Below are positions 1 through 64,000 of a DNA stretch of 64,000 nucleotides, one piece after another. Both the position numbers and the translations under genes were made by a program. Position 1 is the first letter of the stretch. Every line of letters starts with the position of its first letter. This DNA comes from Kaustia mangrovi (GTDB taxonomy: Bacteria > Pseudomonadota > Alphaproteobacteria > Rhizobiales > Im1). The stretch spans positions 2,532,501 through 2,596,500 of the forward strand of contig NZ_CP058214.1 in NCBI RefSeq assembly GCF_015482775.1. The letters are read 5' to 3'. The notes beneath the pieces are model-generated. The model was not told the DNA's origin. It did not search any database and saw only the letters and a program-made list of their open reading frames with translations.

Positions 1-899
1 GGGGCGTGGCCGCCGCGCGCCTCGTTCTGCGCGGCCGTGCCGCCGCCGCCCGTGCCCCATTCGCCTGCGAGCTCGCGCAGGGCCGCGATCCGGTTTTCCG
101 TATCGGGATGGGTGGAGAACAGATTGTCCATGCGCTGGCCGGAGAGCGGGTTGATGATGAACATATGCGCGGTCGCCGGATTGGCTTCCGCCTGGGGGTT
201 TTCCACGCGGTGGGCGGCGCCGGCGATCTTGTTCAGGGCGGAGGCGAGCGCCATGGGATTGCCGCAGATCTCCGCGCCGCCGCGGTCTGCGGCATATTCG
301 CGGGTGCGGCTGATGGCCATCTGTACCAGCATGGCGGCGAGCGGGGCAAGGATCGCCATGGCGATCACGCCGACGATCCCCAGCGGATTGTCGCGCTCGC
401 GCATGCCGCCGAAGAACAGGCCGAAATTGGCGAGCATGGAGATCGCACCCGCAAGCGTCGCGGTGATCGTCATGGTGAGCGTGTCGCGATGCTTCACATG
501 GGCGAGCTCATGGGCCATCACGCCGGCGATCTCGTCCCGGCTCAGCATGCCGAGCAGGCCCGTCGTGGCCGCGACGGCGGCATTCTCCGGGTTGCGGCCG
601 GTCGCGAAGGCGTTGGGCTGGGCGTTCTCGATGACATAGACGCGCGGCATGGGAAGTCCGGCGCGCTCGGAGAGCTCGCGCACGAGACCGTAGAAATCGG
701 GCGCGCTGGCCTCGTCCACCTCGCGCGCGCCATACATGCGCAGGACCATCTTGTCCGCGTTCCAGTACGCGAAGGCGTTCATGCCCAGCGCCACGACGAG
801 CGCGATGACGAGGCCGGCCTGGCCCGCGAGCAGGAAGCCGACGCCCAGGAACAGGGCGGTCATGCCGGCCAATAGAATGGCTGTCTTCAGGTAGTTCAT
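1..899 (-). CDS. htpX: Zinc metalloprotease HtpX (3' end beyond window)
   Basis: This is a membrane-bound M48 metallopeptidase that degrades damaged inner-membrane proteins alongside FtsH. Reading the minus strand from ATG at 899 gives a protein beginning [19 protein letters not shown]. It has two N-terminal membrane segments, the zinc-binding HELAH motif ([11 protein letters not shown]), two further hydrophobic segments, and the third zinc ligand region [17 protein letters not shown]. The [13 protein letters not shown] signature of HtpX lies near the visible C-terminus. The gene runs off the left edge with no stop codon seen, so its last few residues are missing. The next gene starts about 130 bp away in the opposite direction. 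Confidence 0.95.
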
Positions 900-1027
900 G
901 GACCCAGGGATCCTCCGGGCTTGTCCGACATCCAGATCGTGTGCGGTCCGGCTTGAATGCCACATGTCCGCGACCGTATATGTTGGTGGACCATTGCGAA
1001 ACGACAAGCGCGGGAGCAGAGCGAACC

Positions 1028-1261
1028 ATGAGTGCCGACAGGACAGGGCATGGCGACGGCGCAAAGGCCGGAAACCGGGGCGAGGGCGCGAACGACAATC
1101 TGCCGCCCGCCGCGCGCCGCGCCCTTGAGGAGGCGGCCGCCCGCCGCGCCGAAATCGACGCGCGCGCGACCGCACGCCCGAAGGAGATCAACGGCGCGGA
1201 CGGTCCGGAGCCGACCCGTTACGGGGACTGGGAGAAGAAGGGCCTGACAAGCGACTTCTGA
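1028..1261 (+). CDS. DUF1674 / SDHAF4-like protein
   Basis: A 77-residue protein ending in [19 protein letters not shown], the hallmark of DUF1674 (Pfam PF07896), homologous to mitochondrial succinate dehydrogenase assembly factor 4. That factor binds flavinylated SdhA and helps it join the SDH complex. The N-terminal half is charged, alanine-rich and probably disordered. I chose ATG 1028 over the longer in-frame ATG at 941 because the extension is low in complexity and unlike the family, and a GGGAGCAGAG stretch lies just upstream of 1028. Its position next to divergent htpX is a common alphaproteobacterial arrangement. Succinate dehydrogenase genes are not in this window. Confidence 0.85.
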
Positions 1262-1397
1262 ACCGGGACCGCCACGGCCTGCGGCGTCTTGCGTCGTCTT
1301 GGCGCTTGGCGCGGCCGACCGTGCCTGCTAGCTAGGGCGCTCACGCCGGCCCATTGCCGGAACAGTCGAGACCGGATCATACCAACGACGCCCGGCA

Positions 1398-1979
1398 ATG
1401 CTCAGACGGCTCTATGACTGGACCCTGTCGCTCGCCCGCCGTCCCGGCGCGACCCGGGCGCTTGCCGCGATCTCCTTTGCGGAAAGCTCGTTCTTCCCCG
1501 TTCCGCCGGATGTCCTGCTGATCCCGATGGTGCTGGCCGAGCGCACCAAGGCGTGGCTCTACGGCACGGTGACGACGGTGGCCTCGGTGCTCGGCGGCCT
1601 GTTCGGCTACGCCATCGGCTACTTCCTGCTCGACACGATCGGCCGTCCGATCATCGACTTCTACGGCTATACGGAAGAGTTCCACAAATTCGCCGGCCTC
1701 TACAACGAATACGGCGCCTGGATCGTGTTCGCGGCGGGCCTCACGCCGCTGCCCTACAAGGTGGTGACCATCGCCAGCGGGGTGACCATGCTCAACCTGC
1801 CGGCCTTCATGCTGGCGAGCGTGGCGAGCCGGGGCCTGCGCTTCTACGCGGTGGCGGCGCTCCTCTACTGGTTCGGGCCGCCGATCCGCGACCTGATGGA
1901 CCGCTATCTGAACTGGGTGTTCTGGGGCTTCGTTGCGCTGGCGGTCGGCGGCTTCGTCGTGCTGCCCTATTTGTGGTGA
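1398..1979 (+). CDS. YqaA-family (DedA-like, VTT domain) membrane protein
   Basis: A 193-residue integral membrane protein of the YqaA/DedA (SNARE-associated) superfamily. The conserved N-terminal part FAESSFFPVPPDVLLIPMV (about residues 28-46) and the central AGLTPLPYKVVTIASG motif are diagnostic. They correspond to the re-entrant loop and arginine/proline motif region of VTT-domain proteins, some of which translocate polyprenyl or phospholipids. The exact substrate of YqaA is unknown. The stop codon lies 19 bp before dsbB, so the two genes are probably co-transcribed. Confidence 0.88.
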   Translation: MLRRLYDWTLSLARRPGATRALAAISFAESSFFPVPPDVLLIPMVLAERTKAWLYGTVTTVASVLGGLFGYAIGYFLLDTIGRPIIDFYGYTEEFHKFAGLYNEYGAWIVFAAGLTPLPYKVVTIASGVTMLNLPAFMLASVASRGLRFYAVAALLYWFGPPIRDLMDRYLNWVFWGFVALAVGGFVVLPYLW

Positions 1980-1998
1980 CGGAAAACGGGGAACCATC

Positions 1999-2496
1999 AT
2001 GGCCATGACGCGCACGACCGCAGCAGCCATCGTCCTTTTCGCCGTGAGCACGGCGACGATCCTCGGCGCCTGGGCCTTCGAGATCCTCGGCGGCTATGCG
2101 CCCTGCCCGCTCTGTCTCACCGAGCGCTGGCCCTATTATGCGGTCGTCGCGCTCGGCTTCGTCCTGGTCGTCGCGGCAATGGCCTCCGCCCATGAGCGCT
2201 GGATCCGCGCGGGACTTGCCATATGCGGCGCGATCATGCTGGCGAGCGCCGCACTCGGCGGCTATCACGCCGGTGTCGAATGGGGCTGGTGGCCGGGCCC
2301 GCAGACCTGCGCCGGCGGCGGCGGCTTTTCCGGCGGCGGCGTGCTGCCCGATCTCGACAATGCCCGCGTGGTCGCCTGCGACGAGGCCGCATGGCGGCTC
2401 TTCGGCCTGTCCTTTGCCGGCTACAACGCCGTGATCTCGCTCTGCCTCGCCATCGTCGCCTTCTGCGGCGCGATCAGGCCGCGCAGGACCGTTTGA
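1999..2496 (+). CDS. dsbB: Disulfide bond formation protein B (DsbB family)
   Basis: An inner-membrane quinone reductase that reoxidises DsbA-type thiol oxidases in the periplasm. The 165-residue product shows four membrane segments and both catalytic cysteine pairs: C36-P-L-C39 in the first periplasmic loop and C104/C127 in the second. Escherichia coli DsbB has C41/C44 and C104/C130. The second loop carries an unusual glycine-rich stretch (CAGGGGFSGGG). I chose ATG 1999 because it follows a purine-rich GGAAAACGGGGA and starts just before the first membrane helix. The longer frame from 1933 overlaps the upstream gene. Confidence 0.9.
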   Translation: MAMTRTTAAAIVLFAVSTATILGAWAFEILGGYAPCPLCLTERWPYYAVVALGFVLVVAAMASAHERWIRAGLAICGAIMLASAALGGYHAGVEWGWWPGPQTCAGGGGFSGGGVLPDLDNARVVACDEAAWRLFGLSFAGYNAVISLCLAIVAFCGAIRPRRTV

Positions 2497-2535
2497 TCCG
2501 GGCCCTGCCCCCGGCTTGGTTGGAGGCCGAGGCCG

Positions 2536-3096
2536 TCACGGCTGAAGCTCGGTATCCCAGTAGAGATAGTCGAGCCAGCTTTCGTGGAGATAGTTCGGCG
2601 GGAACAGCCGGCCGTTGCTGTGGAGCTCGTAGACGGTCGGCCGGTCCGGCGTGCGCGAGGGGTGCATCTTGGCGACGTCCGGCATCTTGCCGCCCTTCCT
2701 CAGATTGCAGGGCGCGCAGGCCGTGACGACGTTCTCCCATGTGGTCTGGCCTCCCCTGGAGCGGGGGATGAGATGGTCGAAGGTCAGCTCCTCGCGGGTT
2801 CCGCAATACTGGCAGGTGAACCGGTCGCGCAGGAAGACGTTGAACCGCGTGAAGGCCGGGTAGCGCGCCGGCTTCACATAGGACTTGAGCGCGACGACGC
2901 TCGGCAGCCGGAACTCGAAGCTCGGGCTGCGCACCGCGCGGTCATATTGCGAGACGATGTTCACGCGGTCGAGGAAGACCGCCTTGATCGCGTCCTGCCA
3001 GCTCCACAGGGACAGCGGATAATAGCTCAGGGGCCGGTAATCCGCATTGAGAACCAGCGCAGGACAGCTCTCGGGTGATATGGCCAGGCCGTTCAC
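2536..3096 (-). CDS. HNH endonuclease family protein
   Basis: A 186-residue HNH nuclease of a type common in alphaproteobacterial chromosomes. The zinc-ribbon/HNH core is CQYCGTREELTFDHLIPRSR, followed by GGQTTWENVVTACAPCNLRKGGK, with paired CxxC cysteines and the DH plus N residues of the active site. The start is GTG at 3096, preceded by AAGGAGAG on the minus strand. The open frame extends far upstream, but that extension lies over the opposite reading of the next gene and is not credible. Its biological role is not established. The lack of a methylase or toxin neighbour argues against a restriction or toxin function. Confidence 0.85.
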   Translation of the reverse strand: MNGLAISPESCPALVLNADYRPLSYYPLSLWSWQDAIKAVFLDRVNIVSQYDRAVRSPSFEFRLPSVVALKSYVKPARYPAFTRFNVFLRDRFTCQYCGTREELTFDHLIPRSRGGQTTWENVVTACAPCNLRKGGKMPDVAKMHPSRTPDRPTVYELHSNGRLFPPNYLHESWLDYLYWDTELQP

Positions 3097-3257
3097 CGTG
3101 TCCTCTCCTTGACGGATGCCCGGGCCGTCGGACCCTTCATCCCGCCTTCTTCCGCCAGCCTGAATCAGCCGCCGCGGATAGACACGTACTATATATGGTG
3201 TGACAGCCTTGTGAAAGATGGCTGTGAGGACGGCAGGCCGTCCCGAAACGCCTGACG

Positions 3258-3929
3258 TCAGGGGCGCCCGGCGGGCACGGCGAACACCTCGCCGAGGAAC
3301 TGGCCGCCAAGCGCAAGGCCGTCCGGTGCGATACCGTGGCCGACGCCATGGGAGACATGCCACTGGACGGGAACCTCGGCGCGGCCGAGCGTCTGGGCGG
3401 CGATCTGAAGGGCGGCGACGGGGATGACCTCGTCGCGGTCGCCATGGACGAGGAGCACCGGCGGGCGGGCCGCGATCTCCGCATCGAGGTGCTCGGGGCC
3501 GGCCAGCGCCCCCGAATAGCCGAGAATGCCGGCGGCGGGCCTGGCACGGCGCAGACCCACATGCAGGCTCATCATGGTGCCCTGGCTGAAACCGACCAGC
3601 GCCAGCCGGCTGTCGTCGAGGCCGTGACGGTCGAGCTCGGCGTCGATGAAGGCGTCGAGCGCCGGCGCGGCATGCCGCACACCCGCCCAGTACTCGTCCG
3701 GATCGAGGCGCGTGAGCGCGAACCACTGCCGGCCCATCGGAGCCATGCCACAGGGCTCCGGCGCATGCGGGCTGACAAAGGCGGCGTCCGGCAGGAGGTG
3801 CTGCCATTCGCGGCCGAGCCCGATGAGATCGTTGCCGTCGGCACCGTAGCCGTGGAGGAAGATGACGAGCTGGCGGGCGGGGCCGCCCGAGGCGGGCGCC
3901 AGGCGGGGGCCGTCGAGGGTCTCGGTCAT
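3258..3929 (-). CDS. Alpha/beta hydrolase, carboxylesterase/phospholipase family
   Basis: A 223-residue serine hydrolase of the carboxylesterase/acyl-protein-thioesterase family (COG0400). The sequence shows the oxyanion-hole segment IFLHGYGADGND, the nucleophile elbow GFSQGT, and catalytic Asp (LLVHGDRDEVIP) and His (SHGVGHG) segments in the expected order. The start ATG at 3929 overlaps the stop of the upstream glycosylase gene by four bases (ATGA), so translation of the pair is likely coupled. The substrate is not predictable. Family members hydrolyse short acyl or phospholipid esters in the cytoplasm. Confidence 0.88.
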   Translation of the reverse strand: MTETLDGPRLAPASGGPARQLVIFLHGYGADGNDLIGLGREWQHLLPDAAFVSPHAPEPCGMAPMGRQWFALTRLDPDEYWAGVRHAAPALDAFIDAELDRHGLDDSRLALVGFSQGTMMSLHVGLRRARPAAGILGYSGALAGPEHLDAEIAARPPVLLVHGDRDEVIPVAALQIAAQTLGRAEVPVQWHVSHGVGHGIAPDGLALGGQFLGEVFAVPAGRP

Positions 3930-4576
3930 ATCGGGTCGGGGATCCTGTTCCGGTTGGAGGGAAGGGTGCGGTAATAGGCCCAGATCAGCCGGGCGGCGAC
4001 GGCGCGCCATGGCCGCCAGGGCATGCCGAGCGCCTGCATTCGCCTGGCGTCCGGTCTCGTGTCAAGGCCGAAGGCGGCCGCCGTCGCCGTCTGGAGCGCG
4101 AGGTCGCCCGCGGGCCAGGCGTCGCGCCGGCCGAGGCAGGCAAGCAGATAGACGTCCGCCGTCCACGGCCCGATGCCCTTGATCGCGGTGAGGGCGGCAT
4201 GGACCTCCTCGTCCGCCATCGCGCCGAGCCGGTCAAGGTCGAGCGTGCCGTCGAGCACGGCCCGGGTGAGGCTCCGGATCGTGCGGATCTTCGGGCGCGA
4301 CAGCCCCGCCGCCTGGAGGCGGGTATCGTCGAGCCCGTCGAGATGGCCGGGCTCGAGCGGCGAGAGGCTCTCCTCCATGCGCGCCCAGATGGCGGCGGCG
4401 CTGGCGGTGGAGACCTGCTGGCCGGTCACGATGTTGAGGAGACCGCGATAGCCGCCGTCGCGGCGGCGCAGCGGCGGCATGCCCGTCTCGCGCATCATGG
4501 CGGCAAAGCGCGGCTCGCGCCGGGCCAGCGCCTCGATGCCCTTCTGCAGATCGTCCAGCGTGTCGATGGTGGTCAT
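3926..4576 (-). CDS. DNA-3-methyladenine glycosylase II (AlkA-like, HhH-GPD)
   Basis: A base-excision repair glycosylase that removes alkylated purines. The 216-residue protein carries the helix-hairpin-helix AIKGIGPWTA at about residues 131-140 and the catalytic aspartate at D158 (AWPAGDLAL). This is the hallmark arrangement of the HhH-GPD superfamily. LLNIVTGQQVS near residue 50 matches the AlkA/MAG N-terminal helix. It lacks the N-terminal Ada-like domain of Escherichia coli AlkA, as do many short homologues. It is divergent from gluQ, sharing a 57-bp AT-rich spacer, and is coupled downstream to a hydrolase. Confidence 0.88.
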   Translation of the reverse strand: MTTIDTLDDLQKGIEALARREPRFAAMMRETGMPPLRRRDGGYRGLLNIVTGQQVSTASAAAIWARMEESLSPLEPGHLDGLDDTRLQAAGLSRPKIRTIRSLTRAVLDGTLDLDRLGAMADEEVHAALTAIKGIGPWTADVYLLACLGRRDAWPAGDLALQTATAAAFGLDTRPDARRMQALGMPWRPWRAVAARLIWAYYRTLPSNRNRIPDPI

Positions 4577-4633
4577 GCTATGAATCCCGGCCCATATATA
4601 TCTATCATCGCCATGTGACCGTGGGTACCGCCG

Positions 4634-5530
4634 ATGAACCGTGTTCCCCGCTTCCGTTTCGCGCCGAGCCCGAATGGCGAGCTGCATCTCGGCCATGCCT
4701 ATTCCGCCCTGTTCACGGCAGAGGCCGCGCGCGAGGCGGAGGGCCGCTTCATCCTGCGCGTGGAGGATATCGACTTCCTGCGCTGCCGCGCCGCGCTGGT
4801 GGACCGCATGCTGGAGGACCTCGCCTGGCTGGGCCTGAGCTCTCAGGAGCCCGTCCGGTACCAGTCGAAGACCATGGGCGCCTACCGCACGGCCCTGTCG
4901 CGGCTCAGTGCGCTCGGCCTCCTCTATCCATGCTTCGCGACCCGGCAGGAGATCCGCGAGGCGGTCGGCGACGATCCGGGCCACCCCCGCGATCCCGAAG
5001 GGATGCCGATCTATCCGGGTCTCCACAAGCATATGGCCCCCCATGAGCGCCAGCGGCTGATGGACGAAGGCAGACCCTACGCCCTGCGGCTCGACATGGA
5101 GCGCGCGATCGCCATGGCCGAGCGCAAGGCCGGCGGCCCGATAACCTTCCGCGAATACGGCACCGGCCCGGCCGGGGAGGAGGGCGAGCTGCCCGTAAAT
5201 CCCGCGCGCTGGGGCGACGTGGTGCTCGGCCGCAAGGATATCGGCGTCAGCTACCATATCGCCGTGGTGGTCGACGATGCCGCGCAGGCCATCACCCATG
5301 TGACCCGCGGCCAGGACCTGTTTCATGCCACAGACATCCACCGGCTGCTCCAGGTGCTGCTCGACCTGCCGGAACCCGTCTACCGCCATCACGAGCTGAT
5401 CGGCGACGAGACGGGCCGCAAGCTGTCGAAGAGCGCTGGCGACCGCAGCCTGCGCGCCCTGCGCGAGGCCGGCGTGACGGCCGAGGAAATCCGCGAGCTC
5501 CTGGGCTTCGCCCGGCAGACGGTCCGCTGA
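4634..5530 (+). CDS. gluQ: Glutamyl-Q tRNA(Asp) synthetase
   Basis: GluQ (YadB) attaches glutamate to the queuosine base at the wobble position of tRNA-Asp. The 298-residue product is a truncated class I glutamyl-tRNA synthetase. It has the catalytic domain with HLGH at residues 18-21 (HIGH motif) and KLSKS near residue 265 (KMSKS motif), but stops without the anticodon-binding domain. That absence separates GluQ from GltX. The spacer upstream is AT-rich (TATATATCTATCAT) and probably holds divergent promoters for this gene and the glycosylase. Confidence 0.93.
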   Translation: MNRVPRFRFAPSPNGELHLGHAYSALFTAEAAREAEGRFILRVEDIDFLRCRAALVDRMLEDLAWLGLSSQEPVRYQSKTMGAYRTALSRLSALGLLYPCFATRQEIREAVGDDPGHPRDPEGMPIYPGLHKHMAPHERQRLMDEGRPYALRLDMERAIAMAERKAGGPITFREYGTGPAGEEGELPVNPARWGDVVLGRKDIGVSYHIAVVVDDAAQAITHVTRGQDLFHATDIHRLLQVLLDLPEPVYRHHELIGDETGRKLSKSAGDRSLRALREAGVTAEEIRELLGFARQTVR

Positions 5531-5704
5531 CCCGACCCGCGACAGCCGTCGCTCGGGGAACGGTTTCCCGGCCCCCCCCGCCACTCCTGCGAGACAAGGC
5601 CGGCGCCGGACTGTCGCGCCATCGCCGACGAGTTGCTTGTTGACGGCCAAACGCGCCTGCTTATGATCGCGGGCGGTCGCCGGGGGACAGTCCGGCGTAC
5701 GGTT

Positions 5705-5791
5705 GCGGGCGTGGCGGAATCGGTAGACGCGCTGGACTCAAAATCCAGTTCTGGTGACAGAGTGTGGGTTCGACTCCCACCGCCCGCACCA
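5705..5791 (+). tRNA. tRNA-Leu (anticodon CAA)
   Basis: An 87-nt class II tRNA with acceptor stem GCGGGCG/CGCCCGC, the D-loop segment AATCGGTAGAC, and anticodon stem-loop CTGGACTCAAAATCCAG with CAA at 5739-5741. A long variable arm follows, then the T-arm GTGGGTTCGACTCCCAC and an encoded CCA end at 5789-5791. It reads UUG leucine codons. The 174-bp gap before it holds nothing else I can support. A GNAT gene starts 20 bp after the CCA and may be transcribed from the same promoter. Confidence 0.97.
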
Positions 5792-5811
5792 GCCTCGAGG
5801 AGGCAAGCCCC

Positions 5812-6258
5812 ATGGCCAGCATGCGGATCGCGGAAGCCGGCGACGTCGCCGCCATCGAAACCGTCGCGCGCGACGCCTATTCCCTCTATCTCGACCGGAT
5901 GGACCGGCCTCCGGGCCCGATGCTCGCCGACTATGCGGGACAGGTGAACGACGGGCTCGTCCATGTGCTCGAAAGCGAGGGCGCCATCGCGGGCTTTGCG
6001 GTGATCGAACCGCGTAGCGACCATCTCTTCCTGGAGAATGTCGCCGTCGCGCCCGGATGGCAGGGCCGGGGCTTCGGGCGCCGCCTCGTCGGGTTCGTCG
6101 AGGAGGAGGCACGCCGGCGGGACCTGTCCGCCATCGCGCTCTATACCAACGAGGTCATGGTGGAGAATCTGGCGCTCTACGCCCATCTGGGCTTCGAGGT
6201 CACCCACCGCGCCGTGGAGGACGGCTATCGCCGGATCTATATGAGGAAGGATTTGTGA
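5812..6258 (+). CDS. GNAT family N-acetyltransferase
   Basis: A 148-residue single-domain acetyltransferase. The acetyl-CoA pyrophosphate-binding segment is VAVAPGWQGRGFGRRLVGF (motif A, Q/RxxGxG/A), followed by the motif B region NEVMVENLALYAHLGFE. I chose ATG 5812 because a strong GAGGAGG lies 9-10 bp upstream. The in-frame extension to 5764 runs into the tRNA. The acceptor substrate cannot be inferred. The gene sits directly behind tRNA-Leu. Confidence 0.88.
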   Translation: MASMRIAEAGDVAAIETVARDAYSLYLDRMDRPPGPMLADYAGQVNDGLVHVLESEGAIAGFAVIEPRSDHLFLENVAVAPGWQGRGFGRRLVGFVEEEARRRDLSAIALYTNEVMVENLALYAHLGFEVTHRAVEDGYRRIYMRKDL

Positions 6259-6334
6259 TCGCCCGCCGGTTGCCGGGCCTGTGCGATCTATCGTTCGTTT
6301 TTTTCGATTGATTTAACAGTTATTATTCGTTGGA

Positions 6335-7450
6335 TTGATTGAATGGCCTGCCGCATCCTCGCTGATATTCATCGCAGCAAGCAGACCGGCGGGCCCACAC
6401 TTGTCACACGCGAACCAATCGACCCGGACGATCGGCCGGCCCGGCAGGGCGGCCGGACATGTCGCAACCCTGTGGCCCGGCCTCGCGCTCGCCACCGCCA
6501 TCACGCTCGCCGCCTTCGGCCTGCGCTACATGCCGGGGCTCGCGATATTCAGCCCGCTGATCCTCGCGATCATCGTGGCGGTGCTCTTCAACAATGTCGT
6601 GGGCACGCCGGAGCGGGCGCGCCCCGGCATCGCCTGGGCCATGCGCCCGGTCCTCAGGGCCGGCATCGTGCTTCTGGGCCTCCAGCTCACCGTGCAGCAA
6701 ATCCTGTCCGTGGGCGTCACGGGGCTCGCCATCGTCGCGACGGGGCTTCTCGGCACCTTCCTGTTCACGATCTGGGCGGGCCGCCTCCTCAAGGTCGATG
6801 CGGGGCTGACGGAGCTCATCGCGGCGGGCACCTCGATCTGCGGGGCCTCCGCCGTGATCGCCACCAACACCGTGACGCGCGCCCATGACGAGGATGTCGC
6901 CTATGCGGTGGCCTGCGTCACGGCCTTCGGCTCGCTCGCCATGTTCCTCTACCCGGTCCTCCAGGGCCCGCTCGGCCTCGACGCACCGGCCTACGGCCTG
7001 TGGGCGGGGGCGTCGATCCACGAGGTCGCCCAGGTCGTGGCCGCCTCCTTCCAGGGCGGCCAGGCGGCGGGCGATGTGGGCACCATCTCCAAGCTCGCCC
7101 GGGTCGTGCTTCTGGGGCCCATGGTCATCGCGCTCGGGCTGATCGCGGTGCGCCGCGGCCGGGCCGACGGCGCGAGCGCGCACCAGCCGAGCGCGCCCAT
7201 TCCGTGGTTCGTCTTCGGCTTTCTGGGCCTCATCGTGCTCAACAGCGTCGTTACGATCCCGGAAAGCGTGAAGACGGCCGGGGCCACCGTCACGCCCTTC
7301 CTGCTGTCGGTCGGGCTTGCCGGCATGGGACTGTCGATGCATATCGGCAATCTCAGGGCCAAGGGGCTGCGGCCCCTCCTGCTCGGAACGCTGTCCTGGC
7401 TCTTCATCGCCGGCACGACCCTCTTGCTGATCACGCTCCTCGGGGCGTAG
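6335..7450 (+). CDS. YeiH family putative sulfate/sulfite exporter
   Basis: A roughly ten-helix membrane protein of the YeiH/UPF0324 family (annotated as putative sulfate exporter). Characteristic segments are LRAGIVLLGLQLTVQQI, AAGTSICGASAVIA and WAGASIHEVAQVVAA. The N-terminus is unclear. The frame opens with TTG at 6335, in an AT-rich, promoter-like stretch without a ribosome site, and a second TTG lies at 6401. No ATG or GTG precedes the first helix. Comparison with the Escherichia coli YeiH N-terminus favours the shorter form. A LysR gene follows 10 bp downstream in the same direction, matching the yeiH-yeiE pairing of enterobacteria. Confidence 0.85.
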   Translation: MIEWPAASSLIFIAASRPAGPHLSHANQSTRTIGRPGRAAGHVATLWPGLALATAITLAAFGLRYMPGLAIFSPLILAIIVAVLFNNVVGTPERARPGIAWAMRPVLRAGIVLLGLQLTVQQILSVGVTGLAIVATGLLGTFLFTIWAGRLLKVDAGLTELIAAGTSICGASAVIATNTVTRAHDEDVAYAVACVTAFGSLAMFLYPVLQGPLGLDAPAYGLWAGASIHEVAQVVAASFQGGQAAGDVGTISKLARVVLLGPMVIALGLIAVRRGRADGASAHQPSAPIPWFVFGFLGLIVLNSVVTIPESVKTAGATVTPFLLSVGLAGMGLSMHIGNLRAKGLRPLLLGTLSWLFIAGTTLLLITLLGA

Positions 7451-7460
7451 ATCATGCTTC

Positions 7461-8366
7461 ATGACACTTGAGCAGCTGCGCATCTTCGTCGCCGTCGCCG
7501 AACGCGAACACATGACCCGCGCGGCGGAGGCCCTGGGCCTGACCCAGTCGACCGTCTCCGCGGCCGTCTCGGCCATCGAGGCGCGTTTCGCCGTGCCGCT
7601 GTTCGACCGGGTGGGCCGGCATATCGAGCTCACCGCCGCCGGCCGCGCCTTCCTCGTGGAGGCGCGCGCCGTGCTCGCCCGCGCGGCCGCCGCCGAACGC
7701 GTCCTGCAGGACCTTTCCGACCTCGAGGCCGGCACGGTCGCCATCCGCGCGAGCCAGACCATCGCCAGCTACTGGCTGCCCGCCGTTCTGGTCGCCTTCC
7801 GCCGCGAGCACCCCAAGCTGGAGATCGAGCTTGCCATCGGCAACACCGCGCAGGTCGCCGACGCCGTTCTCAATGGCGAGGTCGAGCTCGGCTTCGTGGA
7901 GGGCCAGGTCGACCAGACCATGCTGAAGGCGGAGGCCGTGGCGCGCGACCGGCTGGTGCTGGTGGTCGGCGCCAGCCATCCCTGGGCCCGGCGAGGCGCC
8001 GTCCCGATCACCGACCTGACGGCCATGGACTGGGTGCTGCGCGAGCGCGGCTCGGGCACGCGCTCGGAATTCGAGGCGGCGCTGCGCCAGGCGGGCATCG
8101 ATCCGCGCCGCCTCAATGTGGCGCTGGAGCTGCCCTCCAACGAGGCGGTGCGCGCCGCCGTGGAGGCGGGCGCCGGCGCGACGGTGATCTCGGAACGCGT
8201 GGCGCGCGCCGGCATCGGGTCCGGCACGCTCCACCGCGTGGACATCACCCTGCCCTATCGCCGCTTCTACGCGCTCACCCATCGCGAGCGCTACCGCAGC
8301 AAGGCGGTCGACACCCTGATCTCCGCCGCGCTCGACCATGCCGGGGAGACCGGCGAGGGCGCATGA
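7461..8366 (+). CDS. LysR family transcriptional regulator, YeiE-like
   Basis: A 301-residue LysR regulator. The winged helix-turn-helix is at the N-terminus (MTLEQLRIFVAVAEREHMTR through LTQSTVSAAVSAIEARF), and a type 2 periplasmic-binding effector domain spans about residues 90-295. Its partnership with a YeiH transporter points to YeiE, which in enterobacteria is reported to sense sulfite. CysB-type regulators are the nearest alternative. It lies downstream of and colinear with yeiH rather than divergent from it, so autoregulation would act through the promoter before 6335. Confidence 0.88.
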   Translation: MTLEQLRIFVAVAEREHMTRAAEALGLTQSTVSAAVSAIEARFAVPLFDRVGRHIELTAAGRAFLVEARAVLARAAAAERVLQDLSDLEAGTVAIRASQTIASYWLPAVLVAFRREHPKLEIELAIGNTAQVADAVLNGEVELGFVEGQVDQTMLKAEAVARDRLVLVVGASHPWARRGAVPITDLTAMDWVLRERGSGTRSEFEAALRQAGIDPRRLNVALELPSNEAVRAAVEAGAGATVISERVARAGIGSGTLHRVDITLPYRRFYALTHRERYRSKAVDTLISAALDHAGETGEGA

Positions 8367-8379
8367 TGCGCGCGCCGCC

Positions 8380-8808
8380 TCAGCGGGGCAGCTTCATGCC
8401 GCCATCGGCGAGGATCTCGAAATCGGGGTTCCAGGCGACCTCCCAGAGATGGCCGTCCGGGTCGGCGAAATAGCCCGAATACCCGCCCCAGAAGACCTGC
8501 TCGGCCGGTTTCACGATACGCCCGCCGGCCGCCTCGGCCTCCCGGAGGCGCTCGTCCACCTCCCCGCGCGAGCGGGTGTTGTAGGCGAGCGCAATGCCGG
8601 AGAAGCCGGACCCCTCCGCCGGCACGCCCGCATCCTCCGCGAGCGCCTCGCGGCCGAACAGGCCGAGCACCATTCCCGGCAACTGGAAGAACGCCACCCC
8701 GCCCTCCCCGTCGATGGCCGAGGCGGTCCAGCCCAGCGCCTCGTAGAAGGCGCGCGCCCGCGCCACATCCGCAACCCCCAGCGTGACAAGGCTCAGCCTC
8801 TGCTCCAT
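8380..8808 (-). CDS. VOC family protein (glyoxalase/bleomycin-resistance fold)
   Basis: A 142-residue vicinal-oxygen-chelate protein with two beta-alpha-beta-beta-beta repeats. It begins VTLGVADVARARAFYEALGW and ends with GYFADPDGHLWEVAWNP, the standard family ends. The E in LWEVAW is a usual metal ligand. The first repeat lacks an obvious histidine ligand, so catalytic activity is uncertain. It converges on the LysR gene with a 13-bp gap. No substrate can be assigned. Confidence 0.85.
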   Translation of the reverse strand: MEQRLSLVTLGVADVARARAFYEALGWTASAIDGEGGVAFFQLPGMVLGLFGREALAEDAGVPAEGSGFSGIALAYNTRSRGEVDERLREAEAAGGRIVKPAEQVFWGGYSGYFADPDGHLWEVAWNPDFEILADGGMKLPR

Positions 8809-9023
8809 CGAATATCCTCCGTCGTCCTTGAATGTTCATGAATTGTTCCGGTCGTTTCTGACATCGATCCGGCCCGCGCGCAAGACGGCTCGTGCCTCCG
8901 CCGCCATCGTCTGTTGAAATCGACCCTGCGGTGGTGTCTTCTCTGCGCTCGGGACGCACGGCAAGAGAGCAGCTTCGGCGGCCTGCACGACCGGGTGCGG
9001 GCGCCCATGTCTGGAGACAACGG

Positions 9024-10010
9024 ATGTTGTGGGATTTTTCGCTGGGACGCACCTTCTCCCTGCTGGCGAGGACCTGGCCGTTCATCGTGCTCCGCATGGC
9101 GGTCTATGCCGCCATCGCCGTCGCCTTCGTGGCGGTGACGGGAACCGGGGCGGGGCTCGGCTGGGGCATCGGCGCCTTCGGGGATGCCGGGTTCCGGACG
9201 TCCTCCACCTTCTGGGGCGGCGCGGCCGGTTTCGGGCTGGTCGCCATCGGCCTCTATTTCCTGCGCGAATGGGTGCTCTACATGGTCAAGGCCGGCCATA
9301 TCGCCGTTCTGGTCGAGGCGATGGACGACCGGCCGCTGCCCGAGGGCCGCTCCCAGATCGAGCACGGACGCGCCGTCGTCGCGGAGCGCTTCGTGGAGGC
9401 CAATGTGCTCTTCGTGATCGACCAGCTCGTCAAGGCCGTGATTCGCGCGGTGACCGGCCTCCTCGGCGTCATCTCCTCCGTTCTGCCGATTCCGGGCATA
9501 CAGGGGCTCGCCCGCTTCGTGCGCATGGTGCTGTCGGTCGCCATCGGGCTGATGGACGAGGTGATCCTCGCCTACAATATCCGGATCCGGTCGGCGAACC
9601 CCTATGAGTCGGCGCAGGACGGGCTGGTGCTCTATGCCCAGAACGCAAAGACCATCCTCAAGAACGCGGTCTGGCTCGCCATCTTCGTCTACGGCCTCTC
9701 CCTCATCATGTTCCTGGTGTTCCTCGCGCCGGCGGGCGCCATCGTCTATTTCTTCCCCGGCGACCTGTCGGCCATCGCGATCCTCGTGGCCATCGTGTTC
9801 GCCATCTGCTTCAAGGCGGCGGTGCTCGAGCCCTTCGCCATCGCCGCGCTGATGCAGGTCTATTTCGCCGCCATCGAGGGCCAGGCCCCGCGCGAGGACT
9901 GGCGCCAGCGCCTCGGCGAGACCTCCAGGAAGTTCCGGGCGCTCGGCGAGAAGGCGCGCGGCTTCGTCGGCGCGCCGGGGGATCTCGGTCCCGACGCGGT
10001 GCGCCGCTAG
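9024..10010 (+). CDS. Uncharacterised multi-pass membrane protein
   Basis: I recognise no characterised family. The 328-residue product begins MLWDFSLGRTFSLLARTWPF and shows about five hydrophobic segments. Two or three lie in the first 90 residues (glycine-rich after the first), one near 175, and two in the C-terminal third (FVYGLSLIMFLVFLAPAG and AIAILVAIVFAICFKAAV). The tail is charged and basic. Similar proteins occur in alphaproteobacteria as hypothetical membrane proteins. ATG 9024 was chosen because GGAG lies upstream and the in-frame extension to 8892 is proline/arginine-rich. The SDR gene starts 3 bp after the stop, suggesting one transcript. Confidence 0.8.
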   Translation: MLWDFSLGRTFSLLARTWPFIVLRMAVYAAIAVAFVAVTGTGAGLGWGIGAFGDAGFRTSSTFWGGAAGFGLVAIGLYFLREWVLYMVKAGHIAVLVEAMDDRPLPEGRSQIEHGRAVVAERFVEANVLFVIDQLVKAVIRAVTGLLGVISSVLPIPGIQGLARFVRMVLSVAIGLMDEVILAYNIRIRSANPYESAQDGLVLYAQNAKTILKNAVWLAIFVYGLSLIMFLVFLAPAGAIVYFFPGDLSAIAILVAIVFAICFKAAVLEPFAIAALMQVYFAAIEGQAPREDWRQRLGETSRKFRALGEKARGFVGAPGDLGPDAVRR

Positions 10011-10013
10011 GCC

Positions 10014-10853
10014 ATGGCGGACCCGCGCTCGATCCTCGTCACGGGCTGCTCCTCGGGTATCGGGGAGGCCTGCGCACGCGGCCTCCATGCGCGCGGCTGG
10101 CGGGTCTTCGCCACGGCGCGCCAGCCCGGCGATCTCCGCCGGCTGGAGGAGGCCGGGCTCGAGGCGGTCCATCTCGATTATCGCGAGCCCCGCTCGATCG
10201 CCGCCGCCGTCGACGAGATCGCCGACCGCCTCGGCTCCGTGCCCGACGCGCTCTTCAACAACGGCGCCTATGGCCAGCCGGGCGCGGTGGAGGACCTCGC
10301 CCGCGACGTCCTGAGAGCCCAGTTCGAGACCAATCTCTTCGGCTGGCACGAGCTGACCTGCCGGCTCCTTCCCGGCATGCGGGCGCGCGGCTCCGGGCGC
10401 ATCGTGCAATGCTCCTCCGTGCTCGGCCTCGTCGCCATGAGGTGGCGCGGCGCCTACAACGCCTCGAAATTCGCGCTCGAGGGCCTGACGGACACGCTGC
10501 GGCTCGAATTGCGGGGCTCGGGAATCCATGTCAGCCTGATCGAGCCCGGCCCGATCGCGAGCCGGTTCACCGAGCACGCCCTCAAGGCCATGCGCGACAA
10601 TATCGACATTGAGACCTCGCCCCACGCGGAGGCCTATCGCCGCCATCTCGCGCTCCTGGAGGGCGGGGGCACGTCATCGCCCTTCAAGCTGCCGCCGGAG
10701 GCGGTGCTGAAACGGCTCGTCCATGCGCTGGAAGCGCCGCGCCCCAAGCCGCGATATTACGTCACGGTGCCGACATATCTCATGGCATCGCTGCGCCGCA
10801 TCCTGCCTTATCGCGCGCTCGACCGCGTCCTGTCCGGCGCCTCGGAGAGTTGA
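10014..10853 (+). CDS. Short-chain dehydrogenase/reductase (SDR)
   Basis: A 279-residue classical SDR with the nucleotide-binding TGCSSGIG motif near the N-terminus, the structural NNGA motif, the catalytic serine segment VQCSSVLG and the active-site YNASK. The extended C-terminus with a basic, hydrophobic end (YLMASLRRILPYRALDRVL) resembles membrane-associated retinol/steroid-dehydrogenase-like SDRs. The substrate is unknown. It lies 3 bp downstream of an unknown membrane protein gene, so the two may act together at the membrane. Confidence 0.88.
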   Translation: MADPRSILVTGCSSGIGEACARGLHARGWRVFATARQPGDLRRLEEAGLEAVHLDYREPRSIAAAVDEIADRLGSVPDALFNNGAYGQPGAVEDLARDVLRAQFETNLFGWHELTCRLLPGMRARGSGRIVQCSSVLGLVAMRWRGAYNASKFALEGLTDTLRLELRGSGIHVSLIEPGPIASRFTEHALKAMRDNIDIETSPHAEAYRRHLALLEGGGTSSPFKLPPEAVLKRLVHALEAPRPKPRYYVTVPTYLMASLRRILPYRALDRVLSGASES

Positions 10854-10913
10854 GGGATCACCGCCGGGCCGCGCGACGGTCCGGGAACGATATCAACAGC
10901 GGATTCCCGTTCG

Positions 10914-11105
10914 ATGGAAAGCACCTTCCAGTTTCTCGTTCCGATCGCGCTCGCCGCGGTCGTCGTCGTTCTCCTTCTGGGCCTGTGGAACATGGTGCGC
11001 GGCGGCAGCGCGAACACCTCCCAGACCCTGATGCGCTGGCGCGTCATCCTGCAGTTCGTCGCCATCTGCATCGTCATGGCGACAATCTACTTCATGGGCA
11101 GATAG
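10914..11105 (+). CDS. Twin-transmembrane protein, HIG1-like
   Basis: A 63-residue protein with two membrane helices (about residues 6-24 and 43-60). They are separated by a short loop, NMVRGGSANTSQTLMRWRV, which is the conserved core of the alphaproteobacterial twin-transmembrane/HIG1-domain family. The eukaryotic relatives (Rcf1/HIGD) associate with respiratory supercomplexes and cytochrome oxidase. The bacterial function is not established. It is tail-to-tail with the acyl-CoA synthetase gene, 7 bp apart. Confidence 0.85.
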   Translation: MESTFQFLVPIALAAVVVVLLLGLWNMVRGGSANTSQTLMRWRVILQFVAICIVMATIYFMGR

Positions 11106-11112
11106 CGCGCGA

Positions 11113-12654
11113 TCACGGAGCAGCGGCCGGCGAGTCCTCCCGCGCCGCCTCCATCTCGCGCAGCGCCGTCTTGAGCACCTTGCCGTAATTGTTCTTCGGC
11201 AATGCGTCGACGAAGCGATAGCGCTTCGGCCGCTTGAAGCGGGCCATGCGCTCCAGGCACAGCCGGTCCAGCATGCCCTCATGCGGTGTCGCGCCCGGCT
11301 CGGCCACCACATAGGCGACGACAATCTCGCCCCAGTCGGCATGCGGGCGGCCGATGACGGAGACCTCCGCGACGCCCGGCGCGGCGAGCAGCACCTCCTC
11401 CACCTCGCGCGGATAGATGTTGGTGCCGCCGGAGATGATCACGTCCTTCGACCGGTCGGTGAGGGTGAGATAGCCGTCCTCGTCGAGATGGCCGACATCG
11501 CCGGTCAGCAGCCAGCCGTCGCGCAGCGTGCGCGCGGTCGCCTCCGCATTGCGCCAGTAACCGGCCATGACCGTGTCGCCGAACACCGCGACCTCGCCCT
11601 TCTCGCCGGGCCCGAGCGGCCGGCCGTCCCCGTCCACCACGCGGACCTGCACCACGCTGTCGGCGACACCCACCGAGGCGAGCCGGTCGCGCCAGCTCGG
11701 ATGGTCGCGCGCGGCATGATCCTCCGGCGACAGATGGGTGATGGTCATGGGGCTCTCGCCCTGGCCGTAGAGCTGGGCGAGCCGCGGGCCGAACCGGTCG
11801 AGGGCGGCGACCGCGTCCTCCACATACATCGGCCCGCCGCCATAGGTGACGAGCTTGAGGTTGGCGGTGTCGCCGCCGCCGGGATGCACGGTGAGCCGGC
11901 GCACCATGGTCGGCGCGGCGAACATGGAGACGCGCGGCCAGCGCGCGATCAGGCTGTAGATCTCGTCGGCGTCGAAGCCGCCGCTTTCCGGCATGACATT
12001 CACCGCGCCGGCGGCCACATGCGGCAGCATCCACAGCCCGGAGCCATGGCTCAGCGGGGCGGCGTGGAGGATCGTGTCGCCGGGCCCGATCCGGTCGAAA
12101 TCCGCGAAATAGTTGAGCGTCATGGCGGTGAGGTTGCGGTGGGTCAGCATCGCGCCCTTGGGCCGGCCCGTGGTGCCGGAAGTGTAGAACAGCCAGGCCA
12201 GCGCGTCGGGCGCAACGATCTCCAGATCGCGCGGCGCGCCCGCGACGAGAGCCTCGTAGTCGGCGCTCCCCGCCGCGATCACATGATCGAGCCCGTCGGC
12301 ACCGGCCTCCGCGACGGTCGCGGCGAGCCCCTCCGTCGCCAGGCAGACCCGGGCGCCGGAATCCTCCAGGATGTGGCGGAACTCGCTCTGGTGGAGCTTG
12401 GCGTTCATCGGCACCGCGGAAAGCCCCGCATGCCAGATGCCGAACAGGACCTCCGCATAGGCCGGCACATTGGCCATGGCGAGTGCCACGCGCTCTCCGG
12501 CGGCAAGGCCCAGCCGGTCGCGCAAGCCCCCCGCGAGCCGCGCGACCCGGTCGGCGAGCGCCCCATAGGTCAGCACCGTTTCGCCGCCGAGGCCGACGGC
12601 AGGGCTTCCGGGACGGGCGCGACCGGCGCGCGCCACCCATGCCGCGAGCGTCAT
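11113..12654 (-). CDS. AMP-dependent acyl-CoA synthetase/ligase
   Basis: A 513-residue ANL-superfamily ligase that activates a carboxylic acid to acyl-AMP and then acyl-CoA. The P-loop-like [12 protein letters not shown] is at about residues 156-167. The adenine-binding segment LYGQGESP, the hinge aspartate in [15 protein letters not shown], and the C-terminal [11 protein letters not shown] carrying the catalytic lysine are all present. It looks like a medium/long-chain or aryl-acid ligase, but the substrate is not predictable. Its ATG overlaps the stop of the macrodomain gene by four bases (ATGA), an unusual coupling discussed in the findings. The upstream extension of the frame was rejected because it overlaps that gene. 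Confidence 0.9.
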
Positions 12655-13172
12655 CGGGCCGCCCTCCCGCGACCCAGCGCGGCCTCGTAGAGCCGCTCGG
12701 TCTCCGCGTCGAAACAGCAGAAGACGACGCGGTCCATGGCGTCGCTCTCCGTCAGGGTCTCGCGGACGGTTTCGACGGCGATCCGCGCCGCCCGATCCTT
12801 CGGGAACCCGTAGACGCCGGTGGAGATCGCGGGGAAGGCGATACTGCGCGCGCCATGCTCCATGGCAAGTGCGAGCGCATGCCGGTAGCAGCCCGCAAGC
12901 AGCGCGTCCTCGCCCTTGTCGCCACCCGTCCAGACGGGCCCGACAGCGTGGACGACATGGGACGCGGGCAGGCCGTAGCCCCGCGTGATCCTCGCCTCGC
13001 CGGTCGGGCAGCCGCCGAGCGCCCGGCATTCGGCGAGGAGTTCCGGGCCCGCGGCGCGATGGATGGCGCCGTCGACGCCGCCTCCGCCCAGAAGACTGCT
13101 GTTGGCCGCATTCACGATCGCGTCCACACGGAGCGTCGTGATATCGCCGCGCATCACCTCGAACCCGGCCAT
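12651..13172 (-). CDS. Macro domain protein (O-acetyl-ADP-ribose deacetylase-like)
   Basis: A 173-residue stand-alone macrodomain of the YmdB/MacroD type. The ADP-ribose-binding segments are present: [20 protein letters not shown] with the catalytic Asn/Asp region, and [12 protein letters not shown] for the diphosphate loop. MacroD-type enzymes hydrolyse O-acetyl-ADP-ribose, a product of sirtuin deacylation, and also mono-ADP-ribosylated Asp/Glu. GGGAGGTGCGCC gives a strong ribosome site before ATG 13172. It is the first gene of a two-gene unit with the downstream acyl-CoA synthetase. Confidence 0.92.
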
Positions 13173-13237
13173 GGCGCACCTCCCTTTTTGCGCCGGATCT
13201 TAAACGGTTTTGCGGGCGCGCGAAATCGCTCTCCGGA

Positions 13238-14158
13238 TCAGGCGGCCCGCCGCGGCCGGTTGATGAGCACGACGCCGGCGATGGTCGCGGCAAGGCCGGC
13301 CGCAACGGGCGGCGAAAGGCTCTCACCGAGGACGACGATCCCCAGAACCACGCCGATGCCGGCCCTCAGATAACTCTGGCTGGCAACACCCATCGATCCG
13401 ATGGTGGAGACCAGCCGGAAATAGATCAGGAGGGCGAGCCCCGTACAGAAGAAGGCAAGGACGGCGGTGGCGAGACCGGTCTGCCAGGAGACCTGAAGCG
13501 TCCAGGGGCGGTCCAGATAAAGCGCGGCCGGCACCAGCACCGCCGACGCCCACAGCATGGTGCCCGCCGCCGTGACGACGGGTGCCAGCGCGGCAAAGCG
13601 CCTGCCGTGGATCGCGCCTGCCGCATAGAGCAGCGCACCGGTCAGGCAGGCCGCCTGTCCCGCGACCTGATCGCCGAGACCGCGAAGCGCATCCGTTCCC
13701 ACGACGAGCACCACGCCGGCAAGCCCGAGGACCGCGCCGGCGACCTTGCCGGCGCCAAGCCGCTCATGGCGCGTCAGAAGGGCGGTGAGCAGGAGAACGA
13801 ATATCGGCGATGTGGAATTGAGCACGCTGGCGAGCCCCGCATCGACGAATTTCTGGCCCCATGCGAGCACCGTCCAGGCGCCGATACTGTTGAAGACCGC
13901 CTGGATGAGGAGCATGCCCCAGATCCGGCCGTCCCTCGGCAGCCGCTCCCTTCGCCAGGCCACGACGAGCAGGAGAACGAGCGCGGCGCCGGCAACGCGC
14001 GCGGCGATCAGGGTGACCGGCGGCAGCTCGCGAAGCGCAATCGCGATGAAGATATAGGATGAGCCCCAGAGCAGGGCGAGCAGGCCGAGGAGCAGGTAGT
14101 CGCCGCGCAGGCCGGCGGCGCCTGCCGCGCCCGGCGGTCCGGAAACGGAACGGGTCAT
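13238..14158 (-). CDS. DMT superfamily (EamA) transporter
   Basis: A 306-residue protein with ten predicted membrane helices arranged as two EamA repeats. The first begins LLGLLALLWGSSYIFIAIAL and the second near residue 160. The conserved proline/serine segment of repeat one (LASVLNSTSPIFVLLLTALL) is typical. Members export amino acids, nucleobases or other metabolites, and nothing here fixes the substrate. The gene ends 65 bp before the macrodomain gene on the same strand. Confidence 0.88.
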   Translation of the reverse strand: MTRSVSGPPGAAGAAGLRGDYLLLGLLALLWGSSYIFIAIALRELPPVTLIAARVAGAALVLLLVVAWRRERLPRDGRIWGMLLIQAVFNSIGAWTVLAWGQKFVDAGLASVLNSTSPIFVLLLTALLTRHERLGAGKVAGAVLGLAGVVLVVGTDALRGLGDQVAGQAACLTGALLYAAGAIHGRRFAALAPVVTAAGTMLWASAVLVPAALYLDRPWTLQVSWQTGLATAVLAFFCTGLALLIYFRLVSTIGSMGVASQSYLRAGIGVVLGIVVLGESLSPPVAAGLAATIAGVVLINRPRRAA

Positions 14159-14227
14159 GGATGCGATCCCCCTTGTCCGGAGCCTGTCCGGAACGGCCGG
14201 GCGGGACTGTCCGGCCCGGGGACCGAT

Positions 14228-15616
14228 CTAGCATGCGGGGATGCGGGGACGTTTCGATGGCGATCGAACCGTGATCTCCGCGAGGCGTTCGAAAGGGGCC
14301 AGATCGCGCATGAGCCCGAGGGCGAGCGAGAAATGGCCGCGCTCGCGCAGGAAACGGTTCTCCTCCGGCACGGCCCAGCGGTCGAGCTGGGCGCGGCCGC
14401 TGGCGACGGGGGTCACCGTGTCGCGCCGGCCGAGCAGGCTCACGATGCGCTCGCCCGGCATGACGGGGGTCTCGACCGGATCCGTCAGCACGAGATAGGG
14501 CGCGACGGTCTCCTCGCTCCATCCGGCCGCCACGAGCGAAGCGCGGCTGCCCCAGAGCCGACCGAGATCGCCACGGGCCTCCGCATCCCAGAGGCTGGCG
14601 CAATGGCCGGCGAGCAGCATGGCGTCGGGGCGCAGCCCGGCTGGCCAGTATTGCGCCTTGGCGGCAACGAGCTGGGCGGTCAGCGCGCCGAGGCTGATGC
14701 CGCCGACGGCGACGGCCCCGCGCGAGGCGGCGCGCGCCCAGGCGATGAGGGCCGCCCATTCGAGCGCGGCGCCGGACAGCGCGTCGATGGGGCCGAGCGG
14801 CATGGTGGCGACGAAGCGCTCCCCGCCATAGCTGCCGCGCGGCGTGCGCCGCCCGTGCCACGGCGCCTCCGGCGCCACGACCCGAAAGCCGAGCCGTGTG
14901 AGCGCCGAGACCCCGTCGCTGAGGAGCGTCCAGTGCTCCGTCTCCATGCACAGGCCGTGGCCCCAGAGAAGCGTCGGCGGGTCGCGGGCGTCGTCCGGCT
15001 CGCTCACCCGCGCGGTGACGGCGTCGCCGAGCCGGCCGGAGGGCGAGGGGAAGCGCAGCCAGTAGCGCCGCTCCCCGTTGCGGACGATGGCGGGGGAGAC
15101 CTCCGGCTCGGGCAGGGTTCCGGGCAGGCGGTAGAAGCCTGCCGGATCGGTGCGGGCGGGGCCGAACAGTGCGGCGATCTCGCCCGGCGAGGGCGTTTGC
15201 CAGCCGATCATGGCGGGCTCGGGGTCGAGCCGGGTGGAGAAGAAGAGGCGGCGCAGGCGGTTATGGGCATCCGCCGCGGCCAGCCGCTCGCTCTCGATGT
15301 CGAGGAGCGTGGCGCGGCGCGGGCGCGATGTCTCGAACAGCGCGTCGCGCCAGGCCTTCTCCGCCGTCCGGCGGCGGTCGAGCGCGGCATCGACGGTACC
15401 GAGCGCGGCCTCCACCGCGTGCGGCGATGCCGCGTGTGCCCCGTCGAACGCGGCGAGGAAGCGGTCGAGCTCTCCGCCCGCGGCATTGGCCGCGGCCCAC
15501 TGGCGCGAGGCGGGAAAATACCACCGGCCGAGCGCGCCGAGCGCCAGCCGGTCGAACCAGGGCCGGGCCAGCGCCGAACACAGGGATCCTTTGAGCAGGC
15601 GGTCCAAGAGGGTCAA
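14228..15616 (-). CDS. Alpha/beta hydrolase family protein (ABHD18-like)
   Basis: A 462-residue protein whose C-terminal two-thirds is an alpha/beta hydrolase. The segment LLWGHGLCMETEHW resembles an oxyanion-hole region, GGISLGALTAQL gives the serine nucleophile, and RRDTVTP and RERGHFSL supply plausible Asp and His. The N-terminal ~150 residues are helical and alanine/arginine-rich without a recognised domain. The overall layout is like ABHD18-type hydrolases, but this assignment is tentative. It is divergently transcribed from the ureohydrolase gene across a 154-bp spacer. Confidence 0.75.
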   Translation of the reverse strand: MTLLDRLLKGSLCSALARPWFDRLALGALGRWYFPASRQWAAANAAGGELDRFLAAFDGAHAASPHAVEAALGTVDAALDRRRTAEKAWRDALFETSRPRRATLLDIESERLAAADAHNRLRRLFFSTRLDPEPAMIGWQTPSPGEIAALFGPARTDPAGFYRLPGTLPEPEVSPAIVRNGERRYWLRFPSPSGRLGDAVTARVSEPDDARDPPTLLWGHGLCMETEHWTLLSDGVSALTRLGFRVVAPEAPWHGRRTPRGSYGGERFVATMPLGPIDALSGAALEWAALIAWARAASRGAVAVGGISLGALTAQLVAAKAQYWPAGLRPDAMLLAGHCASLWDAEARGDLGRLWGSRASLVAAGWSEETVAPYLVLTDPVETPVMPGERIVSLLGRRDTVTPVASGRAQLDRWAVPEENRFLRERGHFSLALGLMRDLAPFERLAEITVRSPSKRPRIPAC

Positions 15617-15770
15617 CCTCGCCGATATCCGAAACCGGCCCCCTTACGGGGACCGTCGCGGGCCCCATGATGCGCATGGCCCGTGAGCGGTTTGTGACAG
15701 GCCTTGCCGCCGGCCTGCGGCGCGTGGCTATGATGCCTCCCGTGTGACAGACATGGTGGGAGAACAGCAC

Positions 15771-16736
15771 ATGACGCAGGAACGACGATTCGCGCCCGTA
15801 TCGGGCAAGGTCATGCCGCGCTTCGCCGGCATCGCCACCTTCATGCGCCTGCCGCATGTTCCGGTGGAGGAGGCCGACGGGGTGGATATCGGGCTCGTCG
15901 GCATCCCCTTCGACGGCGGCACGACCAACCGTCCCGGCCCCCGCCACGGCCCCCGGCAGGTGCGCGACATGTCCTCGATGATGCGCCAGATCCATCACGC
16001 CCTCAAGATCGCGCCCTACGATCTCGCCAATGTGGCCGATCTCGGCGACGCGCCCGTCAACCCGGCGGACGTGAAGGACGCGCTCGACCGGATCGAGGCG
16101 TTCTTCCGCGAGATCCACACAAGGGGCATCAGGCCGCTGTCGGCGGGCGGCGACCATCTCGTCAGCCTGCCGGTCCTGAGGGCGCTCGGGGCGGACCGCC
16201 CGGTGGGCCTCGTCCAGTTCGATGCCCATACCGATCTCTGGGACGGGTATTTCGGCGACTTCAAGCTGACCCACGGAACGCCGTTCCGGCGCGCCATCGA
16301 GGAGGGCGTGCTCGATCCCAAGCGGACGGTGCAGATCGGTATACGCGGCTCCTGCTACGACTGGGAGGACCGCGAGTTCGCAGCCCGCACCGGCGTGCGC
16401 ATCTTCGAGATCGAGGAGGTCGACGCGCTGGGCCCGGAGAAGGTCATGGCGGAGGCCCGCCGGATCGTCGGAGACGGCGCGACCTATGTGACCTTCGACA
16501 TCGACTGCCTCGACCCCGCCTATGCGCCGGGCACGGGCACGCCGGAGGTCGGCGGCTTCACCCCGCGCGAGGCGCAGGCGCTGGTGCGCGGCCTACGCGG
16601 GCTCGACATTGTCGGCGCGGACATGGTGGAGGTCTCCCCGCCCTTCGATCCGTCCGGCTACACCGCGCTCAACGGGGCGACCATGATGTGGGAACTCCTG
16701 TGCCTGATGGCCGAGACCTGCGCACTCGCCCGATAG
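15771..16736 (+). CDS. Agmatinase / ureohydrolase family protein
   Basis: A 321-residue binuclear manganese ureohydrolase that releases urea from a guanidino compound. Metal ligands are visible at H129 (GGDHL), D151-A-H153-T-D155 and D243-I-D245. The QIGIRGS segment favours agmatinase-like over arginase-like members. Guanidinobutyrase and guanidinopropionase are equally possible. ATG 15771 was chosen for GGGAG 8 bp upstream over GTG 15744 and ATG 15753. A weak promoter-like pair (TTGCCG at 15704, TATGAT at 15729) lies ahead. A peptide-type ABC importer follows 237 bp downstream and may supply the substrate. Confidence 0.88.
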   Translation: MTQERRFAPVSGKVMPRFAGIATFMRLPHVPVEEADGVDIGLVGIPFDGGTTNRPGPRHGPRQVRDMSSMMRQIHHALKIAPYDLANVADLGDAPVNPADVKDALDRIEAFFREIHTRGIRPLSAGGDHLVSLPVLRALGADRPVGLVQFDAHTDLWDGYFGDFKLTHGTPFRRAIEEGVLDPKRTVQIGIRGSCYDWEDREFAARTGVRIFEIEEVDALGPEKVMAEARRIVGDGATYVTFDIDCLDPAYAPGTGTPEVGGFTPREAQALVRGLRGLDIVGADMVEVSPPFDPSGYTALNGATMMWELLCLMAETCALAR

Positions 16737-16782
16737 GTGTGCATCGCAGCGTCGCAGTCGGAGATGGAGAAAAGCGGCGGCT

Positions 16783-16799
16783 GCCCGTTTTCAACGGGC
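16783..16799 (+). terminator. Hairpin behind the ureohydrolase gene, possible weak terminator
   Basis: A perfect 7-bp stem GCCCGTT/AACGGGC around a TTC loop, followed by GATTTT. The T-run is short, so termination may be partial. The rest of 16737-16973 shows no gene. It should contain the promoter of the ABC operon, but I see no convincing -35/-10 pair. Confidence 0.45.
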
Positions 16800-16973
16800 G
16801 ATTTTGCTGCAAATATGGGCGACCTGCTCCTAGGGCAACGTGTGTCCGACCGGACGCACACAAGTTGCTCTAACCTTTTGAGGGCAGATCAAAGTATCGA
16901 TCCTGGGCCGGTCCCGGCTCGAGATCGATTGATCTGGAGGACAGGCATGTCGTTACGCTCCAGGGAGGGTTAG

Positions 16974-18575
16974 ATGCTACGTACCAAACGCGTGATGGCG
17001 GCGACATTCGGATTGTCGCTTCTCGCCATGGCCTCGGCCGGCGCCCAGGCCAAGACGCTAGTCTATTGTTCGGAAGGCAGCCCCGAGGGGTTCGATCCGG
17101 CGCTCTACACGGCCGGCACCACCTTCGATGCCTCGTCCAAGCCCGTCTACAACAGGCTGGTGGAGTTCGAGCGCGGCACGACCAACGTCATTCCGGGCCT
17201 TGCGGAAAGCTGGGAGGTTTCCGACGACGGCACGGAATACACCTTCCATCTGCGCAAGGGGGTGAAGTTCCACACCACCGACTTCTTCACGCCGAGCCGC
17301 GAGCTGAACGCGGACGACGTGGTCTTCTCCTTCATGCGCCAGCTCGACGGGGAGAGCCCGTATTTCGACTATGCCGGCGGCTCGTGGGAGTATTTCAACG
17401 CGATGTCCATGCCGGACCTCATCAAGGACATCGAGAAGGTCGACGACTACACGGTGAAGTTCGTGCTGACCCGGCCCGAGGCGCCGATGCTCGCCAATCT
17501 GGCGATGGATTTCGCCTCGATCCTCTCCAAGGAATATGCCGACGAGCTGATGGAGGACGGCAAGCCGGAACTCCTGAACCAGCAGCCGCTGGGCACCGGC
17601 CCGTTCCAGTTCGTGGCCTATCAGAAGGACGCGGTGATCCGCTACAAGGCCAATCCGGACTATTGGGACGGCAAGCAGCCGATCGACGATCTGGTCTTCG
17701 CCATCACCACCGATCCGGCGGTCCGCTACCAGAAGCTCAAGGCCAATGAGTGCCAGGTGGCGCCCTATCCCAACCCCGCCGACATCGAGGCCATGAAGAA
17801 CGATTCCGACCTCAATGTCATGGAGCAGGAAGGGCTGAATGTGGGCTATCTCGCCTACAACACCCAGAAGGCGCCGTTCGACAACGTCAAGGTGCGCAAG
17901 GCGCTCAACATGGCGATCAACAAGGAGGCGATCCTCGACGCCGTGTTCCAGGGCGCCGGCCGGGTGGCGAAGAACCCGATCCCGCCGACCATGTGGAGCT
18001 ACAACGAGAAGGTCGAGGACGACGCTTACGATCCGGAAGCCGCCAAGGCGATGCTGGACGAGGCGGGCGTTTCCGACCTGAAGATGAAGATCTGGGCGAT
18101 GCCCGTCCAGCGGCCCTACAACCCGAATGCGCGGCGCATGGCCGAGCTCATCCAGTCGGACTGGGCCAAGGTCGGCGTGGATGCCGAGATCGTCTCCTAT
18201 GAATGGGGCGAGTATCTCAAGCGCTCCAAGGAGGTCGACCGCGACGGCGCCGTGCTGCTCGGCTGGACCGGCGACAATGGCGACCCCGACAACTTCCTCG
18301 CCGTCCTGCTCGGCTGCGACGGCGTCGGCGGCGCGAACCGCGCCCAGTGGTGCTACGAGCCCTTCGACAAGCTGATCCAGGAAGCCAAGGTCCTGAGCGA
18401 CAAGGACAAGCGCGCCGAGCTCTATCGCGAGGCGCAGGTCGTCTTCAAGGAGCAGGCGCCCTGGGCGACGATCGCCCATTCGGTGGTGTTCATGCCCATG
18501 CGCAAGAGCGTGTCGGGCTACAAGATGGACCCGCTGGGCAGCCATCGCTTCGACGGTGTCGACATCGCGCAGTGA
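16974..18575 (+). CDS. ABC transporter substrate-binding protein, DppA/OppA family
   Basis: A 533-residue periplasmic binding protein (SBP family 5) for di-/oligopeptides or related cations. The signal peptide is residues 1-26 (cleavage after GAQA-K), and no lipobox cysteine is present. Family landmarks include [20 protein letters not shown] near the N-terminus, [17 protein letters not shown], and [21 protein letters not shown] lies 6 bp before ATG 16974. It is the first gene of the operon and is separated from the permease gene by a very strong GC hairpin, which usually serves to raise the level of the binding protein. The ligand is not deducible. Confidence 0.92.
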
Positions 18576-18601
18576 CACCATAGCGGCAACAGGCCCTGAG
18601 G

Positions 18602-18633
18602 CCCCCGCCGCCCCCTTGCCGGGGCGGCGGGGG
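18602..18633 (+). repeat. Intercistronic GC hairpin between binding protein and permease genes
   Basis: A perfect 13-bp inverted repeat (arms 18602-18614 and 18621-18633) around a 6-base loop, with no T-run after it. Such hairpins after a binding-protein gene typically stabilise the upstream mRNA against 3' exonucleases and reduce expression of the membrane genes, giving an excess of the periplasmic component. Confidence 0.8.
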
Positions 18634-18649
18634 ATCGTGGCTGGCATAC

Positions 18650-19660
18650 ATGATCCGGTTCCTGCTGATTCGCATCGGCTTCCTCATCCCGACCTTCCTC
18701 GGGGTGACGGTGGTCGCCTTCGGCTTCATCCGCCTTCTGCCCGGCGATCCGGTGCTGCTGCTCGCCGGCGAGCGCTCGATCGACGAGGAGCGCTATCGCG
18801 AGCTCCTCCACCAATACGGTTTCGACCGGCCGATCTGGGACCAGTATCTCACCTATCTGTGGGACCTTCTCCATGGCGATCTCGGCACGTCGATCATCAC
18901 CCGGAAGCCGGTGTTCCAGGAGTTCTTCACCCTGTTTCCGGCGACCCTCGAACTGTCGGTCTGCGCCATCCTCTTCGCCATCGCGCTCGGCGTGCCGGCC
19001 GGCGTGATCGCGGCGGTGCGGCGGCGCACGACCTTCGACCATGCAGTGATGACGACGGCGCTGGTCGGCTATTCCATGCCGATCTTCTGGTGGGGGCTCC
19101 TGCTCATCATCCTGTTCTCCGGCATTCTCGGATGGACGCCCGTATCGGGCCGCATATCGCTCCTCTACTACTTCCCCACGCCGACCGGCTTCATGCTGAT
19201 CGACAGCCTGCTGTCGGGCCAGGACGGTGCCTTCGCCTCCGCGGTCAGCCACCTCGTCCTGCCGTCCATCGTGCTCGGCACCATCCCGCTCGCCGTCATC
19301 GCGCGCCAGACACGCTCGGCCATGCTGGAGGTCCTGGGCGAGGATTATGTGCGCACCGCCCGCGCCAAGGGGCTCGCGCCCTGGCGGGTGGTCGGGCTCC
19401 ATGCGCTCAGGAACGCCATGATCCCGGTCATCACCGTGATCGGCCTGCAGGTCGGCGTGCTGTTCGCCGGCGCGATCCTCACCGAGACGATCTTCTCCTG
19501 GCCGGGCATCGGCAAGTGGATGATCGATTCGATCTTCAGGCGGGACTATCCGGCCGTGCAGGGCGGCCTCCTGCTGATCGCCGCCATCGTCATGCTGGTC
19601 AATCTGCTCGTCGACGTGACCTACGGGCTGATCAACCCGAAGATCCGCTACAGGGATTAG
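18650..19660 (+). CDS. Peptide ABC transporter permease, DppB family
   Basis: A 336-residue inner-membrane permease. The conserved amino-terminal segment MIRFLLIRIGFLIPTFLGVT and the EAA loop (EDYVRTARAKGLAPWRVVGL) that docks on the ATPase are both present. About six membrane helices are visible. It is the second gene of a five-gene importer operon and sits just behind the GC hairpin. The next permease gene starts 4 bp after its stop. Confidence 0.93.
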   Translation: MIRFLLIRIGFLIPTFLGVTVVAFGFIRLLPGDPVLLLAGERSIDEERYRELLHQYGFDRPIWDQYLTYLWDLLHGDLGTSIITRKPVFQEFFTLFPATLELSVCAILFAIALGVPAGVIAAVRRRTTFDHAVMTTALVGYSMPIFWWGLLLIILFSGILGWTPVSGRISLLYYFPTPTGFMLIDSLLSGQDGAFASAVSHLVLPSIVLGTIPLAVIARQTRSAMLEVLGEDYVRTARAKGLAPWRVVGLHALRNAMIPVITVIGLQVGVLFAGAILTETIFSWPGIGKWMIDSIFRRDYPAVQGGLLLIAAIVMLVNLLVDVTYGLINPKIRYRD

Positions 19661-19664
19661 GCGA

Positions 19665-20581
19665 ATGACCGATACGGCACTGGAGAAGGAAGACGGCGCC
19701 CCCGCCGCACGGGGCGGGCGGATCGCGCTTCTCATCGAGTTCTGGAGCTATTTCCGCGAGAACCGCGGCGCCGTCATGGGGCTCGCCTTCTTCGTGTTCA
19801 TCGTCCTGGTCGCGATCCTCGCCGACGTGATCTCGCCGCACGGGCCCACGGTCCAGTACCGCGACGCCCTGCTGAAACCGCCCTTCTGGGAGGAGGGCGG
19901 CGATGTCAGCTTCCTGCTCGGCACCGATGCGGTCGGGCGCGACATCCTCTCCCGCCTCATCCATGGCAGCCGCTATTCGCTGTTCATCGGCTGCGTCGTG
20001 GTCTCCCTGTCGCTGATGGTCGGGGTGGTGATCGGCCTCGTCGCCGGCTTCTTCCGCGGTGGCGTGGACACCGTCATCATGCGCGTGATGGACGTGATCC
20101 TGTCCTTCCCGAGCCTCCTTCTGGCGCTCGTCCTGGTGGCTGTTCTGGGGCCGAGCCTCACCAATGCCATCATCGCCATCGCCATCGTGCAGCAGCCCCA
20201 TTATGTGCGCCTGACGCGGGCGGCCGTGCTGGGCGAACGGCCCAAGGACTATGTCACGGCGGCCCAGGTCGCAGGCGTCCGCCTGCCGCGGCTCATGTTC
20301 GTCACCGTCTTGCCGAACTGCATGGCGCCGCTCATCGTCCAGGCCGCGCTGTCGTTCTCCACCGCGATCCTCGACGCCGCAGCCCTCGGCTTCCTCGGCA
20401 TGGGCGCGCAGCCGCCGACGCCGGAATGGGGCACGATGCTCGCTGAGGCGCGCGAGTTCATCCTCAGGGCCTGGTGGGTCGTCACCTTTCCCGGCCTCGC
20501 GATCCTCGCCACCGTGCTCGCCATCAACCTGATGGGCGACGGCATGCGCGATGCGCTCGATCCCAAGCTGAAGAGGTCGTG

Positions 20582-20582
<1 letters not shown>
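19665..20582 (+). CDS. Peptide ABC transporter permease, DppC family
   Basis: A 305-residue permease partner of the DppB-like protein. The N-terminal OppC_N region (FWSYFRENRGAVMGLAFFVF) and the EAA loop (KDYVTAAQVAGVRLPRLMF) identify it as the DppC type. LGTDAVGRDILSRLIHGSRYS is the usual pre-helix signature. Its stop codon overlaps the ATG of the next gene by one base (TGATG). Confidence 0.93.
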
Positions 20583-22626
<2,044 letters not shown>

Positions 22627-22715
22627 GCAAGGCGTCCTTGACCGGGCCCGGCCCAGGGTCGACAACCGGGTTCGGGTCGGCCGGAGGGATCCGGCGCGAC
22701 GGACGAGGGGGAACG

Positions 22716-24569
22716 ATGCACGATATTGCGCTCAAGATCGCCCTGATCGGCGTGGCGGGCATGGCGGCCCAGTGGCTTGCCTGGCGGCTGCGCCTGCCGG
22801 CCATCGTGCTCCTGCTGGCGGCCGGCTTCATCGCCGGGCCGGCAACGGGCTTCGTCAATCCGGCGGAGGATTTCGGCGACATCTACCGGCCGCTCGTGTC
22901 GCTGGCCGTCGCCATCATCCTGTTCGAGGGCGGGCTGACGCTGAACGTCAAGGAGATCCGCGAGACCTCGACCGCCGTCAGGCGGATCGTCATGATCGGC
23001 GGACCGCTGGTCTGGGTCCTCACCGCGCTGTCGGCGCATTATCTGGGCGCGCTGTCCTGGCCGACGGCAGTGGTGCTCGGGGCGATCCTCGTGGTCACGG
23101 GGCCGACCGTGATCTCGCCGCTCCTGCGCCAGGCCCGGCTCGACGCCAGACCCGCCTCGCTGCTCAAGTGGGAGGCGATCGTCAACGACCCGATCGGCGC
23201 GCTCCTCGCGGTCATCTCCTTCGAGATCATCCTGGTGCTGATCGGCCAGCATCAGGGCGGCAGCCTCGCCTATGTGGTCGTGGCCGCCTTCCTGTTCGCC
23301 GTCATCGGGGGCTATCTCGCGGCCAGGCTCATCCAGTGGGCGTTCATGAACGGGCATGTGCCGGAGTTCCTCAAGGCGCCGCTCCTGCTCGTGGCGATCC
23401 TGCTTGCCTACGCGCTCACCAATCTAGTGCTGGAGGAGGCCGGCCTTCTGACCGTCACCGTCATGGGCATCGTGCTCGGCAATACCCGGATCGCGAGCCT
23501 TGCGGAAATGCAGCGCTTCAAGGAGACCATCACGGTCTTCCTCGTCTCCGGCATCTTCATCCTGCTGACGGCCTCGCTGACCCCGGACGATTTCAGGATG
23601 CTCGACCTGCATGCGGCGCTGTTTGTCGCCTCCGTGCTCTTCGTCGTGCGCCCGCTTGCCATCATGGTCGCCACCGCGGGGTCCGGCGCGACAATGGCGG
23701 AGCGCATCCTGACGAGCTGGATCGCGCCGCGCGGCGTCGTCGCCGTCGCCGTGTCCGGCCTCTTCGGGGCCGCGCTCGCCGATGCGGGCATCGCGGATGC
23801 AAACCGCATGGTCGCCTTCACCTTCGCCGTGGTCGTCGCCACCATCGTCCTGCACGGCTTCACGCTCGGCCCGCTCTCCGCCCTCCTCAAGCTGAAGAGC
23901 ACGGAGAAGCCCGGCCTGCTCATCGTCGGCGGCGCGCGCTGGACCATAGACCTCGCCAGCAAGCTGAAGTCGCTCGAGGTGCCCGTGATGATCGCCGATC
24001 CCAACTGGAACCACATCGCCGAGGCCCGGCTCGCCGACATTCCGGTCTTCTACGGCGATATCCTGTCGGAGGCGGCCCATCACGACATCGACCCGAACCA
24101 GTTCTCCACGCTTGCCGCGGTGACCGACAACGACGCCTACAACGCGCTCGTATGCACCGATTTCGGCCCCGAGCTCGGCCGCGCCCACGTCTTCCAGCTT
24201 GGGCGCGGGGAAGAGAAGCCGGACCGGGCCTCGCTCAACTTCACGCTGGGCGGACGGCCGCTGACGGAAGAGCCGCTGACCTTCCGCGACCTGCGCGACC
24301 GGCACTGGCGGGGCTGGACCTTCCAGGCGACGAAGCTGACGGACACATTCGACTACGACGCCTATCTGGCCAGCCGGCCCGACGAGGTGGTCGTCCTCCT
24401 GTGGGTCAAGCCGTCGGGCACCATCGTCTTCGCATCCGGCGCGACCGGAACGCCGTCCAGCGGCGACCGCATCGTCAGCTTCTCGCCGGAGAAGGACCGG
24501 CGCGGCAGGCAGGAGGACGCTGCACCCGACCGCGAGGCGGCGGCGGACGAGGACCGCACGCCCGGCTGA
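22716..24569 (+). CDS. Cation:proton antiporter (CPA family) with C-terminal regulatory domain
   Basis: A 617-residue membrane protein. The N-terminal ~390 residues form a Na+/H+ exchanger domain with about 12 helices, including the ion-binding WEAIVNDPIGALLAV segment (ND motif). They are followed by a cytoplasmic domain beginning KPGLLIVGGARWTIDLASKL that resembles a TrkA-N/RCK nucleotide-binding fold. The last ~40 residues are acidic and low in complexity. ATG 22716 was chosen because GAGGGG precedes it. The longer frame from 22638 is glycine/arginine-rich. The transported ion (Na+ or K+) is not certain. Confidence 0.88.
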   Translation: MHDIALKIALIGVAGMAAQWLAWRLRLPAIVLLLAAGFIAGPATGFVNPAEDFGDIYRPLVSLAVAIILFEGGLTLNVKEIRETSTAVRRIVMIGGPLVWVLTALSAHYLGALSWPTAVVLGAILVVTGPTVISPLLRQARLDARPASLLKWEAIVNDPIGALLAVISFEIILVLIGQHQGGSLAYVVVAAFLFAVIGGYLAARLIQWAFMNGHVPEFLKAPLLLVAILLAYALTNLVLEEAGLLTVTVMGIVLGNTRIASLAEMQRFKETITVFLVSGIFILLTASLTPDDFRMLDLHAALFVASVLFVVRPLAIMVATAGSGATMAERILTSWIAPRGVVAVAVSGLFGAALADAGIADANRMVAFTFAVVVATIVLHGFTLGPLSALLKLKSTEKPGLLIVGGARWTIDLASKLKSLEVPVMIADPNWNHIAEARLADIPVFYGDILSEAAHHDIDPNQFSTLAAVTDNDAYNALVCTDFGPELGRAHVFQLGRGEEKPDRASLNFTLGGRPLTEEPLTFRDLRDRHWRGWTFQATKLTDTFDYDAYLASRPDEVVVLLWVKPSGTIVFASGATGTPSSGDRIVSFSPEKDRRGRQEDAAPDREAAADEDRTPG

Positions 24570-24603
24570 CGCCGCCCTCCGGGGATGGCGGGGACGCGGC
24601 CGG

Positions 24604-25833
24604 TCACGCCGCACCGGCCCGCCCCCACTCCGGGAACGGGTCCGGCAGATGGCGGAAGGTCTCCGTGTCGATCCCGGCGGAGTCCTCCGGCCCGGCGAGG
24701 CAGGCATCGAGGCCGGCGCGGATCGCGGCCTCGTCCATGCCGGTCCCGATGAAGACGGGCTCCTGGCGGCGGTCGCCCCAGCCCGGCACCCAATGGCTGG
24801 CGAGCATCGCGCGCCATTCGGGATGGTCGGGCCAGCGCTCCTTCGGCACCGCCGCCCACCAGTACCCCATGGCCCCGGTGCGGCAGATGGCGCCGGCGAG
24901 GCTGAACTCGCCGACCCATTCGGGCCGGGTCGCCAGCCAGAAGAGCCCCTTCGCCCGGATCAGCCCCGGCCAGCTCTGCCGCATGAAGTCGGCGAACATC
25001 TCCGGATGGAACGGGCGGCGCGCGCGATAGACGAAGCTCTCGACCCCGTATTCCTCCGTTTCCGGTACATGGTCGGCGAAGCCGTTGAGCTCCTTGAACC
25101 ACAGCGGATGCTCGTGGGCGCGGTCGAAATCGAAGGCGCCGGTGTCGAGGATCTCGCCGGGGTCGACCTTGGCGAAGTCGGTCTCCAGGATGCGGGCATC
25201 CGGGTTGAGGCCCTTGACCACGGCGCGCACCGCCCGGCGCGTCTCCGCGTCCACGTCGGAGACCTTGTTGACGACGACGATATCGGCGAACTCGATCTGG
25301 TCCACCAGCAGGTCGACCAGCGTGCGCTCGTCGCCCTCGCCCGCCGTCTCGCCACGGTCGCTCAGGAAATCCCGGCTGGCGTAGTCCTTCAGCAGATTGG
25401 CCGCATCGACCACCGTCACCATGGTGTCGAGGCGGGCAATGTCCGACAGGGAAACGCCGGCCTCGTCGCGGAAGGCGAAGGTCGCCGCCACGGGGAGCGG
25501 TTCGGCGATGCCCGTCCCCTCGATCAGGAGATAGTCGAACCGGCCCGCCCCGGCGAGGCGGCGCACCTCGCTCAGGAGATCGTCGCGCAGCGTGCAGCAG
25601 ATGCAGCCATTGGTCATCTCCACCAGGGTCTCGTCGGTGCGCGACAGGTCGGCCCCGCCGTCGCGCACGAGATCGGCGTCGATATTGACCTCGCTCATGT
25701 CGTTGACGATGACCGCCACGCGGCGGCCCTCGCGATTGTTGAGAACGTGATTGAGCAGGGTCGTCTTGCCCGCCCCGAGAAAGCCGGACAGGACGGTGAC
25801 CGGAAGGCGATTGTCCGTCAATGTTCGCTCCAT
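24604..25833 (-). CDS. COG0523 GTPase, ZigA/CobW-like metallochaperone
   Basis: A 409-residue G3E-family GTPase thought to deliver zinc to client enzymes under zinc limitation. Walker A is [10 protein letters not shown], the metal-binding CxCC motif is GCICCTL near residue 77, a switch-like segment is [10 protein letters not shown], and the guanine-specificity motif is VNKVSD. The CobW C-terminal domain follows residue ~260 ([15 protein letters not shown]). Its neighbourhood lacks cobalamin and nitrile hydratase genes. A Zur-like box lies 65 bp upstream, so zinc-responsive control is the best reading. It converges on the antiporter gene. Confidence 0.9.
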
Positions 25834-25897
25834 CGTATCGAGACTGTGCCTGTGCCCGGATGCGCGGCCGGAGTGCCGTCATTTGGACAAATGCAAC

Positions 25898-25910
25898 GTT
25901 ATAACATAAC
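25898..25910 (-). promoter_or_regulatory. Candidate Zur-binding box
   Basis: GTTATAACATAAC is an inverted repeat (GTTAT-N3-ATAAC) that differs at one position from the core of the proteobacterial Zur consensus GTTATANTATAAC. It lies 65 bp upstream of a COG0523 GTPase start, a classical Zur target. Confidence 0.7.
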
Positions 25911-26066
25911 CAATCGATAACGGTCTTCGCCGCTCCTGGCAATCCCCCAGCCATAACAAGCCCTGGCGCGACCGGCAGCCTCGCCCCTGGAGGACGCAGC
26001 CAATGGCCGATCCGCCGGCCGAAACGGCATGCGACAACCGGTGCGACAAAATGTTTTCGTTTTATC

Positions 26067-26086
26067 GATTGCAATATTTTGCAATC
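26067..26086 (+). promoter_or_regulatory. Candidate BigR/SqrR-type operator
   Basis: A perfect 8-bp inverted repeat, GATTGCAA-TATT-TTGCAATC, in an AT-rich block about 75 bp before the first gene of the operon that encodes an ArsR-family repressor. ArsR repressors bind such short AT-rich palindromes over their own promoters, so it is the obvious autoregulatory site. Confidence 0.65.
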
Positions 26087-26160
26087 ATCAGCATGTAATC
26101 GTTCGGCAACGGGGCATCGCCCCTCACGAACCACACACACGACCGAAGGGACCAACGACC

Positions 26161-26367
26161 ATGACCAGGAATGTCGGAGGCATCGACCGGATCGCGAGGA
26201 TCGTCGTCGGTCTCGCACTGCTCTCGCTGATCGTCCTCATGGATGGCGCGGCGCGCTGGTGGGGCCTGATCGGCCTCGTGCCGCTGGCGACCGGGCTCAT
26301 GTCCTACTGCCCGGCCTATTCGATCTTCGGCATCGACACCTGCGCCCGTAAGGGAGGCCGCACATGA
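26161..26367 (+). CDS. DUF2892 family membrane protein
   Basis: A 68-residue protein with two membrane helices and the N-terminal signature MTRNVGGIDRIARIVVGLAL of DUF2892, the domain also fused to rhodanese in YgaP. It ends CPAYSIFGIDTCARK with two cysteines. DUF2892 proteins are typical companions of sulfur-transfer operons, but no biochemical role is fixed. GAAGGGA precedes the ATG. Its stop overlaps the next gene's start (ATGA), and it opens the sulfide-responsive operon. Confidence 0.88.
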   Translation: MTRNVGGIDRIARIVVGLALLSLIVLMDGAARWWGLIGLVPLATGLMSYCPAYSIFGIDTCARKGGRT

Positions 26368-26786
26368 AGCCTGTCGCGATCACCGAGAAGCTGTCGGTCT
26401 CGCCGCAGATATCGCCGTCGGATCTGCCGGATATCGCGGCGGCGGGCTTCACCGGCCTCGTCGCGAACCGCCCGGACGGCGAGGAGGCCGGCCAGCCGGA
26501 CGCCGCCAGCATCGCAGAGGCGGGGCGCAAGGCCGGGCTCGGCTTCACAGTGATCCCCGTGCCCGACCTGACCGAGGAGAAGGTGCGCGCCTTCCAGAAG
26601 GCCGTCGCCGACAACGAGGGCCCGGTCCTGGCCTATTGCCGCACGGGCACGCGCTCGCTGACCCTGTGGGCCATCGGCGAGGTGCTCGACGGGCGCATGA
26701 AAAGCCAGGAGGTCGCCGCATTTGCCGCCGCCCGCGGCTTCGACCTCTCCGGCGCGGTGAAATGGCTCGCCGCGCACGGCCATTGA
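26364..26786 (+). CDS. TIGR01244/DUF442 family sulfur transferase (Blh N-terminal type)
   Basis: A 140-residue protein-tyrosine-phosphatase-fold enzyme of the DUF442 family. The CRTGTRS loop (CX5R) sits in AYCRTGTRSLTLWA, and the start PVAITEKLSVSPQISPSDLP is typical. In plant-associated bacteria this domain is fused to an ETHE1-like dioxygenase in the bifunctional protein Blh, which takes part in sulfide detoxification. Here the two parts are separate genes in the same operon. The active cysteine is inferred to carry sulfur during persulfide transfer. Confidence 0.88.
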   Translation: MKPVAITEKLSVSPQISPSDLPDIAAAGFTGLVANRPDGEEAGQPDAASIAEAGRKAGLGFTVIPVPDLTEEKVRAFQKAVADNEGPVLAYCRTGTRSLTLWAIGEVLDGRMKSQEVAAFAAARGFDLSGAVKWLAAHGH

Positions 26787-26811
26787 GCGGCGGCCGGCGG
26801 AGGATCCGGAG

Positions 26812-27156
26812 ATGACCGACCAGCTGTCCTGCGAGGCCGTCGAGATGAAGGCCAATGTCGGGGAGGCCTCGGCCTTCCTGAAGAAGCTGTCCAACCCGGA
26901 CCGGCTCCTGATCTGCTGTGCGCTCGTCGACGGCGAGCGTTCGGTGCGCGAGTTGGAGGACCTTCTGGGTATCCGCCAGCCCGGCCTGTCGCAGCAGCTC
27001 GCCGCCCTCAGGAAGGCGCAGCTCATCGTCGGGCGCAAGGACGGCAAGCAGGTCTTCTACCGCCATGCCGATCCGCGTGTCCGCATCTTCATAGCCACCA
27101 TGCACGACCTTTTCTGCGAACGAGCGTCCGACAAGAAAACAGCACACGCATCATGA
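26812..27156 (+). CDS. bigR: ArsR family sulfide/persulfide-sensing repressor, BigR/SqrR type
   Basis: A 114-residue winged-helix repressor. BigR and SqrR sense reactive sulfur species by forming a disulfide or polysulfide bridge between two cysteines 66 residues apart. Here C36 (LLICCALVDG) and C102 (MHDLFCE) have exactly that spacing. C35 is an extra neighbour. The recognition helix region is GIRQPGLSQQLAALRKAQLI. It is the third gene of the operon, with a 4-bp overlap into the next gene, and probably represses the whole unit through the palindrome at 26067-26086. Confidence 0.92.
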   Translation: MTDQLSCEAVEMKANVGEASAFLKKLSNPDRLLICCALVDGERSVRELEDLLGIRQPGLSQQLAALRKAQLIVGRKDGKQVFYRHADPRVRIFIATMHDLFCERASDKKTAHAS

Positions 27157-27581
27157 CCGAATTCACCCCGTTCCTCTCGCTTCTCGGCGGCGCGCTGATC
27201 GGCCTGTCCGCCGTGCTGCTCATGGCGGTTCACGGCCGCATCGCCGGCATGACCGGCATCCTGGCCGCCCTCCTGCCCCCGCCCGCGCGCGACTGGGGCT
27301 GGCGCGCGGCCTTCCTCGCCGGCGCGGTTGCCGCCCCCGCCGCCATGATCGCGTTCGGCGGCGCGACCATCCCGTTCGACAGCCCCGTCCCGACCCCCTG
27401 GCTGATCGCCGGCGGGCTGATCGTCGGCATCGGCGTCACCTATGGCTCCGGCTGCACGTCGGGCCATGGCGTCTGCGGCATGGCGCGGCTGTCGCCGCGC
27501 TCCATCGCGGCCACGGCGACCTTCATGGTCACCACCGCGCTCACCGTCTTCGTCGTCCGCCACGTGATCGGAGGTTTATGA
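27153..27581 (+). CDS. YeeE/YedE family sulfur transporter half (first)
   Basis: A 142-residue membrane protein of the sulfur-transport (DUF395, YeeE/YedE) family with four helices and the conserved GVTYGSGCTSGHGVCGMARLSP loop. Its cysteines are thought to relay thiosulfate- or persulfide-sulfur across the membrane. The family is often encoded as two short halves that assemble together, as here with the following gene. It overlaps bigR by 4 bp and the second half by 4 bp. Confidence 0.9.
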   Translation: MTEFTPFLSLLGGALIGLSAVLLMAVHGRIAGMTGILAALLPPPARDWGWRAAFLAGAVAAPAAMIAFGGATIPFDSPVPTPWLIAGGLIVGIGVTYGSGCTSGHGVCGMARLSPRSIAATATFMVTTALTVFVVRHVIGGL

Positions 27582-28024
27582 TGGCCCGCATCGTGTCCGC
27601 ATTGCTCATCGGCCTCATCTTCGGCGCGGGCATCGCGCTGTCGGGCATGGCCAACCCGGCCAAGATCCTCAACTTCTTCGATTTCGCCGGCGCCTGGGAC
27701 CCCTCGCTCGCCTTCGTGATGGCCGGCGCGCTGGCGGTGACCGCGCCCGGCTATGCCCTCATCCTGAAGCGCCGCGCGCCGGCGCTCGATACGGGCTTCC
27801 ACCTGCCCTCCGGCAAGGGGATCGACCTGCCGCTGATCGCCGGCTCGGCGGTCTTCGGCATCGGCTGGGGCATTTCCGGCTTCTGCCCCGGCGGCGCCAT
27901 TCCCGCCCTCGGCCTCATGGAGACCGACGCGGTCGTCTTCGTCGCCGCCATGGTCGCCGGCATTCTCGTTGCCCGCTACCTGCGCAACGCCACCAGGGCC
28001 CGCACCGCGACCGGTGCGGCATGA
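27578..28024 (+). CDS. YeeE/YedE family sulfur transporter half (second)
   Basis: A 148-residue partner of the preceding half, with four helices and the matching loops FGAGIALSGMANPAKILNF and GWGISGFCPGGAIPALGL, in which the cysteine is the conserved sulfur-relay residue. ATG 27578 is directly followed by a second ATG at 27581, and either may start translation. The dioxygenase gene begins 25 bp after its stop. Confidence 0.9.
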   Translation: MMARIVSALLIGLIFGAGIALSGMANPAKILNFFDFAGAWDPSLAFVMAGALAVTAPGYALILKRRAPALDTGFHLPSGKGIDLPLIAGSAVFGIGWGISGFCPGGAIPALGLMETDAVVFVAAMVAGILVARYLRNATRARTATGAA

Positions 28025-28049
28025 CACCATCGAACCCAGGGAGATCGCC

Positions 28050-28946
28050 ATGCCCGTTTCGCTTCCCTTCACGCCCGATCTGTCGGTGAAGCCCGAGGTC
28101 GTCGCCTTCTTCGACGAGCCCACCAACACGATCAGCTACATCGTCAGGGACCCGGCCTCCACCTCCTGCGCCGTCGTCGATTCGGTGATGGACATCGACT
28201 ACGCCGCCGGGCGCATCACCTATGACGGCGCCGACAGGATCATCGCCCATATCCGGGAAAAGGGCTGGACGCTGGAGTGGCTCATCGAGACCCATGTCCA
28301 TGCCGACCACCTCTCCGCGGCGCCCTATATCCAGTCCAAGCTCGGCGGCAAGCTCGGGATCGGCGAGAACATCGTCGTCGTCCAGGACACCTTCGGCAAG
28401 GTGTTCAACGAGGGCACCGAGTTCGAGCGCGACGGCAGCCAGTTCGACCGGCTGTTCAGGGATGGCGACAGCTACGCGATCGGCACGATGACGGCCCATG
28501 TCATGCATACGCCCGGCCACACGCCGGCCTGCATGACCCATGTCATCGGCGACGCCGCCTTTGTCGGCGACACGCTCTTCATGCCCGACGGAGGCACCGC
28601 GCGCGCCGACTTCCCCGGCGGCGACGCGCGCACCCTCTATCGCTCCATCCAGCGCATCCTCGCCCTGCCGGACGAGATGCGGCTCTTCATGTGCCACGAT
28701 TACGGCCCGAACGACCGCAACATCGAATGGGAGACGACGGTCGGCGAGGAGAAGCGCAACAACATCCATGTCGGCCACGGCGCGAGCGAGGACGAGTTCG
28801 TGAAGATGCGCGAGGCGCGCGACGCGACGCTCTCCATGCCGCGCCTGATCCTGCCGTCGCTCCAGGTGAACATGCGCGCCGGCCGGCTGCCTCCCGCCGA
28901 CAAGGACGGCAAGGTGTTCCTGAAGGTGCCCGTCAACACGCTCTGA
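28050..28946 (+). CDS. ETHE1-like persulfide dioxygenase (MBL fold)
   Basis: A 298-residue metallo-beta-lactamase-fold enzyme of the ETHE1/Blh type, which oxidises glutathione persulfide to sulfite. The metal-binding motif is ETHVHADHL (H82, H84, D86, H87), with further ligands in TPGHTPACMTH and FVGDTLFMPDGG. The substrate-site region FMCHDYGPNDRNIEWETT is present. GGGAGATCGCC precedes ATG 28050. Together with the DUF442 protein it reconstitutes the two domains of Blh. It is followed by a strong hairpin and a SulP transporter gene. Confidence 0.92.
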   Translation: MPVSLPFTPDLSVKPEVVAFFDEPTNTISYIVRDPASTSCAVVDSVMDIDYAAGRITYDGADRIIAHIREKGWTLEWLIETHVHADHLSAAPYIQSKLGGKLGIGENIVVVQDTFGKVFNEGTEFERDGSQFDRLFRDGDSYAIGTMTAHVMHTPGHTPACMTHVIGDAAFVGDTLFMPDGGTARADFPGGDARTLYRSIQRILALPDEMRLFMCHDYGPNDRNIEWETTVGEEKRNNIHVGHGASEDEFVKMREARDATLSMPRLILPSLQVNMRAGRLPPADKDGKVFLKVPVNTL

Positions 28947-28979
28947 CGGACGCCGGCCGCACGGGCCGGACTTCCCCTT

Positions 28980-29015
28980 CCCCCGCATCCGGACGGCGGC
29001 GACCGGATGCGGGGG
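28980..29015 (+). repeat. Intercistronic GC hairpin between dioxygenase and SulP genes
   Basis: A perfect 13-bp inverted repeat (arms 28980-28992 and 29003-29015) around a 10-base loop, with no T-run. It may protect the upstream mRNA or attenuate read-through into sulP. Nothing else is seen in this 108-bp gap. Confidence 0.75.
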
Positions 29016-29054
29016 CACTGCCAACCGGAGCCGCGCAGGACAGGCATTTCCTCC

Positions 29055-30824
29055 ATGGCCGGACTGAAACGGTTCTTCCCCGTACTCGACTGGGCGGGAG
29101 CCTACGACCGCTCCGTGCTCGTCAGCGACCTCGTGGCGGCGGTGATCGTGACCATCATGCTCATCCCGCAGTCGCTGGCCTATGCCATGCTGGCCGGCCT
29201 GCCGCCCGAGATCGGGCTTTACGCCTCGATCCTGCCGCTCGTGGCCTATGCCGTCTTCGGCACGAGCCGGACGCTGGCCGTCGGCCCGGTGGCTGTGGTC
29301 TCGCTCATGACGGCCTCCGCCGTCGGGCAGATCGCGGCGCAGGGGACGGCCGACTATCTCACCGCCGCCACAGCGCTTGCTCTGCTGTCGGGCGGCATGC
29401 TGCTCCTGATGGGGCTGCTCCGGCTCGGCTTTCTCGCCAACTTCCTCAGCCATCCGGTGATCTCCGGCTTCATCAGCGCATCGGGCATCCTCATCGCCTC
29501 GAGCCAGCTCAAGCACCTGCTCGGCGTTCCCGTCAGCGGCAAGACGCTGCCGGACATTCTCGGCGGGCTCGGCGCGAACATCGCCGACACCAATCCGGTC
29601 ACGCTCGCCATCGGCGCGGGCGTGGTGGCCTTCCTCTATTTCGCGCGGCTGCGGCTGAAGGCCATTCTGAGGGGCATGGGCCTCAACACCCGGCTGGCCG
29701 ACATCCTGACCAAGGCAGCCCCGATCCTGAGCGTCGCCGTCACCATCCTGCTCGCCACCGCCTTCGATCTCGGTCAGCGCGGTGTCGCGCTCATCGGCGA
29801 GATCCCGCAGGGGCTGCCGGTTCCGGGCCTGCCCGTCATCTCGCCCGACCTCCTCGCAACCCTCGCCGTTCCCGCCTTCCTCATCAGCGTGATCGGCTTC
29901 GTGGAATCGGTGTCCGTCGCCCAGACGCTCGCCTCCAAACGCCGCCAGCGCATCGTGCCGGACATGGAGCTCGTCGGCCTCGGCGCGGCCAATATCGCCT
30001 CCGGCGTCTCCTCCGGCTATCCGGTGACCGGCGGTTTCGCGCGCTCGGTGGTCAATTTCGACGCGGGCGCGGAGACCCCGGCAGCCGGCGTCTTCACCGC
30101 TGTCGGCATCGCGCTCGCCACCCTGTTCCTGACGCCGCTGCTCGCCAACCTGCCGCAGGCGACCCTTGCCGCGACCATCATCGTGGCGGTGCTCTCGCTC
30201 GTCGATGTCCGCGCCATGGCGCGCGTCTTCACCTATTCGAAAGCCGACTTCGCGGCCATGGCGGCGACGATCCTGGTGACGCTCGCCTGGGGCGTGGAGC
30301 CCGGCGTGGTGGCGGGCGTCGCCCTGTCGCTGCTGATGTATCTCTACCGGACCAGCAAGCCGCATATGGCGGTCGTCGGCCAGGTGCCGGGCACCGAGCA
30401 CTTCCGCAATATCAACCGCCACAGCGTGCTCACCGATCCCGCCATCCTGTCGGTGCGCGTCGACGAGAGCCTCTATTTCGCCAACAGCCGCTATCTGGAG
30501 GACAGGATCGCCGCGCTCGTCGCCGCGGCCCCGGAAGTCCGCCACGTCGTCCTGATGTGCTCCGCCGTCAACGCCATCGATGCGAGCGCGCTGGAAAGCC
30601 TGGAGGAGATCGACCATCGCCTCGCGGACGCTGGCATCGCCTTCCATCTCTCCGAGGTGAAGGGCCCGGTGATGGACCGGCTGAGGCGGACGGCCTTCCT
30701 CAAGGAGATGTCCGGCCGGGTGTTCCTCAGCCAGTTCGAAGCCGTCGCCGCGCTCAAGGCGGAGCTCGCCGAGGGAGGCCGCTCCGCCGGGGCTGCGCGA
30801 AGCCCGGCTGCGGCGTCGGCCTGA
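29055..30824 (+). CDS. SulP family sulfate permease with STAS domain
   Basis: A 589-residue anion transporter (SLC26/SulP). The membrane domain, with about 11-14 helices, opens with VAAVIVTIMLIPQSLAYAMLAGLPPEIGLYAS, split by the usual signature. The C-terminal STAS domain runs from about residue 430 (ILSVRVDESLYFANSRYLED) and includes the loop NAIDASALESLEEI. In this context it probably moves sulfate or sulfite produced by persulfide oxidation, in which direction is not known. ATG 29055 was chosen over an upstream in-frame ATG at 29007 because the extension falls inside the hairpin. Confidence 0.9.
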   Translation: MAGLKRFFPVLDWAGAYDRSVLVSDLVAAVIVTIMLIPQSLAYAMLAGLPPEIGLYASILPLVAYAVFGTSRTLAVGPVAVVSLMTASAVGQIAAQGTADYLTAATALALLSGGMLLLMGLLRLGFLANFLSHPVISGFISASGILIASSQLKHLLGVPVSGKTLPDILGGLGANIADTNPVTLAIGAGVVAFLYFARLRLKAILRGMGLNTRLADILTKAAPILSVAVTILLATAFDLGQRGVALIGEIPQGLPVPGLPVISPDLLATLAVPAFLISVIGFVESVSVAQTLASKRRQRIVPDMELVGLGAANIASGVSSGYPVTGGFARSVVNFDAGAETPAAGVFTAVGIALATLFLTPLLANLPQATLAATIIVAVLSLVDVRAMARVFTYSKADFAAMAATILVTLAWGVEPGVVAGVALSLLMYLYRTSKPHMAVVGQVPGTEHFRNINRHSVLTDPAILSVRVDESLYFANSRYLEDRIAALVAAAPEVRHVVLMCSAVNAIDASALESLEEIDHRLADAGIAFHLSEVKGPVMDRLRRTAFLKEMSGRVFLSQFEAVAALKAELAEGGRSAGAARSPAAASA

Positions 30825-31180
30825 GCGCGCGACCGGTGTTAGCGGTAAAACATTACCTCAACAAAGATCAAGACCTCTCCTGCCGCGCACATTGCGGGCG
30901 AATTCGGGGCTGTCGCGGAGGCAAAATTGATCGATCTTAAAGTGCAGATGCAACGTTCCTGATCTGATCGGACGCGGAAGCCGGTCCAGACGAGGCAGAA
31001 GCGGAGACCCCATGGACATGCCAGCGCCCATTCCGTCCCGATCGCTCCGCCGCGCCCTGCGGCCTTTGCGCACCGCGACCATTGGATCCGCCATGGCCGA
31101 CGGCCTTGCCTTGTCACGGAGGGTCCGTGCTATACATGGATTTCAGAAATTACTGAAATAACCGGGATGGCCGTAACCTC
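30825..31180 (+). other. Regulatory gap ahead of the cyd operon
   Basis: A 356-bp stretch with no credible gene. It holds an AT-rich segment near 30839-30880, a TTGATCGATC motif near 30927 that only half-matches an FNR box, and at its right end the candidate promoter/operator for the gbsR-cydDCABX operon. No terminator with a T-run is visible behind sulP. Confidence 0.6.
31131..31159 (+). promoter_or_regulatory. Candidate -10 element and operator of the cyd operon
   Basis: TATACA at 31131-31136 is a plausible -10. It is followed four bases later by a perfect palindrome, ATTTCAG-AAATTA-CTGAAAT (31140-31159). The palindrome would cover the transcription start, the position expected for a repressor. 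The regulator gene begins 21 bp downstream. Confidence 0.6.
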
Positions 31181-31753
31181 ATGAATCTGCCGCCACTCAT
31201 CCAGTCCTTCGTGCTCCATTTCGGGGAGATGGGCAGCCGCTGGGGCATCAACCGCACGGTGGGGCAGATCTATGCGCTGCTCTATGTCTCGTCGGAACCG
31301 TGCTGCGCCGACCAGATCGTCGACGCGCTCGGCATATCGCGCTCCAACGTCTCCATGAGCCTGCGCGAGCTCCAGGCCTGGAACCTCGTGATCCTGAAGC
31401 ACATTCCCGGCGACCGGCGGGACTTCTTCACCACGCCCGACAATGTCTGGGACATCCTCAGAACGCTCGCGGAGGAGCGCAAGAAGCGCGAGATCGACCC
31501 CACCCTGTCCGTCCTGCGCGAGCTCATCATGCAGCAGCCCGGCACCGGGGAGGAGCGCTACGCCCAGTCGCGACTCGTGGAGATGAACAACTTGATCGAG
31601 CAACTGACTAATTGGTATGACGATGTGAAGCGGCTCGATACCGACCGGCTTGCCATGCTGCTCAGCCTCGGCGCGAAGGTGACACGCCTGCTCGACGCCA
31701 AGGACCGGATCGTCTCCATGGGCGACAGACGCACGGAGACCGGCAGGACATGA
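31181..31753 (+). CDS. GbsR/MarR family transcriptional regulator
   Basis: A 190-residue winged-helix protein of the GbsR branch of MarR (COG1510). The HTH is ALYVSSEPCCADQIVDALGI followed by SRSNVSMSLRELQAWNLV, with the wing at HIPGDRRDFF. The C-terminal half is helical and likely forms the dimer. It is the first gene of the cyd operon and overlaps cydD by four bases, so it most likely controls the oxidase operon through the palindrome just upstream. The adjacent cysteines (SSEPCCAD) in the HTH could be redox- or sulfur-responsive, which is speculation. Confidence 0.88.
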   Translation: MNLPPLIQSFVLHFGEMGSRWGINRTVGQIYALLYVSSEPCCADQIVDALGISRSNVSMSLRELQAWNLVILKHIPGDRRDFFTTPDNVWDILRTLAEERKKREIDPTLSVLRELIMQQPGTGEERYAQSRLVEMNNLIEQLTNWYDDVKRLDTDRLAMLLSLGAKVTRLLDAKDRIVSMGDRRTETGRT

Positions 31754-33528
31754 CGGCGCTGGACGCGACACTCGGCCGGAACCGCGGTGCCGCCGCAGAG
31801 CGCGGCACCGCCGATGCGGCACTGGCCGGCCCCCCATGCAGCGAGACCGCGGCAGCGGACAGTCGCGCCCGTACCGAGCCCTCCGTCGGCCGGACGGCGA
31901 CCGTCCTGCAATCGGCGGCCGCCCTGCTCTGGATCCCGCAGGCCGCCCTTCTGAGCCTCGCCGTCGGCCAGATCGCCTCGAGCGCCGCGATGGACCGGGC
32001 GCTCCTGCCCGCAGCCGGCATCCTCGTCCTCGGCATCGCCCGGGCCTGGCTGGACCGCGCAGGCATGCAGAGCGCGTTCCGGGCCGCGCGCGGCCAGCTC
32101 ACCGCCCTGCGTGCCGATGCCGTCGCCGGCCTCGCACGGCGCTCGCCGCTCGATGCCGCGCGCCCCTCATCCGGGTTCGTCGCCGGCACGCTCGCCGAGC
32201 AGGCGGAGGCGGTCGTGCCCTACCGCGCGCGCTTTAAGCCCCTGCGCCACAAGGCGACCGTCGTGCCGCTCGCCATCCTCGCCTGCGTGCTCGCCTATTC
32301 CTGGGTGGCCGCGCTGATCCTGCTGGTCGCCGCGCCGCTCATTCCCGTCTTCATGGCGCTGATCGGCTGGCGCGCCAAGGAGGCGAGCGAGAAGCAGCTC
32401 GCCGAGATGGGCGACATGAACGCCTTCCTGCTCGACCGGCTGCGCGGCATGGCGACCATCCGGACATTCGACGCGGTCGACCGCACCGCGCGGCATCTGA
32501 GGGCGACGGCGGAGACCCTGCGCGTGCGCACCATGGCCGTGCTGCGGATCGCTTTCCTGTCGTCCGCGGTCCTTGAGCTCTTCGCCGCGCTCGGCGTGGC
32601 CATGGTCGCCGTCTATGTCGGCTTCCACCTGCTCGGTCAGCTCGAATTCGGCGCCTGGGGCGGTAAGCTCACCCTCGGCGAGGGCCTGTTCATCCTGCTT
32701 CTGGCACCGGCCTTCTTCGAGCCGCTACGCGACCTCTCCTCGGTCTGGCACGACCGCGCGGCGGGCGAGGCCGCACTCGACGCCATCGCGAAGATCACCG
32801 CGGACGGCCCGGAGATCGCCGGCGGGCTCGACGATGCCCGGACCGCCCCGGCGGAGGCCGCCGCCCCGGCGGTCCGGATCGAGGATCTGCGCTTCCGCCA
32901 CAACGGGGCGGCCGCGCCCGTTTTCGACGGCCTCGCCCTCGGCATCGCGGCGGGCGAGCATGTGGCGCTCATGGCGCCGACGGGGTACGGCAAGTCGACG
33001 CTTCTCGCCCTGATCGCCGGGCTCGCGGTTCCGGACGCCGGAACGGTCCGCATCGGCGGGACCGCGCTCGACGGCGCGACTGCCGGCGCGCTGCGTGCGC
33101 GGATGGCCTGGATCGGCCAGGCGCCGCATCTCTTCTCCGGAACGCTCAGCGGCAATGTCGCGCTCGGCCGGCCCGGCATCGGCACGGCGGAAACCGCGAA
33201 GGCCTTGCGGACCGCCCGCCTCGACCACCTCGCCGACCGGCGCGGATCCGCCGCGCTCGGCGAGGAGGGGGCCGGGATCTCCGGCGGCGAGGCCCTCAGG
33301 CTCGCGGTGGCGCGCGCGGTGGCGAACGCCCGGGCGGGCCTCATCCTCGCCGACGAGCCGACCGCCCATCTCGATCGGGAGACGGCGGACGAGATTTCCG
33401 ACATGCTTGTCCAGGTTGCGGCCGGCCGCACCCTGATCGTCGCCACGCACGACCCGGTGCTCGCCGCGCGCATGGACCGCACCGTTCTCCTGCCGGACAT
33501 CGCCGAAGGACGGGAGGGCCGCACATGA
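31750..33528 (+). CDS. cydD: Thiol reductant ABC exporter subunit CydD
   Basis: A 592-residue half-transporter with a six-helix membrane domain and a C-terminal ATPase. Together with CydC it exports cysteine/glutathione, which is needed to assemble cytochrome bd. The ATPase motifs are somewhat divergent: Walker A is APTGYGKST, the signature loop is ISGGEALRLAVARA, Walker B is LILADEPTAHLD and the H-loop is ATHDP. The first ~45 residues are a non-conserved, alanine-rich extension. It overlaps both neighbours by four bases. Confidence 0.92.
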   Translation: MTALDATLGRNRGAAAERGTADAALAGPPCSETAAADSRARTEPSVGRTATVLQSAAALLWIPQAALLSLAVGQIASSAAMDRALLPAAGILVLGIARAWLDRAGMQSAFRAARGQLTALRADAVAGLARRSPLDAARPSSGFVAGTLAEQAEAVVPYRARFKPLRHKATVVPLAILACVLAYSWVAALILLVAAPLIPVFMALIGWRAKEASEKQLAEMGDMNAFLLDRLRGMATIRTFDAVDRTARHLRATAETLRVRTMAVLRIAFLSSAVLELFAALGVAMVAVYVGFHLLGQLEFGAWGGKLTLGEGLFILLLAPAFFEPLRDLSSVWHDRAAGEAALDAIAKITADGPEIAGGLDDARTAPAEAAAPAVRIEDLRFRHNGAAAPVFDGLALGIAAGEHVALMAPTGYGKSTLLALIAGLAVPDAGTVRIGGTALDGATAGALRARMAWIGQAPHLFSGTLSGNVALGRPGIGTAETAKALRTARLDHLADRRGSAALGEEGAGISGGEALRLAVARAVANARAGLILADEPTAHLDRETADEISDMLVQVAAGRTLIVATHDPVLAARMDRTVLLPDIAEGREGRT

Positions 33529-35216
33529 TCTCCACCCGCCATCTCGGGCCCGTCGCCGCCCTGTTCCGCTCCGCCAACCGGCCCATGCTCGCCGCCGGCG
33601 CGGCGATGGCGCTGGCGACCGTCCTGTCCGGCATCGCGCTACTCGGCCTGTCCGGCTGGTTCATCACCGCCACGGCCATTGCCGGGGCGTCCGTGACCAC
33701 GGCGCTGGCCTTCGACGTCTTCGCCCCGTCCGCCGGCATCAGGCTCCTCGCCCTCACGCGCACCGCCGCGCGCTACGGCGAGCGGCTCACGACCCACGAA
33801 GCCACGCTCCGGGTGCTCGCGCAACTGCGCGAACGCCTGTTCCGGGGCTGGGCGCGGGCCGATGCCGCACGCGAGCTCGCCATACGCCCCTCCCGCCTCC
33901 TGTTCCGCCTCACCGTCGATATCGACGCGCTCGATTCGCTCTATCTCCGGGTAGTCGTCCCGGTCTTCGCGGCGCTCGGTGCCGGGCTCGTCACCGCGAT
34001 CGCGCTCGGACTTCTCCATCCAGGTCTCGGCGCCGGCGTTGGCCTCCTCCTGCTCGGCGCCGGTCTCGGCATTCCCGCGCTCGCGGCGCGCCGGGCGGAA
34101 AAGGCGGCAAGGCGGCGCGCCCACGCGCTGGAGGTGCTGAGGGCCCGCAGCATCGATCTGATGCGCGGCCAGACCGATCTCGCCATGGCGAACCGGCTCG
34201 GCGCCCAGGCCGCGGGGATCGCCGCGGCCGACAGCCGCCTGTCGGAAGCCGATATCGCCCTCAACCGGATCGAGACCGATGTCAGCTTCGCGCTCGCCAC
34301 GGTGAGCGCGGTGCTGCTCGCCGGCATTCTCCTCGCCGTCGCCGCACTGGCCGAGGCCGGTACGATCGGCGCGCCGTCGGCGGCCTTCGCCCTGCTGGTG
34401 GGGCTGGCCTGTCTGGAACCCTTCACGGGGCTGCGCCGCGGAGCGGTCGAGTTCGGCCGCACCCTGCTCGCCGCACGCCGGCTCGGCCCGAGACTCGGCG
34501 AGACGCCGGACACCGTGCCCGCGCTCCCGGGTCCCGCGCCGGACCGCAGCGTGGAGGTCGACGGCCTCGTCGCCGGCTATCCCGGTGCCCGGCGCCCCGT
34601 CCTCGACGGCCTCTCCCTCGCGATCCGCCCCGGCGAGCATGTCGCCGTGATCGGGGAGAGCGGCGCGGGCAAGTCGACGCTGCTCGCCGTGCTGGCCGGA
34701 GAGCTTGCGCCGGCCGGCGGCCATGTGGCGCTGGCACCCGCCACGCTCCTGACGCAGCGCTCGGAGCTCTTCCGTGACAGCCTGCGCGGCAATCTGGCGC
34801 TTGCGCGCGCCGGCACGGACGACGGCGACATGCGCCGCGCGCTCCAGGCCGCGGGGCTCGACCGGTTCGTCGCCACGCTGCCCGACGGTCTCGACACACC
34901 GCTCGGCGAGGGCGGCACCGGCCTGTCGGGCGGCCAGTCGCGGCGGCTGGCGCTCGCCCGCTTCCTGCTGCGCGATACGCCCGTCTGGCTGCTCGACGAA
35001 CCGACGGAGGGCCTCGACGGGGCGACCGCGCGCGACGTGCTCGCCCGCATCGCCGCCCGCTCGCGAGACCGCGCACTCGTCGTCGCCACCCATATCCGCC
35101 GCGAGGCGGCGCTGGCCGACCGGCTCATCCGTCTCGAGGAGGGCCGCATCGTCGCCGATATCGCCCGCGGCAGTGCCGAGTACGACCGCGCGCTGGAGGG
35201 TTTGCGGCCCGACTGA
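33525..35216 (+). CDS. cydC: Thiol reductant ABC exporter subunit CydC
   Basis: A 563-residue ABC half-transporter, partner of CydD. The family-typical N-terminal stretch LSGIALLGLSGWFITATAIA and the segment ALTRTAARYGERLTTHEATLR are present. ATPase motifs are canonical: Walker A GESGAGKST, signature LSGGQSRRLALARF, Walker B VWLLDEPTEGLD and H-loop ATHIR. An 85-bp gap without a hairpin leads to cydA. Confidence 0.93.
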   Translation: MISTRHLGPVAALFRSANRPMLAAGAAMALATVLSGIALLGLSGWFITATAIAGASVTTALAFDVFAPSAGIRLLALTRTAARYGERLTTHEATLRVLAQLRERLFRGWARADAARELAIRPSRLLFRLTVDIDALDSLYLRVVVPVFAALGAGLVTAIALGLLHPGLGAGVGLLLLGAGLGIPALAARRAEKAARRRAHALEVLRARSIDLMRGQTDLAMANRLGAQAAGIAAADSRLSEADIALNRIETDVSFALATVSAVLLAGILLAVAALAEAGTIGAPSAAFALLVGLACLEPFTGLRRGAVEFGRTLLAARRLGPRLGETPDTVPALPGPAPDRSVEVDGLVAGYPGARRPVLDGLSLAIRPGEHVAVIGESGAGKSTLLAVLAGELAPAGGHVALAPATLLTQRSELFRDSLRGNLALARAGTDDGDMRRALQAAGLDRFVATLPDGLDTPLGEGGTGLSGGQSRRLALARFLLRDTPVWLLDEPTEGLDGATARDVLARIAARSRDRALVVATHIRREAALADRLIRLEEGRIVADIARGSAEYDRALEGLRPD

Positions 35217-35301
35217 GCGCGATTTTCAACCCAAGGCATCCAAGGCATCGGCCTGATGGATGCCTGCCACAGCAAAGAGGACCGGAGCGCCGGATGACAC
35301 C

Positions 35302-36879
35302 ATGGAACTCGACATTGTAGACCTCTCACGACTGCAATTCGCGATTACCGCGCTCTATCACTTCCTGTTCGTGCCGCTCACCCTCGGCCTGTCCGTCCTG
35401 CTGGCCATCATGGAGACCGTCTATGTGATGACGGGCCGGACCATATGGCGGCAGATGACCAAGTTCTGGGGCACGCTGTTCGGCATCAACTTCGTGCTCG
35501 GGGTCGCCACCGGCATCGTCATGGAATTCCAGTTCGGCATGAACTGGAGCTATTACAGCCACTATGTGGGCGACATCTTCGGGGCGCCGCTGGCCATCGA
35601 GGGCCTGATGGCCTTCTTCCTGGAGGCGACCTTCGTCGGCCTGTTCTTCTTCGGCTGGGACAAGCTGTCGAGGATCGGGCACCTGGCGACGACCTGGGCG
35701 GTGGCCATCGGCTCCAATCTCTCCGCGCTGTGGATCCTGATCGCCAATGGCTGGATGCAGAACCCGGTCGGCTCGAGCTTCAATCCGCAGACCATGCGGA
35801 TGGAGGTGACCGACTTCTTCGCCGTCCTGTTCAATCCGGTGGCCCAGGCGAAGTTCGTGCATACCGTGTCGGCGGGCTATGTCACCGCCTCCATCTTCGT
35901 GCTCGGCGTCTCCGCCTGGTACCTGCTCAAGGGCCGCCACCAGATGCTCGCCCGGCGCTCCATGACGGTCGCGGCCTCCTTCGGGCTCGCCGCGTCGCTG
36001 TCGGTCGTCGTGCTCGGCGACGAGAGCGGCTATCTGACCACCGAGCACCAGAAGATGAAGCTCGCTGCCATCGAGGGCATGTGGAAGACGGAACCCGCGC
36101 CGGCAGCCTTCACCGCCTTCGGCTTTCCCGACCAGGAGGAGCGCACGACCCACTACGCCGTCCACATCCCCTGGGTCATGGGCCTGATCGGCACCCGCTC
36201 GCTGACCACCCAGATCGAGGGCATCGAGGACCTCGTGGCACGGGCGGAAACCCATATCAGGAACGGGATCGTGGCCTATGACGCGCTCCAGAAGATCCGC
36301 GCGGCCGGCAGCGACGACGCCATTCCCGCCGATGTCCGCGCCGCGTTCGAGGACAAGGGACGCGAACTCGGCTACGCCCTTCTCCTGAAGCGCTATGTGG
36401 ACGACCCGGGGCAGGCGACCGACGCGCAGATCGCCGAGGCGGCCCGGGACACGGTGCCCTATGTGCCGGTGCTGTTCTGGTCGTTCCGGTTCATGGTCGG
36501 CCTCGGCTTCTACTTCATCGCGCTGACCGCGGTCTTCTTCTACCTCTCCTCCAGGCGGCGGCTCGACCGGTATCCGGGTCTCCTGAGACTGGCGGTCCTG
36601 TCGATCCCGCTGCCCTGGATCGCGGCGGAGCTCGGCTGGGTGGTGGCCGAATTCGGACGCCAGCCCTGGATCATCGAGGGCATCTTGCCGACGGCGGCCG
36701 CCGTGTCCGATCTCGGCGCGGCGACGGTGCTCGCCACCATTCTCGGCTTCGCGGCGATCTACACGGTGCTGTTCATCGTGGAGATGTCGCTGATGATCGC
36801 CGCGATCCGCAAGGGGCCGGAGCCCGACCACGAGCCGGAAACGCCCATCGCTCCCGCCCAACTCGTTTCAGCGGAGTGA
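35302..36879 (+). CDS. cydA: Cytochrome bd ubiquinol oxidase subunit I
   Basis: A 525-residue subunit that binds hemes b558, b595 and d and oxidises quinol at a periplasmic Q-loop. ATG 35302 gives MELDIVDLSRLQFAITALYH, with the heme histidine at the end of this segment. GRQPWIIEGILPTAAAVSDL and LFWSFRFMVGLGFYF are conserved. The Q-loop (about residues 240-395) is long, as in the bd-I type of Escherichia coli. The gene is followed by cydB after 6 bp. Confidence 0.95.
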   Translation: MELDIVDLSRLQFAITALYHFLFVPLTLGLSVLLAIMETVYVMTGRTIWRQMTKFWGTLFGINFVLGVATGIVMEFQFGMNWSYYSHYVGDIFGAPLAIEGLMAFFLEATFVGLFFFGWDKLSRIGHLATTWAVAIGSNLSALWILIANGWMQNPVGSSFNPQTMRMEVTDFFAVLFNPVAQAKFVHTVSAGYVTASIFVLGVSAWYLLKGRHQMLARRSMTVAASFGLAASLSVVVLGDESGYLTTEHQKMKLAAIEGMWKTEPAPAAFTAFGFPDQEERTTHYAVHIPWVMGLIGTRSLTTQIEGIEDLVARAETHIRNGIVAYDALQKIRAAGSDDAIPADVRAAFEDKGRELGYALLLKRYVDDPGQATDAQIAEAARDTVPYVPVLFWSFRFMVGLGFYFIALTAVFFYLSSRRRLDRYPGLLRLAVLSIPLPWIAAELGWVVAEFGRQPWIIEGILPTAAAVSDLGAATVLATILGFAAIYTVLFIVEMSLMIAAIRKGPEPDHEPETPIAPAQLVSAE

Positions 36880-36885
36880 CGACCC

Positions 36886-38043
36886 ATGATTCTCCACGAT
36901 CTCATCGACTACGATACCCTCCGCGTCATCTGGTGGCTGCTGCTCGGCGTCCTGCTGATCGGCTTCGCCGTGATGGACGGCTTCGATCTCGGCACGGCCA
37001 CCCTTCTGCCCTTCGTCGCGAAGGACGATGTGGAGCGGCGCGTCGTCATCAACACGGTCGGCCCGGTCTGGGAAGGAAACCAGGTGTGGCTGATCCTCGG
37101 CGGCGGGGCGATCTTCGCCGCCTGGCCGCCGCTCTACGCGGTCTCCTTCTCCGGCTTCTACCTGGCGATGTTCGCGATCCTGTTCGCGCTCATCCTGCGC
37201 CCGGTCGGCTTCAAGTACCGCTCCAAGCGCGACAGCGCGAGATGGCGCAGCGGCTGGGACTGGGCGCTGTTCATCGGCGGCTTCGTGCCCGCACTGATCC
37301 TCGGCGTGGCGGTCGGCAACGTCCTGCAGGGCGTGCCCTTCCAGTTCACGCCGGAGCTGCGCATCGTCTATGAGGGGTCGACGCTGTTCGAGCTGCTCAA
37401 CCCCTTCGCCCTGCTGTGCGGCCTCCTGTCGGTCGCCATGCTCGTCATGCATGGCGCGAGCTGGGTGCTGCTCAAGACCGACGGTGCGGTCGCCGAGCGC
37501 ACGCGCCGCTACGGCAGCATGGCGGCGCTGGCGACCATCGTGCTGTTCGCGCTGGGCGGCCTGTGGCTGTCGGCGGGCATAGAGGGCTACCGCATCACCA
37601 GCGAGGTCGCCACCGGCGGGCCATCCAACCCGCTGGCCAAGACGGTCGAGCAGGGCGCGGGGATATGGCTTGCCAATTACGCCACCCATCCGTGGATGGC
37701 GATCGCCCCGATCCTCGGCTTTGCGGGGGCTGCGGGCGCCCTCCTCTTCCAGCGCCTGCGCTGGGAGGTGACGGCCCTGCTCGCAAGCTCCGCGTCCGTG
37801 TTCGGCATCGTCGCCACCGTGGGCGTGTCGATGTTCCCGTTCATCCTGCCCTCTTCCATCGATCCGGTATCGAGCCTGACCGTGTGGGATGCCTCCTCCA
37901 GCCACCTCACCCTGTTCATCATGCTCTTCGTCACCGCGATCTTCGTGCCGCTGATCGTGGCCTATACGAGCTGGGTCTATGCGGTGCTGTGGGGCAAGGT
38001 CGACGAGAAGGCCATCCGCGACGACTCCGGACACGCCTACTGA
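36886..38043 (+). CDS. cydB: Cytochrome bd ubiquinol oxidase subunit II
   Basis: A 385-residue eight-to-nine-helix partner of CydA. Landmarks are VMDGFDLGTATLLPFVA, VGPVWEGNQVWLILGGGAIFAAWP (continuous here) and the C-terminal SHLTLFIMLFVTAIFVPLIV. It stabilises the heme-binding subunit and completes the oxidase. A small cydX gene follows after 17 bp with a strong ribosome site. Confidence 0.95.
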   Translation: MILHDLIDYDTLRVIWWLLLGVLLIGFAVMDGFDLGTATLLPFVAKDDVERRVVINTVGPVWEGNQVWLILGGGAIFAAWPPLYAVSFSGFYLAMFAILFALILRPVGFKYRSKRDSARWRSGWDWALFIGGFVPALILGVAVGNVLQGVPFQFTPELRIVYEGSTLFELLNPFALLCGLLSVAMLVMHGASWVLLKTDGAVAERTRRYGSMAALATIVLFALGGLWLSAGIEGYRITSEVATGGPSNPLAKTVEQGAGIWLANYATHPWMAIAPILGFAGAAGALLFQRLRWEVTALLASSASVFGIVATVGVSMFPFILPSSIDPVSSLTVWDASSSHLTLFIMLFVTAIFVPLIVAYTSWVYAVLWGKVDEKAIRDDSGHAY

Positions 38044-38060
38044 ACGAAAGGAGATATCTC

Positions 38061-38213
38061 ATGTGGTATTTCGCATGGATGCTCGGCCTGCCGCTCGCCG
38101 CGGCCTTCGCCGTGCTGAACGCCATGTGGTACGAGCTCATGGCCGACGAGGTCAGGGCGCGCCACGCCTCCGCGCCGTCGCCTGCAAGCCAGGCCGGCAA
38201 GGAACTGGGCTGA
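38061..38213 (+). CDS. cydX: Cytochrome bd-I accessory subunit CydX
   Basis: A 50-residue single-helix protein starting MWYFAWMLGLPLAAAFAVLN and then AMWYE, the conserved core of the CydX/YbgT family. CydX binds CydA and stabilises the hemes. AAAGGAGAT lies 7 bp before ATG 38061. The C-terminal 20 residues are variable. It completes the cydDCABX operon and is easy to miss because of its size. Confidence 0.93.
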   Translation: MWYFAWMLGLPLAAAFAVLNAMWYELMADEVRARHASAPSPASQAGKELG

Positions 38214-38232
38214 CGCGCCCGCCGCTTCGTCG

Positions 38233-38265
38233 CCTGCGGGCCTCGCCGCGTGTCAGGCCCGCAGG
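38233..38265 (+). terminator. Hairpin between convergent cydX and sulfotransferase genes
   Basis: A perfect 10-bp inverted repeat, CCTGCGGGCC/GGCCCGCAGG, around a 13-base loop. It spans the 39-bp convergent gap and the last codons of the sulfotransferase gene. There is no T-run on either strand, so it could be a Rho-assisted bidirectional stop or an mRNA-protecting end. Confidence 0.4.
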
Positions 38266-39131
38266 TAACCGTACGCGTCCGTCAGGTTGGAGCGGACGAA
38301 ATCCTCCATCCGCCGGATCATGTCCGGGGGAAAGCTTTCCAGATAGCCGCCGACCTTGCCCGACCGGACCTTGAAACTGTCGGGATTGCCGGGGTCCCTC
38401 GGGCGCAGCCGGCTGCTCTTGTAGTAGCCGGATGCCTCCTTCTCCTTGAGCTGTTCGAAGGCGGTGAACGCGACAGCCTCGCAAAGCTCGTCCTCGGATG
38501 CCTCCAAGCCCAGAAAGCTCATGAGGCGGCCCAGCGTCTCGACGGGCCTGGCGTGGAAGTCCTCGTAGCGCAGCAAGAGGAAACGGTCGATGGACTGGCG
38601 GGCCTGGTGCCAGGCATTCAGGAAGGACACGATGGAGGCCAACCCGCCATTGGGCTTCCAGACGAAGTCGTCGAGCTCGTGGCCGTATGAGAAATGATGT
38701 CCCCTGAACCTTGCGTGATAATAGCGCGACACCACGACATCGAGCGGGTTCCTCGCCAGAAAGACGGTCTTCTTCGAGGCGTATCTCGTCCTGTCGTGGC
38801 CAAACTCCTCCGGCTTGCGCGAGGCGTCGCCGTCATGGGTGAAGAGGATCCTGGGGATTTCCGCATTCCTGCGGTGAAAATCGTCGAATTCGAGGAGGAG
38901 GCCATCGGGCAGGCCGTAGCGCCGCTGATAGACCCTGGAGATCATGGCGCGCACCCAGGTGCGCCCGCTCTTGGGATAGGACACGAACACCGCGTCCGCC
39001 CTCATGAACCGCCACGCCTCGCGCACCGCGCGTATCCCCTCGCGTCCGAACCGGTTGGGGCGGATCCTGAAACGGGGTCCGCCGTCGAACCGTGTCGGCA
39101 ACCGGTCGTCGGTGAGGGTTTCGTTCGTCAT
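38253..39131 (-). CDS. Sulfotransferase family protein
   Basis: A 292-residue PAPS-dependent sulfotransferase. The 5'-phosphosulfate loop is YPKSGRTW at residues 52-59 and the 3'-phosphate site is RNPLDVVVSRYYH near residues 127-139. A C-terminal FKVRSGKVGGYLESF matches the RKGxxGDWK-like motif of cytosolic aryl sulfotransferases. The acceptor (lipid, sugar or small molecule) is unknown. Sulfotransferases are uncommon in bacterial core genomes. This one lies downstream of and on the same strand as a sensor kinase, 121 bp away. Confidence 0.88.
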   Translation of the reverse strand: MTNETLTDDRLPTRFDGGPRFRIRPNRFGREGIRAVREAWRFMRADAVFVSYPKSGRTWVRAMISRVYQRRYGLPDGLLLEFDDFHRRNAEIPRILFTHDGDASRKPEEFGHDRTRYASKKTVFLARNPLDVVVSRYYHARFRGHHFSYGHELDDFVWKPNGGLASIVSFLNAWHQARQSIDRFLLLRYEDFHARPVETLGRLMSFLGLEASEDELCEAVAFTAFEQLKEKEASGYYKSSRLRPRDPGNPDSFKVRSGKVGGYLESFPPDMIRRMEDFVRSNLTDAYGYLRA

Positions 39132-39252
39132 CGATCTGGGTCCTGGCGGAAAGGGGGTGAAACCGGCATACGCGGACCCGCGTCGCGGGGGACGCCGATG
39201 CCTGCGGATGCAACAACCGCTTTCCGCTTAAACCCCGAAGCTGACAGCAACC

Positions 39253-40608
39253 TTACATCGCGCGCCGGCGATCCGGACCGGGCGCCAGGCGAAGGGTGAA
39301 GACGGCCCCGCCATTCGCCCGGTCGGTGACGGTCACGCTGCCCCCATGGAGCTCGGCGCATTCCTTCACGATGGCGAGGCCGAGACCAGCGTCCGATGCG
39401 CGAACCTTCGCGCCGCGGTGGAAGCGCTCGAAGATTTCCGCGCGCTCCGCCTCCGCGATTCCCGGGCCCTCGTCGGACACCTCGACCGTGCCATCCTCGC
39501 AAACGCGGACGCCGACCTGGCTTCCCGGCGGCGTATGGACGAGCGCGTTCTCGATGAGATTGGTCAGGGCCGTCCGGATGGCCGGATCGTTTCCCCGGAT
39601 CACGACCGGATCGGACGTTCCCGCAAGCGCCAGCGTCCGGTCCTGTGCGATGGCGAGCGGCGCGAGCTCGCTGATGACATCGACGGCGATGGCGCGCAGG
39701 TCCACATCGCCGTCGAGACTGTCCGGGGAGAGCTCGAGCCGGGCCATGGCAAGGAGCTGCTCGACCAGCCGGTTCATCCTCTGCACATCCCTGGAGAGGG
39801 CATCGAGGCCCTGCCGGTCCTCGAGCGATTCGAGCCTGGCCGTCAGCACGGCCAGCGGAGTCCTGAGCTGATGGGCGGCTTCCGCCGTGAGGCGGCGCTG
39901 GGCGGCAAAGCCCTCCTCGAGCCGGTTGAGCGCGCGGTTGAAGGCGGTGACGAGCGGCTGGACGTCGCGCGGCAGGTCCGTCTCCGACAGTCTGAGCGAC
40001 AGCGTACCCGGCTCGATCCGCGCGGCCTCCGCCGAGATCCGCTTCAGCGGCGCAAGGCCGTTGCGGATGGTCGCCAGCGAGATGACGATCGCGATCGCCA
40101 GCACCGGCACGAGCCAGGTGATGGCGATCATCAGGAACTGCTCGCTGAAGGAGTCGATCAGCAGCTCGCTGCCGCTTTCGGTCACGACGATCGTGAACCC
40201 GTCCTTCTCCAGGCGGTAGCCGCGGATCGTCCGCTCGCCGAGATCGAACTGGAAGATGCCCTCCCGACCGTCCCTGACGCGGTCGCCGACCATGTCGGCC
40301 GCGGCCGGAGAGGAAAAGAAGACCAGCGGGCCCTCCGGCGCGTAGATCACATAGAGATAGGCATTGCCGCCATCGGCATAGGCCTCGCGGATCCGCCGGG
40401 GCAGGTCGAGGACGGCCGTCTGCCCGTCCGTCTCCAGATCGGCGGCGATGTCGGTCGCCAGATCCCGAAGCATGTTGTCGCGGATCGTGTCGATGACCGG
40501 GCCGGTATACATCGCGAAGACGAGGACGGAGAGGGCGAAGCAGGCAATGAAGGCCACCGCGATGCGCCAGCCGACGCGCCAGCCGAGCGAGGAGAGCGGC
40601 CTCATCAT
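39253..40608 (-). CDS. Sensor histidine kinase of a two-component system
   Basis: A 451-residue membrane kinase. A first helix at residues 15-35, a periplasmic sensor region (about 36-158) and a second helix (160-180) lead to HAMP. The phospho-accepting histidine is H246 in AEAAHQLRTPL. The ATPase domain has the N-box LIENALVH, the G1 box DEGPG and the G2 box GLGLAIV. The layout resembles QseC/TctE-type kinases. Its start overlaps the stop of the response regulator gene upstream, so the pair is co-translated. The signal is unknown. Confidence 0.92.
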   Translation of the reverse strand: MMRPLSSLGWRVGWRIAVAFIACFALSVLVFAMYTGPVIDTIRDNMLRDLATDIAADLETDGQTAVLDLPRRIREAYADGGNAYLYVIYAPEGPLVFFSSPAAADMVGDRVRDGREGIFQFDLGERTIRGYRLEKDGFTIVVTESGSELLIDSFSEQFLMIAITWLVPVLAIAIVISLATIRNGLAPLKRISAEAARIEPGTLSLRLSETDLPRDVQPLVTAFNRALNRLEEGFAAQRRLTAEAAHQLRTPLAVLTARLESLEDRQGLDALSRDVQRMNRLVEQLLAMARLELSPDSLDGDVDLRAIAVDVISELAPLAIAQDRTLALAGTSDPVVIRGNDPAIRTALTNLIENALVHTPPGSQVGVRVCEDGTVEVSDEGPGIAEAERAEIFERFHRGAKVRASDAGLGLAIVKECAELHGGSVTVTDRANGGAVFTLRLAPGPDRRRAM

Positions 40609-41282
40609 CGCCCGGCATCCAGCAGGATATAGCCGACGCCGCGGACCGTATGGATCTCGATGTCGGCCCCGGCCCGGGCAAGGCGCTTGCGAAGGCGGTG
40701 CATGTTGACCTCCACAGCGTTCGACTCGATCTCCTCGCCGAAGCCGTAGAGATCGCTCTCCATCGCGTCCTTGAGGACCACCTTGCCCGCCCGCCGCATC
40801 AGCATCTCCAGCATGGCGAGCTCCCGGCGGGGAACGGTGAGGCCGGCGCCGTCGACCCGGACCTCTCGGGAGGCGAGCTCGATGCGGACATTGCCGCAGG
40901 CCAGGGCGGGGCCGAGCATGTCGCCCGGCCGGCGCAGCAGCGCATTGACCCGCGCGACCAGCTCGCTCATGTGGAACGGTTTCAGGAGATAGTCGTCGGC
41001 GCCCGCATTGAGGCCCGCGACCCGGTCCTCGATGGCATCGCGCGCCGTCAGGATGATGATGGGCGTCTTGATGTCGCGGGCACGCAGGTCGCGCAAGAAG
41101 TCGATGCCGTTCCCGTCCGGCATGCCCAGATCGAGGATGATGCAGCCATAGTGCACCGCCCGCATCGCGGCGCGGGCATCGCCGAGGGTGCCGACGCCGT
41201 CTATGGCGGTGCCGGCCTTGCGGAAGGCCTCGACAACGAGGCCGGCAAGCTCCGGTTCGTCTTCGACTTCCAGAATGCGCAT
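40605..41282 (-). CDS. OmpR-family response regulator
   Basis: A 225-residue regulator with a receiver domain (acidic pocket E7/D8, phosphorylated D51 in IILDLGMPDG, and K in LLKPFHM) and a winged-helix DNA-binding domain ending EVNMHRLRKRLARAG and VRGVGYILL. It is QseB/TctD-like. The start ATG 41282 gives the standard MRILEVEDEP. An upstream in-frame ATG at 41309 would add nine residues and has purines immediately before it, so the start is not certain. It works with the downstream kinase. Confidence 0.92.
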   Translation of the reverse strand: MRILEVEDEPELAGLVVEAFRKAGTAIDGVGTLGDARAAMRAVHYGCIILDLGMPDGNGIDFLRDLRARDIKTPIIILTARDAIEDRVAGLNAGADDYLLKPFHMSELVARVNALLRRPGDMLGPALACGNVRIELASREVRVDGAGLTVPRRELAMLEMLMRRAGKVVLKDAMESDLYGFGEEIESNAVEVNMHRLRKRLARAGADIEIHTVRGVGYILLDAGR

Positions 41283-41464
41283 CGCGGACCAGGGTTCAGA
41301 TGAGCGCATACCCCCTTGCCGGCGGCAGCTTCCCTCACGATGGAGCCATGCCCGGCGAAGTCAAGATGTCACGGGGTCCGCCGGCACGGGCAACATGGAT
41401 ACCGGGCGCACGGCCGGTATCGACGCCGACGCCACCATGTCCCTGCGATCTTCTGGAGGAAAAT

Positions 41465-41539
41465 TGGAGCGGGCGATGAGATTCGAACTCACGACCCCAA
41501 CCTTGGCAAGGTTGTGCTCTACCCCTGAGCTACGCCCGC
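41465..41539 (-). tRNA. tRNA-Gly (anticodon GCC)
   Basis: A 75-nt tRNA read on the minus strand. Acceptor stem GCGGGCG/CGCCCGC, D-arm GCTCAGGGGTAGAGC, and anticodon stem-loop AACCTTGCCAAGGTT with GCC at 41507-41505 are all present. The T-arm carries GTTCGAATC and the CCA end is encoded. It decodes GGC/GGT glycine codons, which dominate this GC-rich genome. Confidence 0.97.
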
Positions 41540-41667
41540 ATCCGGGTAAGGCCGGCAGGCTTCCGCGCCGCCAGCGGCGGTGTTATTGCGCATCGTCGCG
41601 GCAAATGCAATAGGGTGTTTTCACCAGACGCGACGCCATGACGAAAAATTCCGGGAGCAAGGCGCGA

Positions 41668-42189
41668 ATGCCCGCAACACGCAGCGATCTGTTCGCCCGT
41701 CTCGCCGAGCTGGGGATCGAGACCGAAACCGCCGAGCACGAGCCCGTCTTCACCGTGGAGGAAGCCCGCAAGCTGCGCGGCGAGATTCCCGGCGGGCACT
41801 GCAAGAACCTGTTCCTCAAGGACAAGAAGGGGAATTTGTGGCTCGTGGTCGCGCTGGAGGATGCGCGAATCGATCTCAAGGGCCTGCCGGCCATCATCGG
41901 CTCGGGACGCCTGTCCTTCGGCAAGCCGGACCTGCTGAAGGAGGCGCTCGGGATCGAGCCCGGCTCGGTCACCCCCTTCGCGATCGTCAACGACACCGAC
42001 AACCGGGTCACCGTCGTCCTCGACAAGGCCATGATGGAGGAGCCGCTGCTCAACTATCATCCGCTCGGCAACGACGCCACGACCACCATCCAGGCGGACG
42101 ATCTCGTCGCCTTCATCCGATCGTGCGGACACGAGCCGCACATACTGCCCGTCAGCGAGGGCTTGAGCGAGCCGGCGCAAGGATTGTAA
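41668..42189 (+). CDS. YbaK/EbsC-domain aminoacyl-tRNA editing protein (ProXp-like)
   Basis: A 173-residue stand-alone homologue of the prolyl-tRNA synthetase editing (INS) domain. The conserved lysine lies in GGHCKNLFLKDKKGNLWLVV, followed by GSGRLSFGKPDLL and TPFAIVND. Such proteins hydrolyse mischarged tRNA-Pro (for example Ala-tRNA-Pro in ProXp-ala). The substrate specificity here is not certain. ATG 41668 gives the usual MPATRSDLF start and follows AAGG. An in-frame ATG at 41638 would add ten basic residues. Confidence 0.85.
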   Translation: MPATRSDLFARLAELGIETETAEHEPVFTVEEARKLRGEIPGGHCKNLFLKDKKGNLWLVVALEDARIDLKGLPAIIGSGRLSFGKPDLLKEALGIEPGSVTPFAIVNDTDNRVTVVLDKAMMEEPLLNYHPLGNDATTTIQADDLVAFIRSCGHEPHILPVSEGLSEPAQGL

Positions 42190-42255
42190 TCAGGCCCCCA
42201 GCGGGCCATCTTAGGGCTCGGAAAGCGCCGAAATTCTAAAAGGATGGCATTCACC

Positions 42256-43182
42256 ATGGACACACCGATCATCGGCGGCGGAAACGGCGCCGCCCCGGGC
42301 GCGGCGGACGACCTCGTCAAGGACAGCGACACGGCGCATTTCATGGCCGACGTGATCGAGGCCTCCGCGAAGGTCCCGGTCATCGTGGATTTCTGGGCCC
42401 CATGGTGCGGCCCCTGCAAGCAGCTCGGCCCGGCGCTGGAGAAAGCGGTCACGGCGGCCGGCGGCGCGGTGAAACTGGTCAAGATCGATGTCGACCAGAA
42501 CCAGGAACTCGCCGCGCAGATGCGCATCCAGTCGATCCCGGCGGTCTATGCCTTCGTCAACGGCCAGCCGGTGGACGGCTTCATGGGCGCGCTGCCGGAA
42601 AGCCAGATCAAGGCGTTCATCGACCGCCTCACCGACGGGCAGGGCGGCGCATCAGACGAGATCGACGCTCTCGTCGAGGCCGGCCAGAACGCCTTCGCCG
42701 ACAACAACATCGCCGGTGCCGCGCAGGCCTTCGCCCAGGCGCTGCAGATCGACCGGGAGAACACGGCCGCCATTGGCGGGCTCGCCAAGTGCCAGATCGC
42801 CAGCGGCGAGCTCGACCGCGCGGAGGCGACCCTCACGCTCACGCCACCCTCGCGCCAGAACGATCCGGAGATCGTCAGCGCCCGCGCGGCGCTGGAGCTT
42901 GCCGCAACGCCCGTCGATAACAGCGAGATCGGCCGGCTCGAGGCGGTCATCGCCGACAATCCCGGCGACCACCAGAGCCGCTACGACCTCGCCATCGCCC
43001 TCAACGCCGCCGGGCGGCGCGAGGAGGCGCTCGACCATCTGCTCCACATTGTGGGCAAGGACCGGGGGTGGAACGACGAGGCGGCGCGCAAGCAGCTTCT
43101 CAAGCTGTTCGAGGCCTGGGGGCCGAAGGACGAGCTGACGCTCGCCGGCCGGCGCCGGCTGTCCTCGCTCCTGTTCTCGTGA
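42256..43182 (+). CDS. Thioredoxin-TPR co-chaperone, YbbN/CnoX type
   Basis: A 308-residue protein with an N-terminal thioredoxin domain whose WCGPC active site is at residues 50-54. About 180 residues of helical TPR-like repeats follow (QNAFADNNIAGAAQAFAQAL and onward). YbbN/CnoX proteins hold oxidised or unfolded clients and pass them to GroEL or DnaK. The intact CxxC suggests this one also reduces disulfides. ATG 42256 was preferred because AAAAGGA then sits about 11 bp upstream. ATG 42244 would leave no spacing. It heads a four-gene operon. Confidence 0.9.
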   Translation: MDTPIIGGGNGAAPGAADDLVKDSDTAHFMADVIEASAKVPVIVDFWAPWCGPCKQLGPALEKAVTAAGGAVKLVKIDVDQNQELAAQMRIQSIPAVYAFVNGQPVDGFMGALPESQIKAFIDRLTDGQGGASDEIDALVEAGQNAFADNNIAGAAQAFAQALQIDRENTAAIGGLAKCQIASGELDRAEATLTLTPPSRQNDPEIVSARAALELAATPVDNSEIGRLEAVIADNPGDHQSRYDLAIALNAAGRREEALDHLLHIVGKDRGWNDEAARKQLLKLFEAWGPKDELTLAGRRRLSSLLFS

Positions 43183-43203
43183 CGATGGCGCCGTAGGCGG
43201 ACC

Positions 43204-43887
43204 ATGGGCCTGGTCGACCGGTACAGGACCGTTGCGGATCTCGATGCGCGGATACCGATCTTTCCGCTCGGGGGCGCGCTTCTCCTGCCGCGCGGGCAGT
43301 TGCCGCTCAACATCTTCGAGCCGCGCTATCTCGCCATGGTCGACCACGCGCTCGCCGGCAGCCGCATCGTCGGCATGGTGCAGCCCGACGGCGAGGAGGC
43401 GCTCGCGCTCCAGGACGACCCGTCGGCCAAGCCGGATGTCTATGCGGTCGGATGCGCCGGGCGCATCACCGCCTATGTCGAGACGCCGGACAATCGCCGC
43501 CAGATCACGCTGACCGGCATATGCCGGTTCGAGATCGCCGCCGAACCGTCCTGCGACTGGCCGTTCCGGATGGCGGAGGTCGATTACGGCCGCTTTGCCG
43601 GCGACCTGACGCCGGGAGCCGGCCAGGAGGCGGTGGACCGCGAGCGCGTGCTGGCAATCTTCCGCAGCTATCTCGACGCGAATGGCCTCAAGGCCGACTG
43701 GAGCGAGATCGAGCGCACGACCACCGAATCGCTCGTGAACACGCTGTGCATGATCAGCCCCTATGCGCCGAGCGAGAAGCAGGCGCTGCTCGAGGCGGAA
43801 GACCTCAAGACCCGGGCCGAGATCCTGGTGACATTGACGGAGATGGCGCTGGCCGGCGGCGGCGGATCGCCCCCGCCGCTCCAGTAA
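43204..43887 (+). CDS. LON substrate-binding-domain protein
   Basis: A 227-residue protein consisting only of the N-terminal (LAN) domain of Lon protease: [20 protein letters not shown], then [14 protein letters not shown], without the AAA+ or peptidase domains. The function of stand-alone LAN proteins is unclear. Substrate or adaptor binding is inferred from the fold. It lies 21 bp downstream of the YbbN-type thioredoxin gene, supporting a shared proteostasis role. Confidence 0.9.
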
Positions 43888-43909
43888 CCCAGCGCGGAGG
43901 ACAGCCGAC

Positions 43910-44155
43910 ATGACGACGACAAGCGACGGAGACGCGGACCGGGACAGTGGCGCATCGAGGCCCGCGGGCCACACGGTCGACCCCAAGCTTCTGGAGATCC
44001 TGGTCTGCCCCGTGACCAAGACCACCCTCGTCTATGACCGCGAGCGCCAGGAGCTCGTCTCCAGGGCGGCAGGGCTGGCCTATCCCATTCGCGACGGTAT
44101 TCCGATCATGCTGCCCGAAGAGGCGAGAGAGCTCGGCGATGACGAACGGGACTGA
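43910..44155 (+). CDS. Trm112 family protein (YcaR-like)
   Basis: An 81-residue protein of the Trm112/YcaR family. After a variable 25-residue N-terminus it reads [20 protein letters not shown] and then [19 protein letters not shown]. The usual zinc-binding CPxC is CPVT here, so the second cysteine is lost, as I recall in many alphaproteobacterial members. Trm112 in eukaryotes activates methyltransferases. The bacterial role is unproven. The 3' end overlaps the next gene by 17 bp. Confidence 0.88.
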
Positions 44156-44510
44156 AGACCGGCCCTGGCCGAGCGAACTGCGCCTGAAGGACGCCGGTGC
44201 ACGGCTCGCCGTCACCTATGACAGCGGCGACGTGCACGAGCTCAGCGCGGAGTTCCTGCGCGTGGAAAGCCCGAGCGCGGAGGTCAAGGGCCACGGCCCC
44301 GGCCAGGAGGTGACGGTCGCCGGCAAGGAGAATGTGCGGATCGTCCGGCTGGAGCCGGTCGGCAACTACGCCGTGCGCATCGTGTTCGACGACGGCCATT
44401 CCACCGGCCTCTATTCCTGGGACTATCTCCACAGGATCGGCCGGGAAGCCGACACGCTCTGGGCGCGCTATCTCGAAGCGCTCGACAAGAAGGGCCTCAG
44501 CCGGCGCTGA
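44139..44510 (+). CDS. DUF971 family protein
   Basis: A 123-residue protein with the DUF971 (gamma-butyrobetaine hydroxylase-like N-terminal) fold: [39 protein letters not shown] and the end [16 protein letters not shown]. Related domains occur in iron-sulfur cluster handling proteins, but no function is fixed. ATG 44139 lies inside the trm112-like gene (17-bp overlap), pointing to coupled translation. It is the last gene of the thioredoxin operon. Confidence 0.86.
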
Positions 44511-44530
44511 CCCGCAGCGCGACCCGGTCC

Positions 44531-44636
44531 TAGAGCGCATTTCGTGAACCCATGTTCACTCAATGCCCTCCAGTTCTCCGTAGCGCCGCGCTTTCGAACC
44601 GGAAAAGTGGTCTCCACTTTTCCTGAAAGCGCTCTA
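44531..44636 (+). repeat. Palindromic repeat element with 8-bp terminal inverted repeats
   Basis: A 106-bp non-coding element bounded by TAGAGCGC (44531-44538) and its exact complement GCGCTCTA (44629-44636). Inside are two perfect hairpins: GTGAAC-CCAT-GTTCAC (44544-44559), and GGAAAAGTGG-TCT-CCACTTTTCC (44601-44623). It resembles the dispersed palindromic repeats (REP/RPE-like) I recall from Rhizobiales genomes. Its right end provides the TAG stop of the UbiH-like gene. I see no second copy in the window. Confidence 0.8.
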
Positions 44637-45884
44637 CACCGGATCTCCGGCGAGGAGCCGCGGCTGGCTGCCTTCCACGCCGGCGGCCTGGCGCATGAAG
44701 AAGCCCTTGAGCGGGCCGATATGGTCGACCATGGCCAGACCCTGGTCGCGGAGAATGCGCAGGAGCGGATTGTCGTTGGAGAACAGGCGGTTCAGCCCGT
44801 CGGTCATGGCCGCCACCTTCAGCGTGTCGAAGCGCCGCCAGCGCTGATAGCGCTCCAGCGTGTCGAGCGCGCCGTGATCGAGACCGAGCCTGGCCGTCTC
44901 CACCACCTCCTGGGCGAGCGCCGCCACGTCGCGCAGGCCGAGATTGAAGCCGAGACCCGCAAGCGGGTGGAGCACATGGGCGGCGTCCCCGATGAGCGCC
45001 AGCCGGGGCGCCACGTAGTCCTTGGCGACATGCATGGCGAGCGGATAGCTGTGGCGCGGGCCGACGGGCTTCACCGCGCCGAGCCGCCCGCCGAAACGGC
45101 GCTGGAGTTCGCGCGTGTAGCCCTCGTCGTCGAGCGCCATGAGGCGTTCCGCCTCCGCCGCCTTCTCTGTCCAGACCAGCGACGAGTGGTGTCCGCCCGG
45201 AAGCGGCAGGATGGCGAAGGGACCGGCCGGCAGGAACTGCTCCACCGCCACGCCGCCATGGGTGCGCTCGTGCTCGACGGTCGCCACCAGCCCGTTCTGC
45301 TCGTAGGACCAGCCGACCGTCGCAAGCCCCGCGGCCTGGCGCGCGGGCGAGTTGCGGCCGTCGGCGGCCACGACGAGCGGGGCGGCGAGCTCCGTCCCGT
45401 CGGCAAGCCCGATGCGGGCGAGCGCGCCGTCGAAGGCGAAGCTCGATGCCGCCTGGCCCGTCCTCAGCGTGACGCTCGGCGAGGCCGCGATGGTGTCGTA
45501 GAGCGTGCGGTAGAGATGGCGGTTCTCCACCATATGGGCCGACGGCGCGTTCTCGAACGTCGCTTCCTCGAAGCGCAGCAGGACAGGCCGGCCCGTCTCG
45601 TCGAGCCGGCCATCCAGAACCTCGATGCGCTCGATGGGCTGGGCGTTCGGTGCAATCGCGTCCCATACGCCCATGGCGTCGAGCATGCGGCGTGAGCTTT
45701 CCGCAATCGCGGAGGCCCGCCCGTCGGCCTGCGCCGTGGCGAAGCCCTCCGGCGCGCGGGCGTCGACGAGCGCCACCGACAGCGGCGTGCGCGCATGCCG
45801 CCCGGCAAGCGCGACGGCGGCCGCCATGCCGACAAGGCCGGCACCCAGAATGATCGCGTCGTAACGGAGTGGTGAAGCTGCCAT
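44634..45884 (-). CDS. FAD-dependent monooxygenase, UbiH/COQ6 family
   Basis: A 416-residue flavoprotein hydroxylase of the UbiH/UbiF/VisC/COQ6 family, which adds hydroxyls to the ubiquinone ring. The N-terminal dinucleotide motif is AIILGAGLVGMAAAVALAG. The central motif is VVAADGRNSPAR, and the FAD-binding LALIGDAAHVLHPLAGLGFN is diagnostic. Which ring position it hydroxylates cannot be read from sequence. ATG 45884 fits the family start. The stop codon lies inside the terminal repeat of a palindromic element, so the last residues (GDPV) may reflect its insertion. Confidence 0.9.
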   Translation of the reverse strand: MAASPLRYDAIILGAGLVGMAAAVALAGRHARTPLSVALVDARAPEGFATAQADGRASAIAESSRRMLDAMGVWDAIAPNAQPIERIEVLDGRLDETGRPVLLRFEEATFENAPSAHMVENRHLYRTLYDTIAASPSVTLRTGQAASSFAFDGALARIGLADGTELAAPLVVAADGRNSPARQAAGLATVGWSYEQNGLVATVEHERTHGGVAVEQFLPAGPFAILPLPGGHHSSLVWTEKAAEAERLMALDDEGYTRELQRRFGGRLGAVKPVGPRHSYPLAMHVAKDYVAPRLALIGDAAHVLHPLAGLGFNLGLRDVAALAQEVVETARLGLDHGALDTLERYQRWRRFDTLKVAAMTDGLNRLFSNDNPLLRILRDQGLAMVDHIGPLKGFFMRQAAGVEGSQPRLLAGDPV

Positions 45885-46006
45885 GGCCGGATACTCTTTC
45901 ACGGATTGCCCATGGGCACAGTAGTCCCGCCGGCATGTTTTGCGCAACGCGACGTTCTCGCGTAAACAGGCAGGCTCGGAACGGGGCCAATCACGTCGAA
46001 GGGTGT

Positions 46007-46879
46007 ATGCAGGCCATGGCATCGGCGCTGGAGGTGCTTGTCGAAACGCTCGATCTGGAACCGCTGGAGGAGAACCTGTTCCGCGGACGCAGCCCGCAGG
46101 TCGGCTGGCAGCGGGTCTTCGGCGGCCAGGTGATCGGCCAGGCCCTGGTTTCCGCCCTGCGCACCGTGGATGGCGGGCGCACGGTCCATTCGCTCCATGG
46201 CTATTTCATCCGGCCGGGCGACCCCTCGATCCCGATCATCTACGAGGTCGACCGCTACCGCGACGGCAAGAGCTTCACGACCCGCAACGTGGTCGCGATC
46301 CAGCATGGCCACCCGATCTTCACGATGGCCGCCTCCTTCCAGCGGGCGGAGGAGGGGTTCGAGCACCAGATCGCGATGCCGGAGGTGCCGGCGCCGGAGG
46401 ATCTGCCGAGCGAGAAAGAGCTTCTCGCCTCGTTCAGCGACCGGGTGCCGGACAATATCCGCCGTTATTTCTCCCGCGAGCGCCCCATCGAGCTGCGCCC
46501 GGTCATGCGGCGCAACTATATCGAGCCGGAGAAGGCCGATCCGGTGCAGCATGTCTGGATCCGCGCGACCGGCCCCCTGCCGGACGACGCGACGCTGCAT
46601 CAATGCGTGCTCGCCTACGCGTCCGACATGACGCTGCTCGACACCTCCCTCCTGCCGCACGCCCATTCGCTGTTCGATCCGGACATCATGCTGGCGAGCC
46701 TCGACCACGCCTTGTGGTTCCACCGCCCGTTCCGCGCCGACGACTGGCTGCTCTATGCCCAGGACTCCCCGAGCGCCCACGGCGCGCGCGGTTTCAATCG
46801 CGGCTCCGTCTACACCCGCGACGGCACGCTGGTCGCCTCGGTGGCGCAGGAAGGCCTTATTCGTCAGCGCCGATCCTGA
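46007..46879 (+). CDS. tesB: Acyl-CoA thioesterase II
   Basis: A 290-residue double-hotdog thioesterase that cleaves acyl-CoA to free acid and CoA. Family landmarks are RVFGGQVIGQALVSALRTV, the HSLHGYFIRPGDPSIPIIYE segment, and the C-terminal catalytic region LASLDHALWFHRPFRADDWL with the active-site Asp. GAAGG precedes ATG 46007. ATG 46016 is an alternative. It is divergent from the UbiH-like gene with a 122-bp spacer. Confidence 0.92.
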   Translation: MQAMASALEVLVETLDLEPLEENLFRGRSPQVGWQRVFGGQVIGQALVSALRTVDGGRTVHSLHGYFIRPGDPSIPIIYEVDRYRDGKSFTTRNVVAIQHGHPIFTMAASFQRAEEGFEHQIAMPEVPAPEDLPSEKELLASFSDRVPDNIRRYFSRERPIELRPVMRRNYIEPEKADPVQHVWIRATGPLPDDATLHQCVLAYASDMTLLDTSLLPHAHSLFDPDIMLASLDHALWFHRPFRADDWLLYAQDSPSAHGARGFNRGSVYTRDGTLVASVAQEGLIRQRRS

Positions 46880-46897
46880 TTAATTATTAGGCATTTT

Positions 46898-46910
46898 GGG
46901 CATTATGCCC
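46898..46910 (+). terminator. Small hairpin behind tesB
   Basis: GGGCATTATGCCC, a short perfect palindrome followed by TCATTTT. It could be a weak terminator for tesB, or a regulator site ahead of glnK about 90 bp upstream of the sigma-54 promoter. The rest of 46880-47129 is AT-rich with a second imperfect repeat, GATTCC-N12-GGAATC, and no gene. Confidence 0.4.
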
Positions 46911-46998
46911 TCATTTTAAGCGACGCCTTTTCGGGCAGTCGCCTCGTTCGATTCCATAAAATTCTACGGAATCAACTCCTTAGCCGCAAAGATCGAAA

Positions 46999-47015
46999 TT
47001 GGCACGGCCCTTGTA
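46999..47015 (+). promoter_or_regulatory. Sigma-54 (RpoN) promoter of glnK-amtB
   Basis: TTGGCACGGCCCTTGTA matches the -24/-12 consensus TGGCACG-N4-TTGC, with the invariant GG present and a T in place of the C of the -12 GC. It lies 115 bp before glnK, as expected for an NtrC-controlled ammonium-uptake operon. No clear NtrC site is visible upstream. Confidence 0.85.
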
Positions 47016-47129
47016 ATGAACAGGCCGAAGGACGCGGCATGCGCGCGTGGTGGGCGACGGCGAATCCTTCGCCAGGGGCGCGCGACAAACGGCATGAGCT
47101 GCCTTCGACACAGCATCTAGGAGTGGCCG

Positions 47130-47468
47130 ATGAAACTCATCATAGCCGTCATAAAGCCCTTCAAGCTCGAGGAGGTCCGAGAGGCGTTGTCTGCCATCGG
47201 CATTCAGGGCCTGACCGTCACGGAGGTGAAGGGATATGGGCGCCAGAAGGGGCACACGGAAATCTATCGCGGCGCGGAATACACCGTGAACTTCCTGCCG
47301 AAGATCAAGCTGGAGATCGCAGTCGAGGCCGGCCTCGCCGACAAGGTTGTCGAGACCGTGGCCGACGCGGCCCGCACCGACCAGATCGGCGACGGGAAGA
47401 TCTTCGTGGTGCCGCTGGAGCGCGCATTGCGCATTCGCACCGGCGAAACCGACGCCGCCGCGCTTTAA
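47130..47468 (+). CDS. glnK: Nitrogen regulatory protein P-II, GlnK
   Basis: A 112-residue P-II signal protein that senses 2-oxoglutarate/ATP, is uridylylated when nitrogen is scarce, and blocks AmtB when nitrogen is plentiful. The T-loop carries the uridylylated Y51 in YRGAEYTVNF, and the PROSITE-type core is EVKGYGRQKGHTEIYRG. The C-terminal signature is GDGKIFVVPLERALRIRTGE. It is co-transcribed with amtB, whose start lies 16 bp beyond its stop. The pairing with amtB marks it as GlnK rather than GlnB. Confidence 0.96.
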   Translation: MKLIIAVIKPFKLEEVREALSAIGIQGLTVTEVKGYGRQKGHTEIYRGAEYTVNFLPKIKLEIAVEAGLADKVVETVADAARTDQIGDGKIFVVPLERALRIRTGETDAAAL

Positions 47469-47484
47469 GTCTATGGAGACCCGA

Positions 47485-48810
47485 ATGACACTCAATTCCA
47501 AGCTCGGATATCTGACGCTCGCCGCGGGGGGCGGGCTTCTCGCCCTGACGGGGCCGGCGTCCGCCCAGGACGCCGCGCCGGCGGCCGCTGCGGATACGGC
47601 CTTCGTGTTCAACACGCTCCTGTTCCTGATCGGCGGCTTCCTGGTGATGTGGATGGCCGCCGGCTTCGCCATGCTCGAGGCGGGCCTGGTGCGTGCCAAG
47701 AACGTCTCCATGCAGTGCACGAAGAACATCGCGCTCTATTCCATCGCCGGCCTGATGTACTGGGTCATCGGCTACAACCTGATGTATTCCGGCGTCGATG
47801 GCGGCTGGATGGGCACACCCGTGCCGGTCTCCATCCCCGATCCCTCGCAGGATACGGGCGACTATGCGGCCGCGTCCGACTGGTTCTTCCAGATGGTGTT
47901 CTGCGCCACCACGGCCTCCATCGTGTCGGGCACGCTGGCGGAGCGCATCAAGCTGTGGCCGTTCCTGATCTTCACCGCCGTGCTCACCGGCGTCATCTAC
48001 CCGATCCAGGGCTCCTGGGAGTGGGGCGCGGGCTGGCTCGACGGCCTCGGCTTCTCCGACTTCGCGGGCTCCACGCTGGTGCACTCGACCGGCGGCTGGG
48101 CGGCGCTCATGGGCGCGCTCATCCTCGGCGCGCGCCACGGCAAATACGGCAAGGGCGGCGAGGTTCACGCGATCCCGGGCTCCAGCATGCCGCTGGCCAC
48201 CCTCGGCACCTTCATCCTGTGGCTCGGCTGGTTCGGCTTCAACGGCGCCTCCCAGCTCGCTCTCGGCTCCATGGCCGATGCCTCCGCGGTGTCGCGCATC
48301 TTCGTGAACACCAACCTCGCCGCGGCCGCCGGCGTCGTCGTGGCGCTGATCCTGAGCCAGATCGTCTACAAGAAGGTCGACATCACCTTCATCCTGAACG
48401 GCGCGTTGGCCGGCCTCGTCTCGATCACCGCCGAGCCGCTCACGCCGAGCCCGATCTGGGCGATCATCATCGGCGGCATCGGCGGCGTGATCGTGGTGTT
48501 CGCCGTGCCGCTGCTCGACAAGCTGAAGATCGACGATGTCGTCGGCGCCATCCCGGTGCACCTCCTTGCCGGCATCTGGGGCACGATCGCGGTGCCGATC
48601 ACCAATCCGGACGTGACCTTCGGCGCCCAGATCATCGGTATCGTGGCCATCGGCATCTTCGTCAGCGTGGCCAGCGCCATCCTCTGGTTCATCCTCAAGG
48701 CGACCATGGGCATCCGCGTCAGCCCCGAGGAGGAGATGAGCGGCCTCGACCAGGTCGAGATCGGTATCGAGGCCTATCCGGAGTTCGGTCGCGGCGGCCA
48801 GACGCTGTGA
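47485..48810 (+). CDS. amtB: Ammonium transporter
   Basis: A 441-residue channel of the Amt family with a cleavable signal peptide (about residues 1-27) and eleven helices. The pore histidines lie in STLVHSTGGWAALMG and GAIPVHLLAGIWGT. The signature is DFAGSTLVHSTGGWAALMG. ATG 47485 is preceded by GGAG at suitable spacing. ATG 47473 is an in-frame alternative four codons earlier. It is regulated with glnK from the sigma-54 promoter. A complex hairpin field follows the gene. Confidence 0.95.
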   Translation: MTLNSKLGYLTLAAGGGLLALTGPASAQDAAPAAAADTAFVFNTLLFLIGGFLVMWMAAGFAMLEAGLVRAKNVSMQCTKNIALYSIAGLMYWVIGYNLMYSGVDGGWMGTPVPVSIPDPSQDTGDYAAASDWFFQMVFCATTASIVSGTLAERIKLWPFLIFTAVLTGVIYPIQGSWEWGAGWLDGLGFSDFAGSTLVHSTGGWAALMGALILGARHGKYGKGGEVHAIPGSSMPLATLGTFILWLGWFGFNGASQLALGSMADASAVSRIFVNTNLAAAAGVVVALILSQIVYKKVDITFILNGALAGLVSITAEPLTPSPIWAIIIGGIGGVIVVFAVPLLDKLKIDDVVGAIPVHLLAGIWGTIAVPITNPDVTFGAQIIGIVAIGIFVSVASAILWFILKATMGIRVSPEEEMSGLDQVEIGIEAYPEFGRGGQTL

Positions 48811-48848
48811 CCTGACCGCCCGCGCGGGGGTGCCCCGAGCACCCCGGA

Positions 48849-48890
48849 GCCCCCGGCGCCTTCCTTGGAGGGAGGGAATGCGCCGGGGGC
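48849..48890 (+). repeat. GC-rich hairpin behind amtB
   Basis: An 11-bp perfect stem (48849-48859 and 48880-48890) with a 20-base purine-rich loop containing GGAGGGAGGG. It is preceded by a smaller hairpin, GGGGTGC-CCCGA-GCACCCC (48827-48845), and followed by CGGCGGGGTT/AACCCCGCCG at 48903-48930. Confidence 0.7.
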
Positions 48891-48953
48891 CAGACGGTTT
48901 CTCGGCGGGGTTTCCTGCTTAACCCCGCCGGCTCCCACCCACCAGGGAGCAGG

Positions 48954-48995
48954 CTCCCGGGGTCGGTCCCCTTCCGACCCCGGGAGTTTCTGTTT
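48954..48995 (+). terminator. Intrinsic terminator of the glnK-amtB operon
   Basis: A perfect 13-bp stem (48954-48966 with 48974-48986), rich in G and C, with a 7-base loop TCCCCTT. TTTCTGTTT follows directly. This is the standard form of a Rho-independent terminator on the plus strand, about 150 bp after amtB. Confidence 0.85.
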
Positions 48996-49046
48996 GAGCG
49001 GCCGGGGTAGCACTGGCCCACGCCCGGTTTGCCTCGTGGCAAGGCT

Positions 49047-49124
49047 GCACCGGCCCGCACCCCCACCCGACCACCCCTGAGATCATACTTCCGTGGGTGG
49101 TCGGGTGGGGGTGCGGGCCGGTGC
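49047..49124. repeat. Perfect 30-bp inverted repeat
   Basis: The arms 49047-49076 and 49095-49124 are exact reverse complements over all 30 bases, separated by an 18-base loop. The arm is strand-biased (runs of C on the left, of G on the right) and lacks a flanking T-run. It could form a large cruciform or RNA hairpin. No coding sequence crosses it. Confidence 0.9.
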
Positions 49125-49320
49125 CGTACTCGACATGGGAACTCCACATACCGCCCCGATACGCGCCGATCCGGCAGACAGCGGGCGTCAAACCTGCTCA
49201 AAAGCCCGGACCCATTAACCGGCCTTTAACCATGTATCCCGCACATTCGCCCTAACTTGTTGTTATGGCGCAGATTTCCTGTCGGCCGGAGCAGAGGCAA
49301 CCAAGGTCCAGTCAAGAAGC

Positions 49321-51984
49321 ATGGCGCGATCCCGGCCAATCGATACGGATGAGTCGACAGTCCCGACAGGCTTGCGACGATTCGTCGGCAACCGGCTTGC
49401 CGAGCTCGGCGGGCTGGCGCTGCTCGCGCTCACGCTCGCGGTGGCGGCGAGCCTTGCGAGCTGGTCGGCGCAGGATCCGAGCCTCAACCACGCCGTCGAC
49501 GGCGCGCCGGAGAACTGGCTCGGCTTCACCGGCGCGATTGTCGCCGACGTGCTCATGCAGATCTTCGGGCTCGGCGTGGTCGCGGTCGTCGCCGTGCCGC
49601 TGTCCTGGGCGACCCGGCTTCTGGCACATGAGCCGCCGACGCGGCCCCTGCACCGCATCGCAACTTGGCTTGCCGGCTCCATCCTGATCTCCGGCTGCCT
49701 GTCCCTGCTGCCGATCCCGGCGAGCTGGCCGCTACCGACGGGGCTCGGCGGAGCGGGCGGCGACCTGGTGACGAGCCCGTTCCTGTTCCTGATCGGCCTG
49801 ATCCTCGGCCAGTCGCTCGCGGGGCTCGTCACGAGCCTCCTCATGGCACCGGTCGGTCTCGTGCTCGCCTGCCATGCCGCCTGCGTCACCACCGAGGCGG
49901 CCCTGCGTGTCACGGGACTGTTCGGTGACGGCGTCTACGAGGCGGCCGAACGGCTGGTCGGCGCGCTGTCCCACCTGTTCCTGAGGGCGAGCAGCCTGTG
50001 GCGCGCGCGCGCCGGGGCGCATGCGCGGCAGGCACCGCCGTCGCGCGGCACCAGCGGGGACGAGGCGGACAGCGGGCATGAGGCCCAGGCCGGGCCGGCC
50101 CCGGCGAAACGGCGCTTCTCCCTGCCCGGTTTCGGCCGCGTCGGCCATGCCGTGAAGGACCTTCTGGACGACAAGGACGAGGCCGACCCCATCGACCGCA
50201 TCGAGCCCAAGCTCGTCGCCCGCCCCGGCGGTGCCCCGCAACCGGAGGCGCTGGAGGACGATATGGCCGACAGCGGCTATGCGGGCGGGGACATGGAGGA
50301 TTATGCCGGCCAGCATGCCGGAGAATTCGGCGACGACGCCGGCGATATGGCGGAGGCGCCCGCCCGGGTGACACGCACCGACGCGCCGCTGAAGCCCGGC
50401 AAGCGGCTCAAGGCGGAAGCCCAGCCCTCCTTCCCGTTCGCCAGCAAGAAGGCCTTCGAGCTGCCACCGCTCACGCTGCTCGCCGAGCCGAAGCAGCAGC
50501 GCAAGACCTCCGACCTCTCCAACGACGCGCTGGAGCAGAACGCCCGCATGCTGGAAGGCGTTCTGGAGGATTTCGGCGTGCGCGGCGAGATCATCAATGT
50601 CCGCCCGGGGCCCGTCGTCACCCTCTACGAGCTGGAGCCCGCGCCCGGCATCAAGTCCTCGCGGGTCATCGGGCTTGCCGACGACATCGCGCGCTCCATG
50701 AGCGCCGTCTCCGCCCGCGTGGCGGTGGTGCCGGGGCGCAATGTGATCGGCATCGAGCTGCCGAACGCCAAGCGCGAGACGGTCTATCTGCGAGAGCTCA
50801 TGGCGTCGGAGGCCTTCGAGAAGACCAATCAGGACATCGCGCTGGCGCTCGGCAAGAATATCGGCGGCGAGCCGGTCTTCGCCGATCTCGCGCGCATGCC
50901 GCATCTCCTGATCGCGGGCACCACCGGCTCGGGCAAGTCTGTCGGCATCAACACCATGATCCTGTCGCTGCTCTACCGGCTGCCGCCGGACAAGTGCAAG
51001 CTGATCATGGTCGACCCGAAGATGCTCGAACTGTCGATCTACGAGGGCATCCCCCATCTGCTCGCGCCCGTGGTGACGGACCCGAAGAAGGCCGTGGTGG
51101 CGCTGAAATGGGCGGTCCGCGAGATGGAGGACCGCTACCGCAAGATGTCCAAGCTCGGCGTGCGCAATATCGACGGCTACAATACCCGCGTCGCGCAGGC
51201 CCAGAAGAAGGGCGAGGTGCTCACGCGCACCGTCCAGACGGGTTACGACCCGGAGACCGGCCAGCCGATCTACGAGCAGGAGGAAATGCCGCTCGAGCCG
51301 ATGCCCTATATCGTGGTCATCGTCGACGAGATGGCCGACCTCATGATGGTCGCCGGCAAGGAGATCGAGGGCGCGATCCAGCGGCTCGCCCAGATGGCGC
51401 GTGCGGCCGGCCTCCACCTCATCACCGCGACACAACGTCCCAGTGTCGACGTCATCACCGGTACCATCAAGGCGAACTTCCCGACGCGGATCAGCTTCCA
51501 GGTCACCTCCAAGATCGACAGCCGCACCATTCTGGGCGAGCAGGGCGCCGAGCAGCTTCTCGGCCAGGGGGACATGCTGTACATGGCCGGCGGCGGGCGG
51601 ATCACCCGGCTCCACGGTGCCTTCGTGTCCGACGACGAGGTGGAGCGTATCGTCCAGCACCTGAAAGCGCAGGCGGCGCCGGAATACCTCCAGGAGGTAA
51701 CGGAGGAAAGCGACGACGGCTACCAGATTCCGGGCGTCGACATGGGCGACGGCGCCTCCGGCGGCAGCGGCGACGGCGAGGATCTCTACAGCCAGGCCGT
51801 GGCCGTCGTGGCCCGCGACCGCAAGGCCTCCACAAGCTATATACAGCGGCGCCTGCAAATCGGTTACAATCGCGCCGCCTCGCTGATCGAGCGCATGGAG
51901 CAGGAAGGGCTCATCAGCCCGGCCAACCATGCCGGCAAGCGGGAGGTTCTTCTCGGCGAGACCGAGGATCAGGATGCGGGCTAG
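49321..51984 (+). CDS. ftsK: DNA translocase FtsK
   Basis: An 887-residue septal DNA pump that clears the chromosome dimer region during division. There are four N-terminal helices (about residues 30-190), a charged linker (about 205-385), then the alpha-beta motor with Walker [10 protein letters not shown] near residue 533 and Walker [11 protein letters not shown] near 665. The C-terminal winged-helix gamma domain ([20 protein letters not shown]) reads KOPS sites. It is followed by lolA after 171 bp, an order shared with many proteobacteria. Confidence 0.96.
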
Positions 51985-52155
51985 ACGCCAGGGGCCGTCC
52001 GGACAGCATGTCCGGCCTTTGGACGATCCGACCCCGGACCCTATATGTGGGCTGTCGCAAAATCGCCCAGAACGACGCACATGCCTTGGCGCCGCGACAT
52101 TGACGCCCCGAGGCTTGCGATCTTGCAGAAACCTCTGAACGGAGCAGAACTCGCA

Positions 52156-52836
52156 ATGGTCATCACCAGGATCCTCCGCGCAACGACGGACTGGCGCTGC
52201 GGCGTGCTGGCAGGCCTTCTGGCCCTTCTCGCAGTGACGGCGGGTGGACCCCCGGCCACAGCAGCCCAGGAGGCCCGGCTGACGGCCGATCAGCAGGCCG
52301 CCGTCCAGCGCATGGCAAGCTATTTCAACCAGCTGCGCAGCCTGCAGGGCGAATTCGTCCAGATCGGACCGCGCGGCCAGATGTCCAAGGGCGTGTTCTA
52401 TCTGAAGAAGCCCGGCCGGCTGCGCTTCGAATATGCGCCGCCCAACCCGTTCCTGGTCGTCTCCGACGGCGATTATGTGATCGTGAACAACCGCAAGAGC
52501 GAGGAGGCGGACTACTATCCGCTATCCCAGACGCCGCTGCGCATGGTGCTCGCCAACGATATCGATCTCGGCGACGAGGCCCGCGTGCTCGACGTCAACA
52601 GCCGGGACGGCTACACCTCCGTCACGCTCGAGGACCGCAATATGCTGGTTCCCGGCCAGCTCACCGTCGTGTTCGACGACAAGACGAACGAGCTGCGCCA
52701 GTGGATCATCGTGGACGGCAACGGCAACAAGACCACGATCTCGCTGACGAAGCTCGCCAGCGGCGTCAATCCGGATCCTAGCCTGTTCAAGGTGAAGATT
52801 CCCCGCAAGATCGAGACGGGCCCCGACCGGCGCTGA
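52156..52836 (+). CDS. lolA: LolA-like outer-membrane lipoprotein carrier
   Basis: A 226-residue periplasmic protein with a signal peptide ending near ATAAQ (residue 37) and the LolA fold. Landmarks are FNQLRSLQGEFVQIGPRGQM, GVFYLKKPGRLRFEYAPPNP and, near the C-terminus, DPSLFKVKIPRK. LolA carries lipoproteins from the LolCDE exporter to the outer membrane. The alphaproteobacterial type usually lacks a recognisable LolB partner. ATG 52156 follows GGAGCAG. The in-frame extension to 52045 lies in the ftsK-lolA spacer. Confidence 0.9.
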   Translation: MVITRILRATTDWRCGVLAGLLALLAVTAGGPPATAAQEARLTADQQAAVQRMASYFNQLRSLQGEFVQIGPRGQMSKGVFYLKKPGRLRFEYAPPNPFLVVSDGDYVIVNNRKSEEADYYPLSQTPLRMVLANDIDLGDEARVLDVNSRDGYTSVTLEDRNMLVPGQLTVVFDDKTNELRQWIIVDGNGNKTTISLTKLASGVNPDPSLFKVKIPRKIETGPDRR

Positions 52837-53005
52837 GCGGGGATCGGTGGAAAACGGATCGCAAATGGCCGCCTTATTCTTGGTGCGACATTCTGACACA
52901 TACCTTGAAAAACGCCGTTTTCCGCCGGTTCTTTGCACGTAGCGACCTTGAAAAAAGTGCGCGGGCCGGATTGAAAACGAATCACTGCGATCATACTTAA
53001 CAGTC

Positions 53006-53162
53006 AGTAGCGGTTGTCCCTCTCTCTCGTGTGGCCTCACTGCCCCCCGCTCGATGGCCACATAAAGACAACCGTGAACTGCGTCGGTTTCCCCTCCCGA
53101 CGCAAGAAAGCGCACAAGGCGCCGGGCGCCCGGGACCCCGACCGGGCGCCCACTTTCTTTTT
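53006..53162 (+). ncRNA. Candidate structured small RNA
   Basis: A possible promoter (TTGAAA at 52971, 17-bp spacer, weak -10 TACTTA at 52994) is followed by three ordered structures. The first is an outer stem CGGTTGTC/GACAACCG (53011-53018 with 53067-53074) enclosing TGTGGCC/GGCCACA. The second is a hairpin TGCGTCGG/CCGACGCA (53080-53087 with 53097-53104). The third is an intrinsic terminator. Unpaired parts are pyrimidine-rich (CCCTCTCTCTC, TTTCCCCTC, CCCCCC), suiting pairing with ribosome sites. I recognise no known family. It could instead be an attenuating leader of xthA. Confidence 0.55.
53124..53162 (+). terminator. Intrinsic terminator ahead of xthA
   Basis: GGGCGCCCGG (53124-53133) pairs perfectly with CCGGGCGCCC (53142-53151) around an 8-base loop. 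ACTTTCTTTTT follows. It lies 290 bp after lolA and 135 bp before xthA, so it more likely ends a separate short transcript than lolA itself. Confidence 0.85.
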
Positions 53163-53296
53163 GGGGCCCTCTCTTCACCCATGCCAACCCCACCCATGCC
53201 AACCGGATGTCGATCGGACCCCGGTGCCGGCTTCGGGAGTTTCCCGGCGCGGGAAAATGCGCTAGTCACGAACCACTCTCGGCGAAGGGGAACCCG

Positions 53297-54115
53297 ATGC
53301 GCATCACACTGGCCACCTGGAACATCAATTCCGTCCGCCTCCGGCAGGATCTCGTCGCGCGCTTCCTGGAGGAGGCCGCACCCGACGTGCTGTGCCTGCA
53401 GGAGACCAAATGCCCGGACGACCAGTTCCCCTCCGCCCGGTTCAGGGATCTCGGCTACGAGCACATCGCGCCGCGCGGCCAGGCGGGCTATCACGGCGTG
53501 GCGACCCTGTCGCGCATTCCCTTCCGCGAGGTTTCGCACCGGCAGTTCTGCGGCAAGCAGGATGCGCGCCATGTGGCGATCACGCTTGAGACCGGCGCGC
53601 AGCCGCTCGTTGTCCACAATTTCTACGTTCCCGCCGGCGGCGACGAGCCCGACCCGGACGTGAACGAGAAATTCGCCCACAAGCTCGCCTTCCTGAAGGA
53701 GATGCGCGACTGGTTCGGCGACGGCGCCGCCCATGACGGCCATCCCATGGTGCTGGTGGGCGATCTCAATATCGCGCCGCTGGAGACCGATGTGTGGTCG
53801 CACAAGCAGCTTCTGAAGGTCGTCAGCCACACGCCCGTCGAGGTCGAGCATCTCGACGAAGTGCGCGCCTCCCATGACTGGGTCGACGTCGTGCGCGAGC
53901 ACATCCCGCCGGAAGAGAAGCTGTTTACCTGGTGGAGCTACCGCTCGCGCGACTGGCAGGCCTCCAATCGCGGCCGCAGGCTCGACCATATCTGGACGAG
54001 CCCGGGCCTCGGATCCGCCTGCACCGGCATCGACGTGCTCTCCGGCGCCCGGAGCTGGCCTCGCCCCTCAGACCACGTCCCCGTGACGGCCGTGTTCGAC
54101 CTCGACCGCCTGTAA
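53297..54115 (+). CDS. xthA: Exodeoxyribonuclease III (AP endonuclease)
   Basis: A 272-residue exonuclease/endonuclease/phosphatase-fold enzyme that cuts abasic DNA and removes 3' blocks. Catalytic segments are ATWNINSVR, CLQETKCPDDQFP (metal Glu), GYHGVATLSR, VGDLNIAPLETDVWSHK (Asp/Asn) and RRLDHIWTS with SDHVPVTAVF (final Asp-His). ATG 53297 follows GAAGGGGA. It converges on lptE. Confidence 0.94.
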   Translation: MRITLATWNINSVRLRQDLVARFLEEAAPDVLCLQETKCPDDQFPSARFRDLGYEHIAPRGQAGYHGVATLSRIPFREVSHRQFCGKQDARHVAITLETGAQPLVVHNFYVPAGGDEPDPDVNEKFAHKLAFLKEMRDWFGDGAAHDGHPMVLVGDLNIAPLETDVWSHKQLLKVVSHTPVEVEHLDEVRASHDWVDVVREHIPPEEKLFTWWSYRSRDWQASNRGRRLDHIWTSPGLGSACTGIDVLSGARSWPRPSDHVPVTAVFDLDRL

Positions 54116-54174
54116 TCCCGGGGAATTATCGGATCGGACCGGGCCGGACTGAACCGGCCCTCTTCCCCGCCCGC

Positions 54175-54684
54175 TCACTTCGACGCGAAATAGGCGGCGA
54201 GACGGGTGCGGATATTGTCGCTCACCTCGCGGGCGGCACGCTCGGACGCGTTGATACGGGCCTGGATATTGGAGAACTCCGCCTCGACGCGGTCATAGGA
54301 GACCTCCGAGAAGGTCTTGCCGGCATAGACCGTCTTTCCGGTGCCGAGCTCCACGAGATCGAAGGTCGCGGTCAACCGGTAGGACCGGCGGGTGACGTCG
54401 GTGTCCTCCTTCAGGATCAGCGTGTCGCGCTGCTCGCGGGTGGCGAAGTCGAGCTGGTAGGCCGGTGCGGCCTCCTGTCCGACGGGCGCCATGGAGGAGA
54501 GGAGATCGTTGCGCACCATCTGCCCGATCCGGTCGCGCTTCGGCTTGATGGTGATCGAGGCGAGCTCGGTCGCCGCGGAAGACCCGTCGGCGCGGGTTTC
54601 GTAGAGCGGCTTGAAACCGCAGCCGGCGAGCGCCGGACTGAGAGCGAACGCCGCCAGAACGGCGAGAACGGGATGAACGCGCAT
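54175..54684 (-). CDS. lptE: LPS assembly lipoprotein LptE
   Basis: A 169-residue outer-membrane lipoprotein that plugs LptD and helps insert lipopolysaccharide. The lipobox is LAGC at residues 19-22, with C22 lipidated, followed by GFKPLYETRADG, typical of alphaproteobacterial LptE. It lies 111 bp downstream of leuS on the same strand, as in most proteobacteria. The usual next gene, holA, is absent here and found 6 kb away on the opposite strand. Confidence 0.88.
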   Translation of the reverse strand: MRVHPVLAVLAAFALSPALAGCGFKPLYETRADGSSAATELASITIKPKRDRIGQMVRNDLLSSMAPVGQEAAPAYQLDFATREQRDTLILKEDTDVTRRSYRLTATFDLVELGTGKTVYAGKTFSEVSYDRVEAEFSNIQARINASERAAREVSDNIRTRLAAYFASK

Positions 54685-54795
54685 GATCGAGAACCCATTC
54701 CCCTCTTGATCGGCCCCTGAGCCCTCCCGGCCCCGGGCCGTCCGATCCTCAGGCCGGATCGACCTGCAATCGGACCGGTCTACCTGATTGCCGCC

Positions 54796-57420
<2,625 letters not shown>

Positions 57421-57539
57421 CACAACCGCTTGAAAACCCGGAAAACTCAGGCGTTGGACTTACACGCACTTGCAAAGCCCCGCAAGGTCGGTATTAGGCT
57501 TTGGGCCGGCGAAGACGCGGAAATGGCGGGAGGCGCGGC

Positions 57540-58220
57540 ATGGCGACCACAGATCGGGACGGTACGGAACACGAGGGCCTTGCGGATGTGCGCACGCGCA
57601 TAGCCGGTGCGGCGAAGGCCGCCGGACGGGCGCCGGACGAGGTCCGCCTCGTCGCCGTCTCCAAGACCTTCGGGCCGGAGGACATCCTGCCGGTGATCGA
57701 GGCCGGCCAGCGCGTCTTCGGCGAGAACCGCGTTCAGGAGGCCGCAGGCAAATGGCCGGATCTGCGCGACCGCTTCCCCGATCTGGAGCTTCACCTGATC
57801 GGCCCGCTGCAGACCAACAAGGTCCGCGAGGCGGTCGCGCTGTTCGACTGCATCGAGAGTCTCGACCGGCCGAAGCTCGCGCGCGTGCTCGCAGAGGAGA
57901 TGGCGAAACAGGGCCGCCATCCCGCCCTCTTCGTCCAGGTGAACACCGGCGCGGAGGACCAGAAGGCCGGCGTGCTTCCCGACGAGGCCGACGCCTTCAT
58001 CGCCTCCTGCCGGGAGGAGCACGGCCTGACGATCTCCGGGCTCATGTGCATCCCTCCGCTCGACGAGGAGCCCTCGCTCCATTTCGCGCTTCTGGAGAAG
58101 ATCGCCCGGCGCAACGGCCTGTCGGAGCTGTCCATGGGCATGAGCGGCGACTTCGAGACCGCCATCGCCTTCGGCGCGACGCTCGTGCGCGTCGGTACGG
58201 CCATTTTCGGCACCCGGTAG
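57540..58220 (+). CDS. YggS family pyridoxal phosphate homeostasis protein
   Basis: A 226-residue PLP-binding TIM-barrel protein. The PLP lysine lies in VRLVAVSKTFGPEDI. Other landmarks are FGENRVQEAAGKWP, HLIGPLQTNKVREAV and the phosphate loop SMGMSGDFETAIAFG. YggS (PLPBP) buffers free PLP and affects amino-acid and vitamin B6 balance. GGGAGGCGCGGC precedes ATG 57540. It converges on the L,D-transpeptidase-like gene. Confidence 0.93.
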   Translation: MATTDRDGTEHEGLADVRTRIAGAAKAAGRAPDEVRLVAVSKTFGPEDILPVIEAGQRVFGENRVQEAAGKWPDLRDRFPDLELHLIGPLQTNKVREAVALFDCIESLDRPKLARVLAEEMAKQGRHPALFVQVNTGAEDQKAGVLPDEADAFIASCREEHGLTISGLMCIPPLDEEPSLHFALLEKIARRNGLSELSMGMSGDFETAIAFGATLVRVGTAIFGTR

Positions 58221-58245
58221 GGTTCGCCGGAACCCCGGTTTCGCC

Positions 58246-58785
58246 TCAATCCCGCGGCAGTGCGATCCGCATGACGGTGTCCGGGCCGCATCGGGCGAGG
58301 ACGGCGAGCATGCCGTCGCGCGCGACGGCGACGCAGCCATCGGTCGGGCCGTAGTCCGGCCGGGCAAGATGGAAGAAGATGGCGCTGCCGGCGCCCGGTA
58401 TGACCGGATCGTCATTGTGGCCGAGCACGACCAGAAGATCGTAGAGATGGTCGTCCCGCCAGAGGGTTTCCGCGCTCGCGGGATAGGGCAGCGGGACGGG
58501 CCGGTTGTAGTTCCGGTCCTGCGGGGCGTCGCACCAGCCATCCCCCTCGGCGATCGGCCGGAAGGCGAGGGCGCTCTGCGGTGCCGGCATCCGGTCCGGG
58601 CGGTAGAGCCCGTAGCGCATCGGCCATGCGCCGGCCGGCGTGGCACCGTCGCCCTCGCGCTTTTCCGCCACGACGCCGCCGCGACCCAGCGCGCAGGCCA
58701 CATCGAGCCCGCCCATGCGCAGGCGGCCCCGCCGCGGATCCGTGGCATCGGCAATCACCAGAATGTCGGGCCGGTCGTCTGCCAT
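58246..58785 (-). CDS. L,D-transpeptidase (YkuD) family protein
   Basis: A 179-residue YkuD-fold protein of the short COG3786 type. The N-terminal half contains KREGDGATPAGAWPMRYGLY. The active-site region is LGHNDDPVIPGAGSAIFFHL and GPTDGCVAVARD, with catalytic Cys and His in the usual order and TDGC in place of the classical SHGC. No signal peptide is visible from ATG 58785. The longer frame from 58905 also lacks one. Peptidoglycan cross-linking is therefore not certain. Confidence 0.85.
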   Translation of the reverse strand: MADDRPDILVIADATDPRRGRLRMGGLDVACALGRGGVVAEKREGDGATPAGAWPMRYGLYRPDRMPAPQSALAFRPIAEGDGWCDAPQDRNYNRPVPLPYPASAETLWRDDHLYDLLVVLGHNDDPVIPGAGSAIFFHLARPDYGPTDGCVAVARDGMLAVLARCGPDTVMRIALPRD

Positions 58786-58950
58786 GCCGGTTCGCGATAT
58801 CCCGTCCTGTTCGTCGATTGCATCTTGGGCACCGCCTGGGCAGACCCACGAAATGTTGACCGGAGAGACAGACCTCGCCGGCTTGAAGATGCTAGGATGG
58901 ACCACTACTAATCAGGCGGAAAGCCCCTTTCACCGACTTGGGGGAAGCCG

Positions 58951-59637
58951 ATGACGGCTCCGAAGAAGATCCTGATCGTGGACGACGACGATGCGCTGCG
59001 CGATTCCCTAAGCGAGCAGTTCTCGCTGCATGACGAGTTCATCGTGGACAGCGCGGCGACGGCATCGGATGCCGTCAGGGCGGTGCGCACGGACCATTTC
59101 GACCTCGTCCTGCTCGACGTCAACCTGCCGGACATGGATGGCCGGGAGGCCTGCAAGCTCATGCGGCGGGCGGGCATGAAGAGCCCGGTGATCATGCTGA
59201 CGGCGCAGGATACCGAATCCGATACCATTCTGGGGCTCGATGCCGGCGCCAACGACTATGTGACCAAGCCGTTCCGCTTCGGCGTGCTGCTTGCGAGGAT
59301 CCGCGCCCATCTGCGCCAGCACGAGCAGAGCGAGGACGCGGTATTCGCCATCGGCCCCTACAGTTTCCGGCCGAGCGCGAAGCTCCTGGTGCGCGGCGAC
59401 AGCTCCAAGATCAGGCTGACGGAGAAGGAGACGGCCATCCTGAAATATCTCTACAGGGCCGGGCGCCAGGTCGTCGGGCGCGACGTGCTGCTCCACGAGG
59501 TCTGGGGCTACAATGCCGGCGTGACGACCCATACGCTCGAGACCCATATCTACCGCCTGCGCCAGAAGATCGAAGCCGACCCCTCGAGTGCGGAAATCCT
59601 GGTGACGGAAACAGGCGGCTATAAGCTTGTGCCTTGA
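58951..59637 (+). CDS. OmpR-family response regulator (orphan)
   Basis: A 228-residue regulator with a receiver domain (D11-D14 acidic pocket, phospho-acceptor D56 in LVLLDVNLPDMDG, T in IMLTAQD, K in VTKPFRF) and a winged-helix output domain ending THTLETHIYRLRQKIEADP. No kinase gene is adjacent. The aspartate-rich start and strong conservation suggest a house-keeping regulator, but its cognate kinase cannot be named from this window. Confidence 0.92.
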   Translation: MTAPKKILIVDDDDALRDSLSEQFSLHDEFIVDSAATASDAVRAVRTDHFDLVLLDVNLPDMDGREACKLMRRAGMKSPVIMLTAQDTESDTILGLDAGANDYVTKPFRFGVLLARIRAHLRQHEQSEDAVFAIGPYSFRPSAKLLVRGDSSKIRLTEKETAILKYLYRAGRQVVGRDVLLHEVWGYNAGVTTHTLETHIYRLRQKIEADPSSAEILVTETGGYKLVP

Positions 59638-59785
59638 AAACCAAGAAAATCTCTTGCTTTTCCGGGCGATATGGGCCTGAACTCGACGCGGAGGGTATCA
59701 AGCGGTACGCTCGAAAGGGCGCGATTCGGGGATACACATATGAGGTGGAATTCGGCCGGCCGAGGGGCCGCTTGCGGGGGCGGTC

Positions 59786-60274
59786 ATGACGGTTAAGTCC
59801 GACGTCGAGGTCCTGCGACAGATCCCCCTGTTTGCGGACGCCGATGTCACCCAGCTTCAGATCCTGGCTTTCGCGACCGAGCGCGTGGCGTGCCCGGCCG
59901 GTTCCTATCTGTTCGAGCAGGGCGAGCGCGGAGGCGCCGGCTATCTCGTCACGGAGGGCACCGCGGAGATCTTCCGCAATGTCGGCGACGACCGGATGCT
60001 GGTGGCGACCGCCGGGCGTGGCGCCTTCGTGGGCGAGCTGTCGATGCTCGCCGGCCAGCCCTATCATTTCAGCGCCCGCGCGCGCACCGACCTCACCGCG
60101 CTCAAGGTCGACAAGGAGCTGTTCTACCGGGTCGCCGGCGAGTTTCCGGAATTCGCCGAAATCGTCATGAAGACACTCGCGCGCAAGCTCGACCTTTCGC
60201 TCAACGACCTGCGGGATGTGGAGAGGAAGCTGCGCGACGCGCCGGATCTCTCCAGCCTGGACGATTCCGACTAG
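59786..60274 (+). CDS. Cyclic nucleotide-binding domain protein without DNA-binding domain
   Basis: A 162-residue protein that is a single cNMP-binding (Crp/Fnr N-terminal) domain. It reads VEVLRQIPLFADADVTQLQI, FEQGERGGAGYLVTEGTAEI, then GRGAFVGELSMLAGQPYHFSARA, whose GELS-x-RA segment is the phosphate-binding cassette. After the long helix it stops without a helix-turn-helix, so it is not a classical Crp regulator. It may act through protein contacts. It follows the orphan response regulator by 148 bp. Confidence 0.9.
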   Translation: MTVKSDVEVLRQIPLFADADVTQLQILAFATERVACPAGSYLFEQGERGGAGYLVTEGTAEIFRNVGDDRMLVATAGRGAFVGELSMLAGQPYHFSARARTDLTALKVDKELFYRVAGEFPEFAEIVMKTLARKLDLSLNDLRDVERKLRDAPDLSSLDDSD

Positions 60275-60394
60275 AGTGGTCTATGACCCCATGGAGACGG
60301 GGTCGGACCGGGCGCCGGGACGAAGCAGGCGGGCCGCTCCCGGATCCCTCGCGGCCGCACGGCGAAGACCCACGGGCCACAGGAACGTGCATCG

Positions 60395-61435
60395 ATGACC
60401 GAGCTCAAGGGCGGACGGGCCGACGCCTTTCTCAACAAGCCCGACCCGAAGGTGAAGGCCGCGCTCATTCACGGCAGCGACGAGGGGCTGGTGCGCGAGC
60501 GAGCGCGGGCGCTCGTGAAGGCAGTCGCGGGAACGCTCGACGATCCGTTCAACGTGGTGCGGCTGGAGGACGACGCGCTCGGCTCCGATCCGGGCCTTCT
60601 CGCCGACGAGGCCCAGGCCATCTCCCTCATGGGCGGGCGCCGGGTCGTCTGGGTGCGCGGTGCCGGAAGCGGCCTCGCCCGGGCGGCGGCAGCCTATCTT
60701 CCCGACGCGCCGGGCGACGCGCTGATCGTCGCGGAGGCCGGAACCCTGCGCAAGGGCGACAAGCTGCGCAAGCTCTTCGAGGCGCAGGACAACGCCGTCG
60801 CCATGGCTTGCTACGCCGACGGCGCGGGCGCGTTGCGCACCCTGATCGTGGAGCAACTGCGCGGTCACGGCCTCGCCATCGCCGCGGATGCGCTGGAGCG
60901 GCTCCAGGCCCAGCTCGGCGGCGACCGCCAGCTCTCCCGCGCCGAGGTGGAGAAACTCGCGCTTTACTGCGAGGGCGCCGGCGAGGTGACGCTGGAGGAT
61001 GTCGACGCGATCTGCGGCGAGGCATCGGCGCTCGCGCTGGACGATCTGATCGACGCCGTCTTTGAGGGCGATCTGGAAGGGGCGGACACCCGTTTCGGAC
61101 GGTTTCTCGCAACCGGCATGCCGGCGGCGACCGTGATCGTGGCGGCCGCCAACCATGCCGCCGCGCTCCAGCGGCTGAAGGCGAAGATGACACCGGGCCA
61201 GTCGGCCGATGCCGTCGTGCGCGGGGCCCGGCCGCCGATCTACTTCAAGCGGCAGGCCTCCGTCGCCCGCCAGCTCTCCGCCTGGGATCTCTCCGCGCTC
61301 CTTGCGGCGTCCGATACGCTCGGCGAGGCTGAGCTGAAGACGCGCGAATTCGCAAGCCTCGCCGAAGCCATTGCGAGCCGCGCCCTCCTGAGCCTTGCGC
61401 GCAGCGCGCGGACGGCCCGTTACCGGCGGGTATGA
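60395..61435 (+). CDS. holA: DNA polymerase III subunit delta
   Basis: A 346-residue clamp-loader subunit that opens the beta clamp. It starts MTELKGGRADAFLNKPDPKV and has the N-terminal AAA-like fold (ALIHGSDEGLVRERARALVK), the LMGGRRVVWVRG segment and the C-terminal collar domain (MPAATVIVAAANHAAALQRL). It has no Walker A motif, as expected for delta. It converges on parB. In most proteobacteria this gene directly follows lptE, which here lies 5.7 kb away. Confidence 0.92.
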   Translation: MTELKGGRADAFLNKPDPKVKAALIHGSDEGLVRERARALVKAVAGTLDDPFNVVRLEDDALGSDPGLLADEAQAISLMGGRRVVWVRGAGSGLARAAAAYLPDAPGDALIVAEAGTLRKGDKLRKLFEAQDNAVAMACYADGAGALRTLIVEQLRGHGLAIAADALERLQAQLGGDRQLSRAEVEKLALYCEGAGEVTLEDVDAICGEASALALDDLIDAVFEGDLEGADTRFGRFLATGMPAATVIVAAANHAAALQRLKAKMTPGQSADAVVRGARPPIYFKRQASVARQLSAWDLSALLAASDTLGEAELKTREFASLAEAIASRALLSLARSARTARYRRV

Positions 61436-61538
61436 CCGGGCGGCAGAGCCCCAGTCTGTCCAGCACCGGTATCGTTAAGGGTGCGAATCGGTTGCAGAGA
61501 TTCTGATGTTGGAACGGATGTGAATCGAATGCTTGCCG

Positions 61539-62438
61539 TCAGCCCTGCCGGCTGAGCCGCTGGCAGAGATCGTCGAGCTGCTCCAGCGTGCGATAGGAGA
61601 TGCGAAGCTCCCCGCCGCGCTGGCCCTTGTGGTTGACGAGAACCTTGAGGCCCAGCGTCTCCGCCAGGCTGCGCTCGAGCGCCAGCGTGTCGGGATCCTT
61701 TTCCGGCTTGCGCGCGGGCGGCTGCCTGTCCTGACCCGTCTCTTCTCCCGCCCTTGAGTCGCGGGCCAGTTCTTCCGCCTCGCGCACGCTCAGGCCCAGG
61801 GTCGCGATACGCTCGGCGAGCTCGTCGGCGGCATCGGACGCGATGAGCGCACGGGCGTGGCCGGCGGTCAGCGTGCCCTCGGCCAGCATGTCGCGCACCT
61901 TTCCGGACAGGCCGAGCAGGCGCATCGTGTTCGCGACATGGCTCCGGCTCTTCCCGACGGCTTCGGCAAGCTGGTGCTGCGTATAGTGGAATTCCTCCAT
62001 GAGGCGGCGATAGCCCTCCGCCTCCTCGACCGGATTGAGATCGGCGCGCTGGATGTTCTCCACAAGCGCGACCTCGAGCGCCTCGGCATCGGAGAGCTCG
62101 CGCACGATGACCGGAACTTCATGGAGACCGGCCTTCTGGGCCGCCCGCCAGCGGCGCTCGCCCGCCACAATCTCATAGGCGTTGGCCGGATCGGCCACGG
62201 GCCGCACGAGGAGCGGCTGAAGCATGCCCTTTTCCCGCAGGGACTGGGCAAGATCGTCGAGATCCTCGTCCTGGAAGGTCTTTCGCGGATTGTGGGGATT
62301 GCGCCGCAGAAAGGCGATCGGCATCTGCTTCAGACCGCGCTGCGGCCGGCTTTCCTCCGGTGCCGGCGCCTCGACCGTGTCCTCGCCGATCAACGCGGCC
62401 AGTCCGCGCCCGAGCCGTTTTCTGCCTTGCTGAACCAT
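61539..62438 (-). CDS. parB: Chromosome partitioning protein ParB
   Basis: A 299-residue CTP-dependent DNA clamp that loads at parS. Motifs are [20 protein letters not shown], the CTP-binding [12 protein letters not shown] and the helix-turn-helix [20 protein letters not shown], with the C-terminal dimer domain ([18 protein letters not shown]). It lies 89 bp downstream of parA on the same strand, forming the usual rsmG-parA-parB run. Confidence 0.96.
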
Positions 62439-62527
62439 CCCCTGCTACTCCGGTATGGCCGGGTCTTGCGCCCGAACATTACTATGCCGAATCGATTGAG
62501 TACCGCGCGAGCAGACCACCGGCGCCC

Positions 62528-63368
<841 letters not shown>

Positions 63369-63385
<17 letters not shown>

Positions 63386-64000
63386 CTATGGCCTCCCGCA
63401 CGATGAGAACGGAGCCGGAAGGACCGGTCACGCTCGGGTGCGTCTGCGCATCGATACTCCAAGATATAGCGGCGTCGGTCAACTCGTTGTCCACATGTTG
63501 GCCCTTCAGGAACAGTCCTATGGTACCGTTTCCGATGAAGCGCGCCGTGAGCTCAAGCAGCTTCGGCAATGGCGCCAGAGCCCGCGCGCTGACCACATCG
63601 GGACGTCCGCCGAGGTCCTCGAGCCCGATATCCTCGATCCGTCTGGCATGGACCGTGGCCGGCGCGCCGGCGACCCGCGCGGCCTCGCGAAGGAAGGCCG
63701 CCTTCTTCCGGTTGCTCTCCACCAGATGGACCATGGCACCCGGCCGCTCCGCCACCGCAATCGCCAGGACAATCCCCGGGAACCCTCCGCCGCTTCCGAC
63801 ATCGAGAATGATTCGCGCCGTGGAAGGAGTATAGCGCAAAAGCTGCAGGCTGTCGGCGACATGCCGTGCCCAGATATCCGGTACCGTGGCCGGACCGATG
63901 AGATTGACGCTGCGGTTCCAGCGTTCGACCAGCGCGACGAAGCGCTCCAGCCGCTCGCGTGATTCACGTGAAACACCGAATGCGCGCGCCACAGCCTCGC
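63369..64000 (-). CDS. rsmG: 16S rRNA (guanine527-N7)-methyltransferase RsmG (5' end may lie beyond window)
   Basis: A SAM-dependent methyltransferase (GidB) that modifies G527 of 16S rRNA. The SAM motif is ILDVGSGGGFPGIVLAIAV, the N-terminal part reads VSRESRERLERFVALVERWN and RHVADSLQL, and the C-terminal FLKGQHVDNEL is typical. GTG at 63992 would give MARAFGVSRES, but the frame is open to the window edge (EAVARAFG...). Family starts usually lie a few residues further out, so the true start is probably outside. A parS-like site overlaps codons near the N-terminus. Confidence 0.93.
63960..63975. promoter_or_regulatory. parS-like centromere site
   Basis: TGATTCACGTGAAACA matches the ParB-binding consensus TGTTTCACGTGAAACA at 15 of 16 positions, with the central TTCACGTGAA intact. 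It lies inside the rsmG coding sequence, just upstream of parAB, a usual location for chromosomal parS. No second copy is visible in the window. Confidence 0.88.

Follow-up and report, generated by a model that had tools for sequence, protein, structure and literature searches.

RusT (CCNA_R0199) of Caulobacter crescentus, the closest described counterpart of the element studied here, is a 118-nt Hfq-bound small RNA (sRNA) encoded between lolA and xth (PMC11005374). It is repressed by NtrX, induced by iron starvation or zinc, and represses TonB receptors and OmpW via its second stem-loop. According to the portions of that paper drawn on here, RusT folds into four stem-loops with the seed, including C53, in SL2 and an Hfq site in SL3, a compensatory mutation of C53 worked for two of three targets, and homologues are reported only in Caulobacteraceae (PMC11005374). 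Other alphaproteobacterial sRNAs are comparable in their C-rich loops. The SmelA075/SmelA099 type has several hairpins, each with an anti-Shine-Dalgarno-like C-rich loop, as in the element described below, although in that type the loop motif CCUCCUCCC recurs in every hairpin, compared with UUUCCCCUC/UGCCCCCCG here; the terms lolA and xth are absent from the main text of that paper (PMC3927594). SisA-D and alphaR8 (MmgR) are likewise trans-acting, have an anti-Shine-Dalgarno core and were studied with Hfq, but in the parts of the source used they lie at other loci and do not share the promoter (PMC12559287). GsrN, which also pairs with mRNAs through a C-rich 5' loop, is described in the consulted part of its report as lying near ecfG/nepR/phyR in most species and as having a sigma-EcfG promoter (PMC5869019). 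None of these three genes is adjacent to the element described here, whose neighbors are ftsK, lolA, and xthA. Promoters of sigma-EcfG have a GGAAC-type -35 element, and no such element occurs in the upstream region inspected, so GsrN was rejected as an identity.

We analyzed a window of 64,000 nucleotides from Kaustia mangrovi in which ftsK, lolA, an RNA element, and xthA follow one another in a row, all on the + strand. In our view the element is likely to be an sRNA gene in its own right, an ortholog of rusT that represents a longer form of this RNA occurring outside Caulobacteraceae. Its parts are as follows.

52156..52836, +: lolA, upstream neighbor (Pfam LolA, 3.5e-30)
52971..52999, +: sigma-70-like promoter, with -35 TTGAAA at 52971-52976, a 17-nt spacer, and -10-like TACTTA at 52994-52999
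53006..53162, +: probable RusT-type sRNA gene of ~157 nt, from the fold z-score and covariance-model homologues beside lolA/xthA
53010..53075, +: SL1, nested double stem around a C-rich loop, seen in the fold and kept in homologues
53010-53018 with 53067-53075, +: P1, outer stem of SL1
53029-53036 with 53056-53063, +: P2, inner stem of SL1
53041..53050, +: apical loop of SL1, UGCCCCCCGC, candidate second pairing site
53080..53104, +: SL2, perfect 8-bp hairpin, stem 53080-53087 with 53097-53104
53088-53096, +: loop of SL2, UUUCCCCUC, corresponding to the seed loop of RusT (nt 45-57, with C53)
53019-53028, 53041-53050, and 53088-53096, +: C/U-rich loops
53110..53122, +: SL3, short hairpin GCGC-ACAAG-GCGC seen in the fold, located where RusT has its Hfq-binding stem-loop
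53124..53162, +: SL4, intrinsic terminator with 10 G-C pairs (53124-53151), then the T-rich tail ACTTTCTTTTT to 53162
53297..54115, +: xthA, exodeoxyribonuclease III type, downstream neighbor (Pfam Exo_endo_phos, 7.4e-30; exonuclease III chains in PDB)

The length of ~157 nt follows from the promoter and terminator positions, and the promoter spacing would place the 5' end at 53004-53008. The promoter, nested stem, 8-bp hairpin, terminator, and C/U loops named in the preliminary description of this DNA were all found where it had placed them, and SL3, which separates the 8-bp hairpin from the terminator, was absent from that account. The terminator loop (53134-53141) also carries a C run (ACCCCGA), and in many homologues it likewise counts as the third C-rich loop.

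The predicted minimum free energy of -74.6 kcal/mol is far below that of 200 shuffled sequences (-51.05 ± 4.09; z -5.76), none of which folded as well. Terminator-like sites occur in shuffled sequence at a mean of 1.7 per 2.5 kb, and because a single such site is therefore within chance expectation, the case for the element rests on conservation. The promoter had been called weak, in agreement with an automatic scan for the Escherichia coli consensus that lists no promoter, yet its position is conserved: 36 of 41 homologues have TTGA at the corresponding distance from the C-loop, whereas shuffling predicts 5.4. In 19 of 36 homologues (4.3 expected; for example, L003, L004, and L008), the 70 nt preceding the -35 contain a TCAC[GA] element, possibly an operator, that does not stand out in the window itself. 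A coding origin is unlikely given that homologue lengths vary freely (112-128 nt), and open reading frames overlapping the element are taken as chance products of a G+C-rich genome.

A search against Rfam (4227 families) gave no match above the gathering cut-off at the element and only two tRNAs in the window; the best permissive matches were MIMT1_1 (20.5 bits, cut-off 45) and tfoR (19.4 bits, cut-off 70), and none of 20 relatives scanned matched a family. The only match to 6S RNA (RF00013) in the genome is elsewhere (C1:3294407-3294565). Literature searches retrieved no paper on a conserved small RNA at lolA/xthA (exodeoxyribonuclease III) in Rhizobiales or Sinorhizobium meliloti, nor any report of a RusT-type RNA outside Caulobacteraceae.

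BLASTn against 101 genomes matched eight (seven besides the source genome), one with an additional spurious match (L009), and the matched loci have lolA and mostly xthA as neighbors. A covariance model built from eight sequences gave matches at E<=0.01 in 61 of the 199 order genomes, and covariance-model matches at the same threshold were detected in 59 of 385 genomes of the class; both counts include chance matches. The remaining 69% and 85% of genomes had no match, in part because scoring was limited to no more than 18 or 9 candidates in each genome. Where a match lies does not depend on the model, and proximity to lolA or xthA therefore served as a test of the matches. Of 40 rows scoring at least 40 bits, 38 have lolA or xthA as a same-strand neighbor (9/9 at 80 bits and above, 11/13 at 50-80, and 18/18 at 40-50), and linkage was 7/9 at 35-40 bits, 3/11 at 30-35, and 2/9 at 25-30. 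The order search comprised 69 rows, of which 50 were linked and 19, among them tandem arrays and apparent chance terminators, were unlinked and not used. Fifty of the 61 rows from the class were inspected as loci (L013, L139-L187), and not all of these adjoin lolA or xthA.

A pattern scan of named genomes added 57 stretches, 53 of which have a full or near-full match to model R2, which was trained without Caulobacteraceae. Of these, 52 are in records titled Alphaproteobacteria or taxa within it and one is in Bacterium MnTg02; the taxa include Parvibaculum, Rhodomicrobium, Methyloligella, Methyloceanibacter, Thermopetrobacter, and other Hyphomicrobiales. A truncated Rhodobiaceae record (L102), cut at the end of its stretch, gave only a weak R2 fragment, and the R2 match was absent from all three stretches from outside the class (L088, L136, and L137: a cyanobacterium bin, Nocardioides, and Chloroflexi).

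Variation in the copy number and form of such RNAs was also observed. In Methyloceanibacter contig L131, the stretch from lolA to xthA contains three matches to the model (2606-2722, 2867-2984, and 3875-3996, - strand), which suggests local duplication of the RusT-type RNA. A shorter four-hairpin RNA is present in the lolA/xthA region of other alphaproteobacterial families (L164, L165, L167, L170, L171, L175, and L179), with a CUCCCCU-type loop, a C-rich terminator loop, and an overall shape intermediate to those of RusT and the long form. Away from lolA, genomes of family f31 have two to three tandem copies, spaced ~130-200 nt apart, of another sRNA-like unit (GACGCAAGATCCCCCAACGCGTCCCCCAAACTGACGC, then a terminator; L062 2001-2431, L064 2001-2283, L065 2001-2462, and L058 2001-2100), for which no Rfam match was found in L062 or L065.

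Covariation was assessed in alignment A4, which holds 41 of the 50 linked rows (L028, L030, L031, L046, L051, L057, L059, L068, and L074 were omitted). In this covariance check, which the preliminary description had proposed, changes on both sides were found in 21 of 22 pairs and 94.5% of cells were paired, figures favored by alignment to the model's own structure, compared with at most 46% of cells for slid-partner controls. The covariation score was 0.412, against 0.194 for shuffles and no more than 0.128 for slid partners. A lack of compensatory changes, which the preliminary description had named as grounds for rejecting the element, is therefore not what the homologues show. SL3 had 86.8% of cells paired with both-sided changes in 4/4 pairs, and SL4 97.5% with changes in 10/10. 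Not every linked homologue has the CCCTCCC loop: exceptions include L057 and L068, in which SL2 has diverged and whose omission from A4 favors the SL2 counts. P1 and P2 are outside the 22-pair model, and the 5' part was folded separately: the SL1 double stem forms in 41/41 homologues with 15-24 pairs enclosing the loop (20.1 on average, compared with 9.3 in dinucleotide-shuffled sequences), and the stem sequences themselves are quite different.

For direct comparison with RusT, the C. crescentus genome was recognized by PopZ (100% over 177 residues), and its lolA-xthA gap (L224) contains TTGACT-N17-ATATTT as promoter as well as an RNA that folds into four stem-loops, the loop of SL2 being AACCUAUCCCCUC. 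The published numbering (118 nt, loop at nt 45-57, C53 in CCCC) fits L224 if the start is set one base earlier (PMC11005374). The RNA in the window shares with RusT the lolA-xth gap and strand, a promoter of the form TTGA..-N17-AT-rich, a SL2 hairpin with a C-rich seed loop around C53, and an order of four stem-loops in which a short SL3 precedes a terminator with a U-run. The RusT seed block UAUCCCCUCCCG corresponds to the SL2 block UUUCCCCUCCCG of the window and is found exactly in L003 and L004; similarly, the target-pairing loop UAUCCCCUC corresponds to UUUCCCCUC and occurs in L003, L004, and others. When R2 was run on 25 loci of 24 Caulobacteraceae genomes, 19 of 20 matches were directly upstream of xthA. 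Scores there are low (10.7-30.3 bits; C. crescentus RusT 17.6 bits, E 0.027), and one of the 19 (L217) covers the terminator without the seed motif, which is present in 18 of 24 Caulobacteraceae loci inspected.

The two RNAs differ in their 5' halves: RusT, at 118 nt, has a short SL1 and lacks the C6 loop, whereas the RNA in the window is ~157 nt long with a nested SL1 and loop UGCCCCCCGC. Since the 118-nt length belongs to the Caulobacter form, we file the RNA in the window as a longer variant and not as the identical RNA. Orthology is concluded on the basis of the locus, the seed block, and the R2 matches upstream of xthA, with SL1 as the variable part; SL1 is much larger here, and its function may differ. 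They also differ in reported spread, RusT being confined to Caulobacteraceae as published (PMC11005374), compared with the long form in Hyphomicrobiales, Parvibaculum, and other alphaproteobacteria. The element had been put forward as a new sRNA, which holds in that it belongs to no Rfam family but not in that the same Caulobacter locus encodes the published RusT with the same seed loop.

Among other explanations, the one that survives best, although we judge it unlikely, is that the element is a genuine sRNA independent of RusT that arose at the lolA-xthA site, the shared CCCCUCCC loop being a convergent anti-Shine-Dalgarno sequence. Unrelated alphaproteobacterial sRNAs do have CCUCC-type loops (PMC3927594; SisA-D, PMC12559287) and SL1 differs strongly from that of RusT, but convergence would have to account for the same gap, strand, promoter spacing, and stem-loop order, for a near-identical 12-nt block (UxUCCCCUCCCG), and for graded intermediates across the class. 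We regard as very unlikely a functionless RNA, either a stable 3' UTR fragment of the lolA mRNA or a terminator serving lolA only. The short distance behind lolA (132-592 nt in 46 lolA-linked rows) would fit such a product, yet a conserved promoter separates lolA from the RNA, unpaired loops and covarying stems are conserved besides the terminator, and the RNA persists where lolA is kilobases away (for example, L081, L082, L113, and L116). Least probable of all, and in our assessment highly improbable, is the alternative raised in the preliminary description of a cis-acting xthA leader, with the terminator as attenuator and the nested stem as sensor or antiterminator: xthA, encoded on the same strand, starts 135 nt past the terminator, and most homologues also have it downstream, but in 11 of 41 lolA-linked homologues xthA is absent from the 1.0-2.0 kb that follow, the next gene in L002 is a convergent aminotransferase whose end adjoins the terminator, L005 has another gene downstream, the folds contain no conserved competing antiterminator stem, and RusT at the same location acts in trans (PMC11005374).

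The probable rusT ortholog is most likely, by analogy with RusT, a trans-acting, Hfq-assisted RNA whose C-rich loops would pair with Shine-Dalgarno regions of transporter mRNAs. The preliminary description had likewise proposed a trans-acting sRNA with C-rich loops fit for Shine-Dalgarno pairing, a proposal that gains from the conservation, the covariation, the conserved promoter and terminator, and the homology to RusT. If it works as RusT does, the RNA would be transcribed independently from ~53006 and end at the terminator, and Hfq, which is encoded in the same genome, would bind around SL3 and the terminator. The unpaired SL2 loop UUUCCCCUC would then pair in trans with G-rich Shine-Dalgarno regions and repress the mRNAs, with targets predicted to be mainly envelope and transport genes. 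Activity would probably be under envelope or iron stress, with NtrYX as the system concerned in Caulobacter. We found 29 GGAGGGGA(2-11)ATG sites against one for the reversed pattern, and 10 translations picked from these 29 include three solute-binding proteins, one cytochrome bd subunit I, and one transhydrogenase subunit; since any strong Shine-Dalgarno would give such an excess, the site list is only a lead.

The loop of SL1 sets the long form apart. CCCCCCG is present in 34 of 41 long-form homologues, whereas the RusT of Caulobacteraceae lacks the conserved loop UGCCCCCCGC/U: of 18 Caulobacteraceae loci, a single one has CCCCC in the 80 nt leading up to SL2, and there it lies inside a stem. 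We propose that UGCCCCCCGC is an extra pairing site. It is possible, though less likely than not, that the RNA serves as a regulator throughout the Alphaproteobacteria and pairs at two separate sites, one being the RusT seed in SL2 and the other the strongly conserved loop UGCCCCCCGC/U at the tip of a covarying double stem. In this reading, the retention of the loop in many families despite complete change of its stems would point to a fixed partner, a conserved RNA or protein, and not only to changing mRNA targets; Caulobacter would then have lost, or never had, the SL1-loop half. The studies found offer no explanation for this second conserved loop.

Results here indicate that the putative regulatory RNA between lolA and xthA is deeply conserved, is probably the counterpart of RusT, and is far more widespread than reported. 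An sRNA described as belonging to Caulobacteraceae thereby becomes a widely conserved sRNA of Alphaproteobacteria, one absent from Rfam, and its characterized representative, RusT, predicts the function of the family. The locus, promoter, seed, and covariance model together provide a handle for annotating this family across many genera.
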